From positions 1 through 64,000 of the forward strand of contig NZ_NFIU01000007.1 in NCBI RefSeq assembly GCF_002159535.1: DNA of 64,000 nt, given 5' to 3'. Both the position numbers and the translations under genes were made by a program. Of this stretch, positions 1 through 64,000 are shown piece by piece. Numbering within the stretch: position 1 is the stretch's first letter; each line of letters starts with the position of its first letter. The stretch comes from Olsenella sp. An290. GTDB taxonomy: Bacteria > Actinomycetota > Coriobacteriia > Coriobacteriales > Atopobiaceae. Under the pieces are notes generated by a model that saw only the letters and a list, made by a program, of their open reading frames with translations, was not told the origin of the DNA and ran no database searches.

Positions 1-159
1 CTTGGCCTTCTGGGGCTTGGGGGCCTTGGGGGCCTTGGGGGCCTTGGGCGGCTTGGGCGCCTTCTCGCGCTTTGGCCTCTCGGCCTTGGACTTGGGCGCC
101 TTCGGCGCCTTGGGCGGCTTCTGGCGGGGGGTGGGCCGCCTGCTCTCGTCTCGTGCCAT
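1..159 (-). CDS. ftsQ: FtsQ-type divisome protein, N-terminal fragment
   Basis: The reading frame starts at the ATG at 159 and runs off the left edge of the window, so only 53 residues are visible. They are a basic, low-complexity cytoplasmic tail built from Lys-Ala-Pro repeats (KAPKAPK-like blocks); no membrane segment is reached. A good ribosome site (GGGGGA) precedes the ATG and overlaps the end of murB. The call rests on position: ftsQ follows murB in many Gram-positive division clusters, and actinobacterial FtsQ often has a long charged N-terminus. It would link the cell-wall synthases to FtsL and the septal ring. No diagnostic POTRA domain can be seen here. Confidence 0.6.
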   Translation of the reverse strand, partial: MARDESRRPTPRQKPPKAPKAPKSKAERPKREKAPKPPKAPKAPKAPKPQKAK

Positions 160-167
160 GGCTCCCC

Positions 168-1082
168 CTATGCGCCAAAGCCGAGCAGCTTGACCTCGCA
201 GGCAAGGTCGACGCCGTGGCGGCGGAGCACCTCGTCGTGGGCGCGGGCGATAAGGCCGATGACGTCGGCTGCGGTGGCGCCCCCGCGGTTGACGATGAAG
301 TTGGCGTGCTCGGAGGAGATCTGGGCGGCTCCCAGGGAGGCGCCCTTGAGCCCGCAGGACTCGATCAGGGCGCCCGCGGAGCCGTCGGGCGGGTTGCGGA
401 ACACCGAGCCGCAGCTCGGGGCGCCGAGCGGCTGGGAGGCGCGGCGCTCGCGCAGGCGCTCCTCCATGTCGGCCGTCACGGCCTCCTTGGTGGAGGGCGC
501 AAGCTCGAAGGTGGCCTCGAGGATGATCTCTGTGGTGGGCAGCGACGTCGAGCGGTAGCCCCACTCGACGTCCGAGCCCGCGTAGCGGTGCATGGTGCCG
601 TCCGGCCGCAGGACCACGAGGTCGCGGACGCGGCGCCCGATCCACTGGCGGCGCGTGCCCGCGTCCATGGAGACGGCGCCGCCCACGCTGCCCGGGATGC
701 CCGCGCAGCACTCGAGGCCCGAGAGGCCCTCCTTCATGGCGGTGCTCACGAGCTGGGAGAGCGCGGCGCCGGCGCCGGCCGTGATGGTGGCGCCCTCGCC
801 CACGCGCACGCGGGAGAACTCCCCGGCAAGGCTGATCGCGCAGCCCTCGTACCCGGCGTCCGACACGAGCAGGTTGGAGCCGCGGCCCAGGATGACCCAG
901 GGCACGGCCTCGTCGGAGAGCACGGCGAGCGTGCGCTTGAGGGCCTCGTAGGTCCGAGGCGCCACGTAGAGCGCGGCCGGGCCGCCGATGCGGTAGCTCG
1001 TGTGGCGGGAAAGCCGCTCGTCGAGACGGACCTCGGCGCTGATGGCGCCCGAGAGCGTCAGGTAGGCGTTGTGGACGCTCAC
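168..1082 (-). CDS. murB: UDP-N-acetylenolpyruvoylglucosamine reductase MurB
   Basis: This is the cytoplasmic flavoenzyme that reduces UDP-GlcNAc-enolpyruvate to UDP-MurNAc with NADPH. The 304-residue product shows the FAD-binding signatures GRGSNLLV (about 66-73) and GIPGSVGG (128-135), and CGSVFRNP carrying the catalytic Ser at about 226. SEHANFIVN follows near 258, and a Glu near 297 closes the site. The start is GTG and overlaps the murC stop by four bases (GTGA), so translation is probably coupled. It sits between murC and ftsQ in the dcw cluster. Length and motifs are normal for the family. Confidence 0.96.
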   Translation of the reverse strand: MSVHNAYLTLSGAISAEVRLDERLSRHTSYRIGGPAALYVAPRTYEALKRTLAVLSDEAVPWVILGRGSNLLVSDAGYEGCAISLAGEFSRVRVGEGATITAGAGAALSQLVSTAMKEGLSGLECCAGIPGSVGGAVSMDAGTRRQWIGRRVRDLVVLRPDGTMHRYAGSDVEWGYRSTSLPTTEIILEATFELAPSTKEAVTADMEERLRERRASQPLGAPSCGSVFRNPPDGSAGALIESCGLKGASLGAAQISSEHANFIVNRGGATAADVIGLIARAHDEVLRRHGVDLACEVKLLGFGA

Positions 1083-2491
1083 GAGCGACGGCCGTCCTCT
1101 CGCTCGCGCATGGCCTCTATGAAGGCGGGGCCGACGGAGGTGACGTCGCCCGCGCCCTGCGTGATGAGGAGGTCGCCGGGGCGCACGAGGTCGCAGAGCC
1201 CCTCGATGAGGGCCTTGCGGTTGGGGACGTAGGCCACGTCCGCGACGTTGCCGTGCTCGCGCACGGAGCTCACGATCGTCTTGCCGGAGACCCCGGGGAT
1301 GGGGAGCTCGCCGGCCGGGAAGACGTCCATGACGCGCAGCACGTCGGCCGCGTCGAAGGCGGGGCCGAACTCGCGCGCGAGGCTCTGGGTGCGGCTGTAG
1401 CGGTGCGGCTGGAAGACGCAGACGACGCGCGAGAAGCCGAGCTCGCGGGCGGCGCCCAGGGTGGCCGCGACCTCGGTCGGGTGGTGGCCGTAGTCGTCCA
1501 CCACGGTCACGCCGGCGACGTCGCCCACGTGGGTGAAGCGGCGGCGGGCCCCCTTGAACTGGCTGAGCGCGGAGGCGGCGGCCGGCACGTCGAGCCCGAG
1601 CACGTCGGCGACGGCGATCGCCGCGGTGGCGTTGGCCATGTTGTGGCGGCCGGGGTTGGAGCTGATCGTCACGGGGACGCGGGAGCCGGAGGGGAGCTCG
1701 ACCTCGAAGTTGCTCGCGAGGCCGTGGCCGGCGGGGCCGGCGTGGCAGACGTAGTCGCAGGAGGCGTCGAAGCCGTAGGTCACCACGCGCCGCCCCGTGG
1801 AGCGGGCAAGGTCCGCGACGTGGGCGACGTCGCCGTTGACGACGACGGTGCCCTCCTCCCCCACGAGGCCCATGAACGTGCAGAAGGTCTTCTCGATGTT
1901 CTCGAGGGTGCCGTAGTGGTCGAGGTGGTCCGCCTCGATGTTGGTCACCACCACGACGCTCGGGTTGAGGTAGAGGAAGGAGCCGTCGGACTCGTCCGCC
2001 TCGCAGACGAAGTGCTCGCCCGAGCCGTTGCGGCCGTTGGTGTCGTAGCCCTCCACGACGCCGCCGATGAGAAACGACGGGTCGAGCCCCATGCGGTCGA
2101 GCATGGTGGCGATCATGGAGGACGTGGTGGTCTTGCCGTGCGTGCCGGCCACGGCCACGGTGCGCTGCGTGCCCGAGAGCCAGGAGAGCATCTTGGCGCG
2201 CGGCCAGATGGGGATGCCGAGCTCGCGTGCGCGGATGACCTCGGGGTTGGACTCGGGGATGGCCGTCGAGGTGACGACGACCTCGGGCGCGACCTCGTCG
2301 ATGGTGGCGGCCTCGTGCCCCACGCGCACGTCGATGCCGGCGGCCTCGAGCTCGCGGACGTAGTGGGACGCCTTGAGGTCGGACCCGGTGACCTTGCAGC
2401 CGCGCTCGTGGAGCACGAGGGCGATGCCGCTCATGCCCGCCCCCCCGATGCCGATGAAGTGAGCGCTCGAGATGGTGGTGTTGTCAGACAT
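1079..2491 (-). CDS. murC: UDP-N-acetylmuramate--L-alanine ligase MurC
   Basis: MurC adds the first amino acid of the peptidoglycan stem peptide, usually L-Ala, to UDP-MurNAc using ATP. In 470 residues one sees the N-terminal Rossmann motif GIGGAGMSG (14-22), the Mur-ligase ATP loop GTHGKTTTS (116-124), and the central-domain EADESDGSF and NIEADHLDHY blocks. DDYGHHPTEV and FQPHRYSR in the C-terminal half are typical of MurC. It lies downstream of murG with an 83-base gap and overlaps murB by four bases. Nothing is missing. Confidence 0.97.
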   Translation of the reverse strand: MSDNTTISSAHFIGIGGAGMSGIALVLHERGCKVTGSDLKASHYVRELEAAGIDVRVGHEAATIDEVAPEVVVTSTAIPESNPEVIRARELGIPIWPRAKMLSWLSGTQRTVAVAGTHGKTTTSSMIATMLDRMGLDPSFLIGGVVEGYDTNGRNGSGEHFVCEADESDGSFLYLNPSVVVVTNIEADHLDHYGTLENIEKTFCTFMGLVGEEGTVVVNGDVAHVADLARSTGRRVVTYGFDASCDYVCHAGPAGHGLASNFEVELPSGSRVPVTISSNPGRHNMANATAAIAVADVLGLDVPAAASALSQFKGARRRFTHVGDVAGVTVVDDYGHHPTEVAATLGAARELGFSRVVCVFQPHRYSRTQSLAREFGPAFDAADVLRVMDVFPAGELPIPGVSGKTIVSSVREHGNVADVAYVPNRKALIEGLCDLVRPGDLLITQGAGDVTSVGPAFIEAMREREDGRRS

Positions 2492-2574
2492 GCTCTGCCT
2501 TCCGTCCTGTGCGTGGCGCTGGGCGCTGGGCCCGCGCGCGGACCCCTCTACTGTAGCCGATGAGAGGGCCTCAA

Positions 2575-3702
2575 CTAACGGCGACGGGCGCTCTCCACTT
2601 GGTCTGCGAGGGCGGAGGCGGCGCTGCCCTGGGCAAGGCCCCGGGCCGCCTCGCGCATCCGGGCGCGCCTGGCGCCATCGTCCAGGAGCCCCAGGAGCTC
2701 CTGGGGGAAGACGGGCTCGTCGAGACGGGCGTCGGGCACGAGCACGGCGGCCCCGGCGTCGGTGAGGAAGCGCGCGTTGGTGGTCTGGTGGTCGGCCGTG
2801 GCGTGCGGGTAGGGCACGAGCAGGCTCGGCACGCAGAGCGCGGCGATCTCCGCGATCGAGGACGCGCCCGCGCGGCTGAGCACGAGGTCGGCCGCGGCCA
2901 GGGCCTCGCCCATGTTGGAGATGTAGGGCATGACGCGCCAGCGGAGCTGCTCGGCGGGCGTGAGCGCGAGGGCCGAGACCGTCTCGTCGAAGCCGTCGGC
3001 GCCCGTGGAGTGCACCACCACGAGCCCCTCGCGGGAGAGGAGCTCGTCCTTGAGCCGGCAGACGGCCTCGTTCACGTGGGCGGCGCCGAGCGAGCCGCCA
3101 AAGACGAGCAGCAGCGTCTGGCCCTCGCCCACGCCAAAGGCCGCGCGACCCGCCTCCCTGCTCGCGCCGGTGACGCTCCTGCGCACGGGGTTGCCCGTGA
3201 GCACCACGGCCGGGCCGCGCCCGCCCTCGCGCTCGAAGGCCTCCCGCGCGGCCGGGACCGAGATGCAGACCGTCTCGGCGTGCGGCGCGAGCGCCTTGTT
3301 CGCCATGCCCGGAACGGAGTTCTGCTCGTGGAGCAGGTAGGGGACGCCCGCCCTGCGGCAGGCGGCAAGCAGCGGCATCTCCACGTAGGCGCCAAAGCCC
3401 ACGGCCACGTCGGGCGCGCCCTCGTCGGCAAAGAGGCGCGCGATCTGCGCCTGCGCGCGACGCATGCGCACGAGCGAGCTCACGAGCGTCCAGGGGCGGG
3501 CGCGGTCGAAGCCCGAGACCACCACGGGCACGAGCTCGAAGCCCGCCTCGGGGACGAGCCGCCCCTCGAGCTTGGCCGTCTGCCCGAAGAAGCGCACGTG
3601 ATGGCCGCGGTCGCGCAGCTCCTCCGCCAGCGCGAGCGCGGGGTTGATGTGTCCGGCCGTGCCGCCCGCCGCGATCGCGACCTCAAGCTGCCCTCTGCCC
3701 AT
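2575..3702 (-). CDS. murG: Undecaprenyl-PP-MurNAc-pentapeptide GlcNAc transferase MurG
   Basis: MurG transfers GlcNAc from UDP-GlcNAc to lipid I to make lipid II at the inner face of the membrane. The 375-residue product begins MGRGQLEVAIAAGGTAGH, with the GGTAGH phosphate loop at 13-18. Its C-terminal donor-site block contains AGASSIAEIAAL and PHATADHQTTNA. The frame is open far upstream, but the ATG at 3702 is chosen because AGGAGGGTCC precedes it; that ribosome site includes part of the ftsW stop region. It is placed between ftsW and murC in the cluster. Confidence 0.96.
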   Translation of the reverse strand: MGRGQLEVAIAAGGTAGHINPALALAEELRDRGHHVRFFGQTAKLEGRLVPEAGFELVPVVVSGFDRARPWTLVSSLVRMRRAQAQIARLFADEGAPDVAVGFGAYVEMPLLAACRRAGVPYLLHEQNSVPGMANKALAPHAETVCISVPAAREAFEREGGRGPAVVLTGNPVRRSVTGASREAGRAAFGVGEGQTLLLVFGGSLGAAHVNEAVCRLKDELLSREGLVVVHSTGADGFDETVSALALTPAEQLRWRVMPYISNMGEALAAADLVLSRAGASSIAEIAALCVPSLLVPYPHATADHQTTNARFLTDAGAAVLVPDARLDEPVFPQELLGLLDDGARRARMREAARGLAQGSAASALADQVESARRR

Positions 3703-3710
3703 GGACCCTC

Positions 3711-5273
3711 CTAGCGTCTGTTCCCCGAGCCCCGCCCGCGGCCGCGAAGGCGGTCGGACGCGCTGGGCCCAAGGTCGATCCTCTGCCTGCCGCCGGCCGC
3801 GCCCCGGCCCCGGGCGCCCGAGGGGCCGCGCGAGGCGGCCCGCCCGGAGCGACGGCCCTCCGTGCGCGGGGCCTGCCGCCCGCCGGGCGCACGGGTGCCG
3901 CGGCCGGTGCCCCCTCCGCCGTCCACCACGGTGAGCCGCGCGCGGCCGCCCGAGGGGCGCTCCGAGCGCGGGGACGGCTCGCCCACGAAGGAGAGGCCCG
4001 CGCCGGCGCGCGACCCCTCCCGGGCGCCGCCCTCCACCTGCCAGGAGCCGCGGGCGCTGTCGTGGGCGGTCTCGGGCAGGCGCGAGTGGGCGGACACCGA
4101 AACGATCATGCCCGCGATCATGATGCTCGCGGTGATCGAGGTGCCGCCGTAGGAGATGAAGGGGATGGGCTTTCCCGAGAGCGGGAAGATGCCCAGGACG
4201 CCCGCCACGTTGAGCAGCGTCTGGACCACGATGAGCGAGGTGCAGCCCGCGGCGATGAGCCGGCCGGCGAGGTCGGGCGCGTGCCGGGCGATCCTGAGGC
4301 CCGCCCAGGCGAAGACGCCAAAGCCCACGAGCAGGCCGAGCGCGCCCACAAAGCCGCACTCCTCGCCGATCACGGCGTAGATGAAGTCGTTGTGCGCCAT
4401 GGGCAGGTAGGAGTACTTCTGGCGCGAGAAGCCCACGCCCACGCCCAGAAGCCCGCCCGACCCGAAGGCATAGAAGCCCTGGATGAGCTGGTAGCCGGTC
4501 TTGTAGGGGTCCTTCCAGGGGTCGAGCATCGTGAGGAGGCGCTGGCGCGAGTAGTCGTCCTTCAGGGAGAGGGCCACAAAGCCCACGAGGCCCAGGACGA
4601 GGAAGAACGCGAGGAAGCGCTTGGGGACGCCCGCGAGGTAGCCCATCACCACGAGGGTGAGGCCCAGGACCATCGTGGAGCCCTTGTCGGGCTGCGCCAC
4701 GATGAGCACGAGCGGGACGCCCACGCCCAGGGCCATGAGCATGAGGAAGTCGTGCCAGGTGATCGAGCCCTCCTCGAAGTAGCGCTGCGCCACGTTGGCG
4801 CCCGTGAGGACGATCGTGAGCTTGGCGAACTCCGAGGGCTGGAGCTGAAAGCCCGCGACGGTGATCCAGCGGTTGGCGCCGTAGGCGTCCCCGCCCGCAA
4901 AGGGGGTGAAGACGAGGGCGAGCAAGATCACGGTGAGGACCCAGATCGGGGTGAGCAGCGTCCGGCACCACGTGTGGTAGTCAAAGTGGACGATCACCCC
5001 CGCCGCGACAAGGCCGAGCAGGGCCATCATGGCCTGGCGCTTGAGGTAGTAGGCGGCGTCCCCGTTCTCGGCGAGCGCCGTCACCGAGGAGGACGAGTAG
5101 ACCATGAGCAGGCCAAAGCCCACGAGGATGGCCGTCACGGCGAGAAGGACGAGCCGGGGGCGCATGAAGCGCTCCGGCACGCCGAAGATCGTCCGCTCCT
5201 CGCGCCCGGCGCCCCTCGCCGAGCGCTCGCGGCGGCTGGGGCCGCGCCGCCCTGTCAGCCTGAGCGCGCCCAC
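3711..5273 (-). CDS. ftsW: SEDS peptidoglycan polymerase FtsW
   Basis: FtsW polymerises lipid II at the septum together with its partner transpeptidase, encoded here as ftsI. The protein (520 residues from a GTG at 5273) has about ten membrane segments and the SEDS hallmarks QPDKGSTMV, GFYAFGSGG, and the P-rich FPLSGKPIPFISYGG near residue 370. Unusually, about 110 residues follow the last membrane span; they are rich in Arg, Gly, Pro and Ser and predicted disordered. An internal ATG (5165, MRPRLVLL) is an alternative start that would remove an Arg-rich leader. The GTG begins three bases after the murD stop. Confidence 0.94.
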   Translation of the reverse strand: MGALRLTGRRGPSRRERSARGAGREERTIFGVPERFMRPRLVLLAVTAILVGFGLLMVYSSSSVTALAENGDAAYYLKRQAMMALLGLVAAGVIVHFDYHTWCRTLLTPIWVLTVILLALVFTPFAGGDAYGANRWITVAGFQLQPSEFAKLTIVLTGANVAQRYFEEGSITWHDFLMLMALGVGVPLVLIVAQPDKGSTMVLGLTLVVMGYLAGVPKRFLAFFLVLGLVGFVALSLKDDYSRQRLLTMLDPWKDPYKTGYQLIQGFYAFGSGGLLGVGVGFSRQKYSYLPMAHNDFIYAVIGEECGFVGALGLLVGFGVFAWAGLRIARHAPDLAGRLIAAGCTSLIVVQTLLNVAGVLGIFPLSGKPIPFISYGGTSITASIMIAGMIVSVSAHSRLPETAHDSARGSWQVEGGAREGSRAGAGLSFVGEPSPRSERPSGGRARLTVVDGGGGTGRGTRAPGGRQAPRTEGRRSGRAASRGPSGARGRGAAGGRQRIDLGPSASDRLRGRGRGSGNRR

Positions 5274-5276
5274 GCC

Positions 5277-6692
5277 CTAGGCCTCGCCCTCGGAGAGGGA
5301 GCGCACGAGCTCCTTGAAGAGACGGCCGCGCTCGCCCATGTTGGCGAACTCGTCGAAGGAGGAGCAGGCGGGCGAGAGGAGCACGGTCTCACCCGGGCGC
5401 GCGCAGGCGCGCGCGGCGTCGAAGGCCTCGCGCAGGTGGGCGGCGCGCAGGACCTCGAGCGCGGCGCCCTCTCGGTCGCGCTCGCCCTCGAGGGAGCGGG
5501 CGATGCGCTCCCCCGCCTCCCCGTAGCAGACGGCCACGCGGCAGCGCCCGCACACGGCGCGCGAGAGCGAGGTGAGGTCGGTCATCTTGTCGTGCCCGCC
5601 GAGAAGGACCACGATGCTCCCCGCGTCAAAGGCCGTGAGCGCCTTCTCCACGGAGTCGGTGTTGGTGGCCTTCGAGTCGTTGACGTAGCGCACGCCGGCG
5701 ACCTCGCCGGCGGGCTCGATGCGGTGCTCGATGGGCGCGAAGGAGCGCAGGGCCGCGCAGACGTCCTTCTCGGCCACGCCGAGGAAGAGCGCCACGGCCG
5801 CGGCGGCAAGGGCGTTCTGCGCGTTGTGACGGCCAAAGATCTTGAGGTCGGACGCGGGCAGGAGCTCGCGCTCGACGCCGTCCAGGCGCACGACGAGCAG
5901 GCCCTCCCTGAGGAAGGCCGCCCGCGGGCCGGAAGGCTCGCGCTCGACGGAGAGCTCGCAGGGAACGAGGCCGCGCGCCGAGAGGCGCCCCGCCGCGGCC
6001 CGGCAGAAGTCGTCGTCCACGGAGACGACGGCGAGGTCGGAGCCGTCCATGTTGGCGAAGACGCGCTCCTTGGCGGCGGCGTAGGCCTCCATCGTGCCGT
6101 GCCACTCGAGGTGATCGGGCGTGACGTTGAGCAGGACCGCGGCGCGCGGGTGGAGCGTGCGCGTGCAGGCGAGCTGGAAGCTCGAGAGCTCGGCGACGAA
6201 CCAGCCGTCCGCGGGCCGCTCCGCCACGCGGTCGGTTATGAGGGTGCCGATGTTGCCCACGGCCTCGGCCGCAAGGCCGCCCGCGCGCAGGAGGTGCGTC
6301 GCGAGCGAGGTCGTGGTGGTCTTCCCGTTGGTGCCCGTGATGGCGACCCAGCGCTCCGGGCTCTCCCTGAACGCCAGCTCGGGCTCGCCGATGACCTCCG
6401 TCGCGCAGGCGGCGGCCGAGCGGAAGAAGGCGGAGGTCTCGGGGATTCCCGGGGAGGCCACGGCGAGGTCATAGGAGCCCTCGACGCGCTCGGTGCCCAG
6501 GACCACGGTGACGCCCGCCTCCTCGAGCGCGCGCGCCCGCTCGTCGGGGCCCGACGAGGCGCCCGCGTAGAGGGTCACGGAGCTCACGCGCCCGGGCATG
6601 AGCGAGGCGAGGTAGCGGGCGACGGACTCGCCGGTCTTGCCGAGTCCCAGGACGAGCGTCGCGCCGAGGCGCGCCTTGTTGGTCGCGGTCAT
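5277..6692 (-). CDS. murD: UDP-N-acetylmuramoylalanine--D-glutamate ligase MurD
   Basis: MurD adds D-Glu to UDP-MurNAc-L-Ala. The 471-residue sequence has GLGKTGESVARYL near the N-terminus, the ATP loop GTNGKTTTTS at about 136-145, NVTPDHLEWHG in the central domain, and YVNDSKATNTDS in the third domain, all characteristic of MurD. A strong AGGAGG precedes the ATG at 6692, nine bases after the mraY stop. It is a normal-length member of the cluster. Confidence 0.96.
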   Translation of the reverse strand: MTATNKARLGATLVLGLGKTGESVARYLASLMPGRVSSVTLYAGASSGPDERARALEEAGVTVVLGTERVEGSYDLAVASPGIPETSAFFRSAAACATEVIGEPELAFRESPERWVAITGTNGKTTTTSLATHLLRAGGLAAEAVGNIGTLITDRVAERPADGWFVAELSSFQLACTRTLHPRAAVLLNVTPDHLEWHGTMEAYAAAKERVFANMDGSDLAVVSVDDDFCRAAAGRLSARGLVPCELSVEREPSGPRAAFLREGLLVVRLDGVERELLPASDLKIFGRHNAQNALAAAAVALFLGVAEKDVCAALRSFAPIEHRIEPAGEVAGVRYVNDSKATNTDSVEKALTAFDAGSIVVLLGGHDKMTDLTSLSRAVCGRCRVAVCYGEAGERIARSLEGERDREGAALEVLRAAHLREAFDAARACARPGETVLLSPACSSFDEFANMGERGRLFKELVRSLSEGEA

Positions 6693-6701
6693 GGGTGCCT
6701 C

Positions 6702-7745
6702 CTAGCCGAGCTGGAAGTAGAGCGCAAAGCCGAGGGCCGCGAGGGCGGCGGTCACGATCCAGAAGCGGATGACGACCTTCGTCTCGGCCCAGCCCTTCTG
6801 CTCGAAGTGGTGGTGAATGGGCGTCATGAGAAAGACGCGCCGCCCGGTGAGCTTGAAGCTCGTCACCTGGATCATGACGGAGAGGGCCTCGAAGACGAAG
6901 AGGCCGCCCATGATGAGGGAGGTGACCTCCGTCTTGGTGAGGATCGCGAGGGCGGCGAAGGCCGCGCCCAGGGCGAGCGAGCCCGTGTCGCCCATGAAGA
7001 TCGAGGCCGGGTAGCAGTTGTGCCAGAGGAAGCCCACGCAGGCGCCCGCGATGGCGCCGGCAAAGATCGCGAGCGGCAGCTCCTCGCAGCGGAAGGCCAC
7101 CATGGCCATGAAGAGCATGACCACCATGGTGCAGCCGCCCGCAAGGCCGTCAAGACCGTCCGTGAGGTTCACGGCGTTGGAGAGGCCGGCCATGAGCAGG
7201 AAGGTGAAGAGCACGTAGAGCCAGGGCACGGACACGGTGGCGCCGCCCACCTCAAAGCTCGAGGCGAGCACGCCCAGGTCGATGGCGAACCCCCCGGGGA
7301 AGCGCACGGACGGGTCGATCCCGCAGACGTTGACCGCCACAAGGCAGAAGACCACCGAGATGAGGACGAGGCCCGCCATCTTCTGGGAGGGGGTGAGGCC
7401 GAGCGAGCGGCCGTGGGCCACGGACTCGATGTCGTCGAGCAGGCCGAGCGACCCGGTGACGAGCATCGCCGCCACGGCGAGCACGAGGGCGGGCGTCCAC
7501 TCGGCGACGAGCGCCACCGAGACGAGCACGCCCGCGAGGATGATGATGCCGCCCATGGTGGGCGTGCCCTGCTTGACGAGGTGGCGCTGCGGGCCGTCCG
7601 CGCGGATCTGCTGGCCCACCCCCTCGTGGCGCATGAGCCGGATGAAGGGCGGCATCGCGAGCCCCGTCACGAGCGCGGCCACGCCAACGGCAAGAAACAC
7701 CTGATAAGTGGGATAGTCGAGAGAACCGAGAAGCGATCCGATCAT
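6702..7745 (-). CDS. mraY: Phospho-N-acetylmuramoyl-pentapeptide transferase MraY
   Basis: MraY makes lipid I by moving phospho-MurNAc-pentapeptide onto undecaprenyl phosphate. The 347-residue polytopic protein has an aspartate pair (LLDDIESV, near residue 100), the NAVNLTDGLDGLAGG loop, and the C-terminal HHHFEQKGW motif, which are the conserved catalytic regions of the family. The Lys that often follows the Asp pair is not obvious in the usual form. Its ATG overlaps the murF stop by four bases (ATGA), which suggests translational coupling. Confidence 0.96.
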   Translation of the reverse strand: MIGSLLGSLDYPTYQVFLAVGVAALVTGLAMPPFIRLMRHEGVGQQIRADGPQRHLVKQGTPTMGGIIILAGVLVSVALVAEWTPALVLAVAAMLVTGSLGLLDDIESVAHGRSLGLTPSQKMAGLVLISVVFCLVAVNVCGIDPSVRFPGGFAIDLGVLASSFEVGGATVSVPWLYVLFTFLLMAGLSNAVNLTDGLDGLAGGCTMVVMLFMAMVAFRCEELPLAIFAGAIAGACVGFLWHNCYPASIFMGDTGSLALGAAFAALAILTKTEVTSLIMGGLFVFEALSVMIQVTSFKLTGRRVFLMTPIHHHFEQKGWAETKVVIRFWIVTAALAALGFALYFQLG

Positions 7746-9181
7746 AGGGCGAGCACCCCTTTCACGAAGGCGTCGAGCCCGGCGGCGCGGCTCGCCTTGA
7801 CGAGCACGAGGTCACCGTCGGAAAGGACCGGGCCAATCACGCGCGCGGCGTCATCGACCGTGGGGAACGACTCGATGGCGTCCTCGGAGAGGCCCATCGT
7901 GCGGGCGGCCTCGGCCACCTCGGCGGCGAGCTCGCCCCCAATGAGGACGAGCAGGTCGACGCCCTTGGCGGCAGCGTAGGCGCCCACGTAGCCGTGGAGG
8001 CGCGCCGCCTCGTCCCCGAGCTCGCCCATCTCGCCGAGCACGGCGATGCGCCGGCCCGCGCAGTCCATGGAGCAGAGCACGTCGAGCGACGAGGCCATGG
8101 AGGCCGGCGCCGCGTTGTAGGAGTCGTCGATCACGCGCGCGCCCGAGGCGGCCGTGCGGACGTCGAGGCGCATGCTCGTGGCCTCCATCCGCTCGATGGC
8201 CCCCACGGCGGCGTCGCGGTCGAGGCCCGCTCGCCAGATGAGCGCCAGGGCCAAAAGAAGGTCGTCGACGATCTTGGCACCCGGAAGCGAGAGGCGCACC
8301 TCGCGCGACCACCCGTCGGCGCAGCTGACGGTGAGGCGCGCGCGGCCGCAGGCGTCGAGGGTGACCTCGCCCGCCCGCACGAGGTCGCCCGCGCCCGTGC
8401 CCACGGGGAGCACCTCGACGCCCGCCGGGGCGCAGAAGCGCTCGGCGATGAAGGGCGTGAAGTCGCCCGAGGAGGCCAGGGCGAGCGCGGGGCCCACGCC
8501 GTCGTGGGCGACAAGGCCGCTCACGACCTCGGCCTTGGCGCGCGCGATGTTCTCGCGGCTGCCGAGGATCCCGATGTGGCTCGTGCCCACGTTGGTGATC
8601 GCGGCGAGGGCCGGGCGGCAGGCGCGGCTCATGCGCTCGATCTCGTGGAGGTGGTTCATGCCGAGCTCGCAGACGAGCACCTCGGCGTCCTCGGGCGCCG
8701 AGAGCACGGTGAGCGGCAGGCCGATGAGGTTGTTGAAGTTACCGCGCGTGGCGTGGCAGCGCCGGGTGGCGCCCACGCCCGCGGCGAGCATCTCCTTGGT
8801 CGTGGTCTTGCCCACCGACCCCGTGACCGCGAGGACGAGCCAGTCGGGGTGCAGCGCGCGCCAGGCGCCGGCGAGGCGGAGCATGAACTCCTCGCCGTCG
8901 TCGCCCTCGGCCCGCAGGACCGCGCAGCCCGCCGCGTGCGCGGCCTCGAGCGCCTCGGCGGGGACCTCGGCGGTGGCCACCACGGCGGCGGCCCCGGCGC
9001 GGGCGGCGGGCGCAAGGTAGGCGTTGCCGTCCACGCGCTCCCCCGCGAAGGCGATAAAGAGGCAGCCGGGGCCCGCCTCGCGCGAGTCGATGACGACCTC
9101 GCCCTCGACGCCCCGCGCGCCCTCCACGAGCACGGCCGCGCCCGTGGCGCGCGCGAGCTCCGCGATGGACATGCGTATCAT
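7742..9181 (-). CDS. murF: UDP-MurNAc-tripeptide--D-Ala-D-Ala ligase MurF
   Basis: MurF attaches D-Ala-D-Ala to the stem peptide, the last cytoplasmic precursor step. The product is 479 residues, with an N-terminal substrate-binding domain (DSREAGPGCLFIAFAGERVDG), the ATP loop GSVGKTTTKEM near 119, NVGTSHIGILGS and DDSYNAAPASM. The latter block is typical of MurF. The ATG at 9181 has GGGAGT upstream; a second Met is three codons in. It precedes mraY with a four-base overlap. Confidence 0.96.
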   Translation of the reverse strand: MIRMSIAELARATGAAVLVEGARGVEGEVVIDSREAGPGCLFIAFAGERVDGNAYLAPAARAGAAAVVATAEVPAEALEAAHAAGCAVLRAEGDDGEEFMLRLAGAWRALHPDWLVLAVTGSVGKTTTKEMLAAGVGATRRCHATRGNFNNLIGLPLTVLSAPEDAEVLVCELGMNHLHEIERMSRACRPALAAITNVGTSHIGILGSRENIARAKAEVVSGLVAHDGVGPALALASSGDFTPFIAERFCAPAGVEVLPVGTGAGDLVRAGEVTLDACGRARLTVSCADGWSREVRLSLPGAKIVDDLLLALALIWRAGLDRDAAVGAIERMEATSMRLDVRTAASGARVIDDSYNAAPASMASSLDVLCSMDCAGRRIAVLGEMGELGDEAARLHGYVGAYAAAKGVDLLVLIGGELAAEVAEAARTMGLSEDAIESFPTVDDAARVIGPVLSDGDLVLVKASRAAGLDAFVKGVLAL

Positions 9182-9233
9182 CGTTACTCCCTTGGTCAGG
9201 CGGGCGCAGGGGGCCGGGCCCGCGGTGCTTGCC

Positions 9234-11018
9234 TTACGAGACGGGCGAGATGCCCATGATGCTGATGGTCTGGGTCATGATCTCCTTGAAGACGTGCGCG
9301 GAGGAGTCGGAGGCCAGGTGCGGGATGCCGTTCAGGCCCACGTAGACGAGCGCCTCGGGGTCCTGCACGTTCACGAAGCCGCAGAGCGAACCGAGAAAGC
9401 TCGCCGACGCGTAGCCGCCGCCCTCGGCGGCCTGCTCGCCCGTGCCCGTCTTGGCCGCGATCTGGTAGCCGTCGATGCGGGCGTTCTTGGCCGTCCCCTC
9501 GTCGACGACGGTCTGCATCATGCTCGCCTCGGCCGCGGCCGTGTCGGCGGAGATCACGCGGTCCTGCTGCGCCCAGCTCGCCTCCTCGTCCCCCTTGGTC
9601 ACGAGGAAGTGAGGGGTCGTGGGCACGCCGCCGTTGGCCACGGCGCTGTAGGCGCGCACCATCTGGACCATGGGGATGGCGAGTCCCTGGCCAAAGCCCA
9701 TCGAGCCGAGCGTGGCGCCGTCGTACTCCTCGGGGGTCTTGACGATGCCCTCGACCTCGCCCGGGAAGTCGATGCCGGTGAGCTGGCCGATGCCGTAGCG
9801 CGCGATGCCCTCGGCAAAGGCCTCGGTCCCGATGACCTCCTGCGCGAGCAGTGCCATGCCCGTGTTTGACGAGCGGCGCAGCATCTCGCGCACCGTCATG
9901 CTCGCCGGCACGCTGCGGCCGTCGTCGTCGGTGACGTAGGAGTCGCCGACCTTGTAGGCGGCCGGGACCCCGTAGGAGGTGTCGGGCGTGAAGAGCCCGA
10001 GCTCCATGCCGATGGAGGTGGTGAGCACCTTGAAGATCGAGCCCGGCTCGAAGGAGCTCGAGACGAGCTTGAGGTTGAGCGCCGAGGCGTCCTCGAGGTC
10101 GGAGAAGTCGGGCAGGGGCGTCGAGCAGGCCGCGAGGATCTCCCCGGTGCAGGGGTCGGTGACCATGACCGAGCCGGAGTCGGCGCTGTAGGTCTCGATG
10201 GCCGGCACGATCGCCGCCTCGCACGCCTGCTGGAGGTCGATGTCGAGCGAGATGACGATGTCGGTGCCGTCCTGGGCCTCCGTCACCTGGGAGACGCCGC
10301 CCGCGATGGGCGTGCCGTAGAGGCCCGTCTCCACGATCATCTCTCCGTCCACGCCCGTGAGCAGGTCGTCGTAGTAGTACTCGAGCCCGGAGAGGCCCTG
10401 GCCCTCGCTGCCCACGTAGCCGAGCACCTGCGCGCCGGTGGTCCCGTAGGGGTAGACGCGCTTGGTGTCCTCGAGGAAGTAGATGCCCGTGAGCTCGCGC
10501 TTGCGCAGGAGGTCGGAGAGCTTGTCGGCGAGCTCCTGGTCGACCTGCTTCTTGATATAGACGAAGGTCGTGTCCTGCGTGAGCAGGGGCAGGTAGTCGC
10601 TCTTCTTGCCCTTCAGCACGCTCACGAGCGCGTCGGCCACGCCGGAGGGGTCGGTGATGACCTCGGGGTTGGCGTAGATGGTGCTGCACTCCTCGCTCAT
10701 GGCGAGGACGTTGCCGTTGCGGTCGTAGATGGTGCCGCGGCGGGCGTGCAGCGTGACCCGGTTGGTGCGCTGGGCCTCGGCCTTCTCGGCAAGGGACGGC
10801 CCGTCCACGAGCTGGAGCCAGGCCAGCCGGGCGGCAGCGATCCCCAGCCCCGCAAAGAGCACCCGGCGCGTCACGGAGATGCCATGGTCGGACCCGCCGC
10901 TCCCCGACCCGCCGGGGCGCTGCGACCTCACCCGATAACGCGCACGAGAGGCCTCGTCATACGAGGCCTCCGGGTGGTAACGCCGCCTGGGGCGGCTCTG
11001 TCTGTCTCTGCGACTCAC
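9234..11018 (-). CDS. ftsI: Septal penicillin-binding protein (class B transpeptidase)
   Basis: This membrane-anchored D,D-transpeptidase cross-links septal peptidoglycan beside FtsW. The 594-residue protein has a basic cytoplasmic tail (1-48), a single membrane segment at about 50-70, and the class B N-terminal motif RRGTIYDRNG (93-102). The three penicillin-binding motifs follow: SIFK (327-330, catalytic Ser327), SSN (383-385) and KTG (523-525). Start is GTG at 11018, ten bases after ftsL; the ribosome site is weak. Placement between ftsL and murF supports FtsI rather than an elongation PBP. Confidence 0.94.
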   Translation of the reverse strand: MSRRDRQSRPRRRYHPEASYDEASRARYRVRSQRPGGSGSGGSDHGISVTRRVLFAGLGIAAARLAWLQLVDGPSLAEKAEAQRTNRVTLHARRGTIYDRNGNVLAMSEECSTIYANPEVITDPSGVADALVSVLKGKKSDYLPLLTQDTTFVYIKKQVDQELADKLSDLLRKRELTGIYFLEDTKRVYPYGTTGAQVLGYVGSEGQGLSGLEYYYDDLLTGVDGEMIVETGLYGTPIAGGVSQVTEAQDGTDIVISLDIDLQQACEAAIVPAIETYSADSGSVMVTDPCTGEILAACSTPLPDFSDLEDASALNLKLVSSSFEPGSIFKVLTTSIGMELGLFTPDTSYGVPAAYKVGDSYVTDDDGRSVPASMTVREMLRRSSNTGMALLAQEVIGTEAFAEGIARYGIGQLTGIDFPGEVEGIVKTPEEYDGATLGSMGFGQGLAIPMVQMVRAYSAVANGGVPTTPHFLVTKGDEEASWAQQDRVISADTAAAEASMMQTVVDEGTAKNARIDGYQIAAKTGTGEQAAEGGGYASASFLGSLCGFVNVQDPEALVYVGLNGIPHLASDSSAHVFKEIMTQTISIMGISPVS

Positions 11019-11028
11019 GGGTCACAGT

Positions 11029-11523
11029 CTAGTTCACGGCGGCGGTCCCGCTCGCCTCGGCGGCGGTCTGCGCAGCATCCCCATCAGACGCCTGCGCGGC
11101 CTCGGCGGACGTGTCGTCGAGGGAGACGGTGGCGTGGCTCGCGGAGAGCACCATGCCGTAGTTCTGGGTCGCGATGCGGGCGATGCGCGTGTTGCTCGAG
11201 AGCACGGAGCGCTCGATCCTGAGGTCGTTGCTCAGCGTCTGGGCGGTCTCGATCTCCTCCTTGAGGTCGGAGTTGGCCTGGAGCACGCCGACGGTGGCGG
11301 AGGTGAGGGCCACGCGGGCGATCCCGAGCGCGATGAGCAGGCCCGCGACGAGAAGGACCGAGCGCACGCGCGCGACGAACTGCGGGGAGACCCCGCGGCG
11401 CGCCTGGGCGTCGAGCCCACCGCCGGCGACGACCTCAAGCGACGGGCGCGGGCGCGCCGCGGCGCGCGGGCGCGCGTCCTCGGGGGCGCCCATGCTGTAT
11501 GCCTCAGAACCCTGGTACCTCAT
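11029..11523 (-). CDS. ftsL: FtsL-like division protein
   Basis: The protein has 164 residues: a 50-residue charged cytoplasmic tail, one membrane span at about 55-80 (RSVLLVAGLLIALGIARVAL), and a short heptad-like coiled coil (82-110). An acidic, Ala-rich extracytoplasmic tail follows. This topology and the position between rsmH and ftsI match FtsL, the bitopic divisome organiser that pairs with FtsB/DivIC. Sequence conservation in this family is weak, so the name rests on topology and synteny. GAGGGAAT precedes the ATG. Confidence 0.8.
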   Translation of the reverse strand: MRYQGSEAYSMGAPEDARPRAAARPRPSLEVVAGGGLDAQARRGVSPQFVARVRSVLLVAGLLIALGIARVALTSATVGVLQANSDLKEEIETAQTLSNDLRIERSVLSSNTRIARIATQNYGMVLSASHATVSLDDTSAEAAQASDGDAAQTAAEASGTAAVN

Positions 11524-11732
11524 GCTTCATTCCCTCTTCGCCTGCGGCCCTGGGCCGCGCCCTTGCTTGCCTGGCAGGTTCGCCTTGCTCCCTTACGGGG
11601 GGCGCGACCTTGTTGTGTGCTCGTGGTGGCCGTGCTGCGTTGTGTGTTCGATGGTGCTGCGTTTGAGCTGCGTTCGTGGTGCGGTGGTGCTTCGTCTGTA
11701 TGTAGACGGCTCTCGCCGGCTACTCCTGGTTC
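11524..11732 (-). promoter_or_regulatory. C/A-rich, G-poor spacer between rsmH and ftsL
   Basis: These 209 bases contain no credible ORF. Read in the direction of transcription, the middle (about 11595-11700) is dominated by C and A with scattered G (runs such as CACCACCGCACCACGAACGC), unlike the G-rich neighbouring genes. Such C-over-G stretches are typical of Rho-loading sites or unstructured leaders. No T-tract terminator and no clear promoter are visible. It is the only large spacer inside an otherwise tightly packed cluster. Confidence 0.35.
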
Positions 11733-12698
11733 CTAGGCCTCGAGCCGCACCGCCACGCGCATGAGAGCGCTGCGCGAGCGCGGGTTGGCCGCGACCTCCT
11801 CGTCTGTGGCGACGAGTGGGCGCCTGGTCCTAACGTCGAGGATCGGCACGTGACCGCACACGCAGACCGGAAGGTCCGGTGGGCAGGTGCACCCCTGGGA
11901 GAGCTCCGAGAAGACGTGCTTCACGATGCGGTCCTCGAGCGAGTGGTAGGAGATGACGCAGATCCTGCCACCCGGGTTGGCCCACCTGACCGCCGCCCTG
12001 AGGCCGCGGTCGAGCACGTCGAGCTCATGGTTGACCTCGATGCGCAGGGCCTGGAAGGTGCGCCGGGCGGGGTGTCCCCCGTGGCGGCGCGCCGCTGCCG
12101 GGATGGCCTGCTTGACGCAGTCCACGAGCTCGAGCGTCGTCTCGACGGGCGCCTTGGCGCGGCGCTCCACGATCCGACGGGCAATCCGGCCCGCAAAGCG
12201 CTCGTCCCCGTACACGCGAAGAATTCGGGTGAGGTCAGCTTCGTTGTAGGTGTTAACGACCTCTGCTGCGGTTAGGGTGTTGTTCCCCGACATTCGCATG
12301 TCAAGCGGGGCGTCCTCATGGAACGAGAAGCCCCTCTCGGGTGTGTCGAGCTGCGGCGACGAGACGCCGAGGTCAAAGAGGAAGCAGTCCACCCCGGGGA
12401 CCTCCGCCTCGACGAGCAGGTCGTCGAGGTCGCCGAAGTTGCCCTTGAGCAGGCGCACGCTCGCCTCCGGGACCTCGCGCGCGAGGCGCTCGGTCGCGGC
12501 CCTGAGGGCGACGTCGTCCTGGTCTATGCCAAGCGACAGCCCCTCCGGGGCGACCCGCCTCGCCAGCTCCACCGAGTGCCCGGCCCCGCCGAGGGTGCAG
12601 TCGCAGACCACCTCTCCCGGCTTCGGGTCGAGCTCGGACAGAACCTCGTCGAGCATCACGGGTACGTGCCGAAACTCTTCTGTTGTCAAGACCGTCAC
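11733..12698 (-). CDS. rsmH: 16S rRNA (cytosine-1402 N4)-methyltransferase RsmH
   Basis: RsmH methylates N4 of C1402 in the 16S rRNA decoding site using S-adenosylmethionine. The 321 residues show FRHVPVMLDEVLSEL at the N-terminus, the SAM site DCTLGGAGHS, FDLGVSSPQLD, GFSFHEDAPLDMRM, and GGRICVISYHSLEDRIVK, all diagnostic for the family. The annotated start is GTG at 12698, four bases after mraZ; a TTG (LTTEEF) four codons in is a possible alternative because the ribosome site for the GTG is very close. Second gene of the dcw operon. Confidence 0.95.
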   Translation of the reverse strand: MTVLTTEEFRHVPVMLDEVLSELDPKPGEVVCDCTLGGAGHSVELARRVAPEGLSLGIDQDDVALRAATERLAREVPEASVRLLKGNFGDLDDLLVEAEVPGVDCFLFDLGVSSPQLDTPERGFSFHEDAPLDMRMSGNNTLTAAEVVNTYNEADLTRILRVYGDERFAGRIARRIVERRAKAPVETTLELVDCVKQAIPAAARRHGGHPARRTFQALRIEVNHELDVLDRGLRAAVRWANPGGRICVISYHSLEDRIVKHVFSELSQGCTCPPDLPVCVCGHVPILDVRTRRPLVATDEEVAANPRSRSALMRVAVRLEA

Positions 12699-12701
12699 CC
12701 C

Positions 12702-13160
12702 CTAGGCGTGGTAGAGAAGGGCATCGAGCTCTTCGTCGAGGCTCTCCTGCTCGGCCTCCCACTCCGTGGCGTCCCACACCTCGAAGTGGTCGTCCGCGCC
12801 CACCACCACGACCTCGCCGAACAGGCCGAACCTCTCGCGCGTTCCCGCTCGGCTCGCGTCGAGCTTGCCCAGGGCCACGCGACCGGCGGAGTCGATGTCG
12901 ACCTCCACCGCACGGGCCGTGAGACCGCGCTTGAGCTTCTCCTGACGGGGGTCGCGGGCGTCGTACTGCTCGCCGCCGACCTCGAAGAGGCCGTCGACGA
13001 ACCGCTTGAACCCCTCGGGGGTGAAGCCGTTCACGCGTCCGCCGTAGGGGATGAGCTTGATCGTCCTCTTCTCGTCCTCCACGAGCTGCTTGCGGAAGAC
13101 GGCGGGGAGGGTGATGCGTCCCTTGGCATCCACGGACATCGGATACGACCCGGTGAGCAT
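12702..13160 (-). CDS. mraZ: Transcriptional regulator MraZ
   Basis: MraZ is a ring-forming DNA-binding protein that controls its own dcw operon. The 152-residue product has the two expected AbrB-like half domains: DAKGRITLPAVFRKQL near residues 10-25 and DSAGRVALGKLD in the second half. The frame is open further upstream, but the ATG at 13160 is chosen because GGGAGGG lies seven bases before it and the protein then has the family length. Four 10-bp-spaced GTG boxes lie upstream (13237-13269), fitting autoregulation. It is the first gene of the cluster. Confidence 0.95.
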   Translation of the reverse strand: MLTGSYPMSVDAKGRITLPAVFRKQLVEDEKRTIKLIPYGGRVNGFTPEGFKRFVDGLFEVGGEQYDARDPRQEKLKRGLTARAVEVDIDSAGRVALGKLDASRAGTRERFGLFGEVVVVGADDHFEVWDATEWEAEQESLDEELDALLYHA

Positions 13161-13218
13161 CCACACCCTCCCTTCGATTCGAGACGACAAAGCCTGCCCC
13201 CGAACGGAGCGTGGACTA

Positions 13219-13269
13219 ACTATACCTCGATTGCGACACTTTGCTCCACAAGAACACACCTAGCCACAC
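13219..13269 (-). promoter_or_regulatory. MraZ operator boxes and -10 element of the dcw operon
   Basis: On the minus strand four consecutive decamers each carry GTG at the same position: GTGTGGCTAG, GTGTGTTCTT, GTGGAGCAAA, GTGTCGCAAT (plus-strand CAC at 13267, 13257, 13247 and 13237). MraZ is known to bind direct repeats spaced by 10 bp in front of its own gene, so this is the expected operator. A TATAGT -10 hexamer (13219-13224) lies immediately downstream and the boxes cover the place of the -35, so bound MraZ would block RNA polymerase. The -35 itself is weak. Confidence 0.7.
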
Positions 13270-13377
13270 ACAGCGGTTGAAAGAAGCCTCCGAACGGTGC
13301 CCGGGGCGACTCCGACCCCCAGATATAGCGCCCCGCGGAGAGGTGGACCACAAGGTCACTCCCCTCTCTGCGCAATT

Positions 13378-13487
13378 CGTTCGGGTTTTGCCGAAACGTC
13401 TTGTGATGATGCCATGAATTCGCAGCTCAGGCATGGTGTGGCGCCGTCCCAGCTCCCTGAGGCAGCAAAAGCCCAGCTCAGGCGTGG
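13378..13487. repeat. Short inverted and direct repeats between mraZ and xer
   Basis: The 13270-13528 gap has no gene. It holds a small inverted repeat, CGTTCGG (13378-13384) against CCGAAACG (13391-13398), and two copies of CAGCTCAGGCRTGG at 13423-13436 and 13474-13487. A third, interrupted, copy lies between them around 13450-13463. It resembles the other intergenic repeat loci in layout only; the sequence is not shared. No dif-like site is visible. Confidence 0.5.
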
Positions 13488-13490
13488 GGC

Positions 13491-13519
13491 GGCGGGGCGC
13501 CCCGTCACGGCGCCCCGCC
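13491..13519 (-). terminator. Hairpin terminator after xer
   Basis: A perfect 11-bp inverted repeat, GGCGGGGCGCC / GGCGCCCCGCC, with a 7-base loop lies ten bases after the recombinase stop codon. There is no U-tract, as is common for GC-rich actinobacterial terminators. It separates pyrG-xer transcription from the mraZ promoter. Confidence 0.6.
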
Positions 13520-13528
13520 TCCCGTGCC

Positions 13529-14425
13529 TCAGCGGTGGGCGCGAGGGTGGGCGGCGAGGTAGACGCGGCGGACGTGGGTCCGGTCGACGTGGGTGTAGAG
13601 CTGCGTGGTGGCGATGTTCGCGTGGCCCAGAAGCTCCTGCACCACGCGCAGGTCGGCCCCGCCCTCGAGGAGGTGCGTCGCGAAGCTGTGTCGCAAGGTG
13701 TGGGGGTGAAGGCCGGGGAGGCCCACCGCGCGCCCGTACTTCTCGACGATCGCGTGCACCGACTGGCGGGAGAGGCGCCCGCCGCGCACGTTGAGAAAGA
13801 CCGCCGGCGAGGGCCGGGCGCCCGCGAGCGCCCCCCGCCCGCGGTCGAGGTAGGCCTCGAGCGCCGAGAGGGCCGTGCCCATGAGGGGGACGACGCGCTC
13901 CTTGGAGCCCTTGCCAAAGACCCTGAGCAGCGCCTCGTCGAGCAGGACCGCCCGCACGTCGAGCCCCGAGAGCTCGCTCGCGCGCAGGCCGCATCCGTAG
14001 AGGACCTCAAGGGCCGCCCGGTCGCGCAGGCCCGCGGGCGTCTGCGGGAAGGGCTGGTCGAGCAGGCGCGCCGCGTCGTCGACGGAGATGACGTCGGGAA
14101 GGCGGGCGGGCTTTGCCGGCAGCGGGAGGTCCGACGTCGGGAAGGCCGCACAGAGCTCGTCGGTCACCATGAAGCGATGGAGGCCCTTGATCGCCGAGAC
14201 CGCTCGCTCGACGGAGGCCGGGGCGAGCCCCGCCTCCATGAGCGCGCCCACGTGCTCCTCCACGAGCTCGCGGGTCACGGCCTCGGGGTCGGTGACGCCG
14301 CGCTCGGCGAGCCAGGCCACGTAGCGCTCGAGGTCGCGGCCATAGGCGGCGATGGTGTTGTCCGAGCACCCCCGCTCGACGGCGAGGTAGCCCAGGTACT
14401 CGTCGCGGGCGCGGGAGAGGTCCAT
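13529..14425 (-). CDS. xerD: Tyrosine site-specific recombinase, XerC/XerD type
   Basis: The 298-residue protein has an N-terminal SAM-like core-binding domain (about 1-85) and a C-terminal catalytic domain. The visible catalytic residues are Arg in [10 protein letters not shown], Lys in [23 protein letters not shown] (His-x-x-Arg), GHANIATTQ (His), and the nucleophile Tyr in QLYTHV. Length and absence of extra domains fit the chromosome-dimer resolvases XerC/D, which act at dif with FtsK, rather than phage integrases. I cannot tell XerC from XerD. It follows pyrG by 22 bases. Confidence 0.88.
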
Positions 14426-14447
14426 GGCGAGGTCCTTCTCGGCCGCG

Positions 14448-16133
<1,686 letters not shown>

Positions 16134-16263
16134 TCATGGTAGCGCGGGGCGAGGGGGTGGGCGGCGCCGTTCGCCGAATCCGACGCAAGAGCGAAACAGT
16201 GGTTTACGCGGGCGCAACGCACGGGGCGGGGCGGTGGCGGGAGCGGCAGGGTGGTCGCGAGAG

Positions 16264-16517
16264 CGTGACTTTTTGTGAGCTGGCGCCGCAACCTCGTCGA
16301 AAGTCACGCTTTAGGCTGCGAAACCGTGACTTTGAGCGAGCCGCCCGCACCGCCTCACTGAAAGTCACGCTTTGCGGCTCTGAAACGTGACTTTCTGTGA
16401 GCTTGAAGAGAGCGCGTCTAAAGTCACGCTTCCGGCCCGCAGAACGTGACTTTGAGCGAGATGACAGAAGAAGCTCGCTCGAAGTCACGCCCGTCGCGTC
16501 AAAAGCGTGAGTTCGAG
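16264..16517. repeat. Palindromic repeat array, about 61-bp period
   Basis: The 16095-16595 gap has no credible gene. It contains four full and one partial unit. Each unit opens with CGTGACTTT (16264, 16325, 16386, 16445; degenerate CGTGAGTTC at 16506) followed by a GTGAGC/GAGCGAG block. After about 15-20 variable bases it closes with the inverse AAAGTCACGC (ending 16309, 16370, 16429, 16490). Start-to-start spacing is 61, 61, 59 and 61 bases. Each unit can fold into a hairpin on either strand. It lies upstream of pyrG and downstream of the PARG-like gene. Function unknown. Confidence 0.85.
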
Positions 16518-16550
16518 CGAGGCGCGTGGAGGCCGGACGACAGGCGGGCC

Positions 16551-16591
16551 GCCCGGGGCGAGGCGCGGTTCTTCTCGCCCGGGGCGAGGCG
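16551..16591. repeat. 15-bp direct repeat flanking GTTCTTCTC
   Basis: GCCCGGGGCGAGGCG occurs at 16551-16565 and again at 16577-16591, with CGGTTCTTCTC between. The spacer contains the GTTCTTCTCGCCC word (reverse complement GGGCGAGAAGAAC) that recurs in other intergenic repeats of this window. Confidence 0.6.
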
Positions 16592-16595
16592 GACG

Positions 16596-17510
16596 TCAGA
16601 GGTACCGGCGCCAGTCGTCTTCCTCGGGCTCGGGCGCGACGGCGCTCTCGCGGGCGGCCTGGGCGGCGCGCTCGGCGCGAGTGCGATAGGGCTCGGGGTT
16701 GCGCTCCGGGAAGGTGGCGAGAGCGTGCGAGAAGACGTCGAGGTTCTCGTCCGCGCGGCGGGACGGGACGGCAAAGACGACCTCGCGAACCGCGCGCATG
16801 CCGCGGGCGAGCTCCGCGCGGAACGCCTCGGCGACCTGCGCCGGGTCCCAGCCGAAGACGCCGCAGCCAAAGGCCCCGAGCACGAGGCGCTCGTGCGCGA
16901 GCTCGTCGGCGATCGCAAGCACGAGGCGAACCCGCGCGGCGAGGGCGTCGGCGAGCGGGCCCTCGCCCACGTGGTACTCCTCGCGGGCGCGGCGAGCGTC
17001 CGGCGCGGCGGCCACGATGACGTCGGCGTAGGAGTGGTAGCCGTCGCGCTCAAAGCGCACGCGGGGCACCACGAGCGCGCGGTTGCGGTAGAGGTGGCAG
17101 TTGAGGTTGCGACGACGGTTCTCGGCGTACCAGTCGCGCCGCTGGGAGAGGACGTTGTAGAGGAAGCTCGCGGCGCACAGGGACTGCTCCTGCGCCATGG
17201 TCCCGCGGTCGTAGCCGCCGCCGGGCTGCGTGAAGGAGGCAAAGTCCAGAACCGTGAGGTCGCAGGCCGAGGCGATGCCGCGCCCGCGCGCGAGCACGGC
17301 GGCGACGGTGTCCTCGTCGACCACGCTGATCGCCGGGACGGCCCGCTCGGCGTCGCGCGGGGCGGCGGGGATGCCGTCAAAGGCGCGCGTCTCGGAGAGG
17401 GCGCGGGCGATCTCGGACTCGAAGCGGCGGCTCATCTCCGTCGTGTGCCGGGAGGCCTCCGCCGCCCTGCCGGGGCCCCTGCCCTCGCGCCGCTCGCTCC
17501 TCGCTGCCAT
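16596..17510 (-). CDS. PARG-like ADP-ribose glycohydrolase family protein (TIGR02452/DUF2263 type)
   Basis: Members of this macrodomain family release ADP-ribose from modified proteins. The 304-residue product contains the signature region at 96-109, PGGGYDRGTMAQEQ, which corresponds to GGG-x(6-8)-QEE of bacterial PARG. The second catalytic Glu is replaced by Gln (QEQ, 107-109), so hydrolysis is doubtful. LGAFGCGVFGWDPAQVAEAF near 240 is the conserved macrodomain C-terminal loop. The ATG at 17510 is chosen for the GGAGAGGAG before it; a TTG at 17534 or an internal Met (residue 26) are alternatives. It stands alone between recN and the palindromic array. Confidence 0.78.
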   Translation of the reverse strand: MAARSERREGRGPGRAAEASRHTTEMSRRFESEIARALSETRAFDGIPAAPRDAERAVPAISVVDEDTVAAVLARGRGIASACDLTVLDFASFTQPGGGYDRGTMAQEQSLCAASFLYNVLSQRRDWYAENRRRNLNCHLYRNRALVVPRVRFERDGYHSYADVIVAAAPDARRAREEYHVGEGPLADALAARVRLVLAIADELAHERLVLGAFGCGVFGWDPAQVAEAFRAELARGMRAVREVVFAVPSRRADENLDVFSHALATFPERNPEPYRTRAERAAQAARESAVAPEPEEDDWRRYL

Positions 17511-17704
17511 GTGCGTGCTCCTCTCCTCGTCCAACGGCCGTCATTCTGTCACAACGCAGGGCCGGGTTGGTTAACGAACGGCAAACGGTCGCGCACGGTC
17601 GCGCGTCGGCCGCGAGCGGTCGGGGGCGTCACCCGGCGGCCGCGGCCGCGGCGCGTGCGGCGGCACGCCCGGTCTCGGCACGTGCGGCGGCGCGCCCAGC
17701 CGCG

Positions 17705-19330
17705 TCACGCCCGCGCGGCAAGCATCTCGCGCGCGAGGTCTCGGCTCGCGGCGCCCGTGTCGCCCGAGAGCATGCGGGCGACCTCGGCCACGCGCTCCTC
17801 GCCCGAAATCTGGGTGAGGGTGGTCTCGGGCACGTCGCCCGTCGTCTTGCGCACGAGGTAGTGGCGCTCGGCGGCCACGGCCACCTGCGCGAGGTGCGTG
17901 ACCACGATCACCTGGTGCGTCTTGGCGAGCCGGGCGAGCACGCGCGCGAGCGCCACCGCCGTGGCGCCGCCCACGCCGGCGTCCACCTCGTCAAAGACGA
18001 GCGTCTCGCAGTCGTCCGCCTCGCCGAGGACCACCTTGGTCGCGAGCATCACGCGGCTCACCTCGCCGCCCGACGCGATCTTGCGCAGGGGCCGGGCCGT
18101 GAGCCCCGCCGCGGGCCGGTAGAGGAACTCGACGCGCGAGGGGCCGCGCCGGCCCCACTCGGCGCGGGGCAGCCGCTCCTGGGCGACCTCGAGCGCGGCC
18201 GAGCCCATCTCGAGGTACGCCATCTGCTCGGTGACCGCCGCCGCGAGCCGCGGGGCCGCCTCGGCGCGCGCGGCGTCGAGGGCGTCGGCCGCCTCGGCCA
18301 GGACCGCCTCGCGGCGCTCGAGCTCCTCGGCGGCGCGCCGCTCGAGCTCCCCGCCGTCGGTCGCGGCGGAGACGATCTCGCGAGCCTGCTCGCGGCGGGC
18401 GAGCACATCGGCCATGCGCGGGCCGTAGGCGCGCATGAGGCCCTCGAGGGAGGCGAGCCTCGTCTGGAGCCGCTCGAGCTCCTCGGGGTCAAACTCCACC
18501 TCGTCCGCGTAGTCGCGAAGCTCCGAGGACACGTCCTCCACGTCGATGAGCGCGCCCTCCAGGGCCTGGGCCCACGTGCCCAGCGCCGGGTCAAAGCCCG
18601 CGGCCTCACGGAGCACCCGGACGGCGTCGGCGAGCGCGTCGCAGGCGCCCCCCTCGGCGGCGAGCAGCTCGCGCGCGCCCCCGGCGGCAGCCACGAGGGC
18701 CTCGCCGTGCTCCGCGCGCGGCAGCTGGGCCTCGAGCTCCTCGAGCTCCCCCTCGCGCGGGTCCACCTCGTCGATGCGCCGCAGCACGAAGGCCGCCTCG
18801 TCGAGACGCTCGCCCGTGGCGCGGCCCATCTCGCGCACCCGCTCGAGCTCGGCCGCGGCGTCCTGTGCGGCGTCGAGCGCCGCGCGGTACGCCTCGAGCG
18901 CCGCGGCGACGGGAGCGCCCGCCCAGGAGTCGAGCAGCTCAACGTGGGCCTGGGCCGCCAGAAGCCGCTGGTGCTCGTGCTGGCCGCAAAGGTCGACGGT
19001 CGCGCCCACGCGCGCGGCGAGCTCGCGGACGCTCGCCATGTGGCCGTCGAGCTCGACGCGGCCGCGGCCGTCGGCGGAGACGCGGCGGCGCACCACGGTG
19101 CCGTCCTCGTCGTCCCCGGGGAGGAAGAGCCGCCCCTCCACCTCGAGCGCGGGCGAGCCCTCACGGACCATCCCCGCGTCGGCGCGCTCCCCCACGAGGA
19201 GCTTGATGGAGGAGAGCAGGGCCGTCTTTCCAGCGCCCGTCTCGCCCGTCAGGACGGTGAGGCCCGGGGCGGGCTCAATCGTGACGTCGCGGATCAGGGC
19301 GACGTTGCGGGCATGCAGCTCGTCGATCAT
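17705..19330 (-). CDS. recN: DNA repair ATPase RecN
   Basis: RecN is an SMC-like ATPase recruited to double-strand breaks. The 541 residues begin with MIDELHARNVALIRDVTIEPAPG and the Walker A GETGAGKTALL. A long Ala/Glu/Arg coiled coil (about 150-350) follows, then the ABC signature region KIASGGEVSRVMLA and Walker B LVFDEVDAGVGG. It starts directly after the nadK stop (TAG then ATG) and is presumably co-transcribed with nadK. Downstream, 17535-17704 is a gene-free, very GC-rich spacer with imperfect CGCCGCACG repeats. Confidence 0.95.
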   Translation of the reverse strand: MIDELHARNVALIRDVTIEPAPGLTVLTGETGAGKTALLSSIKLLVGERADAGMVREGSPALEVEGRLFLPGDDEDGTVVRRRVSADGRGRVELDGHMASVRELAARVGATVDLCGQHEHQRLLAAQAHVELLDSWAGAPVAAALEAYRAALDAAQDAAAELERVREMGRATGERLDEAAFVLRRIDEVDPREGELEELEAQLPRAEHGEALVAAAGGARELLAAEGGACDALADAVRVLREAAGFDPALGTWAQALEGALIDVEDVSSELRDYADEVEFDPEELERLQTRLASLEGLMRAYGPRMADVLARREQAREIVSAATDGGELERRAAEELERREAVLAEAADALDAARAEAAPRLAAAVTEQMAYLEMGSAALEVAQERLPRAEWGRRGPSRVEFLYRPAAGLTARPLRKIASGGEVSRVMLATKVVLGEADDCETLVFDEVDAGVGGATAVALARVLARLAKTHQVIVVTHLAQVAVAAERHYLVRKTTGDVPETTLTQISGEERVAEVARMLSGDTGAASRDLAREMLAARA

Positions 19331-20188
19331 CTACTTCCCCACCTGCCCGTAAAAGACGCGCGACACCGAGTCGTAGAAGCTCTGCGTGCTGCGGTCGAGA
19401 AGAACGAGGTCGCCCGCGCCCCGCCTCACCCGCGCGCGAACGCCGACGGAGCCCTCTGCGTGAGGCACCGGCTGGCCGTCGGCGAAGAAGTGGCGCATGG
19501 CCGGGCGCTCCGGGCTCATCTCGATCTCCACGACGTCGGCGGGCGAGGTGAGGAAGGCGCGCGCCATGATGGTGTGCGGCGCGATGGGCACGCAGACCAT
19601 GCCCGTGAACTCGGGGGTCACGATGGGGCCGCCCGCGGCGAGCGCATAGCCGGTGGAGCCCGTGGCCGTGGAGACCACGAAGCCGTCGCCGCGCAGGCGG
19701 TCGATGTGCTTGCCTGAGACGGAGACGTCGAACTCCACCATGTCGCCCGCGCCGCCGCGGGAGAGCGCAAAGTCGTTCAGGGCAAAGGTGTGCGTCACCT
19801 CGACGCCTCCGTCCGGGCGCTCGAACTCGCACTCGACGTCGAGGGTGGCCCGGCGAGACACGTGCAGCTCGCCGGCGAGGGCGTCGCGCACCGTCTCCAT
19901 GAGGTCCTCGGGGCTGGCCGCGGTGAGAAAGCCCAGGTGGCCGTAGGAGATGCCCAGAACGGGCGTGCCCGAGTAGCCAACGATCCGGGCGGCGCGCAAA
20001 AGCGTGCCGTCGCCCCCGAGCGAGACCACGAGACTGCAGTCGGACGCGTCGGTCGTGGCGTCCGGGAAGAGACGCTTGTCGCACGCCCAGGCCACCTCGA
20101 TGCCCTCGGCGTCGAGCCAGGCCTCGAGGCGCCGTGCGCTCTCGACGGCATCCTCGCGGACGTAGTTGGGGACGATCAGGACCTTCAC
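19331..20188 (-). CDS. nadK: NAD kinase NadK
   Basis: NadK phosphorylates NAD to NADP. The 285-residue product has the GGDGTLLRAAR motif (about 57-67), ALNDFALSRGGAGDMVEFDV in place of the usual NE block, and DGFVVSTATGSTGYALAAGGP, the hallmark glycine-rich segment. The start is GTG at 20188, chosen because AGGAGGAGAC sits just upstream and the protein then begins MKVLIVPNY. The open frame continues upstream through the intergenic repeat but is not coding. It leads into recN. Confidence 0.94.
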   Translation of the reverse strand: MKVLIVPNYVREDAVESARRLEAWLDAEGIEVAWACDKRLFPDATTDASDCSLVVSLGGDGTLLRAARIVGYSGTPVLGISYGHLGFLTAASPEDLMETVRDALAGELHVSRRATLDVECEFERPDGGVEVTHTFALNDFALSRGGAGDMVEFDVSVSGKHIDRLRGDGFVVSTATGSTGYALAAGGPIVTPEFTGMVCVPIAPHTIMARAFLTSPADVVEIEMSPERPAMRHFFADGQPVPHAEGSVGVRARVRRGAGDLVLLDRSTQSFYDSVSRVFYGQVGK

Positions 20189-20320
20189 GCGTCTCCTCCT
20201 CGTTTTGGAATCGACCACGAGTGTAGCACCCGCATGCCACGCGGCGCCGCACTCCCCCGTTCGGGGCCACAGGCCCCGGCCAGGTCGCCCTGGCGCCCCT
20301 TGGGGACGCCCGCAGACAGC

Positions 20321-20460
20321 CCGTCTCAAGTGTTGGGCACTTTTTTCGCGGTACGCGAAGTACCCAACTTTTTTTCGCCGAAGCTTCCCCAGCTCAAAGG
20401 GGTATCTCAAGTGTTGGGTACTCAGTGTGACGCGAAAAAAGTGCCCAACACTTGAGACGG
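20321..20460. repeat. Long perfect inverted repeat, 30-bp arms
   Basis: The 20189-20513 gap has no gene. Plus-strand 20321-20350 (CCGTCTCAAGTGTTGGGCAC followed by TTTTTTCGCG) is repeated without a mismatch in inverted orientation at 20431-20460, 80 bases apart. Two further versions of the same motif lie inside: an inverted AGTACCCAACTT (20360-20371) and a direct CTCAAGTGTTGGGTACT (20406-20422). The element can fold as one long stem or two adjacent hairpins; TTCGCGGTACGCGAA forms the tip of the first. AT content is higher than in surrounding DNA. It lies after tlyA and before nadK. Confidence 0.9.
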
Positions 20461-20513
20461 CTCCCGCAGGGCCGTCACCGGGCGCCATCCGGGCCGGCGG
20501 GCGGCCAGCGCGC

Positions 20514-21254
20514 TCAGCGCGCGGAAAGCTGGCCGCAGAGCAGGTACTCGACGTTGCCCTTGTGCCCGGTGATTGGGCTCTCGCACGCGCCGCGCACGGC
20601 AAGGCCCGACGACGCGAAGGCCTCGCGCACGCGCTCGAGCGCCGCCGCGCGCACCAGGGGGTCGCGCACCACGCCGCCCTCGCCCACGTCCTCCCGAGCG
20701 GCCTCGAACTGGGGCTTCACGAGCGTGAGGAAGACGCCGCCCGGACGCAGCAGCTCGAGCACGGCCGGGAGCACGGCGATCACGGACGTGAAGGACACGT
20801 CGCAGACGGCCAGATCGGCAATGCCCGTGCCCACGAGCGCGGGCACGTCCACGATGTTGGTGCGCTCGAGGAGCGTGACGCGCGGGTCGCGGCGAAGCTC
20901 CCAGGAGAACTGGGCGTAGCCCACGTCGACGGACACCACGGAGGCGGCGCCGCGCTTGAGCAGGCAGTCGGTAAAGCCGCCCGTAGAGCAGCCCACGTCA
21001 AGGCAGGAGAGCCCCGTCGGGTCCACGCCAAAGGCGTCGAGGCCGCGCTCCAGCTTGAGGCCGCCGCGACTCACGTAGGCGGAGCGCCCGCGGACATGAA
21101 GCTCGATCCCGGGGCGCACCTGCTCCCCCGGGGAGGTGAGGCGACGGTCCGTAGTGGAGACCTCGCCCGCCATCACGGATCGGAGCGCCTCGTCGGTCGT
21201 GGGAAAGAAGCCCTGCTCGACGAGCTCGACGTCGAGGCGTCGGCGCGCGGGCAC
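20514..21254 (-). CDS. tlyA: TlyA-family rRNA 2'-O-methyltransferase
   Basis: TlyA proteins methylate ribose 2'-OH groups in 16S/23S rRNA; many are annotated as hemolysin A. The 246-residue protein has an N-terminal S4 RNA-binding domain (about 5-65, RRRLDVELVEQGFF) and a FtsJ-like SAM domain starting at CLDVGCSTGGFTDCLL, with VKPQFEA carrying the catalytic Lys. Start is GTG at 21254, three bases after the xseB stop. It ends the nusB-xseB-tlyA cluster. Confidence 0.92.
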   Translation of the reverse strand: MPARRRLDVELVEQGFFPTTDEALRSVMAGEVSTTDRRLTSPGEQVRPGIELHVRGRSAYVSRGGLKLERGLDAFGVDPTGLSCLDVGCSTGGFTDCLLKRGAASVVSVDVGYAQFSWELRRDPRVTLLERTNIVDVPALVGTGIADLAVCDVSFTSVIAVLPAVLELLRPGGVFLTLVKPQFEAAREDVGEGGVVRDPLVRAAALERVREAFASSGLAVRGACESPITGHKGNVEYLLCGQLSAR

Positions 21255-21257
21255 GGC

Positions 21258-21551
21258 CTAGCGCCCGTCCGCGGAGGGGCCGTCCGCGCCGGTCGCTGCA
21301 GGCGAGCCGGCCTCGGCGTCCGCGCCGGCAGGCGGCTCGGCAGGGCCGGAGAGGCGCGCCTCCTCCTCGGGAGAGAAATCGGTGGCGTCGACGAGGCTCA
21401 CGGCCTTCGAGCCAAGGGCGATGGCCTCGTCAAAGAGGTCGAGCGAGCGCTCGAGGGAGACGTCCTTGTCACGAACCTGCGCCACGATGTCGTCGAGGCG
21501 GCCGCTGATCTCGCCGAAAGTCTTGTATCCGGAGACGTCGACGCGGGCCAT
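21258..21551 (-). CDS. xseB: Exodeoxyribonuclease VII small subunit XseB
   Basis: XseB partners XseA in the single-strand exonuclease ExoVII. The 97-residue product begins YKTFGEISGRLDDIVAQV and continues VSLERSLDLFDEAIALGSK, the typical two-helix XseB fold (about 8-60). A Pro/Ala/Glu-rich tail follows. The ATG overlaps the nusB stop by one base (TGATG). The large subunit gene xseA, usually adjacent, is not in this window. Confidence 0.88.
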   Translation of the reverse strand: MARVDVSGYKTFGEISGRLDDIVAQVRDKDVSLERSLDLFDEAIALGSKAVSLVDATDFSPEEEARLSGPAEPPAGADAEAGSPAATGADGPSADGR

Positions 21552-22174
21552 CAGGCCTCGGCCCCCTCGCCCTCGGCAGGCTCGACCGCGCCCTCATCCC
21601 CAGCGGGGTCGGCGGGCTCGACCGCAAGCTCGCCCCCGGTCGGAGCGGGCGCGTCCCCGGCGTCCTGCGCGTCGGCGTCCGCCTCCACGGCCTCCGCAGC
21701 CTCGGCGGCGGCAGCCTCGGCGGCCGCACGGCGCTCGTGCGCGCGCTCGACCACGTCGACCCCGGCCTCGAGGTCGTCGGCCACACGGCCGAGAAGGCCG
21801 TTCACGAAGCGGGCGGACTCATCGGTCCCGTAGGCCTTGGCCAGCTCCACGCACTCGTCGATGGAGACCGCGATGGCGACCTCGTCGACGTGGAGCATCT
21901 CGTAGAGGGCGATTCGCAGGAGGTTGCGGTCAACGCCGTTCATGCGCGTGATCGACCAGCTCGTCGAGCGGTCGGAGATGACGGCGTCGAGCTCGGGACG
22001 GCTCTCGTCGACGCCCGCGGCAAGACGGCGGGCGTAGTCGTCGAGCGGGCCCTCCGAGAGGGCGTAGTCCCCGTCGAGGACGGCGAGGACCGGACGGGCG
22101 TTGGCCTCAGCCTGGAAGAGAAGCTGAAGCGCCTGGCTGCGGGCAAGGGTGCGCCCGCCAAAGTGAGTGCTCAA
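21551..22174 (-). CDS. nusB: Transcription antitermination factor NusB
   Basis: NusB binds boxA RNA with S10 during rRNA antitermination. The all-helical domain (about 1-150) contains RTLARSQALQLLFQAEANAR at the N-terminus and LLRIALYEMLHVDEVAIAVS plus VELAKAYGTDESARFVNGLL further on, as in the family. A further 55 residues are an Ala/Glu-rich acidic tail. The start is TTG at 22174, chosen because AGGAGT lies five bases upstream and the domain starts there; the upstream open frame is non-coding. It overlaps xseB by one base. Confidence 0.92.
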   Translation of the reverse strand: MSTHFGGRTLARSQALQLLFQAEANARPVLAVLDGDYALSEGPLDDYARRLAAGVDESRPELDAVISDRSTSWSITRMNGVDRNLLRIALYEMLHVDEVAIAVSIDECVELAKAYGTDESARFVNGLLGRVADDLEAGVDVVERAHERRAAAEAAAAEAAEAVEADADAQDAGDAPAPTGGELAVEPADPAGDEGAVEPAEGEGAEA

Positions 22175-22175
22175 G

Positions 22176-22538
22176 TTACTCCTTGGGGAAGACGAGGCTG
22201 TCAATGCAGACGTCGACCGCGGCGACGTCAACGCCCACCTGCTCGGTGATGGCGTCGGAGACCGCGGCGCGGACGTCGGCCGCGAGCTTGGTGAAGGGGT
22301 AGCCGTAGAAGACGGCGAGGTGCACGGTCACGCGCAGCTTGTCGTCCTCGACGGAGGACTCGACGGCCTTCTCCGGGGAGACGCTCCTGCTCGTGAAGAC
22401 CGAGATGAGGCTCGAGGCAATGTCGTTGCCGCCGACGGAGGCCACGCCCTCGACGCGGCGAGCCGCGAGGGAGACGATGGTGGAGACGACGGCACGGGAG
22501 ATGCCGATGCCAGAGACGGTGAGCTCGCTTTCGGCCAT
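22176..22538 (-). CDS. Asp23/Gls24 family envelope stress protein
   Basis: This is a 120-residue Asp23-domain protein. Firmicute Asp23 is a membrane-peripheral protein tied to cell-envelope stress, and Coriobacteriia and others have a copy in front of nusB. SISRAVVSTIV-like and ARRVEGVASVGG segments, then VTVHLAVFYGYPFTKLAADVRAAVSDAI, match the domain. The ATG at 22536-22538 has GGAGGG upstream. The stop is immediately before the nusB TTG. It begins an asp23-nusB-xseB-tlyA transcription unit. Confidence 0.88.
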   Translation of the reverse strand: MAESELTVSGIGISRAVVSTIVSLAARRVEGVASVGGNDIASSLISVFTSRSVSPEKAVESSVEDDKLRVTVHLAVFYGYPFTKLAADVRAAVSDAITEQVGVDVAAVDVCIDSLVFPKE

Positions 22539-22577
22539 GGATGCCCTCCTTGCACAGATCATGCGGTCATTCCGTAC

Positions 22578-22583
22578 AGTATA
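22578..22583 (-). promoter_or_regulatory. -10 element of the asp23-nusB unit
   Basis: TATACT reads on the minus strand 40 bases upstream of the asp23 ATG and just after the efp terminator, which is where a promoter is needed. No convincing -35 is visible 16-18 bases upstream. Confidence 0.4.
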
Positions 22584-22612
22584 CCCGTTGGCACGCGCCG
22601 CGCGCGGTCGAC

Positions 22613-22646
22613 GAAAAAGCCCGCGGGACGCCTGGCCCCGCGGGCT
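22613..22646 (-). terminator. Intrinsic terminator after efp
   Basis: AGCCCGCGGG and its exact complement form a 10-bp stem with a 9-base loop, followed on the minus strand by TTTTT. It starts 20 bases after the efp stop. This is the clearest classical terminator in the window. Confidence 0.9.
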
Positions 22647-22665
22647 CGCTCGCGTGTCCTGCGGG

Positions 22666-23229
22666 CTAGACGCGGCTCACGAACTTGCCGGTGCGGGTGT
22701 CCACCTTGATGTGCTCGCCCTGGTTGAGGTACATCGGGACCTGGATGACGGCGCCGGTCTCGATGGTGGCGGGCTTGGTGCCGCCCTGGACGGTGTCACC
22801 CTTGAAGCCGGGGTCGGTCTCGGTGATCTCGGCCTCGATGAACATGGGCGGCTCCACGCCCAGAAGCTCGGTGTCGGCGTAGAGGAGCTGCGCGTTGTCG
22901 TTCTCCTTGAACCACTTGGCGTTGTCGCCGATGAAGTCGGCGGGCAGCTCCACCTGCTCGTAGGTCTCGTTGTCCATGAAGTAGTAGGTGTTGCCGTCGT
23001 TGTAGAGGTACTGCATCTCCTTGGTGATGAGCTGCACGTTCTCGAACTTGGTGCCGGCGTTGCAGGTCTGGTCAATCACGCGGCCGGTCTTGAGGTCGCG
23101 GATCTTGTAGCGGACGAAGGCGCCGCCCTTGCCGGGCTTGACGTGCTGGAACTCAACGATCGTGTAGTACTTGTCGTTGATCTTGAGGCCCATGCCGTTC
23201 TTGAAGTCTGCGGTGCTGATGGTTGCCAT
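22666..23229 (-). CDS. efp: Translation elongation factor P
   Basis: EF-P rescues ribosomes stalled at polyproline stretches. The 187-residue protein has the KOW-like N-terminal domain with the loop PGKGGAFVR (Lys at about 32), where other EF-Ps are modified, and the C-terminal OB domains ending GEHIKVDTRTGKFVSRV. The ATG at 23229 is used; upstream codons in frame are not coding. A possible -10 TAAAAT lies at 23268-23273. It is monocistronic, ending in the strong terminator at 22613-22646. Confidence 0.97.
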   Translation of the reverse strand: MATISTADFKNGMGLKINDKYYTIVEFQHVKPGKGGAFVRYKIRDLKTGRVIDQTCNAGTKFENVQLITKEMQYLYNDGNTYYFMDNETYEQVELPADFIGDNAKWFKENDNAQLLYADTELLGVEPPMFIEAEITETDPGFKGDTVQGGTKPATIETGAVIQVPMYLNQGEHIKVDTRTGKFVSRV

Positions 23230-23305
23230 AGGACGCCTTTCTTGTTCGTGCTCGCATACAGCGGGGTATTTTAGCACCGCCCGTGCGTCTGCGCGCGTTC
23301 TTCAC

Positions 23306-23368
23306 GAGACGCGGGGCGCGACGCAGGGCGAGACGCGGGGCGCGACGCAGGGCGAGACGCGGGGCGCG
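23306..23368. repeat. 24-bp tandem repeat, 2.6 copies
   Basis: The unit GAGACGCGGGGCGCGACGCA plus GGGC is present twice perfectly (23306-23329 and 23330-23353) and once truncated after 15 bases (23354-23368). It fills the space between the M24 peptidase stop (23377) and the efp promoter. A minisatellite like this may vary in copy number between strains. Confidence 0.9.
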
Positions 23369-23376
23369 GCGGCGCG

Positions 23377-24501
23377 CTAGTTGCCCACGACCACAAGCTC
23401 GTGGGTGGAGCGGGTGAAGGGCTCGAAGCCCCCCTCCGTCACGAGGCCAAAGTCCTCGAGGCGGATTCCAAAGCGCCCCGGCAGGTAGATGCCCGGCTCG
23501 ATGGTGACGACCGAGCCCGCGGGCACCGGGCGGTCCCAGCCGCGGTTGAAGTTGGGCCGCTCGTGGATCTCAAGGCCCACGCCGTGCCCAAGGCCGTGCT
23601 TGAAGTAGTCGCCGTAGCCCGCCTCGGTGATGACGTCGACCGCAACCGCGTGGACGTCGCGCCCCACCACGCCCGCGTGCACGGCGGCCGCGCACGCCTC
23701 GTGGGCGCGGCGCACCACGTCGTAGACCGCGCGCTGCTCGGCGCTGGCCTCGCAGACCGCCACGGTGCGCGTCATGTCGGAGTGGTAGTCGTGGTAGAGC
23801 GCGCCGTAGTCCATGACGACGAGGTCCCCGCGCTGGACCACGGAGGGCCCGGGCTGCGCGTGAGGGTTCGCCCCGTTGGGGCCCGTGGCGACGATCGTGC
23901 CAAAGGAGAGGCCGTCGGCGCCGTGCGAGAGCATGAAGTTCTCCAGCTCCACGCGAATCTCCTGCTCGGTCAGGCCCGGCCGGATGAAGCCGCAGATGTG
24001 CTCGAAGGCGGCGTCGGTCACCTCCTGGGCACGACGCATGAGCTCGACCTCCTCGCTGTCCTTGACCGAGCGCAGGTCGCAGAGGTCGCCGTGCAGGCGC
24101 GGCGTGAGGCAGGCCACGGAGGCCGCGGCGCACGCCGCGTTGAAGGCGTCAAAGAACGCGAGGTCGCAGGTGTCCTCCACGGCGACCACGCGGGCGCGCG
24201 CCTCGGCCACGCGCGCGGCCGCCCAGGCGGCGGGCGCCACAAGCTCCTGGTCGATCTCCCAGGCGCAGTCGGCCCCCAGGCGCTCGACGAAGGTGTTGTA
24301 GTAGCGCGAGTCCGTGTGGAGCCACAGGCGCTCGGGCGTCACCACGGCCGTGTGGGCCACCTCGTCGTCGAAGGTGCGCTCGGCCCCCGTGAGCCAGCGC
24401 AGGTCGGGGTTGTTGCGTAGGATGACGGCGTCATAGCCGCGCTCTGCCATGAGGGCGCGGAAGCGCTCGACGCGTCCCGCGCATGCCTTGCTGTCTGCCA
24501 T
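23377..24501 (-). CDS. M24 family metallopeptidase (Xaa-Pro aminopeptidase/dipeptidase)
   Basis: The 374-residue protein has an N-terminal creatinase-like domain (about 1-130) and a pita-bread catalytic domain. Metal ligands are visible as Asp in VVMDYGALYHDYHSDMTRTV, His in HGLGHGVGLEIHE, and Glu in TIEPGIYLPG and GIRLEDFG. It hydrolyses peptides with proline in the second position. The ATG at 24501 has GGAGCG upstream and is preferred over an upstream GTG. It lies between the aroB-like gene and efp, a common arrangement of pepQ-like genes. Confidence 0.9.
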   Translation of the reverse strand: MADSKACAGRVERFRALMAERGYDAVILRNNPDLRWLTGAERTFDDEVAHTAVVTPERLWLHTDSRYYNTFVERLGADCAWEIDQELVAPAAWAAARVAEARARVVAVEDTCDLAFFDAFNAACAAASVACLTPRLHGDLCDLRSVKDSEEVELMRRAQEVTDAAFEHICGFIRPGLTEQEIRVELENFMLSHGADGLSFGTIVATGPNGANPHAQPGPSVVQRGDLVVMDYGALYHDYHSDMTRTVAVCEASAEQRAVYDVVRRAHEACAAAVHAGVVGRDVHAVAVDVITEAGYGDYFKHGLGHGVGLEIHERPNFNRGWDRPVPAGSVVTIEPGIYLPGRFGIRLEDFGLVTEGGFEPFTRSTHELVVVGN

Positions 24502-24547
24502 GTTCGCTCCTTTTGACACAAAACTGACGAGAAGAACCTCGGGTCGC

Positions 24548-25663
24548 TCACGCGCTCCGCGCGGCGCACCACGCGCCCAGGTGCTCGACGAGCTCCTCGT
24601 CGGTCACCGTGGCCGGGCGCACGCGGCCGATCGCGCGCGGAATGGCCATCATGAAGCGGTTGGTGCGCCGGAACCGCTCGGCGCGCAGCGCCGCCACGAG
24701 CTCGCCCGCGTCCACGGGAAGCTCGGTCGTCCCCACCCCCAGCCGCTCGAGCAGCTCGTCCTGCGCGAGCATGTCGTCGATCGAGAGCACCCCTTGCGCG
24801 ACGGCGAGGCGCGCCGCGACGCGCAGGCCGTCGGCGAGCGCGGCGGACGCGGGGGCCGCGCCGGCGGTCACCGCGCGCAGGGCGCGGGCAAAGTCCTGCC
24901 CGTAGGAGATGGACTGGCGCGTGGCCACGGCGTTAGAGGAGACCACCCGGCCGCGGCTCTTCACGGTGTCCATGAGCTGGGTGAGCAGGGCGACAGGCTC
25001 GCCCGCCGCAACGTCGTCGGCGGCGTCCCAGAGCCGCTCGAAGGCCTTGGCGCTGTCCGCCATCGCCGAGGCGACCATGAGCGCGAACGCCAGGCGCGTC
25101 TCCTCCCTGCCCGGGTCGGCGCCGATGAGCTCGAGGTCGATGAGCGAGAAGCGCGCGGCGCCGTCGTGCGAGACCATGCGCGGCAGCCCCGGCAGGTCGA
25201 GGGCGCGCGGGCTCGGGCCCGCCACGAGCGCGCTCACCACGTCGGTCGGGACCTCGGCAAGCGACACGCCCCCGCACCAGGACGCGCACGCGAAGGACGC
25301 CACGGAGAGCGTCTCGAGCCCGCCCACGGCGACCACGAGGTCGTCCGCGGTGATGTCGCGCTCGGCGAGAAGGACGTCGAGCGCCTCGACGCGGGCCAGG
25401 TCGCAGCCGCCCTCGGGCATCTCGAGCGCGCGGACCTCGAAGCCCTGGTCGGAGAGGTCGCGGCGGAACTCCTCGACAGGGGCGGGAGCAGCCCCGGGCT
25501 CGCACACGAGCGCGCAGGCGTGCGGGCGCCCCACGAGCGAGCGGAGGTCGTGCGCGGCGTGGTCGAGCATCCCCGACCCGCCCCGGACGTCCATCGAGCC
25601 GCTCCGGAGCGTGACCCACTGGCGCTGCGGTCGAATCTCGGGCGTGACGGCAGGCTCGCTCAT
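24548..25663 (-). CDS. AroB-like protein, probable catalytically dead 3-dehydroquinate synthase homologue
   Basis: The 371-residue protein keeps the outline of 3-dehydroquinate synthase. It has DDLVVAVGGLETLSVASFAC (108-127) where AroB has VAVGGGVVGDLAGFAA, EVPTDVV (137-143) for QVPTTLL, and FSLIDLELIGADPGREETRLA (172-192) before the metal-site helix. All three metal ligands seem lost: the Glu of LAEVIK is Phe193, the His of GHTFGHA is Gln256, and the HGEAVA His lies in SAALAD (273-278). The substrate Lys motif (SSVGGK) is also absent. It overlaps aroK by four bases (ATGA). The family call is fairly sure; any activity is not. Confidence 0.72.
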   Translation of the reverse strand: MSEPAVTPEIRPQRQWVTLRSGSMDVRGGSGMLDHAAHDLRSLVGRPHACALVCEPGAAPAPVEEFRRDLSDQGFEVRALEMPEGGCDLARVEALDVLLAERDITADDLVVAVGGLETLSVASFACASWCGGVSLAEVPTDVVSALVAGPSPRALDLPGLPRMVSHDGAARFSLIDLELIGADPGREETRLAFALMVASAMADSAKAFERLWDAADDVAAGEPVALLTQLMDTVKSRGRVVSSNAVATRQSISYGQDFARALRAVTAGAAPASAALADGLRVAARLAVAQGVLSIDDMLAQDELLERLGVGTTELPVDAGELVAALRAERFRRTNRFMMAIPRAIGRVRPATVTDEELVEHLGAWCAARSA

Positions 25664-26208
25664 AGCAGGCCCCTTTCCCAGAGCAGCTGGCCGGCCTCGT
25701 GGGCCACCTGCTCGAACGACTTGGCTCTGATGTCTATGGTGAGGTCCGCCGCCGCCTCGTAGAGCGGGCGCCGGTGGCGGTAGACCTCGGCGGCGTGCTC
25801 GGCCGTCCCCAGGTCGGGGCGACGCTCGGGGCAGCGGATCTGGCGCAGGGAGTCCTCGAGGTCTCCGTCCAGAAAGACGACCGTGCCCATCTCGTGCATG
25901 AGCGCGCAGTTCTCCGAGCGCTCCACGATCCCGCCGCCGCAGCTCACGAGCAGCGACTTGCGGGCCGCAAGGCGCCTGAGCTCGCGGGTCTCGGCGTCGC
26001 GGAACGCCGCCTCGCCGTCCTCGGCGAAGGCGCGCGCGACGGACTTGCCGAGCGCCCGCTCGACGAGACGGTCGGTGTCGACGTGGGGGCGGTGGAAGAG
26101 GCTCCCGAGGTTGCGGGCGAGCGTCGACTTGCCCGCCCCGAGAAACCCCACGAAGAAGAGGTGGTCGCACCCCTCGTGAACGACGTATCCCCCGCCCTGC
26201 GCCTGCAC
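25660..26208 (-). CDS. aroK: Shikimate kinase AroK
   Basis: Shikimate kinase phosphorylates shikimate at the 3-OH. The 182-residue product shows the P-loop GFLGAGKSTLA, the substrate Asp in HVDTDRLVE, GEAAFRDAE for the usual GE..FR block, SCGGGIVER, and ERRPDLG at the lid. A GTG at 26208 is chosen because GGGGGAGG lies a few bases upstream; the open frame also reaches a GTG at 26238. A TAGAAT -10 is at 26240-26245. It is coupled to the AroB-like gene, which implies the two products act together or share a history. Confidence 0.9.
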   Translation of the reverse strand: MQAQGGGYVVHEGCDHLFFVGFLGAGKSTLARNLGSLFHRPHVDTDRLVERALGKSVARAFAEDGEAAFRDAETRELRRLAARKSLLVSCGGGIVERSENCALMHEMGTVVFLDGDLEDSLRQIRCPERRPDLGTAEHAAEVYRHRRPLYEAAADLTIDIRAKSFEQVAHEAGQLLWERGLL

Positions 26209-26239
26209 CGAACCTCCCCCTGAGCCTGTACCGCACACG

Positions 26240-26245
26240 ATTCTA
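26240..26245 (-). promoter_or_regulatory. -10 element of aroK
   Basis: TAGAAT on the minus strand, 31 bases before the aroK GTG, in the 58-base gap after yqeG. The -35 position (GAGGAA) matches consensus poorly. Confidence 0.35.
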
Positions 26246-26266
26246 GCAGTCTCAGGCGAAGTTTCC

Positions 26267-26773
26267 TCAGGGACGCTCGCCCCGGAAGGTGACCCCGCGC
26301 AGGGCCAGGCGCTCGAAGACGCGGAAGACGTGCGTGTACCAGAGGTCGCTTCTCGACTGCGGGCGCACGAGGACCGAGCGGACCCCGGCGAGGTTGGCCG
26401 CGAGGACGTCGGTGAAGACCTGGTCGCCGACCATGACCGTCTGCGCGGGCGTGGCGCCCAGCAGGCGCATGGCGCGCCGGAGCGCGAAGGGCGCGGGCTT
26501 CATCGCGTGGTCGACCGCGCGGACGTCAAGCTCGCGCGCGGTGCGCTCGACCTGGGTCGAGTGGAAGTTGTTTGACACGAGGCAGAGCTCGAGCCCTGCC
26601 GCGCGGGCGCGCGCGAGCCAGGCGCGCACCTCGTCCGGAGCGGCGGCGGCGTCACGCGGGACGCAGGTGTTGTCGCGGTCCAGAAGGACCAGGCGGACGC
26701 CCTCCCCCACGAGCTCGTCGACGTCAACGAGCGGGAGCGAGGCCACGTAGCGAGTGGCGGTGAGAAGTCCCAT
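26267..26773 (-). CDS. yqeG: YqeG family HAD phosphatase
   Basis: The 168-residue protein is a HAD-superfamily IIIA phosphatase. It has the nucleophile motif LLDRDNTCVP (about 30-39), CLVSNNFHS (motif II), KPAPFALRRAM (motif III Lys), and VMVGDQVFTDVLAAN (motif IV). This matches YqeG, which is often next to aroE/aroK genes; a role as phosphatidylglycerophosphatase has been shown for some relatives, but the substrate here is unknown. It starts nine bases after mltG. Confidence 0.88.
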   Translation of the reverse strand: MGLLTATRYVASLPLVDVDELVGEGVRLVLLDRDNTCVPRDAAAAPDEVRAWLARARAAGLELCLVSNNFHSTQVERTARELDVRAVDHAMKPAPFALRRAMRLLGATPAQTVMVGDQVFTDVLAANLAGVRSVLVRPQSRSDLWYTHVFRVFERLALRGVTFRGERP

Positions 26774-26781
26774 CGACGCCC

Positions 26782-28047
26782 CTACGAGTAGGCCTGCTGG
26801 TGCTGGTCGTACGTCTCGGAGAACTGCTCGGTGTCCTGCGTGATGTAGAAGTACAGGAAGCTGGTGTCCGCAGGGCTCGCGGCGGCCTCGAGCGAGGCGA
26901 GGCTCGGCGAGCAGACCGGCGTCGGCGTGAGGCCGTCGATCTTGTAGGTGTTGTAGGGGACGTCGAGCGAGTTGATCTCCTCCGCGGTCGCGGCGCGGCC
27001 AAGGTAGTAGGTGAGCGTGGCGTCGCTCTCGAGGCGCATCCCGTCGCGCAGGCGATTGTAGAAGACCGAGGCGACCTTGGGGCGCTGCTCGTCGGTCACG
27101 GCCTCGCGCTCCACGATCGACGCCATCGTGACGACGTCGTACTCGCTCAGCTCGATGCCGTAGCGCTCGGAGAGGCTCGCGGCGGCTCCCGCGAGGTCGA
27201 GCGGGGCGACCTCGGCCTGGAACTGGTCGAGCATCGCGCGGATAACCTCGTCGGCGCTCGGCTGCTCGCTCTCAAAGGAGTAGGTCTTGGGGAAGAGGAA
27301 CCCCTCGAGCGAGTCGTCGGCCGCGCCCGAGAGGAACGCGAAGTCAGAGGCGTACGTCGAGGCCTTCGCCTGGGCGAGAAACTCGTCCGCGGGGATGCCG
27401 AGCGCCTGCTCGACGGCGTCGGCCGTCTGCGAGACCGTGTAGCCCTCCGGGATCGTCACCTTGGCCGAGGCGTTGGGGCCCGTGGTGAGGAGCTCCAAGA
27501 TGACGGAGAGGTCGTCGCCCGTCGTCAGGGTGTAGCTGCCGCTCTTGAGGCTCTGCTCGGCGTTGGTGCGGCGGGCCTGGGCGAGAAACTCGCTCTTGCT
27601 CGCTATGACGCCGGCGTCGAAGAGCTCGTCGGCCACGGCGGCGGCGCCCGCCCCCTCCGGGATGGTGATGGTGACCTGGTTGCCCTTGACGACCTCCTGG
27701 GTGCCGTCGCTGGCCGGAGCGGCCGTGAGGGCCGGCACCACCACAAGGACGACGGCGGCCACCGCGGCCACGGCGAGCAGCGCCAGGACCACGAGCGGGG
27801 CGCGGCTCTTCCCGCCGCCCGGGCCGCCGCGCCTCACCGTGCGCGTGGTCGCGCGCTGGGTCGCGGCCGCCGTGCGGCCGGAGACCCGGCCGTCCCGCAG
27901 GGTCGTCCGCGGCGTCGCCCCCTTCGGGGCCGCCGGCAAAGGCGCCATCGTATCGTCGATGCTCCCGGTCTGCCCGGCGCGCGGGGCTTCGGACGCGCCC
28001 CCAAAGTGGCTGGCGCGACGGGGGTTCCTGCTGTCGGGTGTGGCCAT
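26782..28047 (-). CDS. mltG: Endolytic murein transglycosylase MltG
   Basis: MltG cleaves nascent glycan strands and sets chain length. The 421-residue protein has a basic cytoplasmic region (1-88), one membrane span (about 89-112, PLVVLALLAVAAVAAVVLVV), a LysM-like segment (VTITIPEGAGAAAVADELFD), and the YceG catalytic domain with TMASIVEREAVTDEQRPKVA, whose Glu is catalytic. VFYNRLRDGMRLESDATLTY is typical. It is in a compact alaS-ruvX-mltG-yqeG series. Confidence 0.93.
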   Translation of the reverse strand: MATPDSRNPRRASHFGGASEAPRAGQTGSIDDTMAPLPAAPKGATPRTTLRDGRVSGRTAAATQRATTRTVRRGGPGGGKSRAPLVVLALLAVAAVAAVVLVVVPALTAAPASDGTQEVVKGNQVTITIPEGAGAAAVADELFDAGVIASKSEFLAQARRTNAEQSLKSGSYTLTTGDDLSVILELLTTGPNASAKVTIPEGYTVSQTADAVEQALGIPADEFLAQAKASTYASDFAFLSGAADDSLEGFLFPKTYSFESEQPSADEVIRAMLDQFQAEVAPLDLAGAAASLSERYGIELSEYDVVTMASIVEREAVTDEQRPKVASVFYNRLRDGMRLESDATLTYYLGRAATAEEINSLDVPYNTYKIDGLTPTPVCSPSLASLEAAASPADTSFLYFYITQDTEQFSETYDQHQQAYS

Positions 28048-28056
28048 GTTGCCCTC

Positions 28057-28470
28057 TCAGGTATGCCTGGCGTCGAGCCAGGACTGCAAGAACAGGCTCG
28101 CGGCGACCATGTCGACCTTGCCGCGCATGGAGCGCTCGCTGAGCCCCTGTTCTCTCAGGATACGCTTGGCCTCGGCCGAGGAGAGCCGCTCGTCGGCAAA
28201 CTCCAACGGAAGTCCGCAGTTTGCCGCTATCGATTCAGCCTGCTTCTTGATACGCTCGGCCTGAGGGCCGTCCTCCCCTGCCAGCGTCTGGGGCCGCCCG
28301 GCGAGAAGAACCTCGGGCTCCCAGTCCTCAAGGACGCGGCGGAAGCTCCGCGCGTGGGCCATGACCTCGGCCGCGGGGAGCACGCAGACCGGCGAGGCCA
28401 CGCGCGCGTCGGGGTCGCTCACCGCGATCCCGACGCGCACCTCGCCGATGTCGAGCGCGAGGACCCGCAC
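28057..28470 (-). CDS. ruvX: RuvX/YqgF Holliday-junction resolvase-like nuclease
   Basis: The 137-residue RNase H-fold protein starts MRVLALDIGEVRVGIAVSDP, with the first catalytic Asp in ALDIG. It continues with LAGRPQTLAGEDGPQ and FADERLSSAEA and ends with VDMVAASLFLQSWLD (final Asp). YqgF is linked to pre-16S rRNA processing. The GTG start overlaps the alaS stop by one base (TAGTG), and the long in-frame extension upstream is alaS in another frame. Confidence 0.92.
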   Translation of the reverse strand: MRVLALDIGEVRVGIAVSDPDARVASPVCVLPAAEVMAHARSFRRVLEDWEPEVLLAGRPQTLAGEDGPQAERIKKQAESIAANCGLPLEFADERLSSAEAKRILREQGLSERSMRGKVDMVAASLFLQSWLDARHT

Positions 28471-31130
28471 TAGATGCCGAGCGCCGCGCGGGCGGCGTCG
28501 AGGGCCGCGTCGATGCCGGAGGGGTCGGAGCCGCCGGCCTGGGCCATGGCGGGCTTGCCGCCGCCGCGGCCGCCCACGAGGCCCGCGATGTCCTTGATGA
28601 TGGCGCCGGCCGCAAAGCCATGCTCGACCGCGCCGTCGGTGCCGCCGGCGAGCAGGGCGACCTTGCCGTCGGAGGTGGCCGAGGCAATCACGCAGGCGAC
28701 GGGCTCGCCGCCCGCGGCGTCGCGGATGCCGTCCCAGGCGGAGCGCATCTCCTTGCCGGAGAGGCCGTCGAGCCGCGCGACGACGACCTTGTAGCCGTCG
28801 AGCTGGACCGCGCCCTTGTAGGCATCGGCGACCTTGCCGGCGCCGGCACCGGTCGTGGCGGCCTCGAGGGCCTTGCGCGTCTCGCGGAGCTCCGACTGCA
28901 GCGCCTCGACGCGCGCCGCCACGTCGTCCGGGCGGCACTTGAGCTCGCGGGCCACCTCGTCGAGGGCAAGCAGCCGCTCGTCGACGTACTCGATCGCGCC
29001 CATCGAGGTCACGGCCTCGATGCGGCGGGCGTTGGAGCCCACAGAGCCCTCGGAGACGATCTTGAAGAGGCCGAGGTCGGCGGTGTTCCTCGCGTGCGTG
29101 CCGCCGCAGAGCTCGCGCGAGAAGGGCGTCTCGGACTCGCCGGTGGAGACCACGCGCACCACGTCGCCGTACTTCTCGCCAAAGAGGGCGACGGCGCCGG
29201 AGGCCTTGGCCTCGTCGATGCCCATGACGCGGGTGACGATGGGCTCGGCGGCAAAGATCTCGGCGTTGACCATGCCCTCGATGCGGGCGAGCTCGTCGGC
29301 CGTCACGGCCTCGAAGTGCGTGAAGTCAAAGCGCAGGCGGTCGGGGGCCACGAGGGAGCCGGCCTGGCTCACGTGCTCGCCGAGGACCTTCTTGAGGGCG
29401 GCGTCGAGCAGGTGCGTGGCGGTGTGGTTGCGACGGATGAGCTCGCGGCGGCCGGCGTCGATCGTCGCCGTGACGGCGTCGCCCACGCAGAGCGCGCCCT
29501 CCTCGACGGTGCCCACGTGCACGGAGAGCCCGCCCTTGGCCCGGGTGTCCGTCACGTGGAAAAGTGCCTGTCCCTTTTCCACGCGGCCGGTGTCGCCGAC
29601 CTGGCCGCCCATCTCGGCGTAGAACGGCGTGACGTCGAGGACCACCTCGACCTCGTCGCCCTTCTCGGCGCGCTCCACCTGCTCGCCGCCCGCCACGATC
29701 GCGAGCACGCGCGCGGCGGCCTCGTTCTGCTCGTAGCCGCAGAACTCCGTCGCCGGCAGCTGGTCGGAGAGCGCGGTCCAGACGTCGTTGAAGGTGCCCC
29801 AGGCGTCGCGGTTGGCGCTCGCGCGGGCGCGCTCGCGCTGCTCGGTCATGCAGGCGTCGAAGGCGTCCATGTCAACGGCCACGCCGCGGGCCTCGCAGAT
29901 CTCGCGGGTGAGGTCGATGGGGAAGCCGTAGGTGTCGTGCAGCTTGAAGGCAACCTCGCCGGGCAGCTCCGCGCCCTCGGCGAGCGCGTCGAGCTCGGCG
30001 GCCAGGCTCTCCTCGCCCGCGTCGAGCGTGGCGCCGAAGCGCTCCTCCTCGGCGCGCACGATGCCGTCGATGAGCGCGTGACTCTCCTGGATGGCCGGGT
30101 AGTTTCCGCCCATGAGCTCGCAGATCTTGTCGACGTAGGCGCCCAGGAACGAGCCCTCGATGCCCATGAGGCGGCCGTGGTAGACCGCACGGCGCAGGAG
30201 CCGTCGCAGCACGTAGCCGCGGCCCTCGTTGCCCGGCAGGATGCCGTCGCCGATCATGAACGTGACGGCGCGGGCGTGGTCGGCAACGATCCGGAGGGAG
30301 CGGTCATGGGCGGCGTCGGTGCCGTAGGCGTGGCCAGAGAGGCCCTCCCCCACCGCGATGAGGCCCCGCAGGAGGTCGCCGTCGTAGTTGGTGCCCTTGT
30401 GCTGCATGATCGCCGCGATGCGCTCGAGGCCCATGCCGGTGTCGATGTTGCGGTGCGGCAGCTCCGGCATGGAGCCGTCCTCCTGGCGGTCGTACTGAGT
30501 GAAGACGAGGTTCCAGAACTCGAGGTAGCGGTCGCAGTCGTCGCAGCCGGGGCCGCAGTGCTCGCCGCCGCAGCCGAACTCCTCGCCCTGGTCGAAGTAG
30601 ATCTCCGAGCACGGGCCGCAGGGCCCGGTGGGGCCGGCGGCCCAGAAGTTGTCCTTCTCGCCGAGGCGGGAGATGTGGTCGTAGGGGACGCCCTGGGCGT
30701 GCCAGAGCTCGATGGCCTCGTCGTCGTCCTCGAAGACGGTCATGTAGAGGCGCTCGGGCGGAAGGCCCAGGTGCTCGGGGCTCGTGATGAAGTCGTAGGC
30801 CCAGGCGATGGCGTCGGCCTTGGAGTAGCCGCCAAAGGAGAAGTTGCCGAGCATCTCGAAGAACGAGAGGTGCGTGGCGTCGCCGATGTTGTCGATGTCG
30901 TTGGTGCGCAGGCACTTCTGGCAGGAGCAGGCGCCGATCTCGGCCATGGTCTTGGTGCCCTGGTAGTACTCCTTGAACTGGTTCATGCCGGCGTTGGTGA
31001 GCAGAAGCGACGGGTCGTCGGGCACGAGCGACGAGGACGGGTAGAGCTTGCAGCCCTTGGCCTCGAAGAAGCGCAGGAAGTCCTCGCGGATCTCGGCGGT
31101 GGTCATGGTCTTGTAGTCAGCGGCGCTCAT
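28470..31130 (-). CDS. alaS: Alanyl-tRNA synthetase AlaS
   Basis: The 886-residue enzyme has the class II catalytic domain (IREDFLRFFEAKGC, MNQFKEYYQGTKT, FFEMLGNFSFGGYSK), the tRNA-recognition region, the editing domain with RNHTATHLLDAALKKVLGEHV and ELCGGTHARNTADLG (zinc ligands), and a C-Ala domain ending GGGKPAMAQAGGSDPSGIDAAL. Length is standard. A TATACT -10 (31171-31176) and a short leader hairpin (AGTCGG/CCGACT) lie upstream. It leads ruvX and mltG. Confidence 0.97.
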   Translation of the reverse strand: MSAADYKTMTTAEIREDFLRFFEAKGCKLYPSSSLVPDDPSLLLTNAGMNQFKEYYQGTKTMAEIGACSCQKCLRTNDIDNIGDATHLSFFEMLGNFSFGGYSKADAIAWAYDFITSPEHLGLPPERLYMTVFEDDDEAIELWHAQGVPYDHISRLGEKDNFWAAGPTGPCGPCSEIYFDQGEEFGCGGEHCGPGCDDCDRYLEFWNLVFTQYDRQEDGSMPELPHRNIDTGMGLERIAAIMQHKGTNYDGDLLRGLIAVGEGLSGHAYGTDAAHDRSLRIVADHARAVTFMIGDGILPGNEGRGYVLRRLLRRAVYHGRLMGIEGSFLGAYVDKICELMGGNYPAIQESHALIDGIVRAEEERFGATLDAGEESLAAELDALAEGAELPGEVAFKLHDTYGFPIDLTREICEARGVAVDMDAFDACMTEQRERARASANRDAWGTFNDVWTALSDQLPATEFCGYEQNEAAARVLAIVAGGEQVERAEKGDEVEVVLDVTPFYAEMGGQVGDTGRVEKGQALFHVTDTRAKGGLSVHVGTVEEGALCVGDAVTATIDAGRRELIRRNHTATHLLDAALKKVLGEHVSQAGSLVAPDRLRFDFTHFEAVTADELARIEGMVNAEIFAAEPIVTRVMGIDEAKASGAVALFGEKYGDVVRVVSTGESETPFSRELCGGTHARNTADLGLFKIVSEGSVGSNARRIEAVTSMGAIEYVDERLLALDEVARELKCRPDDVAARVEALQSELRETRKALEAATTGAGAGKVADAYKGAVQLDGYKVVVARLDGLSGKEMRSAWDGIRDAAGGEPVACVIASATSDGKVALLAGGTDGAVEHGFAAGAIIKDIAGLVGGRGGGKPAMAQAGGSDPSGIDAALDAARAALGI

Positions 31131-31143
31131 ATGTCTCCCTCAG

Positions 31144-31176
31144 TCGGGTCCCTGGCGATTCAACCGACTTAGTATA
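31144..31176 (-). promoter_or_regulatory. alaS promoter -10 and leader hairpin
   Basis: TATACT reads at 31171-31176. Immediately downstream, AGTCGG and CCGACT (plus strand 31142-31147 and 31165-31170 area) can pair around a 16-base loop just before the ribosome site. There is no T-box signature. The -35 is weak. Confidence 0.35.
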
Positions 31177-31277
31177 GCGCGAGCGCCCCGCGACGCGGGA
31201 AGGGAGACGCTTTTCACCATCGCACGTCAATGAAAGCCCCTAGGGCACGGGACCGGGGCCGGGGGCAGGGGCCCGCC

Positions 31278-32570
31278 TCAGGGCTGGGACGGGGCGTCCT
31301 CCTTCTTCTCGCCGGCCGGCTCCCCCTCGGGCGCGCTGTGCAGGCGCGAGAGGCCCGCGAGCAGGCGGGAGCGCTCGATGAAGGTGTCGTCATCGAGGGC
31401 GTCGAAGGTCGGCTGCGGGCGACCGTCGGCGTCGTTGAAGGGGGTGCTGCCAAAGAGCGCGCCCTCCGCCGAGACGAGCTGGCGGCCGGTGCGGGTCTCG
31501 AAGTAGTAGACGAAGAGCCCCCTGATCGCCGCCGTGAGCGGAACCGCGAGCACCATGCCCACGGCGCCGCCCAGGCAGCCGCCGATGATGATGCCCACGA
31601 GCGAGAGCGCCGGGTGGATCTTCACCGCCGAGCGCATGACGAGCGGCGAGAGCACGTTGTCGGTGACGTTTTGCGCCACCACCGTGACCACGAGCGTCCA
31701 GAACGCGCAGGCCGGGCTCACAAAGAGGCCCAAAAGGACCGCGGAGACCGAGGAGAGCATGGGGCCCACCACGGGGACGAAGTGCAGCACGAAGGTGGCG
31801 ATGCCGAGAAGCCCGGCGTAGGGGTGGCCGAGCAGCGCGAGGCCGGCCGCCACCATGAGGCCGTTGGCGAGCGACGTGATGAGGGTCCCGCGCATGTAGC
31901 CGCCCGTGGAGCGCGAGAGCACGGCGAGGGTGAGGATCATCCCCTCGTCGTAGTCGGGGCCCGCTATGACGGCGAGCTCGCGCATGATCTTGGGATAGTC
32001 GAGTGCGAGCCAGTACGCAAGGACCAGGCCGAGAAACACCGTCACGAAGTGGCCCGCCACGTCGGCGAGACCGCCGGCGAGGCCCGTCGAGAGCGTTCGG
32101 GCAAGGTCGGAGGCCACCTGGGTCCCGGCGGAGGTGAGCATCTCGACCACCGCGTTGACGGCCTCCTGGACGCCCGCGTTGCGCGAGTTGCCGAACGTGT
32201 CCCAGAAGGTGGAGAGGGCGTCCTGGAGCTGGCTCACGTAGCCGGGGACGCTGCGCAGAAGCGACAGCAGCTCGCCCACGACCGGCCCCATGAACAGCGC
32301 GACGAGCGCGATCACCGCCGCGACGACGGCGAGCAGGGCCGCGAGCGCGGCAAGGCCGCGCGGGACGCGGCGCTCCTCGAGGCGGTTCACCACGGGGCTG
32401 CACACAAAGCCGACGATGGTGCCCACGAGCAGGAGCTCGACGGCCTGGCCCACGAGCGCGAGCCCGCGCACCGCCAGCACGAAGAGCACGACGGCGCCCA
32501 CGAGCGCCCACGCGACCACCAGGCGCAGGCGCCACTTCTCGAGGCGGGCCGCCTGAGGCTTCTCTGACAT
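31278..32570 (-). CDS. AI-2E family (TqsA/PerM-like) transporter
   Basis: This 430-residue polytopic membrane protein has about seven to eight spans, a periplasmic coiled segment (about 115-175) and the family's C-terminal core: LALLGHPYAGLLGIATFVLHFVP, then QNVTDNVLSPLVM and IIIGGCLGGAVGMVLAVP. The name is historical; members move varied small molecules or cations. The ATG at 32570 has AGGTAGG upstream, so the long open frame beyond is not part of it. It is the last gene of the sigB-type operon, so it may be part of the stress regulon. Confidence 0.88.
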   Translation of the reverse strand: MSEKPQAARLEKWRLRLVVAWALVGAVVLFVLAVRGLALVGQAVELLLVGTIVGFVCSPVVNRLEERRVPRGLAALAALLAVVAAVIALVALFMGPVVGELLSLLRSVPGYVSQLQDALSTFWDTFGNSRNAGVQEAVNAVVEMLTSAGTQVASDLARTLSTGLAGGLADVAGHFVTVFLGLVLAYWLALDYPKIMRELAVIAGPDYDEGMILTLAVLSRSTGGYMRGTLITSLANGLMVAAGLALLGHPYAGLLGIATFVLHFVPVVGPMLSSVSAVLLGLFVSPACAFWTLVVTVVAQNVTDNVLSPLVMRSAVKIHPALSLVGIIIGGCLGGAVGMVLAVPLTAAIRGLFVYYFETRTGRQLVSAEGALFGSTPFNDADGRPQPTFDALDDDTFIERSRLLAGLSRLHSAPEGEPAGEKKEDAPSQP

Positions 32571-32610
32571 CTGCCTACCTTCCCGGGGCGGCCTGCGCCG
32601 CGCCCTCAGC

Positions 32611-33435
32611 TCACGACGCGAGGCCGTCGGGCTCGATCTTGTCCTGGATGCGCCGGAGCGTGCGACGGAGCAGGCGCGAGACCTGCACCTGCGAGATTCC
32701 CAGACGCTCGGCGATCTCCACCTGCGTGAGGCCCTCGGTGAAGCGCATGCGGATGACGTCGCGCTCGCGCGGCGAGAAGTCCTGGATGGCCTGCTCGAGC
32801 ACCATGCGGTCGTCCGAGGACGCGAGGTCGGCGTCCTCGGTGGCGTAGTGGTCGATGACCGCGGGGGCCTCGTCGTCGTCCCCCGACCCGCCGCCCTCGA
32901 GCGGCACCGAGCTGTAGGCGCTCGAGGACTCCATGGCCTCGAGGACCTCGTCGACGGTAGAGCCCAGGTACTCGGCGATCTCGGCCACCGAGGGGCTGCG
33001 CTGCAGGCGGTTGGTGAGCTCGTCGGTGGCCTGGTTGACCTTGGCGGAGAGCTCCTGGAGGCGCCGCGGCACGCGGACGCTCCAGCCCTTGTCGCGGAAG
33101 TGGCGCTTGATCTCGCCCATGATCGTGGGCGTGGCGTAGGTGGTGAACTCAAGCCCCCGGGACGGGTCGAAGCGGTCGATCGCCTTGATGAGGCCGATCG
33201 TCCCCACCTGGACGAGGTCGTCGATGGACTCGCCGCGGTTCTTGAACTTGGAGGCGAGGAAGCGCACGAGGTTGAGGTGGTTCACGATGAGCTGGTCGCG
33301 CGCCTCGGCGTCGCCCTGCTCCTTGAAGCGCCGGAAGAGCTCGCGGGTGCGGTCCTTGTCCCAGGCCGCACGCCCCGAGGACGCCCGGCGGGCCGCGCGG
33401 GCGGCGGCGCGCTCGGGGGAGCCGCTACTCGTCAT
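32611..33435 (-). CDS. SigB/SigF-type RNA polymerase sigma factor
   Basis: The 274-residue group 3 sigma factor has region 2 (DQLIVNHLNLVRFLASKF, DDLVQVGTIGLIKAIDRFDP, FTTYATPTIMGEIKRHFRDKGW), region 3 (SVRVPRRLQEL) and region 4 with a helix-turn-helix (LTQVEIAERLGISQVQVSRLL). This composition is that of the SigB/SigF/SigG stress-and-development class. Its ATG (33435) overlaps the end of the anti-sigma-like gene by 11 bases, as is usual for partner pairs. No anti-anti-sigma (RsbV) gene is in the window. Confidence 0.93.
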   Translation of the reverse strand: MTSSGSPERAAARAARRASSGRAAWDKDRTRELFRRFKEQGDAEARDQLIVNHLNLVRFLASKFKNRGESIDDLVQVGTIGLIKAIDRFDPSRGLEFTTYATPTIMGEIKRHFRDKGWSVRVPRRLQELSAKVNQATDELTNRLQRSPSVAEIAEYLGSTVDEVLEAMESSSAYSSVPLEGGGSGDDDEAPAVIDHYATEDADLASSDDRMVLEQAIQDFSPRERDVIRMRFTEGLTQVEIAERLGISQVQVSRLLRRTLRRIQDKIEPDGLAS

Positions 33436-33793
33436 CTGGCGCACCCGCCCGCTTCTCAAGGTGCAGGCGACGCCCGTCCTCGGAGACCTGGAACACGTCG
33501 CAGACGGCCCCGAGCAGGACCTCCACGAGGTCGATCGAGGCGTCCTCGGGCTCGGCCTCGCCGAGCGCGAATTCCATCGCCATCCCCGCGCCCGAGAGCG
33601 TAAAGGCCACCTCGACGGCAGACGGCGCCGTGGCGCACGCGTAGACGAAGCCCTCCTCGGCGATCATGTGGACGTCCTCGACGTCGTCCACGGACATGTC
33701 ACAGCACACGGCGAGCGTAGACGCCATCATCCGCACGGAACGCGCGAACCCTGGCTCGGCGGGGACGCTCAGCGTGACGTTCTTCTCGCTCAT
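33425..33793 (-). CDS. RsbW-like anti-sigma factor (GHKL fold, degenerate)
   Basis: The 122-residue protein sits directly in front of, and overlaps, the sigma gene, so an anti-sigma role is likely. MTLSVPAEP-like N-terminus, FARSVRMMASTLA and DDVEDVHMIAEEGFVYACATA (35-57) align with the RsbW/SpoIIAB start and N-box. The N-box Asn that binds Mg-ATP is not present, and the G1/G2 glycine boxes (DxGxG, GxG) cannot be seen. Kinase activity is therefore doubtful. It overlaps the DUF948 gene by four bases. Confidence 0.68.
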   Translation of the reverse strand: MSEKNVTLSVPAEPGFARSVRMMASTLAVCCDMSVDDVEDVHMIAEEGFVYACATAPSAVEVAFTLSGAGMAMEFALGEAEPEDASIDLVEVLLGAVCDVFQVSEDGRRLHLEKRAGAPDDE

Positions 33794-34359
33794 TGGTGCT
33801 CCTTGGTCGGGGCGGCGTCCGCCTGGACGTCGTCGGTCTGGTTGGACGGGGCGTCTGCGGGCGCGGCGACCTCGGTGTAGTCGACGTAGCGGCAGGGGGC
33901 CTCCTCGCGGGGCGCGGGCTCGGCGGAGACCTCGCCCTCGAGCTTGGCGGAGGGGGCGGGCGGGCGCGACCCCGTGATGCGGGAGACCACGCTCGCCACG
34001 CCGGAGACGGCGCTCTCGGCCGCGTGGCTCACGGCACCGGTCACGCTCGAGGCCGCCCCGGAGACCGAGGAGACGTCCTCGAGGATGGCGTTCAGGCTGC
34101 CGAGGGAGGCGTCGGCCGCGTCAAGGGTGCCGCCCGCCTTCCTGAGCAGCGGCGTGACCTCCTTGACGGCGGGCTCGAGCTCGTCGGCCATGCCGTCGAG
34201 CTTGGCCACGACGGGCTGTGCCTGCTCGATGACCTCCTGGGCGGAGGCGGTGAGGCGCTCCGCGTCGCGGCGGGCGTGGCGCAGCGTGACGGCAAGCTCG
34301 ACGACGGCCCACACGGCCGCGACGACAAGGATCAGGACAGCGATGTCAAGGTAGCTCAT
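33790..34359 (-). CDS. DUF948-type membrane-anchored protein
   Basis: The 189-residue protein has an N-terminal membrane span (YLDIAVLILVVAAVWAVVEL, about 3-22), a helical region of heptad-like repeats (25-125) and a Pro/Ala/Asp-rich tail. This matches the DUF948 layout, found in stress-induced proteins. It opens the operon with the RsbW-like and SigB-type genes and overlaps the former by four bases (ATGA). A GGGTAGAAT -10 lies at about 34416-34424 inside the end of rarA; GGGTA is the SigB-class -10, so autoregulation is possible but the -35 is not seen. Confidence 0.72.
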   Translation of the reverse strand: MSYLDIAVLILVVAAVWAVVELAVTLRHARRDAERLTASAQEVIEQAQPVVAKLDGMADELEPAVKEVTPLLRKAGGTLDAADASLGSLNAILEDVSSVSGAASSVTGAVSHAAESAVSGVASVVSRITGSRPPAPSAKLEGEVSAEPAPREEAPCRYVDYTEVAAPADAPSNQTDDVQADAAPTKEHQ

Positions 34360-34418
34360 GGCGCCCTCCTCAGGCGTGGCGTTTCTGGAGCGGGGCGCGG
34401 GGCCCGACTCCCCTCATT

Positions 34419-35798
34419 CTACCCAACGGGCGCGTCTTCTTGCCCTCGCCCGCCGGCGCCGGCCCCTCCCGGGGCGGGCGAGGCCGCCTCGGCGATGTCG
34501 CGCCCGATGGCCTCCTGGCGCCAGGCCTCCCAGCCGCGCGGGCTCGCCTGGTAGAAGCACCCGCGCTCGAGCCCCTCGGGGAGGTAGCGCTGGGGGACCC
34601 AGCCCGCAGGGTAGTTGTGCGGGTAGAGGTAGGGGCCGTACTCGTCGGACCCCGGGCGGTGGCGGTCCCTCAGGTGGCTCGGCACCTCGCGGCGCGGGCC
34701 CGAGCGGACCTCCTCGAGGGCGGCGTCGATGCCGGCCTCGGCGGCGTTGGACTTGGGCGCGAGCGCCAGATAGGTGGCGGCCTGCGCCAGGTTGATGCGG
34801 CACTCCGGCATGCCGATGACCTCCGTGGCCCGGAAGGCCGCGTGCGCCACGAGCAGGGCCTGCGGGTCGGCGTTGCCGATGTCCTCGGAGGCGCAGATCA
34901 TGATGCGGCGCGCAATGAACTTGGGGTCCTCGCCGGCGTCGAGCATCCGAGCAAGCCAGTAGAGCACGGCGTCGGGGTCCGAGCCGCGCATGGACTTGAT
35001 GAAGGCCGAGATGACGTCGTAGTGCATGTCGCCGGCCTTGTCGTAGGGCAGGCCCCGGCGGGGGTTGGCCTCCCGGACGTGGGCGACCTCGATCGTGGCG
35101 GGCCCCTCGGCCCCGGGGTCGAGGTCCACCATCTGGGAGGCGAGCTCGAGGGAGGTGAGGGCGGCCCGGCCGTCCCCGCCCGCGAGGCGCACGACCTCCT
35201 CCTCCGCGTCCGGCGAGAGCCGGAAGCGCCCGGCCAGGCCCTCGGGGGCGGCAAGGGCGCGCTCGAGAAGGACGCGCACGGAGGCGTCGTCGAGCGCGGA
35301 GAGCTCGACGACGCGGCTGCGGGAGATGAGGGCGGAGTTGACCTCGAAGTAGGGGTTCTCGGTCGTCGCGCCCACGAGGACCACGGTGCGGTCCTCCACG
35401 GCATGGAGCAGCGCGTCCTGCTGGCTGCGGTTGAAGCGGTGGATCTCGTCCACGAAGAGGATGGTGCGGCGGCCCAGGCTGAGCAGTCGGCTCTGCGCGG
35501 CCTCGATCTCGCGGCGCAGGTCCTTGACGGTCCCCGTGACGGCCGAGACCTCGACGAACTCGGCATGGGTGGTGTGGGCCACGATCCGCGCGAGCGTGGT
35601 CTTGCCGGTGCCCGCCGGCCCGTAGAGGATGACCGACGAGAGCGTGTCGTGCTCGATCGCGCGCCTGAGCCAGCTGCCCGGGCCCACGGCCCGGTCCTGG
35701 CCGACGAATCCGTCGAGCGTGGTGGGCCGCATGCGGGCGGCGAGCGGCGCGTTGTCCATGCGGCGCGCGGTCTCGATGCGAGTGAACAAGGTATCCAT
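34419..35798 (-). CDS. rarA: Replication-associated recombination protein RarA (MgsA)
   Basis: RarA is an AAA+ ATPase acting at stalled forks. The 459 residues contain RPTTLDGFVGQDRAVGPGSW, Walker A LYGPAGTGKTTLA, Walker [13 protein letters not shown], and sensor GATTENPYFEVNSALISR. The C-terminal tetramer domain shows GLPYDKAGDMHYDVISAFIKS and GPYLYPHNYP. The ATG at 35798 has no ribosome site and lies seven bases behind a TACAAT -10, so the mRNA may be leaderless. It reads divergently from the antisense-RNA promoter at 35871. Confidence 0.94.
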   Translation of the reverse strand: MDTLFTRIETARRMDNAPLAARMRPTTLDGFVGQDRAVGPGSWLRRAIEHDTLSSVILYGPAGTGKTTLARIVAHTTHAEFVEVSAVTGTVKDLRREIEAAQSRLLSLGRRTILFVDEIHRFNRSQQDALLHAVEDRTVVLVGATTENPYFEVNSALISRSRVVELSALDDASVRVLLERALAAPEGLAGRFRLSPDAEEEVVRLAGGDGRAALTSLELASQMVDLDPGAEGPATIEVAHVREANPRRGLPYDKAGDMHYDVISAFIKSMRGSDPDAVLYWLARMLDAGEDPKFIARRIMICASEDIGNADPQALLVAHAAFRATEVIGMPECRINLAQAATYLALAPKSNAAEAGIDAALEEVRSGPRREVPSHLRDRHRPGSDEYGPYLYPHNYPAGWVPQRYLPEGLERGCFYQASPRGWEAWRQEAIGRDIAEAASPAPGGAGAGGRGQEDAPVG

Positions 35799-35805
35799 GG
35801 GAACG

Positions 35806-35811
35806 ATTGTA
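35806..35811 (-). promoter_or_regulatory. rarA -10 element, possibly leaderless transcript
   Basis: TACAAT on the minus strand ends seven bases before the rarA ATG. With normal -10 to start spacing, transcription would begin at or next to the A of ATG. No Shine-Dalgarno sequence is present between the two. Confidence 0.5.
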
Positions 35812-35870
35812 CGCCATCGCGCGCAGGACGGTGCGCCGGCAATCCGCGGTCGCGGCATGGTGGAATTGGG

Positions 35871-35963
35871 TATACTTCGCCATACACGGCAAAGCCCGTC
35901 GTGTAAACCTTCCTACGGGCGGCGCTGTGATTTGGTTAAGGGGCTAGCTGCAACTAGCCCCTA
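35871..35963 (+). ncRNA. Candidate antisense RNA (type I antitoxin-like)
   Basis: A TATACT -10 at 35871-35876 is followed by about 80 bases with no ORF. They fold into ACACGGC/CGTGT near the 5' end, an AACC/GGTT-closed region, and a final 9-bp hairpin AGGGGCTAG (35939-35947) / CTAGCCCCT (35954-35962). The 3' end is complementary to the stop codon and 3' end of the small peptide gene on the other strand. The geometry is that of 3'-overlapping type I antitoxins such as RatA or SR4. No U-tract follows the hairpin, so the end is uncertain. Confidence 0.35.
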
Positions 35964-36091
35964 TCCCTCCTCTCGCGTTCCATCCGCCATCGCCTATACC
36001 GGTCGCGAAGGCCGAGTGCACGCTCGGCCACGAGCAGCGCCGTTGAGACGACGCTCAGTATGTGCTGAAGCAGCTCGAAGAACTGTTCCAT
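35954..36091 (-). CDS. Small hydrophobic/basic peptide, candidate type I toxin
   Basis: This 45-codon ORF starts at ATG 36091, seven bases after AAAGG. It encodes MEQFFELLQHILSVVSTALL and then a basic tail with many Arg (RDRYRRWRMERERR). One weak amphipathic or membrane helix (about 4-28) followed by positive charge is the layout of small membrane toxins. The stop codon lies inside a GGGGCTAG hairpin. It is separate from the hydrolase upstream by a terminator (36111-36129), and its own promoter is not clear. I know of no named homologue; it could also be a non-coding stretch. Confidence 0.4.
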   Translation of the reverse strand: MEQFFELLQHILSVVSTALLVAERALGLRDRYRRWRMERERRDRG

Positions 36092-36110
36092 GGGCAGCCT
36101 TTTCACGCGC

Positions 36111-36129
36111 AAAACCCGCACGGCGGGCC
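36111..36129 (-). terminator. Hairpin with T-tract after the alpha/beta hydrolase
   Basis: CCCGC-CGT-GCGGG followed by TTTT on the minus strand, about 30 bases after the hydrolase stop and 20 bases before the small peptide ATG. The stem is short but GC-only. Confidence 0.55.
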
Positions 36130-36157
36130 TTGGGCAAACGGAGCGCGTGAGACGTGC

Positions 36158-37165
36158 CTAGGACAGGTGCCTCTCGAGGAAGGCGTCCACGGTCTCCCAG
36201 TAGAGCTCGGGGTCGGTGCTCGCGGCAAGGCCGTGCCCGGCGCCGGGGACGACGAGCTTCTCCTTCTCCTGGCTGCCGCACGCCTCGAAGTTCTTCTCGA
36301 GCATCGAGAAGGGCACGAAGGTGTCGGCGTCACCGTGGATGAAGAGCATGGGAACCCGCGCGCGCCGGAGGCTCTCCGTGGCGCAGACGTCCTCGAAGGC
36401 GTAGCCCGCGCGCAGCTGGCAGACGAGGTCGGCGGCGTTCAGGATCGGGAAGCTCGGGAGGCCGAAGACGTTCTCCAGCTGAACGGAGAACTCCTCCCAG
36501 AGGCTCGAGTAGCCGCAGTCCTCCACGATGATGCGGACGCTCTCCGAGAGCCCGGGCAGACCGGACGCCTGCATGACCTCGGCACCTCCCATGGAGACGC
36601 CGAAGAGCACGATGCGGGCGTCGGGGTCCTTGGCCACGAGGTCGTCGATCCAGCCGAGAAGGTCCTCCGCGTCGCCGCCGCCCATCTGGATGAGGCCGGC
36701 GTCGACGTTGCGCTCGTGGCCGCGCGCGGCCGGGGCGAGCACGCTCATCCCCATCTGCGCGAAGTGGTAGGCGTACTTGGCGTTGTCGGAGGGGCGGCCC
36801 GTGTAGCCGTGGCAGAGCACGGCCCAGGTGTGGCCGTCCGCGTAGGGGCCCTCCGCGGCGCCGGGGAGCTCCCAGCCCAGAAGCTCCGTGCCGTCCTCGG
36901 CCACGTGGCTCACGCTGCGGCACGTGGCCTCGAACCAGTCCGCAGCCTCGGCGGCGTAGGCCTCGTCGAGCTTGGGCGCCTCGCCGTAGTCGAGCCCGTC
37001 GACCTCCTCGGCACCCATGGAGTTGGACATCGAGACCTCGGCGTACGGGTTGAGGGCAAAGTCCACAAGGAAGTTGCCCGCAAGGCCCAGCGCCCCGACC
37101 AGCACGACCACCAGCACGGCCGCCACCACCGCCACGATTCTCTTGGTCCTTCTCGCGAGCGCCAT
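36158..37165 (-). CDS. Membrane-anchored alpha/beta hydrolase
   Basis: The 335-residue protein has an N-terminal signal-anchor (about 9-30, IVAVVAAVLVVVLVGALGLA), so the catalytic part is outside the membrane. The triad is visible: Ser in GVSMGGAE (G-x-S-x-G), Asp in FIHGDADTFVP, and His in PGAGHGLAAS. LCHGYTGRPSDNAKYAYHF supplies the oxyanion region. The family is the cephalosporin-esterase/BD-FAE-like YqkD group (DUF1749-like hydrolases); the substrate is not known. It is followed by the 36111 terminator. Confidence 0.85.
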   Translation of the reverse strand: MALARRTKRIVAVVAAVLVVVLVGALGLAGNFLVDFALNPYAEVSMSNSMGAEEVDGLDYGEAPKLDEAYAAEAADWFEATCRSVSHVAEDGTELLGWELPGAAEGPYADGHTWAVLCHGYTGRPSDNAKYAYHFAQMGMSVLAPAARGHERNVDAGLIQMGGGDAEDLLGWIDDLVAKDPDARIVLFGVSMGGAEVMQASGLPGLSESVRIIVEDCGYSSLWEEFSVQLENVFGLPSFPILNAADLVCQLRAGYAFEDVCATESLRRARVPMLFIHGDADTFVPFSMLEKNFEACGSQEKEKLVVPGAGHGLAASTDPELYWETVDAFLERHLS

Positions 37166-37314
37166 GCGCCCCCTTTCGTCATAGTCACATGGCGCGCAAT
37201 TCTAGCACTACATGTTGACGGAGCAACAACTTTACGGAGCCGCGGGCGTCGGAGGCTCGGCGGCGACCCCCGGCGGGGCCCCGACGACGGCCTCTCAGGG
37301 CGCACGCCTCCGAC

Positions 37315-37541
37315 GGGTACGTACACCCGCGCTGGTTACGCGCACTTTCGGCGGGTACGTACACGAGAAAAGGTCCTTCTCGGCACGGCGTTTTACATTT
37401 GCACAGGTAGATGACTTGTAACCCCATGTACGTACCCGGTCGGAGTGTACGTATCCGGCCGGAGTGTACGTATCCGGCCGGAGTGTACGTATCCGGCCGG
37501 AGTGTACGTATCCGACCGGAGTGTACGTAACCGGAAGGGGC
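37315..37541. repeat. TACGTA repeat locus: five 19-bp tandem units with inverted outliers
   Basis: The 37166-37556 gap has no gene. The 19-bp unit GTACGTATCCGGCCGGAGT starts at 37428, 37447, 37466, 37485, 37504 and (partial) 37523, with few differences. Two inverted copies of the GTGTACGTACCC part occur at 37315-37328 and 37353-37366; the first, GGGTACGTACA, pairs exactly with 37427-37437. Between them is a small GAGAA/TTCTC hairpin and AT-richer DNA. It lies after dgt and before the hydrolase gene. Confidence 0.9.
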
Positions 37542-37556
37542 CGAAGCCTCCGCGCC

Positions 37557-38804
37557 CTACGGGCGAACGCCGGCCGAGAAGTACCCGCGGCTCGGGAAGA
37601 GCTCCGCCGCGTGGGGGAAGAGCGCCTCGCAGGTGGCGACGAAGTAGTCGTCGGTCATCGAGGAGATGAAGTCGACGACGGTCTGGTCCGGGTCGCGCTC
37701 CCAGTCGTAGGTGCGGCCGTAGTGCGCGAGGCGCCGCTCGGTCGGCGCCACGTGGTGCGCGAAGATCGCCGCGGACTCGTCGCCGGCCGCAAGCGCCGCG
37801 AGCTCGTGCTCGTAGAGGGCCGAGAAGAGCTCGCGGACCTCGGCGGAGAAGTCCCCGTTGACCTCGCCCGCGCCGTAGATCTTCTCGTAGTTCTCGCGCT
37901 TGGCGCGGCGCATCTCGGCAAAGCCCTCCGGGCTCATCTCGATGTGGTCGCGGCCCACGCTGTGCTCCACGACGTCGGCCACGAAGGCGGAGAGCGCCCA
38001 GGCGTTGTAGGCGCCGCCGAGGCCGTCGTCGAAGGTCTCCTCGGAGCAGAGGCCGGCGCGGATGGCGTCCTGGCGGTCCTTGCCCACGTAGGCGATGATG
38101 TCGGAGACGCGCACCACGCAGCCCTCGAGCGTCATGGGGCGCAGGTGCGCGATGGCCTCGGCCCCGCGCTCCCAGCACGACTCCACCACGCGGTCGAAGG
38201 TGTCGAACTCCGCAAGCCCGCTCGTCTCGAAGACCTGCTGCTCGAACTCGCCGTTGTGGCAGAGGGCGCCGTCGAGGGCCTGGAGGCTCACGTTGCGCCC
38301 GGCGAGCGCGTCCACCACGCGCACGCTCTGGACGTTGTGGAAGAACCAGCGACCCGTGCGCTCGTGGTAGACGTCGGAGAGGAAACGCTCGCCGGCGTGG
38401 CCGAAGGGCGTGTGGCCGAGGTCGTGCGAAAGCGCGATGGCCTCGATGAGGTCGAGGTTGAGCCCCAGGGCACGCCCGATGTCGCGGGCCACGCGGGCCA
38501 CGAGCTGCACGTGCAGGCCACGCCGCGCGAGGTCGTCGTTGGCGCGGAACGAGAAGACCTGGGTCTTGCCCGCGAGGCGGTTGTAGGCCGGAAGGTGCAC
38601 GATCTTCTCGGCATCGCGCACGAAGGCCGGGCGGACGCAGGTGTCGCGGTCCCGCTCGCAGTCGTCCCGGCGAATCGCCGAGGCCTCGCGGCACGCGAAG
38701 GGAGAGAGCTCCCCCGACGCGACGCGCTCCGCCACGGCGACGGTGGCCTCTTTCGAGAGGGTGCCGCCCAGTCCCGGCGCGAGACGGTTGGTCGCCGCGG
38801 CCAT
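37557..38804 (-). CDS. dgt: Deoxyguanosinetriphosphate triphosphohydrolase-like protein
   Basis: The 415-residue HD-domain phosphohydrolase removes triphosphate from dNTPs. Motifs: FVRDAEKIVHLPAYNRLAGKTQVF for the substrate and metal region, HDLGHTPFGHAGE (metal HD), HNVQSVRVVDAL, HNGEFEQQVFE, and RVSDIIAYVGKD (second metal Asp). It matches the type 2 dGTPase subfamily. ATG 38804 is preceded by GGGAGG; the upstream open frame overlaps the next gene and is not used. Twelve bases separate it from the ATP-grasp-like gene, so they are probably co-transcribed. Confidence 0.92.
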   Translation of the reverse strand: MAAATNRLAPGLGGTLSKEATVAVAERVASGELSPFACREASAIRRDDCERDRDTCVRPAFVRDAEKIVHLPAYNRLAGKTQVFSFRANDDLARRGLHVQLVARVARDIGRALGLNLDLIEAIALSHDLGHTPFGHAGERFLSDVYHERTGRWFFHNVQSVRVVDALAGRNVSLQALDGALCHNGEFEQQVFETSGLAEFDTFDRVVESCWERGAEAIAHLRPMTLEGCVVRVSDIIAYVGKDRQDAIRAGLCSEETFDDGLGGAYNAWALSAFVADVVEHSVGRDHIEMSPEGFAEMRRAKRENYEKIYGAGEVNGDFSAEVRELFSALYEHELAALAAGDESAAIFAHHVAPTERRLAHYGRTYDWERDPDQTVVDFISSMTDDYFVATCEALFPHAAELFPSRGYFSAGVRP

Positions 38805-38815
38805 GCGCGCCTCCC

Positions 38816-40192
38816 CTACTCGTTGACGACGAGGCAGCCCCGGTTGAGGCGGTGCCCCCACCTGCCCATCACGCCCGAGAAGCCGCTGCGCGCGTACACG
38901 CCGCCGAACTTTCCGCGGAAGAGGTAGAGGCCGAGCACGTTGCCGGCCATGACGGGCGTCGAGGCCTCCTCGCCCGCGCCGCCCACGATGAGCGGCGTCT
39001 CGTAGGAGTGCGTGAGACGCTCCACGATGCCGCCCTCCTCGCAGCAGGCGAGAAGAACGCGCCACCACTCGTCGCGGTCCACGCGGTCCACGCCGGCCAC
39101 GGCCTCGGGGGCGCGATAGGCGCCGGCGGGGCGCACGAGCCACTCGTCCTGCTCGGCGAGGTAGCGGTTGATGTCGCTGCCGCGCTCGAGGACGTGGGCC
39201 TCGGGGACGTGGGCGCGCACGAAGGCGAGCTCGGCCGGGTCGAGCACGGACTCGATGGCCTCGGAGTTGAGCACGGGGAAGAGCGCGTTGGTGGAGACCG
39301 GCCAGGTGCGGAAGCCACCGATCAGGCAGACGAGACCGCGACGGGCCGCCTCCTCGAGGGCGTCGACGCCTGGGCAGGGCTTCTCGAGCATCTCGCCCAC
39401 CAGGGCGCGGCGGTACACGCAGGCGATGGGGCCCTCGCCGTCCACGAGGCGCCGCACGCCGGCGGCCTCCTCGATGCGCAGGTCGCGGATGTCCACGAAG
39501 CGCGCGTAGACGCCCTCGTCGGCCATGCGCTCGATGAGGTCGTCGAGCTCATGGCTCGTGGCGCTCTCGGCGTAGTCGACGATGCCCACGACGGGGTGCT
39601 CCGGGTGGTGGGTGCCCTCGTCGGCGTTGGCCCAGGACTGGTAGGTCTCGCGCAGGGCGCAGATCACGCCCTCCGCGATGTCGAAGGTCTCGATGGAGCG
39701 GTGACGCTCGGAGAAGCGGCGGTAGGCCTCGGAGCGCTGGATGGCACGCGTCACGTCGACCGAGGCGGTCACGCCAAGGGCGCTGTCCGTGGACACGCCG
39801 GCAAAGCGGAAGTCGCCGGTCTCCTCGTTGAAGAGCACGTCAATGCGGGCAAAGGGGATGAGCTCGTCGTAGCCCGTGGGCACGAGGGCAAGCTCCTCGG
39901 CGCGCGCCGGAAGGTGGAAGAGGGCGCGGAAGTCGGGGTCCTTGAGGAAGCGGGCGGTCACCTTCTGGAGGATGCGCCCCATGGTCTCGGCCGCGTCGGT
40001 CAGGATGCCCAGCTCGGCGGGGCCAAAGATCTTGGGCGTGAGCGCCCAGGTGACGGTGTCGTCGCTGCCCACGATCGGATGGGAGGCGTCGAGGTACGAC
40101 TCGCCCGCAGCCCGGCCCTCGGCATCACCCCCCAGGTCCCGCACGATATCGCAGAACTCGCCCTCGAGCGCGCGACTCCTCAGATTGCTCAT
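38816..40192 (-). CDS. ATP-grasp-like protein, resembling glutathionylspermidine synthase
   Basis: The 458-residue cytoplasmic protein has features of circularly permuted ATP-grasp ligases: RIDVLFNEETGDFRFAGVSTDS near 117-140, WPVSTNALFPVLNSEAI, and EWLVRPAGAYRAPEAVAGVD, followed by a C-terminal ATP-grasp-like end. The similarity is to GSP-synthase-type domains, but the usual E-x-N of the ATP site reads VSTDS, so function is open. It may condense a small peptide or polyamine. A clear promoter and AGGAG precede it, and it shares a transcript with dgt. Confidence 0.5.
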   Translation of the reverse strand: MSNLRSRALEGEFCDIVRDLGGDAEGRAAGESYLDASHPIVGSDDTVTWALTPKIFGPAELGILTDAAETMGRILQKVTARFLKDPDFRALFHLPARAEELALVPTGYDELIPFARIDVLFNEETGDFRFAGVSTDSALGVTASVDVTRAIQRSEAYRRFSERHRSIETFDIAEGVICALRETYQSWANADEGTHHPEHPVVGIVDYAESATSHELDDLIERMADEGVYARFVDIRDLRIEEAAGVRRLVDGEGPIACVYRRALVGEMLEKPCPGVDALEEAARRGLVCLIGGFRTWPVSTNALFPVLNSEAIESVLDPAELAFVRAHVPEAHVLERGSDINRYLAEQDEWLVRPAGAYRAPEAVAGVDRVDRDEWWRVLLACCEEGGIVERLTHSYETPLIVGGAGEEASTPVMAGNVLGLYLFRGKFGGVYARSGFSGVMGRWGHRLNRGCLVVNE

Positions 40193-40261
40193 GATGACTC
40201 CTGTTCATAGGAGGGTATGTCGTTTCGGCGAGCGGGCCAGCTGGCCCGGCACGCGGCGAGC

Positions 40262-40290
40262 ATTGTAGGTGTTAGCTGCGAAAAGCGCAA
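40262..40290 (-). promoter_or_regulatory. Promoter of the ATP-grasp/dgt unit
   Basis: TTGCGC (-35, 40285-40290), a 17-base spacer and TACAAT (-10, 40262-40267) read on the minus strand. This is the best housekeeping promoter in the window. The roughly 65-base leader includes a perfect 16-bp palindrome CGGGCCAGCTGGCCCG (40234-40249), which could be an operator or a hairpin. Confidence 0.7.
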
Positions 40291-40380
40291 ATTTTCCTGC
40301 AAATATACCTGAATTGTGAACCCCCCGTGGAGCGTGGTCACGGAGGGTGGGGCGGGCTGCCGAGGATGCAGGTGGGCGGG

Positions 40381-40453
40381 CGCAATAACATGCAAATCTT
40401 GCCTCCAACCTGAAAAAACCGGCCTGAGGGCGCAAGATTTGCATGTTATTGCG
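40381..40453. repeat. Perfect 22-bp inverted repeat hairpin
   Basis: The 40193-40703 gap has no gene. At 40381-40402 and 40432-40453 lie exact complements (GCAATAACATGCAAATCTTG core), separated by 29 bases that continue the pairing in part (GCCTC/GAGG). The arms are AT-rich and contrast with the surrounding DNA. It lies between the promoter at 40262 and the element at 40510. Confidence 0.9.
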
Positions 40454-40509
40454 TCACGGCGCTCCGAGGCCCCGTGCGTCGGCGGAAACGGCCGCGCTGC
40501 CAGAAGCCC

Positions 40510-40625
40510 CGCCGAATGCGCGCCCTCCCGCGCGCGTCGGGCGATTTTGGCGCGCACTCGTCAATTGTTCTGTCCAACCGGACACGAATCTCGCCCACTG
40601 CGCGCAGGGCAGCGCGCACTCGGCG
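40510..40625. repeat. Intergenic hairpin element, GAGTGCGCGC family copy 1
   Basis: Outer arms CGCCGAATGCGCGC (40510-40523) and GCGCGCACTCGGCG (40612-40625) match with one exception. An inner GGCGCGCACTCG (40549-40560) faces CACTGCGCGC (40596-40605). The centre is TGTCC-aacc-GGACA (40571-40584). The same plan and core recur at 59109 and 63326. It lies after the stop of the SGNH-GNAT gene. Confidence 0.75.
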
Positions 40626-40703
40626 CGATTCCGCTCCCCCAGGCGCGACGCAACAGAACCGTCCCGGGCGCACCCCGCGCCCCACACCCAACGAGCCCCG
40701 CCG

Positions 40704-42512
40704 TCAGGACACGAACCACAGCTGGTCGGCAGGGCGCACCTCAAACCCCATCCGGCGCTCCAGGGCAAGCGACGCCCCGTTGTCGGGCCAGACCGCGGCC
40801 CACGGGGTCATCCCCTGCGCCAGCTGCGCGGAGACCTTGGCCGCGGTGAGCGCGGTCCCCCACCCCTCCCGGCGGTGCCCCTCGAAGACCTCGAGCATGC
40901 CCATCGAGCCGTCCGCGTGCTCCCCCACAAAGCCCACGATGCGCCCGTCCTCAAAGCCGCCGAGAAACGCCCCGCGCGCGAGCGCCGCCTCGAGCTCGCC
41001 GGGGGCCAGGTACTCCGGGTGGGAGTAGCGCTCGCGGACCACGCCCGCATAGGCCGGCGTGAGCGCGCGGATATCGAGCCCGGCGCGCGCCTTGGGGGCG
41101 CCGCCCCGCCACACGACGGCGTGACAGCCGCGAACGTGCCCGCCGGTCAGGCGCGCCACGTCGCGGGCCAGCGCGCGGTCGCCGCAGACGCAGGTCACGC
41201 CACCTGCGGGCCCAAAGCACGCGAGGGCCTCCCGGACGAGCCGCCTCTCGGTCCCCGCCACGATCCGCGAGCCGTCCGCAAGCTCCGCCACGACGGCGCC
41301 GCGCCGGGCGAGAAGAACCTCGCCGAGGCCGCGCCCCAGGCACTCCGCCAGCGGAAACGCCCGCTCGCCGAGACGGCGCGCCACCTTGAGCGCGCGGGCG
41401 CGGCGCTCGGGGGCGGGCTCGGCCGTGGCGTCCATCACGAAGGCGAGTCGCTCGGCCATGAGCTCCTGGCCCGCCGGCCCCGGGTGGCCGGAGCCGTCGG
41501 CGAGAAGCGTCGCGAGGTCGCCGTCCCCCAGGAGCGCCGCGCCGTTCACGAGGCGCATCTGAGGGTGGCGGGCCACCGCGTCACGGATGATGCCGTCGAT
41601 CGCCGCGGCGCAGCTCAGGGGGTGGGTGGGATAGACGTCCTCGGTGTGCGCGGGGCACGTGAGGACCCACGTGGGCACGTCGGGGAAGATCTCGGCGACC
41701 TCCGCGAGGTAGGCGCGGACCTCGCGCTCAACGCGCGAGGCCTGGCAGGGCTCGTAGCGGTAGTTCTCGCCAAACTCCACCACCACCGCGCCCGCGTCCG
41801 CGCGGCCCGCAAGGCCGGCGACCGTCCCCGGCTGAAAGACCTGCCCGCCGATGCCCTGGTTGAGCAGGTCGAGGTCGAGGTGGCGCGCGAGGCGCGCGGG
41901 CCAGCTGAGACCGGGGTCGCAGGCCACGAAGCCCTGTGCGATGGAGTCGCCGAGCACCACGAGCGCGCGGCGCTCAGGCACGGGCTCGAGGTAGGTGCCG
42001 TCCGCGACCACGTGCCGCACCGAGCAGGCCGTCAGGCAGGGCAGCCAGATGCGCACGCGATGGGGCTCCCCCATCCCGGGGAGCCGCAGCATGCCGGGCC
42101 CGGGCGCGGAGGCCGGGTCGTCCACGACCCACGTGACGAGGTTCTTCTCGTCAGGGAGAAGAACCTCGAGGTGGCGATCGTCGACGTCGGCCGAGAGGCC
42201 GTCGAGGGGCGGCCGCGGGCCGCCCGGGTGGCGCGCGACGTCGGCCAGGACCGCCTCGGCGCCCCGCGGCGTGGGCTCGAGCCTCACCTCGAGGCTCACG
42301 CGCGTGGCGTCGGTGTCAAACGCGAGGCACACGCCCGCGGACGAGGCCGCGAGCGAGCGGTAGAGCCCGGGGTGCCAGGCGCGCACGCTGCCCACCGCGC
42401 GCAGCTGCGCCGGGGTGAGTCGGGTCGGGCGCTGCCATCCCTCGCCCTCCGGCACGGTGCCCAGGGCCCCCTGCAGGAGGGGCGCGGCGTCGCGGACGAT
42501 CTCGGCCGGCAT
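40704..42512 (-). CDS. Fusion of SGNH/GDSL esterase and GNAT acetyltransferase domains
   Basis: The 602-residue protein has an N-terminal jelly-roll-like region (about 1-175), an SGNH hydrolase domain with VVLGDSIAQGF (catalytic Ser, near 187), GIGGQ, and a later DGSGHPGPAG block with Asp-His, and a C-terminal GNAT domain (about 460-602). Its acetyl-CoA loop is in MLEVFEGHRREGWGTALTAA. The first two parts resemble SGNH_hydro-type carbohydrate esterases; an attached acetyltransferase suggests adding and removing acyl groups on one substrate, which is inference. It follows the phosphatase by three bases. Confidence 0.82.
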   Translation of the reverse strand: MPAEIVRDAAPLLQGALGTVPEGEGWQRPTRLTPAQLRAVGSVRAWHPGLYRSLAASSAGVCLAFDTDATRVSLEVRLEPTPRGAEAVLADVARHPGGPRPPLDGLSADVDDRHLEVLLPDEKNLVTWVVDDPASAPGPGMLRLPGMGEPHRVRIWLPCLTACSVRHVVADGTYLEPVPERRALVVLGDSIAQGFVACDPGLSWPARLARHLDLDLLNQGIGGQVFQPGTVAGLAGRADAGAVVVEFGENYRYEPCQASRVEREVRAYLAEVAEIFPDVPTWVLTCPAHTEDVYPTHPLSCAAAIDGIIRDAVARHPQMRLVNGAALLGDGDLATLLADGSGHPGPAGQELMAERLAFVMDATAEPAPERRARALKVARRLGERAFPLAECLGRGLGEVLLARRGAVVAELADGSRIVAGTERRLVREALACFGPAGGVTCVCGDRALARDVARLTGGHVRGCHAVVWRGGAPKARAGLDIRALTPAYAGVVRERYSHPEYLAPGELEAALARGAFLGGFEDGRIVGFVGEHADGSMGMLEVFEGHRREGWGTALTAAKVSAQLAQGMTPWAAVWPDNGASLALERRMGFEVRPADQLWFVS

Positions 42513-42515
42513 GGG

Positions 42516-43289
42516 CTACTCGTCCTCCAGAACGGGCTCGTAGAACTCCGCCCCGTCATCGAGGCGCAGCACGAGCACCTGGCCCAGGCCCGCGCCCGCG
42601 GCGGCGCAGCAGTCGATGTCCCAGCGGTCCCGTCCCACGCGCACCATGCGGGCACGGCCGTCCTCGCCCAGCGGGGCGCGGTCGAGGTCGTGGGCCATCC
42701 CCTCGAGATAGGGCGTCGGGGTGTGGCCGGCCACGATGATGGGGCCCTCCCCGTCGGCGCCGGAAAGGCCGGCGGCGGCCCCCCAGAACTCCTCGCGGAT
42801 CCAGGTGAGGTCCTCGGGGTCCTGCGCGGAGAGGTAGGCCCGGGCCGCGTCGTCGTCCCAGGCCGGGGGCACCCGGGCGCCCAGGCGCACGCCGGCGTGC
42901 GCGAGCAGGTAGAGGCGCTCGCCCGCGCGCGCGACGCTCCAGCGCGGGAGGTCCGCCACCCAGGAGAGGAGCTCGTTGGCCTCGTCGGGGTCCAGCGCGG
43001 CCAGCCCCTCGGAGGTGGTCGCGCCGCCGTTCATGCCCCAGTTCATCCCGGCGAGCCCGTCGTCGGGGTCGCTCATGCAGGCCATCATGAGGTCCTCGTG
43101 GTTGCCCATGAGGGCGGTCGCGTTGGGGAGCGACCGCACGAGGCGCAGGACGCCCACGGGGTCGGGCCCGCGGTCGATCATGTCGCCCAGGCAGACCACG
43201 CGGTCCTGCTCGCCCGGGGAGACGCGGTCGAGCGCGCGCTCCAGGGCGGCGCGGTGGCCGTGCACGTCCGAGAAGACATAGGTTGACAT
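42516..43289 (-). CDS. Metallophosphatase, PrpA/ApaH-like serine/threonine phosphatase family
   Basis: The 257-residue protein has the calcineurin-like metal motifs FSDVHGHRAALERAL (D-x-H), CLGDMIDRGPDPVGVL (GDxxDRG), MGNHEDLMMA (GNHE), and GHTPTP (GH). This order matches bacterial PPP-type phosphatases and symmetric Ap4A hydrolases; it lacks anything telling protein from nucleotide substrates. ATG 43289 is used, since the sequence MSTYVFSDVHG gives the family's beginning. The 43290-43464 spacer is GC-rich and empty. Confidence 0.85.
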   Translation of the reverse strand: MSTYVFSDVHGHRAALERALDRVSPGEQDRVVCLGDMIDRGPDPVGVLRLVRSLPNATALMGNHEDLMMACMSDPDDGLAGMNWGMNGGATTSEGLAALDPDEANELLSWVADLPRWSVARAGERLYLLAHAGVRLGARVPPAWDDDAARAYLSAQDPEDLTWIREEFWGAAAGLSGADGEGPIIVAGHTPTPYLEGMAHDLDRAPLGEDGRARMVRVGRDRWDIDCCAAAGAGLGQVLVLRLDDGAEFYEPVLEDE

Positions 43290-43464
43290 GAGGTCGGTCC
43301 TCCAATCGCGTCCCGCCGGGCGGGCCGGGTCCATCTGGGAAAGCCTACACCCTCGGGCCGCTTTGCGCGAGTCCCGGCCGGTCGGGCGGCCGGTCGGGCC
43401 GCGGGCGCGGGGGGGGGCGGGCGGCCGCAGGCGTGCCGCGGTCCCGCGAGCCGGCGGCGCGCCC

Positions 43465-44001
43465 CTAGCCGCGTCGCCGACGGAGCCGAAGCCGGCGCCG
43501 CCGCGCCCGGAGCCTCCAGGCGCCGGGGCCGCCGGCCTCTACCACGCGGGCCGGGAGCCTTTCCTCCCCCGCGCGGCGGACAAGGCTCACGACCTCGGCC
43601 ATCGTGGCCTCGGCGCGCCCGCGCTTGAGCGCGCACTCCCAGATCACCACGACGGTCCAGCCGGCCTCCACCAGAAGCGCGCTGTCGCGCGCGTCGCGCG
43701 CGCGGTTGCGGGCGAACTTGGCCTGCCAGAACTCCGAGTGCGTCTTGGGCCGGGAGGGCGAGCAGTGCGGACAGCGGTGCCAGAAGCACCCGTGGACGAA
43801 GATCGCCACGCGTCGGCCCGGGAAGCAGACGTCGGGCCTCCCGGGCGCCTTCCTCCAGTGCAGGCGGTACCCCGTGAGGCCCGCCGCGCGCAGGGCCGCG
43901 CGCACGCGCAGCTCGGGCTTGGTGTCCTTGCTCCGGTTGGCCTGCATGACGTGGCGCGTGGCCTCCGACGAGGCGACGGGCACCCGGGAGGGCGCTACCA
44001 C
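43465..44001 (-). CDS. vsr: Very short patch repair endonuclease Vsr
   Basis: Vsr nicks 5' of T in T:G mismatches that arise from deamination of 5-methylcytosine. The 178-residue protein has NRSKDTKPELRVRAALRAAG, YRLHWRKAPGRPDVCFPGRR (catalytic Asp in RPD), FVHGCFWHRCPHC (zinc ligands) and WQAKFARNRARDARD. The last 25 residues are almost all Arg/Leu/Arg-rich and atypical. The start is a GTG (44001) inside the end of the neighbouring phospholipase-like gene; a shorter form from 43947 is possible. No DNA methyltransferase gene accompanies it here. Confidence 0.9.
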   Translation of the reverse strand: MVAPSRVPVASSEATRHVMQANRSKDTKPELRVRAALRAAGLTGYRLHWRKAPGRPDVCFPGRRVAIFVHGCFWHRCPHCSPSRPKTHSEFWQAKFARNRARDARDSALLVEAGWTVVVIWECALKRGRAEATMAEVVSLVRRAGEERLPARVVEAGGPGAWRLRARRRRLRLRRRRG

Positions 44002-44960
44002 GTAAAGGGCGCGTCGGGCGCGGAGACGGCGCCCTCAAAGTTGACGTCGCCGGTGAACTCGCGCGCGTCCGCCAGGTCGAGCCCCATCGAGAAGAACGCG
44101 CGGAGCGCGGACGGCACGCGAGAGCGCGCGTCGCCCCAGAGGTCCCAGAAGCCCTTCTCGCTCCGCTCGTGCGTGAAGGGGTGCTCCCACGCCCTGTGCG
44201 CGCGGTTGTCGAAGTCCGACGTCAGCTCCGCCCGGTCCCGGTGCGACATCGCGCACACGAGCGAGAAGGGCGTCCGCCCGCACGCGCGCTCGAGCGTCCC
44301 CAGAAGCGCGCGCTTGCGGCCGGAGGGCGAGTCAAAGACGTGCTGGACCAGGCGGAACTCCCGCACGGCGGTCGAGAAGGTCCGCGGGTCGATCGCGCGG
44401 TTGTAGGCCCAGAGCGAGATGTAGAAGTAGACCTTGTCGACGGCCGCCAGGACCTCGCGGCTCGCGGAGAGGGTGCGGGCGTGCGGCCGGTAGGAGCGCA
44501 CGGTCTGCCCCGTGATCGTGAAGAGCACCATCTCGTCGAGGTCGCGCTCGATCTCGGCGTGGACCCTCGAGCCCGCCCGCTCGTCGAGCCCCGGGACGCC
44601 CGCGGAGCAGATGCCGTGCTGCCAGGCGTAGACGAAGGGGTGCATCGTGGAGTCGAGCAGCCAGTGGCAGACGAACCCCGCGACGTAGGCGCGCGCGAGG
44701 GCGCGCTCGCGGCCCTCGAGCCCGGCGACGGCCTCGCGCATGGCCAGCATGAGAAGGGCGGGGCGGGCGTCGTGCATCGCGTTGCCGAGCGGCGACCACT
44801 TGCGCATGAGCGGGTCGATGACCAGGTAGAAGAGCGGGTCGGGACCCTGGTTGCCCAGAAGGAACGCGTCCTTCTCGTCATCGGTGGTGAGACCCAGCAC
44901 GTCGGAGGCGTCGTCGAAGACGTCTCGGCCAAAGAGGTCGTGCGTGAGGATTGCAGGCAT
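43995..44960 (-). CDS. Zinc-dependent phospholipase C domain protein
   Basis: The 321-residue protein has ILTHDLFGRDVFDD, LLGNQGPDPLFYLV, NAMHDARPALL, YVAGFVCHWLLDSTMHPFVYAW, and VHAEIERDLDEMV. Together these give the His and Asp ligands of the Zn_dep_PLPC fold (S1/P1 nuclease and phospholipase C superfamily). No signal peptide is seen, so it is likely cytoplasmic and its substrate is uncertain. Start is ATG 44960 after GAAAGGG. It overlaps the Vsr gene by seven bases. A CATAAT -10 may lie at 44991-44996. Confidence 0.78.
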   Translation of the reverse strand: MPAILTHDLFGRDVFDDASDVLGLTTDDEKDAFLLGNQGPDPLFYLVIDPLMRKWSPLGNAMHDARPALLMLAMREAVAGLEGRERALARAYVAGFVCHWLLDSTMHPFVYAWQHGICSAGVPGLDERAGSRVHAEIERDLDEMVLFTITGQTVRSYRPHARTLSASREVLAAVDKVYFYISLWAYNRAIDPRTFSTAVREFRLVQHVFDSPSGRKRALLGTLERACGRTPFSLVCAMSHRDRAELTSDFDNRAHRAWEHPFTHERSEKGFWDLWGDARSRVPSALRAFFSMGLDLADAREFTGDVNFEGAVSAPDAPFTW

Positions 44961-45092
44961 GGCCGCCCTTTCGTCGAAGGTGCTCCTCCGATTATGCCAC
45001 GGACGCGAGGGGTGCCCGGCCACTTCCTGCGTTACGTAAGGCGTCGGGTCGCCTACCATAGAGGCGTTGTGGCATCGCGGGAAAGGAAGCCC

Positions 45093-46319
45093 ATGGCGCA
45101 TCAGAAAATGACCAAGGCCGAGAAGAGCTGGATCGTCTACGACGTGGGCAACTCCGCGCTCGTCCTTCTCGCCACGAGCGTCATCCCGATCTACTTCTCC
45201 TCGCTCTCGCCGGAGGGCGGCGTGGTGGTGGCCTGGAGCTACGCCGAGACGGTGGCGTCTTTGATTATCGCGCTGCTCATGCCCGTCCTGGGCTCGATCG
45301 CGGACATGCAGGGCATGAAGAAGAAGTTCATCGTGGGGTGCGTGGGCACGGGCGTCGTGGCCACGGTGGCGCTCGGCTTTGTGACCACGGCGCTGGCGTT
45401 TCTGGTGATCTACGTGGTCTCGTCGGTGGCCCTCAACTCCTCGATGGTCTTCTACGACGCGCTCCTGGTGGACACCACCACGGACGACCGCATGGACGAG
45501 ATCTCCTCGGCCGGCTACGCCTGGGGCTACATCGGCAGCTGCGTGCCCTTCATCGCGTGCCTGGGCGTGGTCCTGGGCTACGAGGCGCTGGGGATCACCC
45601 TGCAGACCGCCATGCAGATCGCGTTTTTGATCACCGGTCTGTGGTGGGCCGCCTTCACCGTGCCGCTGCTGCGCAACGTGAGGCAGCTCCACTACAAGCC
45701 GCGCGAGCCGCACGCCGTCTCCCGCGCCGTCCGCGGGCTTGCGGGGACCCTGCGCGAGATCTGGGCGAACCGCGCCATCCGCTACTACATGATCGCGTAC
45801 TTCTTCTACATCGACGGCGTCCACACCATCATCAAGCTCTCCACGAGCTACGGCACCGAGCTCGGGATCGACTCCACGCAGCTCGTGCTTGCGCTCCTGG
45901 TGACGCAGTTCGTGGCGTTTCCCTCGGCGATCATCTACGGGCGCCTCTCGTCCCGCTACGGCACGCGCCGGATGCTCCTGATCGCGATCGCCGCGTACTT
46001 TGGCATCACGCTCTTCGCCGCGTTCTTCCTGCGCTCGGCGGCCGAGTTCTGGTTCCTGGCGATCCTCGTGGGCATGTTCCAGGGCGGCATCCAGGCGCTC
46101 TCGCGCAGCGAGTTCGGAAAGCTCTGCCCCAAGGAGCGCGCCAACGAGTACTTTGGCTTCTTCGACATCTTTGGCAAGTACGCCGCGATCCTGGGCACCT
46201 TCCTCGTGGGCACGTTCACCGCGCTCACCGGCAACTCGAGCATCGGCGTGCTCTCGATCGCGGTGCTCTTTGTCGTGGGCTTCTTCGCGATGACCCGCGT
46301 GCCGGAGCGCACGGCGTAA
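45093..46319 (+). CDS. MFS transporter, UMF1 (Atg22-like) family
   Basis: One of two plus-strand genes. The 408-residue protein has about twelve membrane spans and the UMF1 hallmarks WIVYDVGNSALVLLATSVIP, MPVLGSIADMQGMKKKF, NSSMVFYDALLVD, SSAGYAWGYIGS, and IRYYMIAYFFYIDGVHTIIK. Members of the family export amino acids or small metabolites; the substrate here is unknown. ATG 45093 follows GGAAAGGAAG. A TTACGT...TACCAT pair (45032-45059) is a possible promoter. The gene points at the repeat-bounded locus downstream. Confidence 0.9.
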   Translation: MAHQKMTKAEKSWIVYDVGNSALVLLATSVIPIYFSSLSPEGGVVVAWSYAETVASLIIALLMPVLGSIADMQGMKKKFIVGCVGTGVVATVALGFVTTALAFLVIYVVSSVALNSSMVFYDALLVDTTTDDRMDEISSAGYAWGYIGSCVPFIACLGVVLGYEALGITLQTAMQIAFLITGLWWAAFTVPLLRNVRQLHYKPREPHAVSRAVRGLAGTLREIWANRAIRYYMIAYFFYIDGVHTIIKLSTSYGTELGIDSTQLVLALLVTQFVAFPSAIIYGRLSSRYGTRRMLLIAIAAYFGITLFAAFFLRSAAEFWFLAILVGMFQGGIQALSRSEFGKLCPKERANEYFGFFDIFGKYAAILGTFLVGTFTALTGNSSIGVLSIAVLFVVGFFAMTRVPERTA

Positions 46320-46389
46320 GGGCGGCTCTTGGCGGCAGCGGGCCGGGCGGCTCTGGGCGCGTGGCACGCGTAACGCCACTTTTTCGGAC

Positions 46390-46431
46390 ATCCCCGTTTA
46401 CGTATCCCCCTGAGGATGCGTAAACGGGGAT
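46390..46431. repeat. 18-bp inverted repeat ATCCCCGTTTACGTATCC
   Basis: Arms at 46390-46407 and 46414-46431 pair with one G-T mismatch and a six-base loop (CCCTGA). It lies about 70 bases after the UMF1 stop. The GTTTACGTATCC core is shared with both 108-bp direct repeats at 46460 and 48020 and resembles the TACGTA array at 37428. It can serve as a terminator, although no U-tract follows. Confidence 0.8.
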
Positions 46432-46459
46432 TTCCCATCAAAATGCACGGTTTTCTCGC

Positions 46460-46568
46460 GCTACGCATCCGGTAGTTTGAAATTTATCACGCGCAAACCA
46501 GAATGTCCGACAATCCTCGTTTACGTATGCAGCACCCCCCCGCGCGGGCGAGAAGAACCCGCAGGTCC
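46460..46568. repeat. 108-bp direct repeat, copy 1
   Basis: Begins GCTACGCATCCGGTAGTTTG and matches 48020-48127 at about 85% over its whole length, including GAATGTCCGACAATC, CGTTTACGTATG and the final GGGCGAGAAGAAC word. It stands between the UMF1 gene and the nuclease-like gene. The two copies are in the same orientation and 1,560 bases apart. Confidence 0.9.
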
Positions 46569-46579
46569 CTGTGAGGACG

Positions 46580-46659
46580 GCAAAGCGCGCGTCTCCCCCG
46601 ATGACCCGGCGCGACCGTGCGCCCGAGATGCAGGTCGTGTGGAGACGCGCACGCTTTGC
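46580..46659. repeat. Inverted repeat GCAAAGCG...CGCGTCTCC
   Basis: The left arm (46580-46596) and right arm (46641-46659) differ by a two-base insertion. A smaller CCGAG/CTCGG pair spans part of it. It lies inside the 5' gap of the nuclease-like gene. Confidence 0.7.
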
Positions 46660-46824
46660 GATCGCGAGCGCTCGGGCCGCGTTCTTCTCGCCCGCGTCCC
46701 ACCTCGCCGATGGCGCGCGGGCGGCTCACGGCCGAAAGCCATGCGCCCGCGCCCGGTCACCGGGGCGGAAGCCGTGTGAGCCCCTCGTCTGCTAGCCTCC
46801 GGCCACCGGGAGGAAAGGGGGGCC

Positions 46825-47934
46825 ATGGACATCTTCCTCGCACACGAGGATTCGCTCAAGCTGTTGCGCCACGCCCGAAGGGAGGGCGGCCTCGCGCTGG
46901 TCAGGGCCGGACCGCGCGAGCTCGGCCGCGACCACGGGCACATCGACGCGCGCACCCTGGCCCGCGCTCTTCCCGAGGGGCTCCTCGCGCCCTCGCGCGC
47001 GCATCCCGTCTCCCTGCGCTTCTGGGACGACGCGTCCCGGAGCCAGTGCGCCACCGTCCGGTCCATCCCCAACCTCGGCCGACTGCCGGACGGCTCGTAC
47101 CTGGAGGTCGTCCGGACCACGGGTGACCCGCTCTCTCCCGAGGGCGACGAGCCCGCGCGCGTCTTCGTCGAGTCGCCCGGGCTCTCGCTTCTGAGCGCCG
47201 CCCAGACCCTCGGGCGCATGGTGCGCGCGAGGCGCCTCACCAGAAGCGCAGCGATCGTCCGTCTGAGCGGATTTCTCATGGAGCTCTGCGGCTCCTACGC
47301 GCGCGACCCCCACCATCCCGCGTCGGGCGAGGTCCTCTACGACCTTGCCCCCGTCTCTTCCGTCACCGAGGTCGCGTCCTTTCTCGCGTCCGCCCACGGC
47401 CTCCACGGCCGCACGCTCGCGCAGATGGCGGCGGGATACGCCAACGACGGGTCGGGCTCGGCCATGGAAACGCTGTGGTACCACGTCTTCTGCCTGCCCC
47501 CGCGCCTCGGCGGCCTGCACCTCAGGCGCCCCCTCCAGAACGTTCCCCTCGCGTGGCCGGCGGAGGTGAGCGAGCTCGTCAGCCACCAGACCATGCGCCC
47601 GGACTTCTACTGGGCGGCCTACCACGCGGCCTGCGAACATCAGGGGAAGGACCATACGAGCGAGAAAGCGCTCGCCGAGGACTGCGACCGGGCGCGGGAC
47701 TACGAGCTGTGCGGGATCGACTACTTCCCCGTGACCAAAAAGGACGCGCGCAGCGAGCGGTCCGTCCGGGCGTTTCTCGCCCAGCTCGTCGGGAAGTTCG
47801 CGCCGTACGAGGGCGCGTCGTTTCTGCGGAGGAAGCGCCGGTGCCTCAACGACCCCGACGCCAGCGCGGCGCGCGGCGTCCTTCTCTCCCTGCTCCGCCC
47901 GGCGTCGTGGCGCTGGCAGGAGCAGGATGCGTAA
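46825..47934 (+). CDS. Unknown protein with AbiEi-like N-terminus and PD-(D/E)XK-like C-terminus
   Basis: The 369-residue protein is soluble. The N-terminal half (about 60-160) has a pattern seen in AbiEi-type and related regulators: LPDGSYLEVV, VFVESPGLSLLSAAQTL and LMELCGSYA. From about 210, ETLWYHVFCLPPRLGGLHLRRP, RPDFYW (Asp260), EHQGKD (Glu271, Lys275) and CDRARDYEL give the DUF559/Vsr-like nuclease order Glu-Asp-(Glu-x-x-x-Lys). GGGAGG precedes the ATG at 46825. It is flanked by the 108-bp direct repeats. Homologues may exist as hypothetical proteins; no function is known to me. Confidence 0.6.
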   Translation: MDIFLAHEDSLKLLRHARREGGLALVRAGPRELGRDHGHIDARTLARALPEGLLAPSRAHPVSLRFWDDASRSQCATVRSIPNLGRLPDGSYLEVVRTTGDPLSPEGDEPARVFVESPGLSLLSAAQTLGRMVRARRLTRSAAIVRLSGFLMELCGSYARDPHHPASGEVLYDLAPVSSVTEVASFLASAHGLHGRTLAQMAAGYANDGSGSAMETLWYHVFCLPPRLGGLHLRRPLQNVPLAWPAEVSELVSHQTMRPDFYWAAYHAACEHQGKDHTSEKALAEDCDRARDYELCGIDYFPVTKKDARSERSVRAFLAQLVGKFAPYEGASFLRRKRRCLNDPDASAARGVLLSLLRPASWRWQEQDA

Positions 47935-48019
47935 TCGGCGATTACAGAAACTCGGGTTTACGCGTTCTTCTCGTCATGCGTAACTTGGGATTTGGGGGCA
48001 TTTGTCACCCTTTTCCGAA

Positions 48020-48127
48020 GCTACGCATCCGGTAGTTTGAAGTTTTCCATGCGTAAACCGGAATGTCCGACAATCCCCGTTTACGTATGGCGCAGGCCCC
48101 GCCGGGCGAGAAGAACGCGCAGGCCCC
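48020..48127. repeat. 108-bp direct repeat, copy 2
   Basis: Second copy of the 46460 repeat, beginning GCTACGCATCCGGTAGTTTG. Upstream, the 47949-48000 stretch carries a GTTTACGC / GCGTAAC inverted pair around GTTCTTCTC. It lies between the convergent nuclease-like gene and argD and ends at the argD terminator. Confidence 0.9.
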
Positions 48128-48145
48128 GCCCCGCGAGAAGGACGC

Positions 48146-48177
48146 GGGCCCGGGCGCCGCGCGGGGCGTCCGGGCCC
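48146..48177 (-). terminator. Hairpin terminator after argD
   Basis: 13-base arms GGGCCCGGGCGCC / GGCGTCCGGGCCC with one mismatch and a six-base loop, ten bases after the argD stop. No U-tract. Confidence 0.6.
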
Positions 48178-48186
48178 GGCGGCGGG

Positions 48187-49461
48187 CTACGCCAGGCGCT
48201 CGATCAGGGCGGCGAGGCGGTCGCAGGCCTCGTCGACCTCCGCGCGGGTGATCACGAGCGGCGGGAGGAAGCGCAGGATGGAGTCGCCGATGTGGTTGAG
48301 CACGAGGCCGGCGGCAAGGCCCTCCTCCACGAGCGCGGAAGCGATCGGCACGTCGAGCTGGGCGCCGCGCATGAGGCCGTGCCCGCGCACCTCGACGACG
48401 TGCGGCAGCGTCGAGAGGCGGTGGCGCAGGTGGCGCCCCACGGACAGCACGTGCTCTCCGATCCCGAGCTCGGCAAGCGCGCTCACGCAGGCGAGGCCCG
48501 CCGCGCAGGCGAGCGGGCTGCCGCCGAAGGTGGAGCCGTGGTCGCCCGGAGCGAGCAGGTCGGCCGCCTCGGCGCGCGCGGCGACGGCGCCCATGGGGAA
48601 GCCGTCGGCGATGCCCTTGGCCATGGAGACCACGTCCGGCTCGATCCCGGAGCGCTGGAAGCAGAACGGCGAGCCGCAGCGGTAAAAGCCCGTCTGGACC
48701 TCGTCGCACATGAGGAGGATTCCCCTCTCGTCGCAGAGCTCGCGCACGTCGCGCAGGTAGTCGTACTCGGCGTTCCAGACGCCGCCCTCCCCCTGCACGC
48801 ACTCGAGCATGACGGCGCACACCCCGCCGCGCTCCACGCGCTCGCGCAGCGCGTAGATGTCGTTCAGCGCCACGGACTCGAAGCCCTCCGGCAGCGGCCG
48901 GAAGCTCCGGTGGAACTTGTCCTGCCCCGTCGCCGCGAGCGTCGCCAGGGTGCGGCCGTGAAAGCTCTGGCGCGCGGTCACGATGACGTGCGCGCCGTCG
49001 AGGCGCCGCTCGCCCCAGCGGCGGGCCACCTTGATCGCGCCCTCGTTGGCCTCGGCGCCGGAGTTGGAGAAGAAGGTCTTCCAGCGGGTGCCCGTGGAGC
49101 CCATGACGTGCCCGCCCTCGTCGGTGGTGGTGGAGAGCAGCGTGGAGAGCGCGGCCGCAAGGCGGGTGCGCTTCTCGTCATAGAAGTAGTTGCCGGTCTG
49201 CCAGACGCGGCCGAGCTGCCCCTGGATGGCGTCGGACACGATGGGGTTGGCGTGCCCGAGGCTCGTGCAGCCGATCCCGCCGAGCAGGTCGAGGTACTCC
49301 CTGCCGGTGGAGTCGACGAGCGTGGCGTCGTGTCCGGAGACAAACTCGACGGGCAGCCGCGCGTAGGTGGGCATGACGTAGGCGGCGTCCGCCTCGGCGA
49401 CGCGCGGATCGACGGTCGAGAAGGACGGGGTCGTGTCGGGGGCCTTCTGGTCAGCGAGCAT
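48187..49461 (-). CDS. argD: Acetylornithine aminotransferase ArgD
   Basis: A class III PLP aminotransferase of arginine synthesis that makes N-acetylornithine from the semialdehyde. In 424 residues: FSNSGAEANEGAIKVARRW, SFHGRTLATLAATGQ, CVQGEGGVWNAE, LLMCDEVQTGFYRCG (PLP Asp), SMAKGIADGFPMGA (PLP Lys), and STFGGSPLACAAGLA. The ATG at 49461 lies 12 bases after argB. It is the last gene of argC-J-B-D and is followed by the 48146 hairpin. Confidence 0.92.
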   Translation of the reverse strand: MLADQKAPDTTPSFSTVDPRVAEADAAYVMPTYARLPVEFVSGHDATLVDSTGREYLDLLGGIGCTSLGHANPIVSDAIQGQLGRVWQTGNYFYDEKRTRLAAALSTLLSTTTDEGGHVMGSTGTRWKTFFSNSGAEANEGAIKVARRWGERRLDGAHVIVTARQSFHGRTLATLAATGQDKFHRSFRPLPEGFESVALNDIYALRERVERGGVCAVMLECVQGEGGVWNAEYDYLRDVRELCDERGILLMCDEVQTGFYRCGSPFCFQRSGIEPDVVSMAKGIADGFPMGAVAARAEAADLLAPGDHGSTFGGSPLACAAGLACVSALAELGIGEHVLSVGRHLRHRLSTLPHVVEVRGHGLMRGAQLDVPIASALVEEGLAAGLVLNHIGDSILRFLPPLVITRAEVDEACDRLAALIERLA

Positions 49462-49473
49462 GTGAGCTCCTCT

Positions 49474-50355
49474 CTAGGCGTTGTCCTGCGTGAACATGGT
49501 GCCGCAGCCGGCGTCCGTGAAGATCTCCAGGAGCAGCGAGTGCGGGAAGGTGCCGTTCAAGATGACGACCTCGGAGACGCCCGCGTCGAGGGCCTCCGCG
49601 ATCGAGCGGATCTTGGGGATCATGCCGCCGTCGAGCGTGCCGGACTCCAGAAGCTCGTGGGTCTCCGCGCGCGTGAGGCTCTGGATGAGGGTCCCCTCGT
49701 CGCGCACGTCCTCGTAGAGGCCGTCCACGTCCGTGAGGTAGATGAGCTTGTCGGCGCCCATGGCCTCGGCGACCTTGCCGGCCGCCACGTCGGCGTTGAT
49801 GTTGTAGAAGCCGTCCGGCCCGCAGCCCACGCTCGCGATCACGGGGATGTAGCCGTCCGACAGGATGGTCTCGATGAGGCTCGGGTCGACGGCGCGCACG
49901 CGCCCCACGCGCCCGAGCTCGGGGTCGATGGGGGCCGCCTTGAGCGTCTTGCCGTCGGCGCCGGAGATGCCGACGGCGTTGTGGCCGTACTCGTTGAGCG
50001 CCCAGACGAGCTCCTGGCTCACCTTGCCCACGAGCACCTCGCGCACGGCCTCCATCATGGCGTCGTCGGTGACGCGCAGGCCGTCCTTGAACGTGACGGG
50101 CAGGCCCAGCGCGCGCACGTGGGCGTTGATGGCCTTGCCTCCCCCGTGGACGAGCACCACGCGGATGCCCATGAGCTTGAGGAGCTCGATGTCGGCCACC
50201 ACCTGGCGGCAGAGCTCCGGGTCCTCCATGGCGGAGCCCCCGTACTTGATGACGAAGGTCCTCCCCCGCATGCGGTTGATCCAGGGGAGCGCCTCCATGA
50301 GGACGTCCACCTTGGACGCCGCGCGGTCGCGCTCGAGCCGGTCGCGGGTCTGCAT
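49474..50355 (-). CDS. argB: Acetylglutamate kinase ArgB
   Basis: ArgB phosphorylates N-acetylglutamate. The 293-residue protein has FVIKYGGSAM, VVLVHGGGKAINAHV, GHNAVGISGADG, VIASVGCGPDGFYNINADVAAGKVA and DGGMIPKIRSIAEALDAGVSEVVI. These are the ATP and acetylglutamate sites of the family; the C-terminal region has the arginine-sensing segment expected of hexameric forms, but feedback control is inferred. About 85 bases separate it from argJ, and the gap includes another GGCGAGAAGAAC word. Confidence 0.94.
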   Translation of the reverse strand: MQTRDRLERDRAASKVDVLMEALPWINRMRGRTFVIKYGGSAMEDPELCRQVVADIELLKLMGIRVVLVHGGGKAINAHVRALGLPVTFKDGLRVTDDAMMEAVREVLVGKVSQELVWALNEYGHNAVGISGADGKTLKAAPIDPELGRVGRVRAVDPSLIETILSDGYIPVIASVGCGPDGFYNINADVAAGKVAEAMGADKLIYLTDVDGLYEDVRDEGTLIQSLTRAETHELLESGTLDGGMIPKIRSIAEALDAGVSEVVILNGTFPHSLLLEIFTDAGCGTMFTQDNA

Positions 50356-50440
50356 AGCTTCCTCCTAGCTGGCGAGAAGAACGAGGGGCAGGTGCGGCCG
50401 GCGCCCGAGGCGGGCCCGGCCCAAGGAGACGGCGCCCGCC

Positions 50441-51733
50441 CTAGGTGCGGTAGTCCCCGTTGATGGTCACGTAGTCGTGGGTGAGGTCGCAGGTCCAGAC
50501 GCGCGTGGCGCACGTCCCCGTCCCCAGGTCCACCGTGATGTCGATCTCCGGCGCCTCGAAGCGGCGCAGCATGTCCTCCTCGTCCATGGGGACGGTGAGG
50601 CCCGCGCGGCACACGGGCACGCCCATGAAGTCGATGTCCACGCGGGCCTGGTCAAAGATGACGCCGCACTTGCCGGCGGCGGCCGCCACGCGGCCCCAGT
50701 TGGCGTCGTGGCCGAAGATCGCGGTCTTCACGAGCGGCGAGTTGGCGATCGCGCGGGCGACCGCGTCGGCGTCCGAGGGGCTCGCGGCGCCCGTCACGTT
50801 CACCGTCACGAGCTTGGTCGCGCCCTCGCCGTCCGCGGCGATCTTGCGTGCGAGCTCCGCGCAGGCCCCCTTGACGGCGGCCGCCACGGCCGGGAAGGCG
50901 GGCGAGTCCGGGCCGATCGGCTCTCCGCCGGCCGCGCCCGTGGCAAAGAGCAGGGCGGTGTCGTTGGTGGAGGTGTCGGAGTCGACGGTCACCTTGTTGA
51001 AGCTGTCGCGCACCGCAAGGACGAGCGCCAGGCGCGCGGCCTCCGAGGTGAGCGGGGCGTCCGTTGCGAGCACGGCGAGCATCGTGGCCATGTTGGGCTG
51101 GATCATGCCAGAGCCCTTGACGAAGCCGCCCACGTGGACCGTGACCTTTCCGCCGCGGCCGTCGGGGACGCGCCCCTCAAGGGCGACCTCCTTGGGGCGG
51201 GTGTCGGTGGTCATGACGGCACAGGCCGCGTCGTGGGCATGCGCGGCGTCGGCGCCGAGGGCGGCCACGGCCGCCGGGACCCCGGACTCATAGGGGGCGA
51301 GCGGCAGCGGGACGCCGATCACGCCCGTGGAGGCCACGAGGACCTCCTCGGGGTCGCAGCCGAGCTCCGCGGCCACGAGCTCGGTCGAGCGACGGGCCAC
51401 GGCCAGGCCCGGCTCGCCCGTCGCCGCATTGGCGTTGCCGGAATTGAGGACCACCGCGCGGGCGCGGGCGTTCGCGCGCAGGGCGCGCTCGCGCGAGACG
51501 GTCACGGGAGCCGCGCAGAAGCGGTTGGTCGTGAAGGTGCCGGCTACAGGGCACGTCCCGTCGGCCACGACGAGCGCCAGGTCAAGCCGGTTGGGGTTCT
51601 TCCGAAAGCCCGCCGAGACGCCGGCGGCGCGGATGCCGGAGGCCGCGCAGACGCCTCCGTCGCAGGGCATGAAGCCGAAGGCCTCCGGCGCGTCGGGCGC
51701 GGCCGGGACCTCAAGCGGTGCAAAATCACTCAT
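50441..51733 (-). CDS. argJ: Bifunctional ornithine acetyltransferase/N-acetylglutamate synthase ArgJ
   Basis: ArgJ recycles acetyl groups from acetylornithine to glutamate. The 430 residues contain GVSAGFRKNPNRLDLALVV, AVVLNSGNANAATGEPG, STGVIGVPLPL, and GSGMIQPNMATMLAV, where the Thr is the self-cleavage nucleophile between the two chains. NDTALLFATG and WGRVAAAAGKCGV are typical further on. Ends with DYVTINGDYRT. ATG 51733, no strong ribosome site, 26 bases after argC. It implies a cyclic arginine pathway. Confidence 0.94.
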   Translation of the reverse strand: MSDFAPLEVPAAPDAPEAFGFMPCDGGVCAASGIRAAGVSAGFRKNPNRLDLALVVADGTCPVAGTFTTNRFCAAPVTVSRERALRANARARAVVLNSGNANAATGEPGLAVARRSTELVAAELGCDPEEVLVASTGVIGVPLPLAPYESGVPAAVAALGADAAHAHDAACAVMTTDTRPKEVALEGRVPDGRGGKVTVHVGGFVKGSGMIQPNMATMLAVLATDAPLTSEAARLALVLAVRDSFNKVTVDSDTSTNDTALLFATGAAGGEPIGPDSPAFPAVAAAVKGACAELARKIAADGEGATKLVTVNVTGAASPSDADAVARAIANSPLVKTAIFGHDANWGRVAAAAGKCGVIFDQARVDIDFMGVPVCRAGLTVPMDEEDMLRRFEAPEIDITVDLGTGTCATRVWTCDLTHDYVTINGDYRT

Positions 51734-51759
51734 GGGGTTCTTCTCCGTTGGTCGGGGTC

Positions 51760-52836
51760 CTAGACGAGAGGCGCCGGGGCGAGAAGCCCGGCCGTCTCGG
51801 GAAGCCCCAGCACGACGTTGGCGCACTGGACGGCCTGGGCAGCCGCTCCCTTCCCGAGGTTGTCGATCGCGCACGAGGCGACGATCGTGCGTCGTCGTCG
51901 GTCGTCGAGGGCCACGCCCACCTGGGCGCGCGCCGTCCCAAAGACGGAGGAGGTCGCGGGCATGGAGCCTGCGGGGAGCGCCGTCACGAGCGGCTCGCCC
52001 GCGTACGCGCGCTCATAGGCCGCCTGCACGTCGGCGGCGGTGACGCCCGGGGCGGCCTCGAGGTAGACGGTGGAGAGGAGCCCGCGGGTGAGCGGGGCCA
52101 GGTGAGGCGTGAAGACCACGGACATCTCGCGGCCCGCCACCTCGGTGAGGGTCTGCTCGATCTCCGGGGTGTGGCGGTGATGACCCACGCCGTATGCCTC
52201 GACGGACTCGTTGGCGTGGCAGAAGTGCGTGCGGGCGGTCGCGGAGCGGCCGGCGCCGGAGACGCCCGAGATGGCGTCGGCGATCACGAGGTCGCCGGTC
52301 GCAAGACCGGCCGCGAGCGCGGGCGCGGCGGCGAGGGCCGTTGCCGTGGGGTAGCAGCCCGGCACGGCCACGAGCACGGCCTCGCCGGCGGCGCGGCGCG
52401 CGGCGAGGGCGGCAAGGCCCGCGCGGTTGAGCTCGGGCAGGCCGTAGACGGTGCTCGAGAGGAGCTCGGGGCTCGTGTGCGGCGTGGAATACCACGCCTC
52501 GTAGACCGCCGGGTCATGGAGGCGGTAGTCGGCGGAGAGGTCGAGCACCGTCACGCCGCGGGAGAGGAGCTCGGGCGTGAGCGCGAGGCTCGCCGTGTGC
52601 GGGACCGCGAGGAACGCGACGTCTGCCACGGCGGCGATGGCGTCGGGCTCGGGAAGCGAGAGCTCGAGGTCCGAGGCGCCCGCAAAGGACGGGTAGACGG
52701 CGTCGAGCCGGGTCCCGGCCTGCTTGCGGTCCGTGGCCATGACGAGCTCGAGGTCCGGGTGGCCCATGACGAGGCGGCAGGCCTCGATGCCCGCGTACCC
52801 CGTTGCCCCCACGACACATGCCCGGATCTTGCCCAT
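51760..52836 (-). CDS. argC: N-acetyl-gamma-glutamyl-phosphate reductase ArgC
   Basis: ArgC reduces acetylglutamyl phosphate with NADPH. The 358-residue protein starts MGKIRACVVGATGYAGIEA with the NADPH loop, has VLDLSADYRLHDP, VAVPGCYPTATALAA (catalytic Cys), and SGVSGAGRSAT, FTPHLAPLTRG. ATG 52836 with GGGAGCG; the open frame continues upstream but is not supported. First gene of the arginine operon. A CGACA-7-TGTCG inverted repeat over the -10 (52857-52873) may be its operator. Confidence 0.94.
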   Translation of the reverse strand: MGKIRACVVGATGYAGIEACRLVMGHPDLELVMATDRKQAGTRLDAVYPSFAGASDLELSLPEPDAIAAVADVAFLAVPHTASLALTPELLSRGVTVLDLSADYRLHDPAVYEAWYSTPHTSPELLSSTVYGLPELNRAGLAALAARRAAGEAVLVAVPGCYPTATALAAAPALAAGLATGDLVIADAISGVSGAGRSATARTHFCHANESVEAYGVGHHRHTPEIEQTLTEVAGREMSVVFTPHLAPLTRGLLSTVYLEAAPGVTAADVQAAYERAYAGEPLVTALPAGSMPATSSVFGTARAQVGVALDDRRRRTIVASCAIDNLGKGAAAQAVQCANVVLGLPETAGLLAPAPLV

Positions 52837-52856
52837 GACCGCTCCCTTCAGTCGCA

Positions 52857-52873
52857 CGACAGGGATAGTGTCG
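52857..52873 (-). promoter_or_regulatory. Possible operator over the argC promoter
   Basis: CGACA, seven bases, TGTCG lies 20 bases before the argC ATG and overlaps CACTAT, a possible -10. It is symmetrical and well placed for a repressor such as ArgR, but does not look like a canonical ARG box. Confidence 0.3.
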
Positions 52874-52974
52874 CACCGCTCGCGCCCCCCACGCCCCGCA
52901 GGAGGAAATCCGACACGCACCGGATACAGTCCCCTGGCCTTCGAGGCAACGGGCTGGCGGCCTCGTCGCCCCCG

Positions 52975-53556
52975 TCAGCGGAGCACGACGCCCGCGCGAA
53001 CGCGCTCGACGGCCTCGTCGCCGAGGAAGTGGCGGACGATCTCCAGGCCAAAGGCCATCGCCGTGCCGGCGCCCTGGCTCGTGATGAACGGGCCGTCAAC
53101 GACAACGGGCTCGTCGGCAGCGAGCTCGGCGCCGCGCTCGGCGAGCACGTGCTGGAACCCGGGGTTGGACGTGGCGCGCCGCCCCGTAAGGAGGCCGAGC
53201 TCGGCCAGGATCGAGGGCGCCGCGCAGATGGCGGCGAGCGGCCGGCCGCGCTCGGCGAAGGAGCGGAGCGCCGCGCAGAGCGGCTCGGTCGCCCTCAGGT
53301 TGGGGGTGCCGGGGATGCCGCCCGGCAGGACGAGCATGTCATAGGCGTCGAAGTCAAAGTCCTCGTCGGCGATCGAGCGATCGCAGACGATGGTCACCTC
53401 GTGCGAGGAGGTGACCTGGCGCTCGGGCGTCACCGCCACGGTGTCGCACGGAATCCCCGCGCGGAAGAGCAGGTCGACGACCGTGAGGCCCTCGATCTCC
53501 TCGAGCCCCGGCGCACAGAAGACGGCCACCCGGCTCTGGGTCTCCTGCCTGAACAT
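52975..53556 (-). CDS. DJ-1/PfpI family protein
   Basis: The 193-residue single-domain protein has VAVFCAPGLEEIEGLTVVD, DMLVLPGGIPG, LAAICAAPSILAELGLL with the reactive Cys in an A-I-C-A-A-P nucleophile elbow, and SQGAGTAMAFGLEIV. This is the DJ-1/ThiJ group of redox or deglycase-like proteins. Physiological substrate is unknown. It lies between the arg promoter and the EIIA gene and has GAGGGAGG as ribosome site. Confidence 0.88.
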   Translation of the reverse strand: MFRQETQSRVAVFCAPGLEEIEGLTVVDLLFRAGIPCDTVAVTPERQVTSSHEVTIVCDRSIADEDFDFDAYDMLVLPGGIPGTPNLRATEPLCAALRSFAERGRPLAAICAAPSILAELGLLTGRRATSNPGFQHVLAERGAELAADEPVVVDGPFITSQGAGTAMAFGLEIVRHFLGDEAVERVRAGVVLR

Positions 53557-53577
53557 ACGCTACCTCCCTCTGCAACG

Positions 53578-53607
53578 GGGCCCTGCCGGCCACGGCCGGC
53601 AGGGCCC
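53578..53607 (-). terminator. 14-bp palindromic hairpin after the EIIA gene
   Basis: GGGCCCTGCCGGCC and its exact complement are separated by only two bases, 21 bases after the EIIA stop. No U-tract follows. It insulates the DJ-1 gene from the EIIA transcript. Confidence 0.6.
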
Positions 53608-53627
53608 TCGGGACAAGACAGGACGGC

Positions 53628-54086
53628 CTAGTCCTCGTTGAGGCCGGCGTTGATCGCGTCGGCGATGGCCTGCGGGTCGTCCGTGCCGTGGACGAGGTTC
53701 TTGAACTCGTCCCTCATGAGCAGCACGGCGGTCTTGGACAGCAGCTTGATGTGCGTCGACGCCACGTCGGAGTCCGGCACGAGCAGCGCGATGGCCACGT
53801 CGACGGGCTTCTCGTCGAAGCTCGGCCACTCGATCGGCCGGTCGTTCTTGACCACGATGACGATGGCGTCCCTGATGGCGGCGGACTTGGCGTGCGGCAC
53901 GGCAAAGCCGTCGGTCATGCCGGTCTCGCCCATGGCCTCGCGGGCCAGAAACGCCTCGTAGGCCGTATCGGCGTCGTCGACGGCACCAAGCTCGGCGGCC
54001 TTGTCGCAGATGAAGCGCAGGACCTCCTCCCGCGTGCCGATGCTCTGCTTGACGAAGACGTTCTCTGCCCTGACGAAGTCGCTCAC
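53628..54086 (-). CDS. PTS EIIA protein, fructose/nitrogen (PtsN) type
   Basis: The 152-residue single-domain protein resembles the fructose-type EIIA. The phosphorylated His is seen in GFAVPHAKSAAI (about residue 66), after GMTDG. It could either phosphorylate a sugar EIIB elsewhere or act as a regulatory PtsN. No EIIB, EIIC or regulator is near. GGAGGCTCAC precedes the start at 54086. A TATCAT -10 is possible at 54144-54149. The 54087-54280 spacer is otherwise empty. Confidence 0.82.
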   Translation of the reverse strand: MSDFVRAENVFVKQSIGTREEVLRFICDKAAELGAVDDADTAYEAFLAREAMGETGMTDGFAVPHAKSAAIRDAIVIVVKNDRPIEWPSFDEKPVDVAIALLVPDSDVASTHIKLLSKTAVLLMRDEFKNLVHGTDDPQAIADAINAGLNED

Positions 54087-54280
54087 GTGAGCCTCCTTTT
54101 TTGTTCGCGTGCGGCGGGGTCCCGGCAGACCCGCCTCACGCCCATGATAGCGGTAATGGGTGCCAGGCGCCGGGACGAGGGGTCAGGAGAGGCGCCTCGC
54201 CCTCAGGGTTGCGGCCGTCGCGCCCCACGGCGCGCCGCCTCGCCCCTCGCCCCATGGCCCGCGCGGGGCCGGCGCTGCCT

Positions 54281-55336
54281 CTAGCGCGAGGGAGGCTCCA
54301 TCCCCAGGTGGTCGAAGGCGGCGAGCGTGGCCTGGCGGCCCTGCGGCGTGCGCACGATGAGGCCGCGCTGCAAGAGGTACGGCTCGTAGACGTCCTCGAG
54401 CGTGGAGGGGTCCTCGGAGACGGCGCTCGCCACCGTGGTGAGCCCCACCGGACGGCCGCGGAAGGTGCTGCAGAGCGCGGTGAGGATGCGCACGTCCATG
54501 GTGTCGAGGCCCATGGCGTCGATCTCGAAGAACTCAAGCGCCTCGGCGGCCACCTCCCAGGTGATCGTGCCCTCGCGCTTGACCTGCGCGTAGTCGCGCA
54601 CGCGCTTGAGCAGGCGGTTGGCCAGGCGCGGCGTGCCGCGCGAGCGCGAGGCGATCTCGGAGGCGCCCTGCTCGTCTATCTCCACGCCGAGGATGTGCGC
54701 CGAGCGGCTCACGATGACGGCGAGCTCGGCGGTCGTGTAGTAGTCCAGCCGGTACGAGATGCCAAAGCGGTCGCGCAGGGGCCCCGTGAGCAGGCCCGTG
54801 CGCGTGGTGGCGCCCACGAGCGTAAAACGCGGGACGTCGATCCTGATGGAGCGGGCGGCCGGCCCCTTGCCGATCACGATGTCCAGGAAGAAGTCCTCCA
54901 TCGCCGGGTAGAGGATCTCCTCGATCTGGTGGTTGAGGCGGTGTATCTCGTCCACGAAGAGGACGTCGCCCTCCTCGAGGTTGGTGAGGATGGCCGCGAG
55001 GTCGCCCGCGCGCTCGATGGCCGGGCCCGAGGTGGTGTGCATCTTCGCGCCCATCTCGTTGGCCACGATGCCCGCAAGCGTGGTCTTGCCGAGGCCCGGG
55101 GGACCCGAGAAGATCACGTGGTCGAGGGACTCCCCGCGGTCGCGCGCGGCCTGGATGAGGACGCGCAGGTTCTCGCGGACGCGCTCCTGCCCGATGTACT
55201 CGTCGAGCGTGCGCGGCCGGAGGGTGCGGTCCTGGTCGAGGTCGTCGGCGGTGAGCTCGCCCGAGACCTCGCGCGGCCCGGCGGGCCGGGCGGGCGCGGG
55301 CGTGGCGAAGAGGTCCTTCTCGCTCGCCTCCCACAT
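54281..55336 (-). CDS. ruvB: Holliday junction branch-migration helicase RuvB
   Basis: The 351-residue AAA+ motor has [21 protein letters not shown], Walker [14 protein letters not shown], Walker [32 protein letters not shown] (sensor 1), arginine-finger and sensor-2 region [20 protein letters not shown], and the winged-helix end [19 protein letters not shown]. The ATG overlaps the ruvA stop by one base (TGATG). Together with RuvA and RuvC it resolves recombination intermediates. Confidence 0.97.
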
Positions 55337-55974
55337 CAGCGACCACTCCCCAGGCGGCGGAGCGCGTAGGCGATGACCTGCTCGATGGTATGGGCGCCGG
55401 CCTCCGCGTGCCCCTCGAGCGCGAGCTCCGCCTCCTGGGAGGTGAAGCCCATGGAGAGGAGCGCCTCGGCGGCCTCGGACTCAACGCCCGCGCCCGGGGC
55501 GCCCGGCGCGGAGGGCACCGGCCCCGCCTCCGGCTCGCTCAGCCCCACAAGGCCCCTGAGCTCGGCGTTCTTTGAGAACACGTCGGAGAGCTCGACGATG
55601 AGGCGGCTCGCCTTCTTGCGGCCCACGCCCGGCACCTGGGCCATGCGGGCCACGTCCTGCGTGGTCACCACCTGCGCCAGGGTGGCGGGGGTGAAGGTGG
55701 AGAGCGCGGCGAGGGCGAGCTTGGACCCCACGCCGGAGATCGCGCGAAGCTGGTCGAAGAGCGCCCGCTCCTCGCGCGAGGAGAAGCCGTAGAGCTCCAT
55801 GGAGCCGTCGCGCACCACCATGCGGGCGAGCAGCGTGACGCCGGCCTCGCCCGGGTGGGGCAGCGACGCCGCCGTGGTCGACGAGACGCCGAGCTCAAAG
55901 GCGACGCCCCCCACGTCGAGCACCACGTACGAGGGCATCACCTCGAGGAGCGTGCCGGTTAGCTGGACAATCAC
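55336..55974 (-). CDS. ruvA: Holliday junction-binding protein RuvA
   Basis: The 212-residue protein has the OB fold ([23 protein letters not shown]), the tandem helix-hairpin-helix region ([40 protein letters not shown]) and the C-terminal domain that binds RuvB ([16 protein letters not shown]) after a Pro/Gly/Ala linker. The start is GTG and overlaps the ruvC stop by four bases. Its order ruvC-ruvA-ruvB is the usual Gram-positive actinobacterial order. Confidence 0.96.
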
Positions 55975-56477
55975 GTGAGGACCCTCCTTGCCTCGCCGAG
56001 GCTTCTGGTTCTGACGACGTTAGCATGGCACACCGCGGCGGCGAGCGCGTCGGCGGCGTGGTCCGGGCGCGGGTCGTGGTCAAGCGCGAGGACGTTTCTC
56101 ACCATGTAGATGACCTGGCGCTTGTCCGCCGCGCCCGTGCCCACCACGGCCTGCTTGATCTGCATGGGCGTGTACTCCCCCACCGCGAGCCCGGCCGTCG
56201 AGCACGCCACGATGGCCGCCCCGCGCGCCTGCGCGGTGGCGATGGCGGACTTGGTGTTCTCCCCGAAGAAGATGCTCTCTATCGCGAGCTCCGTGGGGCC
56301 GTACTTCTCGATCACGCGCCGAAGCTCCGCGTAGATGCGGCCCAGGCGCAGGTCGATGGGCTCGGACGCGACGGTGGTGACGCAGCCGTACGCCCGCGCG
56401 CGACAGACGGAGCCCCGCGTCTCCACGACGCCCCAGCCCGTGTGGGCAAGGCCCGGGTCTATCCCAAGAACGACCAT
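55971..56477 (-). CDS. ruvC: Holliday junction resolvase RuvC
   Basis: The 168-residue endonuclease has the catalytic acids in VVLGIDPGLAHTGWG (Asp7), LAIESIFFGENTKS (Glu), and the C-terminal HDPRPDHAADALAAAVCHA (two Asp/His). YTPMQIKQAVVGTGAADKRQV is the conserved DNA-binding region. Start ATG 56477 is preceded by GGGGGTGAC. It leads the ruvCAB operon. Confidence 0.96.
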   Translation of the reverse strand: MVVLGIDPGLAHTGWGVVETRGSVCRARAYGCVTTVASEPIDLRLGRIYAELRRVIEKYGPTELAIESIFFGENTKSAIATAQARGAAIVACSTAGLAVGEYTPMQIKQAVVGTGAADKRQVIYMVRNVLALDHDPRPDHAADALAAAVCHANVVRTRSLGEARRVLT

Positions 56478-56546
56478 GTCACCCCCTCCCGCGTCCGTAC
56501 TAGAACGTTCGTTCTATCATAGCACGAAGCGGGGGCGCGGCAAGGC

Positions 56547-58421
56547 TCAGTTCTCGGAGAAGGGGCCGTCCCAGAGCGGGCGGGGGGCATCCGGGCCCGC
56601 GCCGTCCCCGGGCGCGCCCGGGGGCTCGGGGTCGGCCGCGCCCCCAAGCGACGAGAAGCCCCCGTCCTGGGCAAAGTCGCGCAGGTACCCCAGGAGGTCT
56701 CGGACCTCGCGCTCCCGCTCGAGCTCCTCGACGGCGCGCGCCGCGACGTCCGGGGCCTGCTCGGGCGCCCCCTCGCCGATCGTGACCGCGGACATGCGGG
56801 CGAGCGCCTCGGCGACCTCGGAGGCGGCGCGCTCCACGTCCGGGCGGACGCGGTCGCGCCAGGCGAGCCCGATGGGGCCGCGCGCCTCGCCGATCGTCCG
56901 CGAGGAGACCACGATGGGACGGCCGGCGCCGCCGCGCAGCGCGTCGGCGTCGTGCACGCGCGTGGCAATGGCCTCGATGGCCGCGGCGTGACCGCGCTCG
57001 GCGGCGATGTCGGAGATGGGCGTCTCCCACTCGAGGTAGCTCGAGAGCACGAGGTCGACGAACTCGAGGCGCGCCTCGGCCGAGGGGAGGTCGACCTCAA
57101 GCCCCTCGACGGGCAGGGTCGAGCCCGTCGCGAGCGCGGCCTCGGAGATGACGGGGGAGATGGTGTTGCGCAGCCGCGCGAGCGCGACGACGTCGGAGCG
57201 GTAGAGGTCCCCGAGGGGCTGCACCGCCGCGGCGCAGACGTCCGGGGCGCCGCCGAGCGCGAGGGCGGTCTTGTCGACCGACCCGAGCGCGACGGCGCCC
57301 GTCCGGCGCGCGAGGGAGGCGAGGCGCGCCTCGGCGAGGTCGTGCGCGAGCGCCTGGTCCTTCTCGGCCTCCGCCACGAGGTCGACGCGCTCGACGTTGC
57401 CCTCCGGGAGGCGAAGCGAGCGCACGAGCGCCTCCGCCGCGGCATCGAGGGAGGCGTCGCCCGTGCGGGGCACGAGCGCGCGGACGCGGGTCGGGCCGAG
57501 GGCGTCGGTGGCGAGCGTCGCCACGAGCAGCGAGGGAAGCCGGCCGTCTACGACGACGCAGGCGTCCCGGCCGCCCTCGCAGACCGCCTCGACGCCCAGG
57601 GAGAGCGCGCCCCACGCCATGAGCGGCGCGTCGAAGACCTCCAGGGGGAGCGCCTCGGCGAGCGGGCCCTCGGCCGAGGGGTCGAGGTCGCAGACGAGCA
57701 GGGCCTCCTCAAGGCTCGGGGCCTGGGCGGCAAGCTCGCCCCAGGGCGCGAGGACGAAGCTCGACCCGCAGAAGACCTGCGCGTCATAGCTGCCCAGCGC
57801 GCCCACGCCCACGATCCAGGCGCCCGTCGCCTCGGCGTCCGCGAGGAAGCGGCCGTCGGCGAGCGAGCTGCCGAGGGCGCTCGAGACGTCGTCGGTCGCA
57901 AAGCCGTAGCCGGAAAGGAAGACGATCACGTCGACGTCGTACTCGTAGTCGTCGTAGTCGTCAAGGTCCTCGTAGGTGAAGGCCACGCCGAGGCGGGCGC
58001 CGGCGAACTCCACCTCCGGGAGGGGACGGCCCTCGGGCTCCCCGGGGGCGTCGGCGCCCTCTTCGGCGCGGGCCCTGGCGCGGGCCGCCTCGAGGTAGGC
58101 GGCCAGGCGCACCGGGACGACGCCCCCCTCGGAGAAGAGCAGCGCCTCCGGCAGCGTGGCCCCGCCGACGTCCGCGAGCACCGGCACGAGGCAGGGGCAG
58201 GCGAGCTCGTCGACGAGGCCCATGAGGCAGCCCGCAAGATCGAGGAGGAACCCCTCGCGGTCCGCGGGCGCCGCGGGCGCCGCGCCGCACAGCACGGGGG
58301 CCGGGAAGACGAGCAGGTCGACGCCCCGCTCGGCCGCCCGGCGGGACTGCTCCGCCATGCGGGCCGCCGTGGCGGAGAAGTCCCCCGCGTGCGATGTCAT
58401 CTGGGCAATTGCAATCCTCAT
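56547..58421 (-). CDS. NadE-like protein (glutamine-dependent NAD synthetase homologue) lacking active-site residues
   Basis: The 624-residue protein follows the two-domain plan of glutamine-dependent NAD synthetase: nitrilase-like domain (1-255) then synthetase (about 275-560). The framework is clear: MRIAIAQM, GSYDAQVFCGSSFVLAPWGEL, TLATDALGPTRVRALVP, QPLGDLYRSDVVALARLRN. The nitrilase Glu is Ala41 (FPAPVLCG for FPELSLTG), the Cys position in GVAFTYEDL is Thr/Tyr, and the Lys is not seen. The synthetase PP-loop SGGxDS reads VDGRLPS (291-297). It is probably not an NAD synthetase. A disordered Pro/Gly tail ends the chain. Confidence 0.7.
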   Translation of the reverse strand: MRIAIAQMTSHAGDFSATAARMAEQSRRAAERGVDLLVFPAPVLCGAAPAAPADREGFLLDLAGCLMGLVDELACPCLVPVLADVGGATLPEALLFSEGGVVPVRLAAYLEAARARARAEEGADAPGEPEGRPLPEVEFAGARLGVAFTYEDLDDYDDYEYDVDVIVFLSGYGFATDDVSSALGSSLADGRFLADAEATGAWIVGVGALGSYDAQVFCGSSFVLAPWGELAAQAPSLEEALLVCDLDPSAEGPLAEALPLEVFDAPLMAWGALSLGVEAVCEGGRDACVVVDGRLPSLLVATLATDALGPTRVRALVPRTGDASLDAAAEALVRSLRLPEGNVERVDLVAEAEKDQALAHDLAEARLASLARRTGAVALGSVDKTALALGGAPDVCAAAVQPLGDLYRSDVVALARLRNTISPVISEAALATGSTLPVEGLEVDLPSAEARLEFVDLVLSSYLEWETPISDIAAERGHAAAIEAIATRVHDADALRGGAGRPIVVSSRTIGEARGPIGLAWRDRVRPDVERAASEVAEALARMSAVTIGEGAPEQAPDVAARAVEELEREREVRDLLGYLRDFAQDGGFSSLGGAADPEPPGAPGDGAGPDAPRPLWDGPFSEN

Positions 58422-58546
58422 GCGCGCTCCCCCCATCTGGTCCCCCCATTGTGCCACACGCCGCGGGAGCGGCCGTGACGCGCCACGCACGGGCGGCGGG
58501 CCCCGGTCGCCCGAGACCCGCCGCCCCCGTGCCCTGGCGCGTCACG

Positions 58547-58927
58547 CTAGAGCTCGGCCTTCCAGAGGCCGTGAAGGTTGCAGTAGGCGTAGACGGTGCC
58601 GCCCTCGCAGCAGCAGGCGCCGAAGGTCGCCCTGGGCTCCTCGCCCGGCTTCAGGTGCTTGAGGCAGAGCTTGCCGTCGGTGACCAGGGCAACCCACTCG
58701 ATGAAGTGCTCCTCGGTCATGGGGTGGGCGACCTCGCCCACGGTCACGACGAGGTGGTTGCCGTCCTTCTCGGCCACCGGGACGTGCTTTTCCGTCGCGG
58801 CGTCGGTGGAGCCTGCCACGAGCAGCTCCATGGGCTCGCCGCAGCAGCTCGGGGTGACGCCGCCGTCCTTGACGACGGCGACGATGTTGCCGCAGTGATT
58901 GCAGCGGTAGAACTTGACCTCGGCCAT
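58547..58927 (-). CDS. dfx: Desulfoferrodoxin (superoxide reductase)
   Basis: Desulfoferrodoxin reduces superoxide to peroxide without making oxygen, a defence used by anaerobes. The 126 residues show an N-terminal rubredoxin-like iron site FYRCNHCGNIV...SCCGEPMELL (four Cys) and the superoxide reductase core with EKHVPV, VGEVAHPMTEEHFIEW (His ligands) and YCNLHGLWK (Cys and His). The ATG at 58927 follows GAGAGGAC. It supports a strict-anaerobe lifestyle. Confidence 0.95.
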   Translation of the reverse strand: MAEVKFYRCNHCGNIVAVVKDGGVTPSCCGEPMELLVAGSTDAATEKHVPVAEKDGNHLVVTVGEVAHPMTEEHFIEWVALVTDGKLCLKHLKPGEEPRATFGACCCEGGTVYAYCNLHGLWKAEL

Positions 58928-59108
58928 GGCTGGGTCCTCTCTCAAGGGGTCGGGCGCCCTCTGCGCCCGTTGCCTCTCTCATACCCGTATGCCCTCGCTC
59001 CTAAGCCGAGATGCCGGCCCCTCGGCCAGACCCCCAGAATCATCGAGCTCGCGGCCCAGGGGGCGGGCCGGGGACGGGGCTCCCCGGTCGGGTCGAGAGG
59101 GCACGTCC

Positions 59109-59236
59109 GCCACGAATCCCGCCGAGTGCGCGCTGGAAAGCTCGCCTCGGCGCGCATTCGTCGTTTTTCTCGTCCGGGCGGACAGAAAACCCGCCGAGTG
59201 TACGCTGGCGAGCGCGCACTCGGCGGGATTCGTGGC
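59109..59236. repeat. Intergenic hairpin element, GAGTGCGCGC family copy 2, 26-bp perfect arms
   Basis: The 58928-59289 gap has no gene. Positions 59109-59134 (CACGAATCCCGCCGAGTGCG plus flanks) and 59211-59236 are exact inverted copies. Inside are a weaker CTCGCC/GGCGAG pair and the core GTCCG-gg-CGGAC (59172-59183) flanked by T5 and A4. Same plan as 40510 and 63326. It lies after dnaE and before dfx. Confidence 0.9.
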
Positions 59237-59289
59237 GACTGCAGAGCAGGCGGCAACTGCAGGGCAGGCAGCGGCAGCGCAGGCGGGCG

Positions 59290-62200
59290 CTATGCCACCT
59301 GGACGTGGCCCTGGCGGCCGACAAGGTCGATCATCTCGGCGAGAAGGACCATGTTGCGGGCGTCGATCCTGGTGGGGAGCTCCATGCGCATGACGTCGCC
59401 CGTGGACGACTCCACGCGCAGCTCGACGTGGTCGAGGCCGGGGTAGCGCCCGAGGATCTGCCCCATGCTGTCCATGTAGGGGCGCGTGAGCAGCCCCGCT
59501 GGGATGTTGACCTCGAGCACCTTGGGCCGGTTGGCGCGGTCGTCCAGGACAAGCGGCTCGACCGCCATGCAGATGACCTGGTTGCCGCGGTCGCCGCGCT
59601 CGAGCTTGCCCTCCACCTTCACGAAGACGTCGCCCTGGCTCTCGCCCGTCTCCTCGTCGACCTCGCCGGCGAGCGCCGCCGCGCACTTCTTGTAGAGCTT
59701 GGGGAAGACCACGAGCGTGACCTCGCCCTCCATGTCCTCGAGGGTGACGATGGCCATGGGGTCACCGTTCTTGGTGGTCTTCTTCTGCACGGCCGTGACC
59801 ATGCCCGCAAGGCGGATGACCTTGCCCTCGGGCACCTTGAAGCGCTCGTGGACGGCGCCGGAGGGGTCGGTGACCTCCTCGGCCACCTCGATGTCGGCGA
59901 TCGTGTAGTCGCGGTTCTTGGTGAGCGCGTACTCGTAGGGGCGCAGCGGGTGGTCGGAGACGTAGAGGCCGAGCACCTCGTGCTCTCGGGCCAGCTTGAC
60001 CGAGCGGTCCCACTCCACCCCGTCGGGCTCGGGCACGGTGTTCTCGAAGCCGGAGCCCTCCACGTCGCCGAAGAGGTCGAACATGGAGAACTGCCCGGCG
60101 GCGCGCACCTTCTGGCGCTTGGCCGCGGCGTCGATGATGTTCTCGGGGTTGGTCTTGTCGACGAAGCGCATGAGCTGCATGCGGGTGTAGCCGGTGGAGT
60201 CGAAGGCGCCCGAGCAGATGAGCGCCTCGACCACGCGGCGGTTGGCCTGGCCGGTGTCCATGCGGTCCACGAAGTCGTGGAGGCTCTTGAAGGGGCCGTT
60301 CTTCTCGCGCTCCGCCATGATGGCCTCGCCCACGCCCTCGCCCACGCCGCGGATGCCGGCAAAGCCAAAGCGCACGCCCTCGGAGGTGGCGGTGAAGTCG
60401 CGGCCGGACTCGTTGATGTCGGGCGGCAGGATGGCCACGCCCTCGTGGCGGTAGGCCGTGACGTAGTGGACGATCTTGTCGGTCTTGCCCATGTAGGACG
60501 TGAGGACCGAGGCCATGTACTCGCGCGGGTAGTGGGCCTTGAGCCAGGCCGTCTGCATGACGAGGATGGCGTATCCCGCCGAGTGGCTCTTGTTGAACGC
60601 GTAGGACGCGAACTCCAGGACGTCGTCCCAGATGCGCTGCGCGATCTCCTTCTTGTAGCCGTTGGTGACGGCGCCGTTCATCCAGTGGTCGTAGGTGGTC
60701 TCGTCCTTGCCGTCGTCCCAGTGGAAGACCGTAGAGGTGAGGAGCTTGATCTTCTTCTTGGCCACGGGCTTTCGGATGCGGGAGTCACTCTCGCCGGCCG
60801 AGAACCCCGACATCTTCATCGAGATCTTCATGACCTGCTCCTGGTAGACCATCGTGCCGTAGGTCTCGCCCAGGATGTCGTCCAGGCGCGGGTCGTAGGA
60901 GACGGCCTCCTCGCGGCCGTTCATGCGGTTGATGTAGCTCGTGACCATGCCGGCGCCCAGAGGGCCCGGGCGGTAGAGGGCGATAAGTGCCACCACCTGC
61001 TTGTACTCGGTGGGGCGCATGTTCTTGATCGTGGACGTCATGCCCGCGGACTCGATCTGGAAGACGCCGGCGGTGCGGCCCTCGCGCATGAGCTTGTAGA
61101 TCTCCGGGTCGTCGAAGGGGATCTCGTCCACGTTGATGTCGATCCCGTAGTTGGCCTTGATGTTGGCCTTGGCCTTGGAGATGACGGTCAGGGTGCGAAG
61201 CCCCAGGAAGTCCATCTTGAGCAGGCCCATGTCCGCGACCGAGTGCCCCTCGTACTGGGTGATCTCGACGCCGCCCTTGGTGTCGACCTTGGTGGGCACG
61301 TGGTCGTTGACCGGCGTGGGCGCGATGAGGACGGCGCAGGCGTGGACGCCCTCGCCTCGGTGCAGGCCCTCGATGGAAAGGGCCGCGTCGATGATGCGGC
61401 GGGAGTCCGGGTCGTTCTTGTAGGCGTCCTCGAAGTCGGGCGAGTACTGGTCGGAGTGCTTCTCGTTCTTGTGCAGGGCGCTGTCAAGCGTGAGCTTGGG
61501 GTCGTTGTTGAGCATCTTGGAGAGCTTCTGGCCCTGCCAGACGGGAAAGCCCAGCACGCGCGCGGCGTCGTTGATGGCCTGCTTGGCCTTGATCGTGGAG
61601 TAGGTGATGACGTGGCAGACGCGCTCGGGGCCGTAGAGCTGGCGGACGTGCTCCACGACCTCGAGGCGGCGCTCGTCGTCGAAGTCCATGTCGATATCCG
61701 GCATCTCGGAGCGCTGCGGGGAGAGGAAGCGCTCGAACATGAGGCCGTTGTCGAGCGGGTCGAAGGTGGTGATGTCCATCGCGTAGGCCACGATGGCGCC
61801 GGCGGCCGACCCTCGGCCGGGCCCCACGCCGATGCCGTTTCTCTTGGCCCAGCGCACGTACTCCTGGACGATGAGGAAGTAGTCGGCGAAGCCCTTCTCG
61901 CAGATGACCTTGTACTCGTACTCGAAGCGCTCGCGGACGTTCTCGCCGCCCACGGTGAGCTCGCGCCAGTTCTCGCCGTAGCGGCGCGCGAGGCCCGTCT
62001 CGCACTCCTTGCGGAAGCGCTCCTCGGAGGTCTCGCCGGGGTCGAGGTCCGGGAACTTGGGCAGGTACATGTGGGTCCAGTCGAGCTCGTAGCGGCACTT
62101 CTCGGCCACCTCGAGCGTGTTCTCGATGACCTCGGGCGCCCACGAGAAGAGCTGGCGCATCTCCTCCTCGCTCTTGATGTAGAACTCGGTGCCCGTCATG

Positions 62201-63120
62201 CGCTTGCGGTTCTCGTCGTCGATCTTCGAGGCGGTGCCGATGCAGCTGAGCACGTCCTGGGTGGGGGCGTCCTCGCGCGTGAGGTAGTGGTTGTCGTTGG
62301 TGGCGATGACCTTGATGCCGAGCTCGGCTCCCAGGCGCACGATCTGCTCGGAGAGGGTGCGGTCGGTGAAGCCGCCCCACGCGGGGTCCGCCAGGCCATG
62401 GTCCTGGACCTCGAGGTAGAAGTCCTCGCCAAAGATCTCCTGGAAGGTGCGCGCCCAGCGGCGCGCCTCGTCCGGGCGGCCCTCGAAGTAGCTGCGCGGG
62501 ATGATGCCCGAAACGCACGCGGAGGTGCAGATGATGCCCTCGTGGTAGCGACGCAGCATGTCAAGGGTGGTGCGCGGGTAGTAGTAGAACATGTCGCCGG
62601 AGGCCGCCTCGCTCATCATCTTCATGAGGTTGACGTAGCCGGTCTCGTTCTTGGCCAGCAAGATCAGGTGGTAGCGGTGCTGGCGCGTGCCCTTCTCGAT
62701 GCAGTCGTCCGTGATGAAGTAGGCCTCGCAGCCAAAGATCGGCTGGATGAGCAGGGAGGGGCGGTTGGCGCGAACGGCCTCGAGGTCATGGGTCCTCTCC
62801 CAGATGGCGACGTCGGAGGCCCACTGGGCGTGGACGCGGTCGTGCGGGCGGGCGTCCTCGGCGTCGGGCTCCGGCTCCTCGAGCTCCCAGCCCTTCTGAA
62901 AGCACTCGAGGTCGTGCCTCCACTGGTGCATGTCCTTCTGGCCGTCGTTGTACTTGCGGCACTCCATGTCGAAGTCCGGGATGCCGAACATGTAGCCGTG
63001 GTCCGTGAGGGCCAGCGCCGGCATCTCAAGGTCGACGGCGCGCTTCACCATGTCGGAGATGCGCGTGGCCCCGTCGAGGATCGAGAAGTCCGAGTGGTTG
63101 TGCAGGTGAACGAATGCCAT
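59290..63120 (-). CDS. dnaE: DNA polymerase III alpha subunit DnaE
   Basis: The replicative polymerase subunit is 1276 residues. It has the PHP domain from FVHLHNHSDFSILDG (HxH), the C-family catalytic region with GVGPGRGSAAGAIVAY and SEMPDIDMDFDDERR (Asp pair), GMVYQEQVMKISMKMSGFS, the helix-hairpin-helix, and an OB domain (LAGMVTAVQKKTTKNGDPM). A roughly 60-residue polar insertion (about 50-110) splits the PHP domain before the PIFGCEAYF segment. TAGACT at 63173-63178 may be its -10. GGAGA is the ribosome site. Confidence 0.97.
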   Translation of the reverse strand: MAFVHLHNHSDFSILDGATRISDMVKRAVDLEMPALALTDHGYMFGIPDFDMECRKYNDGQKDMHQWRHDLECFQKGWELEEPEPDAEDARPHDRVHAQWASDVAIWERTHDLEAVRANRPSLLIQPIFGCEAYFITDDCIEKGTRQHRYHLILLAKNETGYVNLMKMMSEAASGDMFYYYPRTTLDMLRRYHEGIICTSACVSGIIPRSYFEGRPDEARRWARTFQEIFGEDFYLEVQDHGLADPAWGGFTDRTLSEQIVRLGAELGIKVIATNDNHYLTREDAPTQDVLSCIGTASKIDDENRKRMTGTEFYIKSEEEMRQLFSWAPEVIENTLEVAEKCRYELDWTHMYLPKFPDLDPGETSEERFRKECETGLARRYGENWRELTVGGENVRERFEYEYKVICEKGFADYFLIVQEYVRWAKRNGIGVGPGRGSAAGAIVAYAMDITTFDPLDNGLMFERFLSPQRSEMPDIDMDFDDERRLEVVEHVRQLYGPERVCHVITYSTIKAKQAINDAARVLGFPVWQGQKLSKMLNNDPKLTLDSALHKNEKHSDQYSPDFEDAYKNDPDSRRIIDAALSIEGLHRGEGVHACAVLIAPTPVNDHVPTKVDTKGGVEITQYEGHSVADMGLLKMDFLGLRTLTVISKAKANIKANYGIDINVDEIPFDDPEIYKLMREGRTAGVFQIESAGMTSTIKNMRPTEYKQVVALIALYRPGPLGAGMVTSYINRMNGREEAVSYDPRLDDILGETYGTMVYQEQVMKISMKMSGFSAGESDSRIRKPVAKKKIKLLTSTVFHWDDGKDETTYDHWMNGAVTNGYKKEIAQRIWDDVLEFASYAFNKSHSAGYAILVMQTAWLKAHYPREYMASVLTSYMGKTDKIVHYVTAYRHEGVAILPPDINESGRDFTATSEGVRFGFAGIRGVGEGVGEAIMAEREKNGPFKSLHDFVDRMDTGQANRRVVEALICSGAFDSTGYTRMQLMRFVDKTNPENIIDAAAKRQKVRAAGQFSMFDLFGDVEGSGFENTVPEPDGVEWDRSVKLAREHEVLGLYVSDHPLRPYEYALTKNRDYTIADIEVAEEVTDPSGAVHERFKVPEGKVIRLAGMVTAVQKKTTKNGDPMAIVTLEDMEGEVTLVVFPKLYKKCAAALAGEVDEETGESQGDVFVKVEGKLERGDRGNQVICMAVEPLVLDDRANRPKVLEVNIPAGLLTRPYMDSMGQILGRYPGLDHVELRVESSTGDVMRMELPTRIDARNMVLLAEMIDLVGRQGHVQVA

Positions 63121-63325
63121 GGGAAGAATCTCCGTAGGTCGGCGTCAGCTGGGCGTCTGTTTCATGGGACCTAGTCTAGCCGTTTGCCCGGACACAGGAC
63201 GGCGGGGGCCTGCTCGCCCGACCTGCGGACCTCCGCGTTTGCGCAGGTGGCAACCACAGGAATTCTTCACGACGGCCGGGGCGGCGGGTGCCGGGGGTGC
63301 GGGTGCCGGGGGACACAAATGCTGC

Positions 63326-63426
63326 CGGGTGCGCGCTCGGCGGCGCGCACCCGACGTTTCCCCTGTCCGGACGGACACGAAGGGGCCCGAGTGCGCGCCC
63401 GCGGGCGAGAAGGACCGCGCACTCGG
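63326..63426. repeat. Intergenic hairpin element, GAGTGCGCGC family copy 3
   Basis: The 63121-63502 gap has no gene. Two perfect 11-bp hairpins lie side by side: CGGGTGCGCGC (63326-63336) / GCGCGCACCCG (63343-63353), and CCGAGTGCGCG (63387-63397) / CGCGCACTCGG (63416-63426). Between them is TGTCCG-ga-CGGACA (63364-63377). The loop of the second hairpin holds GGGCGAGAAGGAC. Same plan as 40510 and 59109. Confidence 0.85.
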
Positions 63427-63502
63427 CGCGCTTCCTGGCAAGACGGACGCACGGGCATCGGAGAACGGGCGTCAAGGAGACGGGATGCCGGGGCAGGCCC
63501 GC

Positions 63503-64000
63503 TCAGGCCCCCTCGCCAAACTGGTAGCGGGCCACGAGGGGCTCGCCGGGCGCGTCCGGGTCCTCTCGCTCCACGCAGACGAAGGCGCACGTCACGCGCT
63601 CGAACCCCTCGGCAAGGAGAACCCCCGCGTAGAACTCGGCCTGCATCGCGTGACGCTCGCGGACCTCCTCGGGCGCGAGGCCGGCGTCGCCCGTCTTGTA
63701 GTCCACCACGAGCGCGCGGCGGCCCGCCTCGTCAGTGCAGAGGAGGTCCATCGCCCCCTCGAGGTAGTCCCCGTACGGCGACCCCTCCCTCGGCTGGAAG
63801 AACGGCACCTCGGCACGGGCGCGAGGCCAGGAGAGCGCCTCGGCCCGGACCGCCGAGCCCTCCCAGCGCGCGAGCGCCGCGCGCAGGCGCGCCTCGGCGC
63901 GCGGGGAGAGGTTCCAGCGTGCGACCTGGGCCGACACGCGTGCCTCGTCGACCGTGCGGCCGCTCTCCACCATGGCCTGCGCGAGCTCGTGGAAGGCCGA
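63503..64000 (-). CDS. addA: AddA-type helicase-nuclease, C-terminal nuclease domain (fragment)
   Basis: The frame is open to the right edge (upstream codons read AFHELAQAM), so this is the C-terminal 165 residues of a larger protein. AFHELAQAM resembles the first His-containing motif, and LEGAMDLLCTDEAGRRALVVDYKTGDAG is the RecB/AddA-type PD-(D/E)XK site (Asp, Asp, Lys). A UvrD-family helicase should lie outside the window. It would process double-strand breaks at Chi-like sites. The addA/addB/recB choice is not settled from this fragment. Confidence 0.65.
   Translation of the reverse strand, partial: SAFHELAQAMVESGRTVDEARVSAQVARWNLSPRAEARLRAALARWEGSAVRAEALSWPRARAEVPFFQPREGSPYGDYLEGAMDLLCTDEAGRRALVVDYKTGDAGLAPEEVRERHAMQAEFYAGVLLAEGFERVTCAFVCVEREDPDAPGEPLVARYQFGEGA

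Follow-up and report, generated by a model that had tools for sequence, protein, structure and literature searches.

Why should one nuclease-like gene stand between two copies of a palindromic repeat, and do gene and repeat belong together? The question was raised by a locus in the window (the whole 64,000-nt stretch of DNA analysed here), which an earlier note had described as a single gene bounded by 108-bp direct repeats. Such a gene may be recent mobile cargo, a regulator gene or one half of a resident partnership, and the evidence on its architecture, relatives and inheritance is given below.

Architecture of the locus

Two repeat copies of 106 nt were found in the same orientation (Table 1). 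They are 79% identical in an ungapped alignment and 86% identical over 92 nt with gaps; the first estimate had been ~85%. The bracketing of a single plus-strand gene was confirmed, but the direct repeats are parts of two larger elements of ~165 nt with three palindromes each, and the gene is one case of a family. The third palindrome that had been noticed near 46390 is a head-to-head hairpin. The downstream element overlaps the gene end, and its first half-site, ATGCGTAATCGGCGATT, holds the stop codon (GATGCGTAA). On DNA folding, both elements were more stable than their dinucleotide shuffles.

The repeats are not explained by chance. The alignment score of the left and right 500-nt flanks was 67.5, and the direct-repeat flank scores of 412 other genes of the same genome reached 17 at the 99th percentile and 23 at most. 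The sequence at the feet of the window-element palindromes is AT[AG]CG/GCG. A GT[AG]G foot was sought on these palindromes and was absent; a single GGTAG was present in the linker only.

Table 1. Positions of the gene, the repeats and the related loci (numbers without a locus prefix are window positions)
Feature	Position	Strand	Basis or remark
Upstream palindromic element, three palindromes of ~40-50 bp, half-site ATGCGTAAACGGGGATT	46365-46531		DNA fold z -4.0; aligned to elements here and in other species
Head-to-head hairpin GGACATCCCCGTTTACGTATCC / GGATGCGTAAACGGGGATTTCC	46386-46435 (arms 46386-46407/46414-46435)		91% complementary inverted repeat
Direct repeat copy 1	46446-46551	+	Repeat search of the window
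Long inverted repeat GGCAAAGCGCGCGTCTCC / GGAGACGCGCACGCTTTGC	46579-46596 and 46641-46659		Between upstream element and gene
Nuclease-like ORF, 369 aa	46825-47934	+	Motifs RPDF (D260), CEHQG (E271), H277, D286; C-terminal region aligns with 3HRL
Downstream palindromic element, three palindromes	47924-48090		DNA fold z -3.5; aligned to further elements
Direct repeat copy 2	48006-48111	+	Repeat search of the window
Genuine RAYT with REP-like borders CGTGCAAAGG..CTTTTGCACG	L092:14876-15700 (G000 C3)		Y1_Tnp, 1.1e-15
Second-family gene	L153:3156-4208 (G025)		Vsr-like motif ADFCW..GELDG
Second-family gene	L099:8825-9895 (G000)		Vsr-like motif ADFCW..GELDG

The gene lies in the gap between convergent genes, with a plus-strand MFS transporter ORF (45092-46319) on one side and minus-strand arg genes on the other, so its earlier placement in a minus-strand region was wrong. 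ORF calls were mechanical throughout.

The encoded protein

The 369-aa ORF had no match in Pfam, NCBIfam or PADLOC. The PADLOC anti-phage defence models returned 0 families for eight paralogs, and an Rfam scan of the window returned no family. In an alignment of 21 members, D260, H277 and D286 were invariant and E271 nearly so, and the order of the four residues is that of DUF559/Vsr-type nucleases. The catalytic-type E was replaced by N in two paralogs (L005 and L006).

The only PDB profile match was 3HRL ('endonuclease-like protein', DUF559-type), with an E-value of 0.87 and over exactly the C-terminal motif region. In the L003 subfamily, 10 of 11 members matched the profile of MTES_1575, which has been described as a novel Vsr-type REase (PMC3710099), all below the curated cut-off (best: 5.5e-5). 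One distant family member cleared the DUF559 cut-off (21.2 bits), and the matches of the paralogs were sub-threshold. The N-terminal two thirds of the family proteins matched no described family. As an AlphaFold model from five sequences reached a pLDDT of 35, the assignment to the PD-(D/E)XK fold rests on the motifs and weak profile matches. Together, these suggest a Vsr/DUF559-type, PD-(D/E)XK nuclease-like protein, and the earlier naming of the gene as nuclease-like can be kept on this basis.

Paralogs with their own repeats

The source genome (G000, a 2.15 Mb draft) contains nine family members. The closest paralog of the window gene is 53% identical and has different repeats. Paralogs that could be checked on both sides were mostly bracketed, and the element sequence was different for each: the bracket is the CGTTTACGTAT palindromic repeat at the window gene, GAGTGCGCGC and relatives at L002, GGTTACGTACA at L003, TTAACGCACA..TGTGCGTTAA at L005, AACTGGGTGGT with degenerate relatives at L008 and CATACATTCCACGCG at L009, where it surrounds a truncated gene. 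L004 has repeats on one side only, and L006 and L007 lie at contig ends.

L009 (G000 C1:128570-129022) has a hairpin border on both sides, with one copy near the truncation point, and resembles a module in decay. The L003-type, L005-type and window elements share a CTACC(TGCGG)-like motif in their core or linker (CTACCTGCGGAAACG, ACCTGCGGATATATG and ACTACCGGATGCG). Read on the opposite strand, this motif includes GTAG, the tetranucleotide of the REP foot.

Blind scan for flank repeats

The control genes came from ~780 kb of stretches, corresponding to ~36% of one draft genome (G000). In a scan of 419 genes, the highest flank scores went to four family members, a gene from a second nuclease-like family, an insertion sequence (IS) and a true RAYT. 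The window gene scored 67.5, L009 60.5, L003 59 and L002 19, and the controls went up to 24.5. L002 was outscored by each of three 'controls': the RAYT, the IS and the second-family gene. As these were the best of the 'controls', the test picks up a known system and singles out the genes described here; the RAYT serves as an internal positive control.

Across 31 congeneric genomes, 20 of the 28 scorable homologs reached at least 24.5, as judged against the G000 gene controls and with flanks of 600 nt instead of the 500 nt used for the controls. A null of mismatched pairs was set aside, as orthologous flanks had contaminated it. For other genera of the class, a score of at least 19 was reached by 9 of 23 family members. 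The genomes were one per species and mostly drafts. Named relatives were found in Olsenella, Thermophilibacter provencensis and an Atopobiaceae MAG; the viral contigs searched held no relative.

Most homologues bear flanking repeats, each with repeats of its own. The earlier note had named homologues without such repeats, and repeats without the gene, as points against a self-associated element. Both occur to some extent: some homologues have no flank repeat by this test, and gene-free repeat copies are present.

The second family, also unannotated, was found by its occupying the gap between argD and the MFS gene in other species, where it replaces the window gene and has its own repeats. It scored at least 22 at 19 of 27 loci and was often bracketed by palindrome arrays. 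It had no Pfam match and is called wHTH/Vsr-like from its sequence features.

Copy number and divergence of the repeats

The window element has few dispersed copies elsewhere in its genome, and these stand without the gene. For the close orthologs of L003, 17 of 19 were bracketed on both sides. In their elements, a central core related to CTACCTGCGGAAACG is surrounded by repeated half-sites, and the half-site is clade-specific.

Where an ortholog was bracketed, its bracketing motif had 8-117 genomic copies, and most other genomes had 0-4. Exact counts of GGTTACGTACA were 78 in G000, 8 in G007, 10 in G020 and 0-4 elsewhere; in G007 and G020, the bracket of the ortholog is a related GTACGTACCCT-type half-site with some GGTTACGTACA copies. 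The reversed GGTTACGTACA served as control and had 0 copies in all genomes. For GGTATGTACAC, the five genomes whose ortholog it brackets had 58, 117, 80, 70 and 11 copies (elsewhere a median of 0.5 and a maximum of 31). The two genomes predicted for GGTTATGCGCA had 30 and 40 copies of it, and 57, 44 and 42 copies were counted in three genomes in which no nuclease bracketed by it was found. Rank tests of bracketing motif against copy number gave p-values of 4e-4, 3e-4 and 0.025, with kinship ignored. Up to six genomes (G001, G019, G023 and G027; G004 and G009) had many motif copies and no bracketed nuclease found, and a search between close element pairs in G023, G019 and G001 found no nuclease genes. 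Hence, the coupling holds from bracket to abundance, and the reverse is not strict.

The bracket is retained across the 31 congeneric genomes, and the sequence of the stems varies from clade to clade. Among nine window-type elements taken from several species, two palindromes kept 80.4% standard pairs, compared with 74.4% in shuffled and at most 45% in slid alignments. Stem covariation amounted to 27 double-change cells versus 14.2 in shuffled data, and 0 of 500 shuffles reached this value. For the hairpin of the upstream element, double changes in other elements keep the complementarity. The variable pairs lie mid-stem, and the GCG and GGGATT ends and the linker are largely kept. The half-site is homogeneous within species and divergent between species, with complementarity preserved.

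Inheritance and turnover

The site between argD and the MFS gene holds a window-type gene in ten congeneric genomes. The gene at this site broadly tracks argD (Mantel r 0.75, p 0.001), and its dN/dS of 0.13-0.28 corresponds to purifying selection. A recent mobile insertion was rejected on account of this vertical inheritance and purifying selection.

At this site, the gene is inverted in five genomes. Between G030 and G019, ArgD differs by 3%, the nuclease differs by 36% and the repeats differ too; in G030, gene and repeats look like they were exchanged together, as an allele replacement. An empty site with one repeat copy, which the earlier note had suggested looking for, exists in G015. It holds one composite copy, in which the left and right repeats known from G023 and G019 are joined exactly through a 9-bp GCCGCGCGG. 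The exact join suggests a deletion rather than a site that was never filled. The earlier proposal of a repeat-bounded insertion that could excise was borne out by the empty site but not supported as a recent mobile insertion, given the stable site in ten genomes. Gene-free repeats, homologues lacking flank repeats and a stable gene site together argue against a self-contained excising cassette and for a pairing like that of REPINs and RAYTs.

In the region of the L003 orthologs, elements of G021, G017 or G016 were absent at the orthologous position in other genomes, with flanks ~82-97% identical. No clean case of a target-site duplication was seen at these presence/absence sites. G021 has eight elements within ~25 kb of its nuclease gene and 117 half-sites genome-wide. 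G017 and G012 show a similar clustering; the three form one clade with common descent, the only one in which clustering was seen.

At one position, a single element in G021 corresponds to a pair of elements separated by a gene in G017 and G012, which is consistent with deletion by recombination between neighbouring elements. A tandem unit of ~30 nt (CGACCAAGAATCCCGCGCGGCGCATGGCAC) beside an element varied widely in copy number between close species (flanks of L053, L054 and L055). The G021/G017 region that was tested first for mobility had no copies of the tested motif, and RAYT-type REPINs vary there. Matching intergenic sites of G021 C3 and G017 C1 (L251-L268) differed in whether they carried a REPIN-like sequence with a GGGGACAGG or GGACAGGTT core, and in its type.

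Relation to known systems

RAYT (TnpA-REP) genes and their REP/REPIN sequences, together called 'REPtrons', consist of a gene bracketed by dispersed palindromic repeats and are thought to be organised like the mechanism proposed below (PMC3116915, PMC8049555, PMC6006769). The loci described here share with them a gene bracketed by palindromic repeats that also occur in extragenic copies, repeats arranged as inverted pairs able to fold, and a vertically inherited partner gene at a stable locus. Genomes that carry the partner also have more copies, with reverse exceptions and with kinship ignored. Unlike RAYTs, the proteins are Vsr/DUF559-like by their motifs and not Y1 HUH transposases: Y1_Tnp matched none of the 21 members, and it matched the true RAYT of the genome at 1.1e-15. 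The elements also differ from REPINs in having several half-sites per arm around a core and, for the window element, no GT[AG]G foot, and there are about ten paralogous pairs per genome. Since both the Y1 domain and the GT[AG]G foot are lacking, the locus was filed as working like a REPtron and not as a RAYT.

With DUF559 (PF04480) and REase_MTES_1575 (PF18741), the family shares the C-terminal order D...E-x-[QDN]-G/S..H....D..R. It differs in that most members are below the curated cut-offs and the N-terminal part is unmatched. No description of DUF559/MTES_1575 domains with cognate repeats was found in the open-access literature. The motifs also suggest the broad PD-(D/E)XK fold class of the very-short-patch repair endonuclease Vsr, from which the proteins differ by having no direct match, a long N-terminal region and bracketing repeats. 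Insertion sequences and MITEs likewise combine a gene between repeats with dispersed gene-free copies. Here, by contrast, the gene stays at one syntenic site and no target-site duplication was seen. An IS identity was rejected, since gene and borders do not multiply together.

Overall, the gene belongs to a large unnamed nuclease-like family in gut Coriobacteriia, most members with a personal palindromic repeat that is also dispersed in the genome. The pairing looks like a second, independent partnership of the REP/transposase type with a different enzyme. A prior description of the nuclease-repeat association was not found in the open-access literature searched.

Interpretation

We consider it probable that the locus is a REPtron-like module, in which a resident, vertically inherited nuclease-like gene is paired with its own cognate palindromes, which also occur as dispersed, non-autonomous copies. 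Bracketing, paralog-specific repeats, coupling of copy number, structure-preserving divergence and turnover are observed in these genomes. The protein would bind the elements, with its variable N-terminal part reading the half-site. The C-terminal nuclease domain would be catalytically active and would nick or cut the element, probably in its extruded hairpin form. Repair after cutting would then copy, remove or homogenise elements, leading to gain and loss, and the nuclease would in this way have a causal role in spreading its repeats. With somewhat less confidence, we lean towards a broader statement: PD-(D/E)XK (Vsr-type) nucleases may be a second, non-HUH class of enzymes that disperse and maintain their own REP-like palindromes, with several parallel populations in one Coriobacteriia genome and pair specificities that drift together.

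The strongest competitor, although unlikely, is that the elements are operators, terminators or insulators, bound by a DNA-binding and perhaps catalytically dead regulator of itself and other genes, and are not mobilised. Elements near gene ends and in intergenic gaps, their strong folding and the two paralogs without the catalytic-type E fit such a role. Dozens of dispersed multi-half-site copies with a fixed architecture, presence/absence at orthologous sites and clustering around the gene in one clade go beyond the needs of an operator, however; moreover, most members keep the residues of the nuclease motif. We regard it as more doubtful still that the repeats act as hot spots of recombination and capture cargo, with the nuclease as ordinary cargo deleted or inverted by homologous recombination. 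The exact join in G015, the inversions at the same site and the loss of another gene between two adjacent elements in G021 are what such a passive cassette would produce. Yet cargo would be random, whereas the bracketed gene is repeatedly nuclease-like and from one of two families, each paralog has its own repeat and copy number tracks the bracketing motif.

Spread of the elements by the Y1/RAYT transposases of the genus, with the nuclease genes just adjoining them, is very improbable. G000 does contain a RAYT with REP-like borders of its own, and the REPIN-like GGGGACAGG-core sequences vary between G021 and G017, but the repeats of the RAYT are different, the nuclease elements are specific to the nuclease paralogs and the REP foot is not at the feet of the window-element palindromes. 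Chance or an assembly artefact, for which mostly draft genomes and mechanical ORF calls would leave room, can hardly be credited: it is refuted by recurrence of the pattern in many independent genomes, near-complete and named genomes among them, and the control counts are near zero.

REP/RAYT is the standard example of a long-lived partnership of gene and repeat in bacteria, and its benefit and spreading mechanism are still open. A separate system built around an unrelated enzyme would demonstrate repeated evolution of partnerships of this kind. As the same genomes also carry RAYTs, it would give a clean comparison. The many natural pairs of nuclease and half-site would serve for reading DNA recognition rules, and numerous DUF559-like genes of gut Actinomycetota that lack annotation would gain a testable role.

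Further motifs at the locus

The stretch from the upstream element to the gene contains another long inverted repeat (Table 1). The short motif GTTCTTCTCG / CGAGAAGAAC had 17 sites in the window versus 0.12 expected (e.g. 46549-46558, 46681-46690, 47964-47973 and 48107-48116). The sites are found in and out of genes and in element loops, and are visible at many congeneric loci. The motif resembles an uptake-type or element-linked signal.

Follow-up and report, generated by a model that had tools for sequence, protein, structure and literature searches.

The three hairpin elements found between genes in the window, the 64 kb stretch of DNA that was analysed, belong to a REP-dimer-like family, resembling BIMEs and BOX elements, that is found in Thermophilibacter and in a few closely related Atopobiaceae. 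In our estimate (probability about 0.6) this family is passed on vertically, provides a structured two-way 3' end and only rarely gives rise to new copies. The host of the window is itself a Thermophilibacter (Atopobiaceae, Coriobacteriia), a genus of gut bacteria. All three window copies share one layout of hairpin, palindromic core GTCCGNNCGGAC (GTCC-N4-GGAC) and hairpin. The elements listed here were located with the inverted-repeat map, the core pattern and the covariance model, and in the case of copy 2 also with the fold. Two neighbouring genes are included, with putative names.

40498..40640, no strand assigned: element copy 1
40513-40524 / 40549-40560: copy 1, arms of hairpin 1
40571-40584: copy 1, core TGTCCAACCGGACA
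40586-40605 / 40612-40631: copy 1, arms of hairpin 2
58547..58945, minus strand: gene that we take to be desulfoferrodoxin-like, downstream of dnaE, with copy 2 between the two
59108..59237, no strand assigned: element copy 2, the focal copy
59108-59133 / 59212-59237: copy 2, outer inverted repeat, 26 bp and perfect
59120-59133 / 59150-59163: copy 2, arms of hairpin 1
59171-59184: copy 2, core CGTCCGGGCGGACA
59187-59206 / 59211-59230: copy 2, arms of hairpin 2
59290..63120, minus strand: presumably dnaE (DNA polymerase III alpha), with an element copy on each side; used as the orthology anchor
63311..63443, no strand assigned: element copy 3
63326-63336 / 63343-63353: copy 3, arms of hairpin 1
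63364-63377: copy 3, core TGTCCGGACGGACA
63387-63398 / 63415-63426: copy 3, arms of hairpin 2
63406: word CGAGAAGGAC, inside the second loop of copy 3

The sequence-only reading had placed hairpin copies at 40510, 59109 and 63326, and direct reading and inverted-repeat mapping confirm both the positions and the order of hairpin, core and hairpin. The 26 bp perfect arms given for the 59109 copy are likewise present (59108-59133 with 59212-59237), its outer arms appearing in the inverted-repeat mapping as 34 nt at 91%. Of the shared features the layout carries the signal; the short word GAGTGCGCGC alone is not above chance in the window. An uptake-sequence role for this arm was rejected: every exact CCGAGTGCGCGC of the window belongs to one of the elements, and the word shows no excess over shuffles. 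In DNA uptake sequence pairs a single arm is strongly over-represented genome-wide, also within genes, and the arm word of the element fails this on its window count against shuffles. Six strand-wise matches to TGTCCN3CGGACA (no more than one mismatch) are present in the window, where 1.4 are expected. All six are inside the three elements, and none of 100 shuffles reached this number. The RNA folding z-scores of the window copies are -9.8, -4.5 and -2.3, more stable than shuffles. No Rfam match over the gathering threshold was found anywhere in the window.

The full unit is approximately 130–143 bp and runs from a foot (GCCA/GACCA-AGAATCCCG) through a hairpin, the TTCTTGTCCG-NN-CGGACAAGAA core and a second hairpin to CGGGATTCTTGGC. 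The feet are arranged as terminal inverted repeats (CCAAGAATCCCG ... CGGGATTCTTGG), the stems have about 19–20 pairs and the loops about 4–28 nt. The element is almost its own reverse complement and was therefore scored on both strands. Its most conserved part is the core, a 12 bp palindrome with a free centre, which would suit a protein-binding or chromosome-organising site with GTCCGNNCGGAC as operator for a protein that binds DNA as a dimer, and with hairpins that are extruded or act as spacer DNA. This is highly improbable, since the models used to collect the elements were biased towards the core, the analysis turned up no candidate protein, and placement at 3' ends is unnecessary for such a role.

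With copy 2 as the sole blastn query, about 18 further dispersed places were found in the 2.15 Mb genome. A covariance model built from 18 own-genome copies (R1), run on both strands, raised this to approximately 23 units at 20 places, so that a model-based genome search does give copies beyond the three of the window. At several sites paired units lie side by side, for example at C38:54037 and 54232 and at C39:94476 and 94598. In the family search, R1 also caught elements of the same layout with other stems, and a second model (R2) was built from a mix of stem types. With R2, 24 of 398 Coriobacteriia genomes are positive, all from one family: 20 are Thermophilibacter, one from another genus (G016) is clear and three more from two genera are weak. 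None was found outside the Atopobiaceae among these 398 genomes. The core pattern by itself is present in 10 of 31 Thermophilibacter genomes, with zero matches for the reversed control. A phage, plasmid or viral origin was rejected, there being no match to the element in those collections. The sequence-only reading had seen here an undescribed extragenic repeat family. This is supported by the lack of an Rfam match and by the limited full-text literature, in which no paper naming or describing the family was found.

The core and feet are constant, and the stem types (GAGTGCGCGC, GCGGCGCATGC, GAGTTACGCGCGC) vary by lineage:

Subfamily A, stem CGAGTGCGCGC: own genome, G092, G122, G130, G131
Subfamily B, stem GCGGCGCATGC: G055, G123, G127, G131
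Subfamily C, stem GAGTTACGCGCGC: G036, G118, G132

A single genome-wide stem type per species was rejected on the evidence of G131, which has both the GAGTGCGCGC and the GCGGCGCATGC type. In the mixed-subfamily alignment 29 of 44 pairs have changed on both sides, and covarying cells number 112, where shuffles give 52.8 (sd 5.6) and sliding gives no more than 33. The slid control is the safer one because relatedness inflates comparisons with shuffles. Within subfamily A alone the signal is weaker, as is expected for related copies. That the stems change on both sides suggests selection for pairing rather than for sequence. Covariation by itself does not separate RNA folding from the upkeep of a DNA palindrome.

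The sequence-only reading put every window copy downstream of the 3' end of a gene, and this is the case. Copy 1 is 63 bp behind the stop codon of the minus-strand gene 40704-42512, copy 2 about 50 bp behind the 3' end of dnaE, and copy 3 is 59 bp behind the 3' end of the gene at 63503. All three are also 160–310 bp upstream of the start of the next gene. For 83 copies from 13 genomes, neighbouring genes were predicted heuristically, using a codon model that had been trained on the window. Among the 65 copies with both neighbours, 31 lie between convergent genes, 29 between tandem and 5 between divergent genes. The excess of convergent over divergent has a binomial p of 1e-5, equal numbers being expected in a circular genome. 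Convergent copies have a median distance of 23 bp to the nearer stop codon. For tandem copies the median distance from the upstream stop is 37 bp, and that to the following start codon is 137 bp (p = 0.001). The relation to gene ends thus extends beyond the window, and placement at 3' ends is the pattern reported for REPs. A nuclease or transposase gene associated with the repeat was also considered and rejected. Four own-genome copies do follow related neighbours, but by eye these resemble the C-terminal parts of surface proteins of the LPXTG type, large genes that have their 3' end there.

An intrinsic terminator is a GC-rich hairpin followed by a U tract at the end of a transcript. The hairpins and position of the element would suit this, but the T stretches after its stems are weak (ATTCTTGT), which counts against a terminator reading. 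In the terminator scan only one orientation of copy 2 passes. Two further points weigh against such a reading: REP families elsewhere share the 3'-end bias and are not proven terminators, and the bias can come from tolerance of insertions. Position and hairpins would also fit purely local bidirectional terminators that are alike by convergence and were never mobile. It is very unlikely that this is all they are, since the core GTCCGNNCGGAC and the feet are common to unrelated genes, stems are alike at unrelated loci of one genome, and the dispersal pair described below largely refutes it. What remains probable, from place and pairing, is that the element gives mRNAs a structured 3' end or terminates transcription in both directions.

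Sites shared between species give an indication of age. The element is found between the same two genes 3' of dnaE in the own genome (G000), in Candidatus Olsenella pullistercoris (G122) and in G131. The number of hairpins at this site is two in the first two and six in G131. In G130 a chain of elements runs from behind dnaE to the end of the contig, and chains are also present in T. mediterraneus. The place of copy 2 is occupied in two to three other species. The same gene pair is without an element in at least nine relatives, and because the site is empty in most relatives the element is not essential behind dnaE. At the place of copy 3, upstream of dnaE, T. mediterraneus (G092, Marseille-P3256T) has a copy at the same spot. 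In the dnaE tree the four genomes that have a copy beside dnaE do not fall together, so losses or repeated gains took place. Comparison of the neighbouring proteins gave at least 12 groups of sites common to two to four species, so the family must be old, with most copies handed down at their sites. At some of these (S2) the stem types differ between species and the loop is the same. Mean identity is 0.74 at shared sites, 0.68 within genomes and 0.65 between other copies, and on the 5' side of dnaE and at S5 and S6 the cross-species identity is no higher than background. Full homogenisation within genomes is not supported, orthologous copies being on average more alike than copies from the same genome. 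The copies are mostly old and vertically inherited, and this is not a freshly moving family.

The spacer upstream of dnaE is also occupied, depending on the species, by families of tandem palindromic repeats that are unrelated to one another (L182-L205), for example GGAAACGTCGCC..GCGACG in G087, G069 and G103, GCGAATCTCTAAGCGCC in G124 and CGTCGG..CCGACG in G133 and G109. The spot looks as if it collects whichever repeat a genome carries. In G055 (L063/L088) and G131 (L259) a near-identical pair of elements (S3/S4) brackets a gene that has no Pfam match. The same place in G132 (L266) has one element and no such gene, as after recombination between copies. Another family of hairpins, GCAATAACATGCAAATC ... 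GATTTGCATGTTATTGC around a CCAACCTGAAAAAAC loop, adjoins the element at three loci: in the window at 40380-40457, at about 1400-1480 of L007 and at the ends of L003. Positions 1-300 of L003 (G000:C6) are at a contig start, with the element nested in a very long inverted repeat whose nearly perfect arms measure about 100 bp each, probably an assembly break.

Among the closest pairs of copies from the same genome is one in T. mediterraneus (G092 C6:234013 and C1:33321) that is 93% identical over 143 bp, with visible ends and unrelated flanks. This shows that the unit can also disperse, on the evidence of one event. Dispersal confined to the unit, together with its length and ends, is consistent with a MITE, a non-autonomous element of 130–143 bp that ends in inverted repeats (GACCAAGAATCCCG ... 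CGGGATTCTTGGTC), is mobilised in trans by a putative DDE-type transposase and has no role in the host. The terminal repeats expected of a MITE are provided by the outer 26 bp repeat of copy 2 and by the feet. Against this, no target-site duplication was found by eye in the one clear pair, read from its two occupied sites, and phage, plasmid and viral matches are absent. Similarity between copies of the same genome is mostly only about 67%, yet orthologous copies are retained, and changes on both sides maintain the palindromes. A MITE origin is therefore unlikely.

The sequence-only reading had compared the elements with REP/BIME repeats moved by RAYT transposases. The resemblance in form and position stands; the link to RAYT does not. 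No RAYT gene was seen in the window, as had been noted, and two Y1 transposase genes are present elsewhere in the genome (L030, L031). In the 1.5 kb around each of these, and around each of the 31 Y1 loci examined in Thermophilibacter, no element was found, and a link to RAYT was rejected on this lack of adjacency. A single core-like match, at L231, is by eye coding sequence of an ABC transporter gene. The two own Y1 genes are flanked by GGGGACAG-type terminal repeats, which fit the GGGGWSAS terminal repeats of described TIRYT genes (PMC3733652). Like those, the repeats in this genome have a constant word and variable hairpins; their sequence is unrelated to the element, and they flank a Y1 transposase, which the element does not. 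RAYT/TIRYT-like genes with GGGGACAG-type flanks are also seen at other Y1 loci, and repeats of this type occur behind dnaE in G125, G087 and G103.

In form, the elements match REP dimers and BIMEs (PMC3733652, PMC8266576) as extragenic palindromes in pairs of opposite orientation, which form chains, have species-specific stem types and lie near the 3' ends of convergent and tandem genes. They differ in their foot (GTCC/GGAC), which is palindromic across the dimer joint, in having a two-hairpin unit of about 130 bp with no adjoining RAYT, and in stems of about 19–20 pairs against 5–13 bp in GTAG REPs and 8–9 bp in CGTC REPs. The inverted dimers and intergenic placement near 3' ends of the GTAG super-family are all found here. 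In that super-family an unpaired GTAG precedes the palindrome and the RAYT gene is flanked by the repeat, whereas GTAG is present in 14 of 77 elements and CTAC in 12 of 77, never as a constant foot, and none of the 31 Y1 loci is so flanked. CGTC REPs have CGTC (or TGTC) at one end, an 8–9 bp stem, a 4–5 nt loop and a CCA tail; in the element the loops and stems are longer and tag and tail are in the opposite order. A strict REP/BIME system, in which single-strand hairpins are cut and moved by RAYT (TnpA-REP, Y1) with GTCC/GGAC as a GTAG-like tag in tail-to-tail dimers, would account for the hairpin dimers, the tag-like conserved foot, the 3'-end bias, the tandem chains and the presence of Y1 genes in 28 of 31 Thermophilibacter genomes. 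It is nonetheless quite unlikely: Y1 genes are equally common in genomes without the element, their flanking repeats are mostly of the GGGGACAG type, as in TIRYT, and the tag is neither GTAG nor CGTC.

The BOX elements of Streptococcus pneumoniae (PMC3049150) have in common with this family constant ends, a variable number of inner modules and stem-loops, and are old, slow-moving and confined to a species group. The present element is quasi-symmetric, GC-rich and limited to Atopobiaceae in the class search; boxA, boxB and boxC were not recognised in it, and it is set apart from BOX by description. In form and place the family behaves as REP dimers do, and in its modular growth as BOX elements do, but it has neither the tag of the REP families nor an adjoining RAYT. 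It falls outside the GTAG and CGTC classes and is apparently a REP-dimer/BOX-like family that has gone undescribed.

The word CGAGAAGRAC is present 36 times in the window, 18 times on each strand (for example at 5141, 19396, 28302, 46549, 48107 and 63406), where composition alone predicts about 0.2. Fifteen of the 36 are intergenic, part of the coding copies read Glu-Lys-Asn/Asp in frame, and single-mismatch variants are few except at position 9. There are about 1060 copies in this genome against 38 of the reversed control. Of ten Thermophilibacter genomes searched, nine have 785–1451 copies and the divergent G096 has 255; most other Atopobiaceae genera have 20–250. A gene of the ComEC family was also found. 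In density, presence on both strands and sharpness the word resembles a DNA uptake sequence, and it is possibly more important than the element itself. A link between the two was rejected, with 1.8 copies per kb in elements (5 occurrences) against 1.1 in other intergenic DNA and no clear enrichment.

In the preferred reading, the REP-dimer-like family, an element would be inherited vertically for long times once at a site, and its inner modules can multiply in tandem, as in the species with a chain of six hairpins 3' of dnaE. At the end of an mRNA both hairpins would form whichever strand is transcribed, so that the near-symmetric element can act for either member of a convergent gene pair, probably by terminating transcription in both directions, by blocking exonucleases at the 3' end, or both. 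Selection for pairing would keep the hairpins while the stems change, and new copies would arise rarely, through a putative enzyme. It is possible, though doubtful, that the core is recognised by a trans-acting factor other than RAYT, one that maintains, copies or makes use of the hairpins, with site, core and feet fixed and the stems replaced in each lineage under the pairing constraint.

REP-like repeats are generally considered dependent on RAYT enzymes, and for the CGTC class no such dependence is known. The present family would be an orphan REP-like class in Actinomycetota with a different joint, datable through shared sites in about 20 species. It lets one test whether palindromes at gene ends are kept for their fold, in termination or mRNA stability, or for their own copying.
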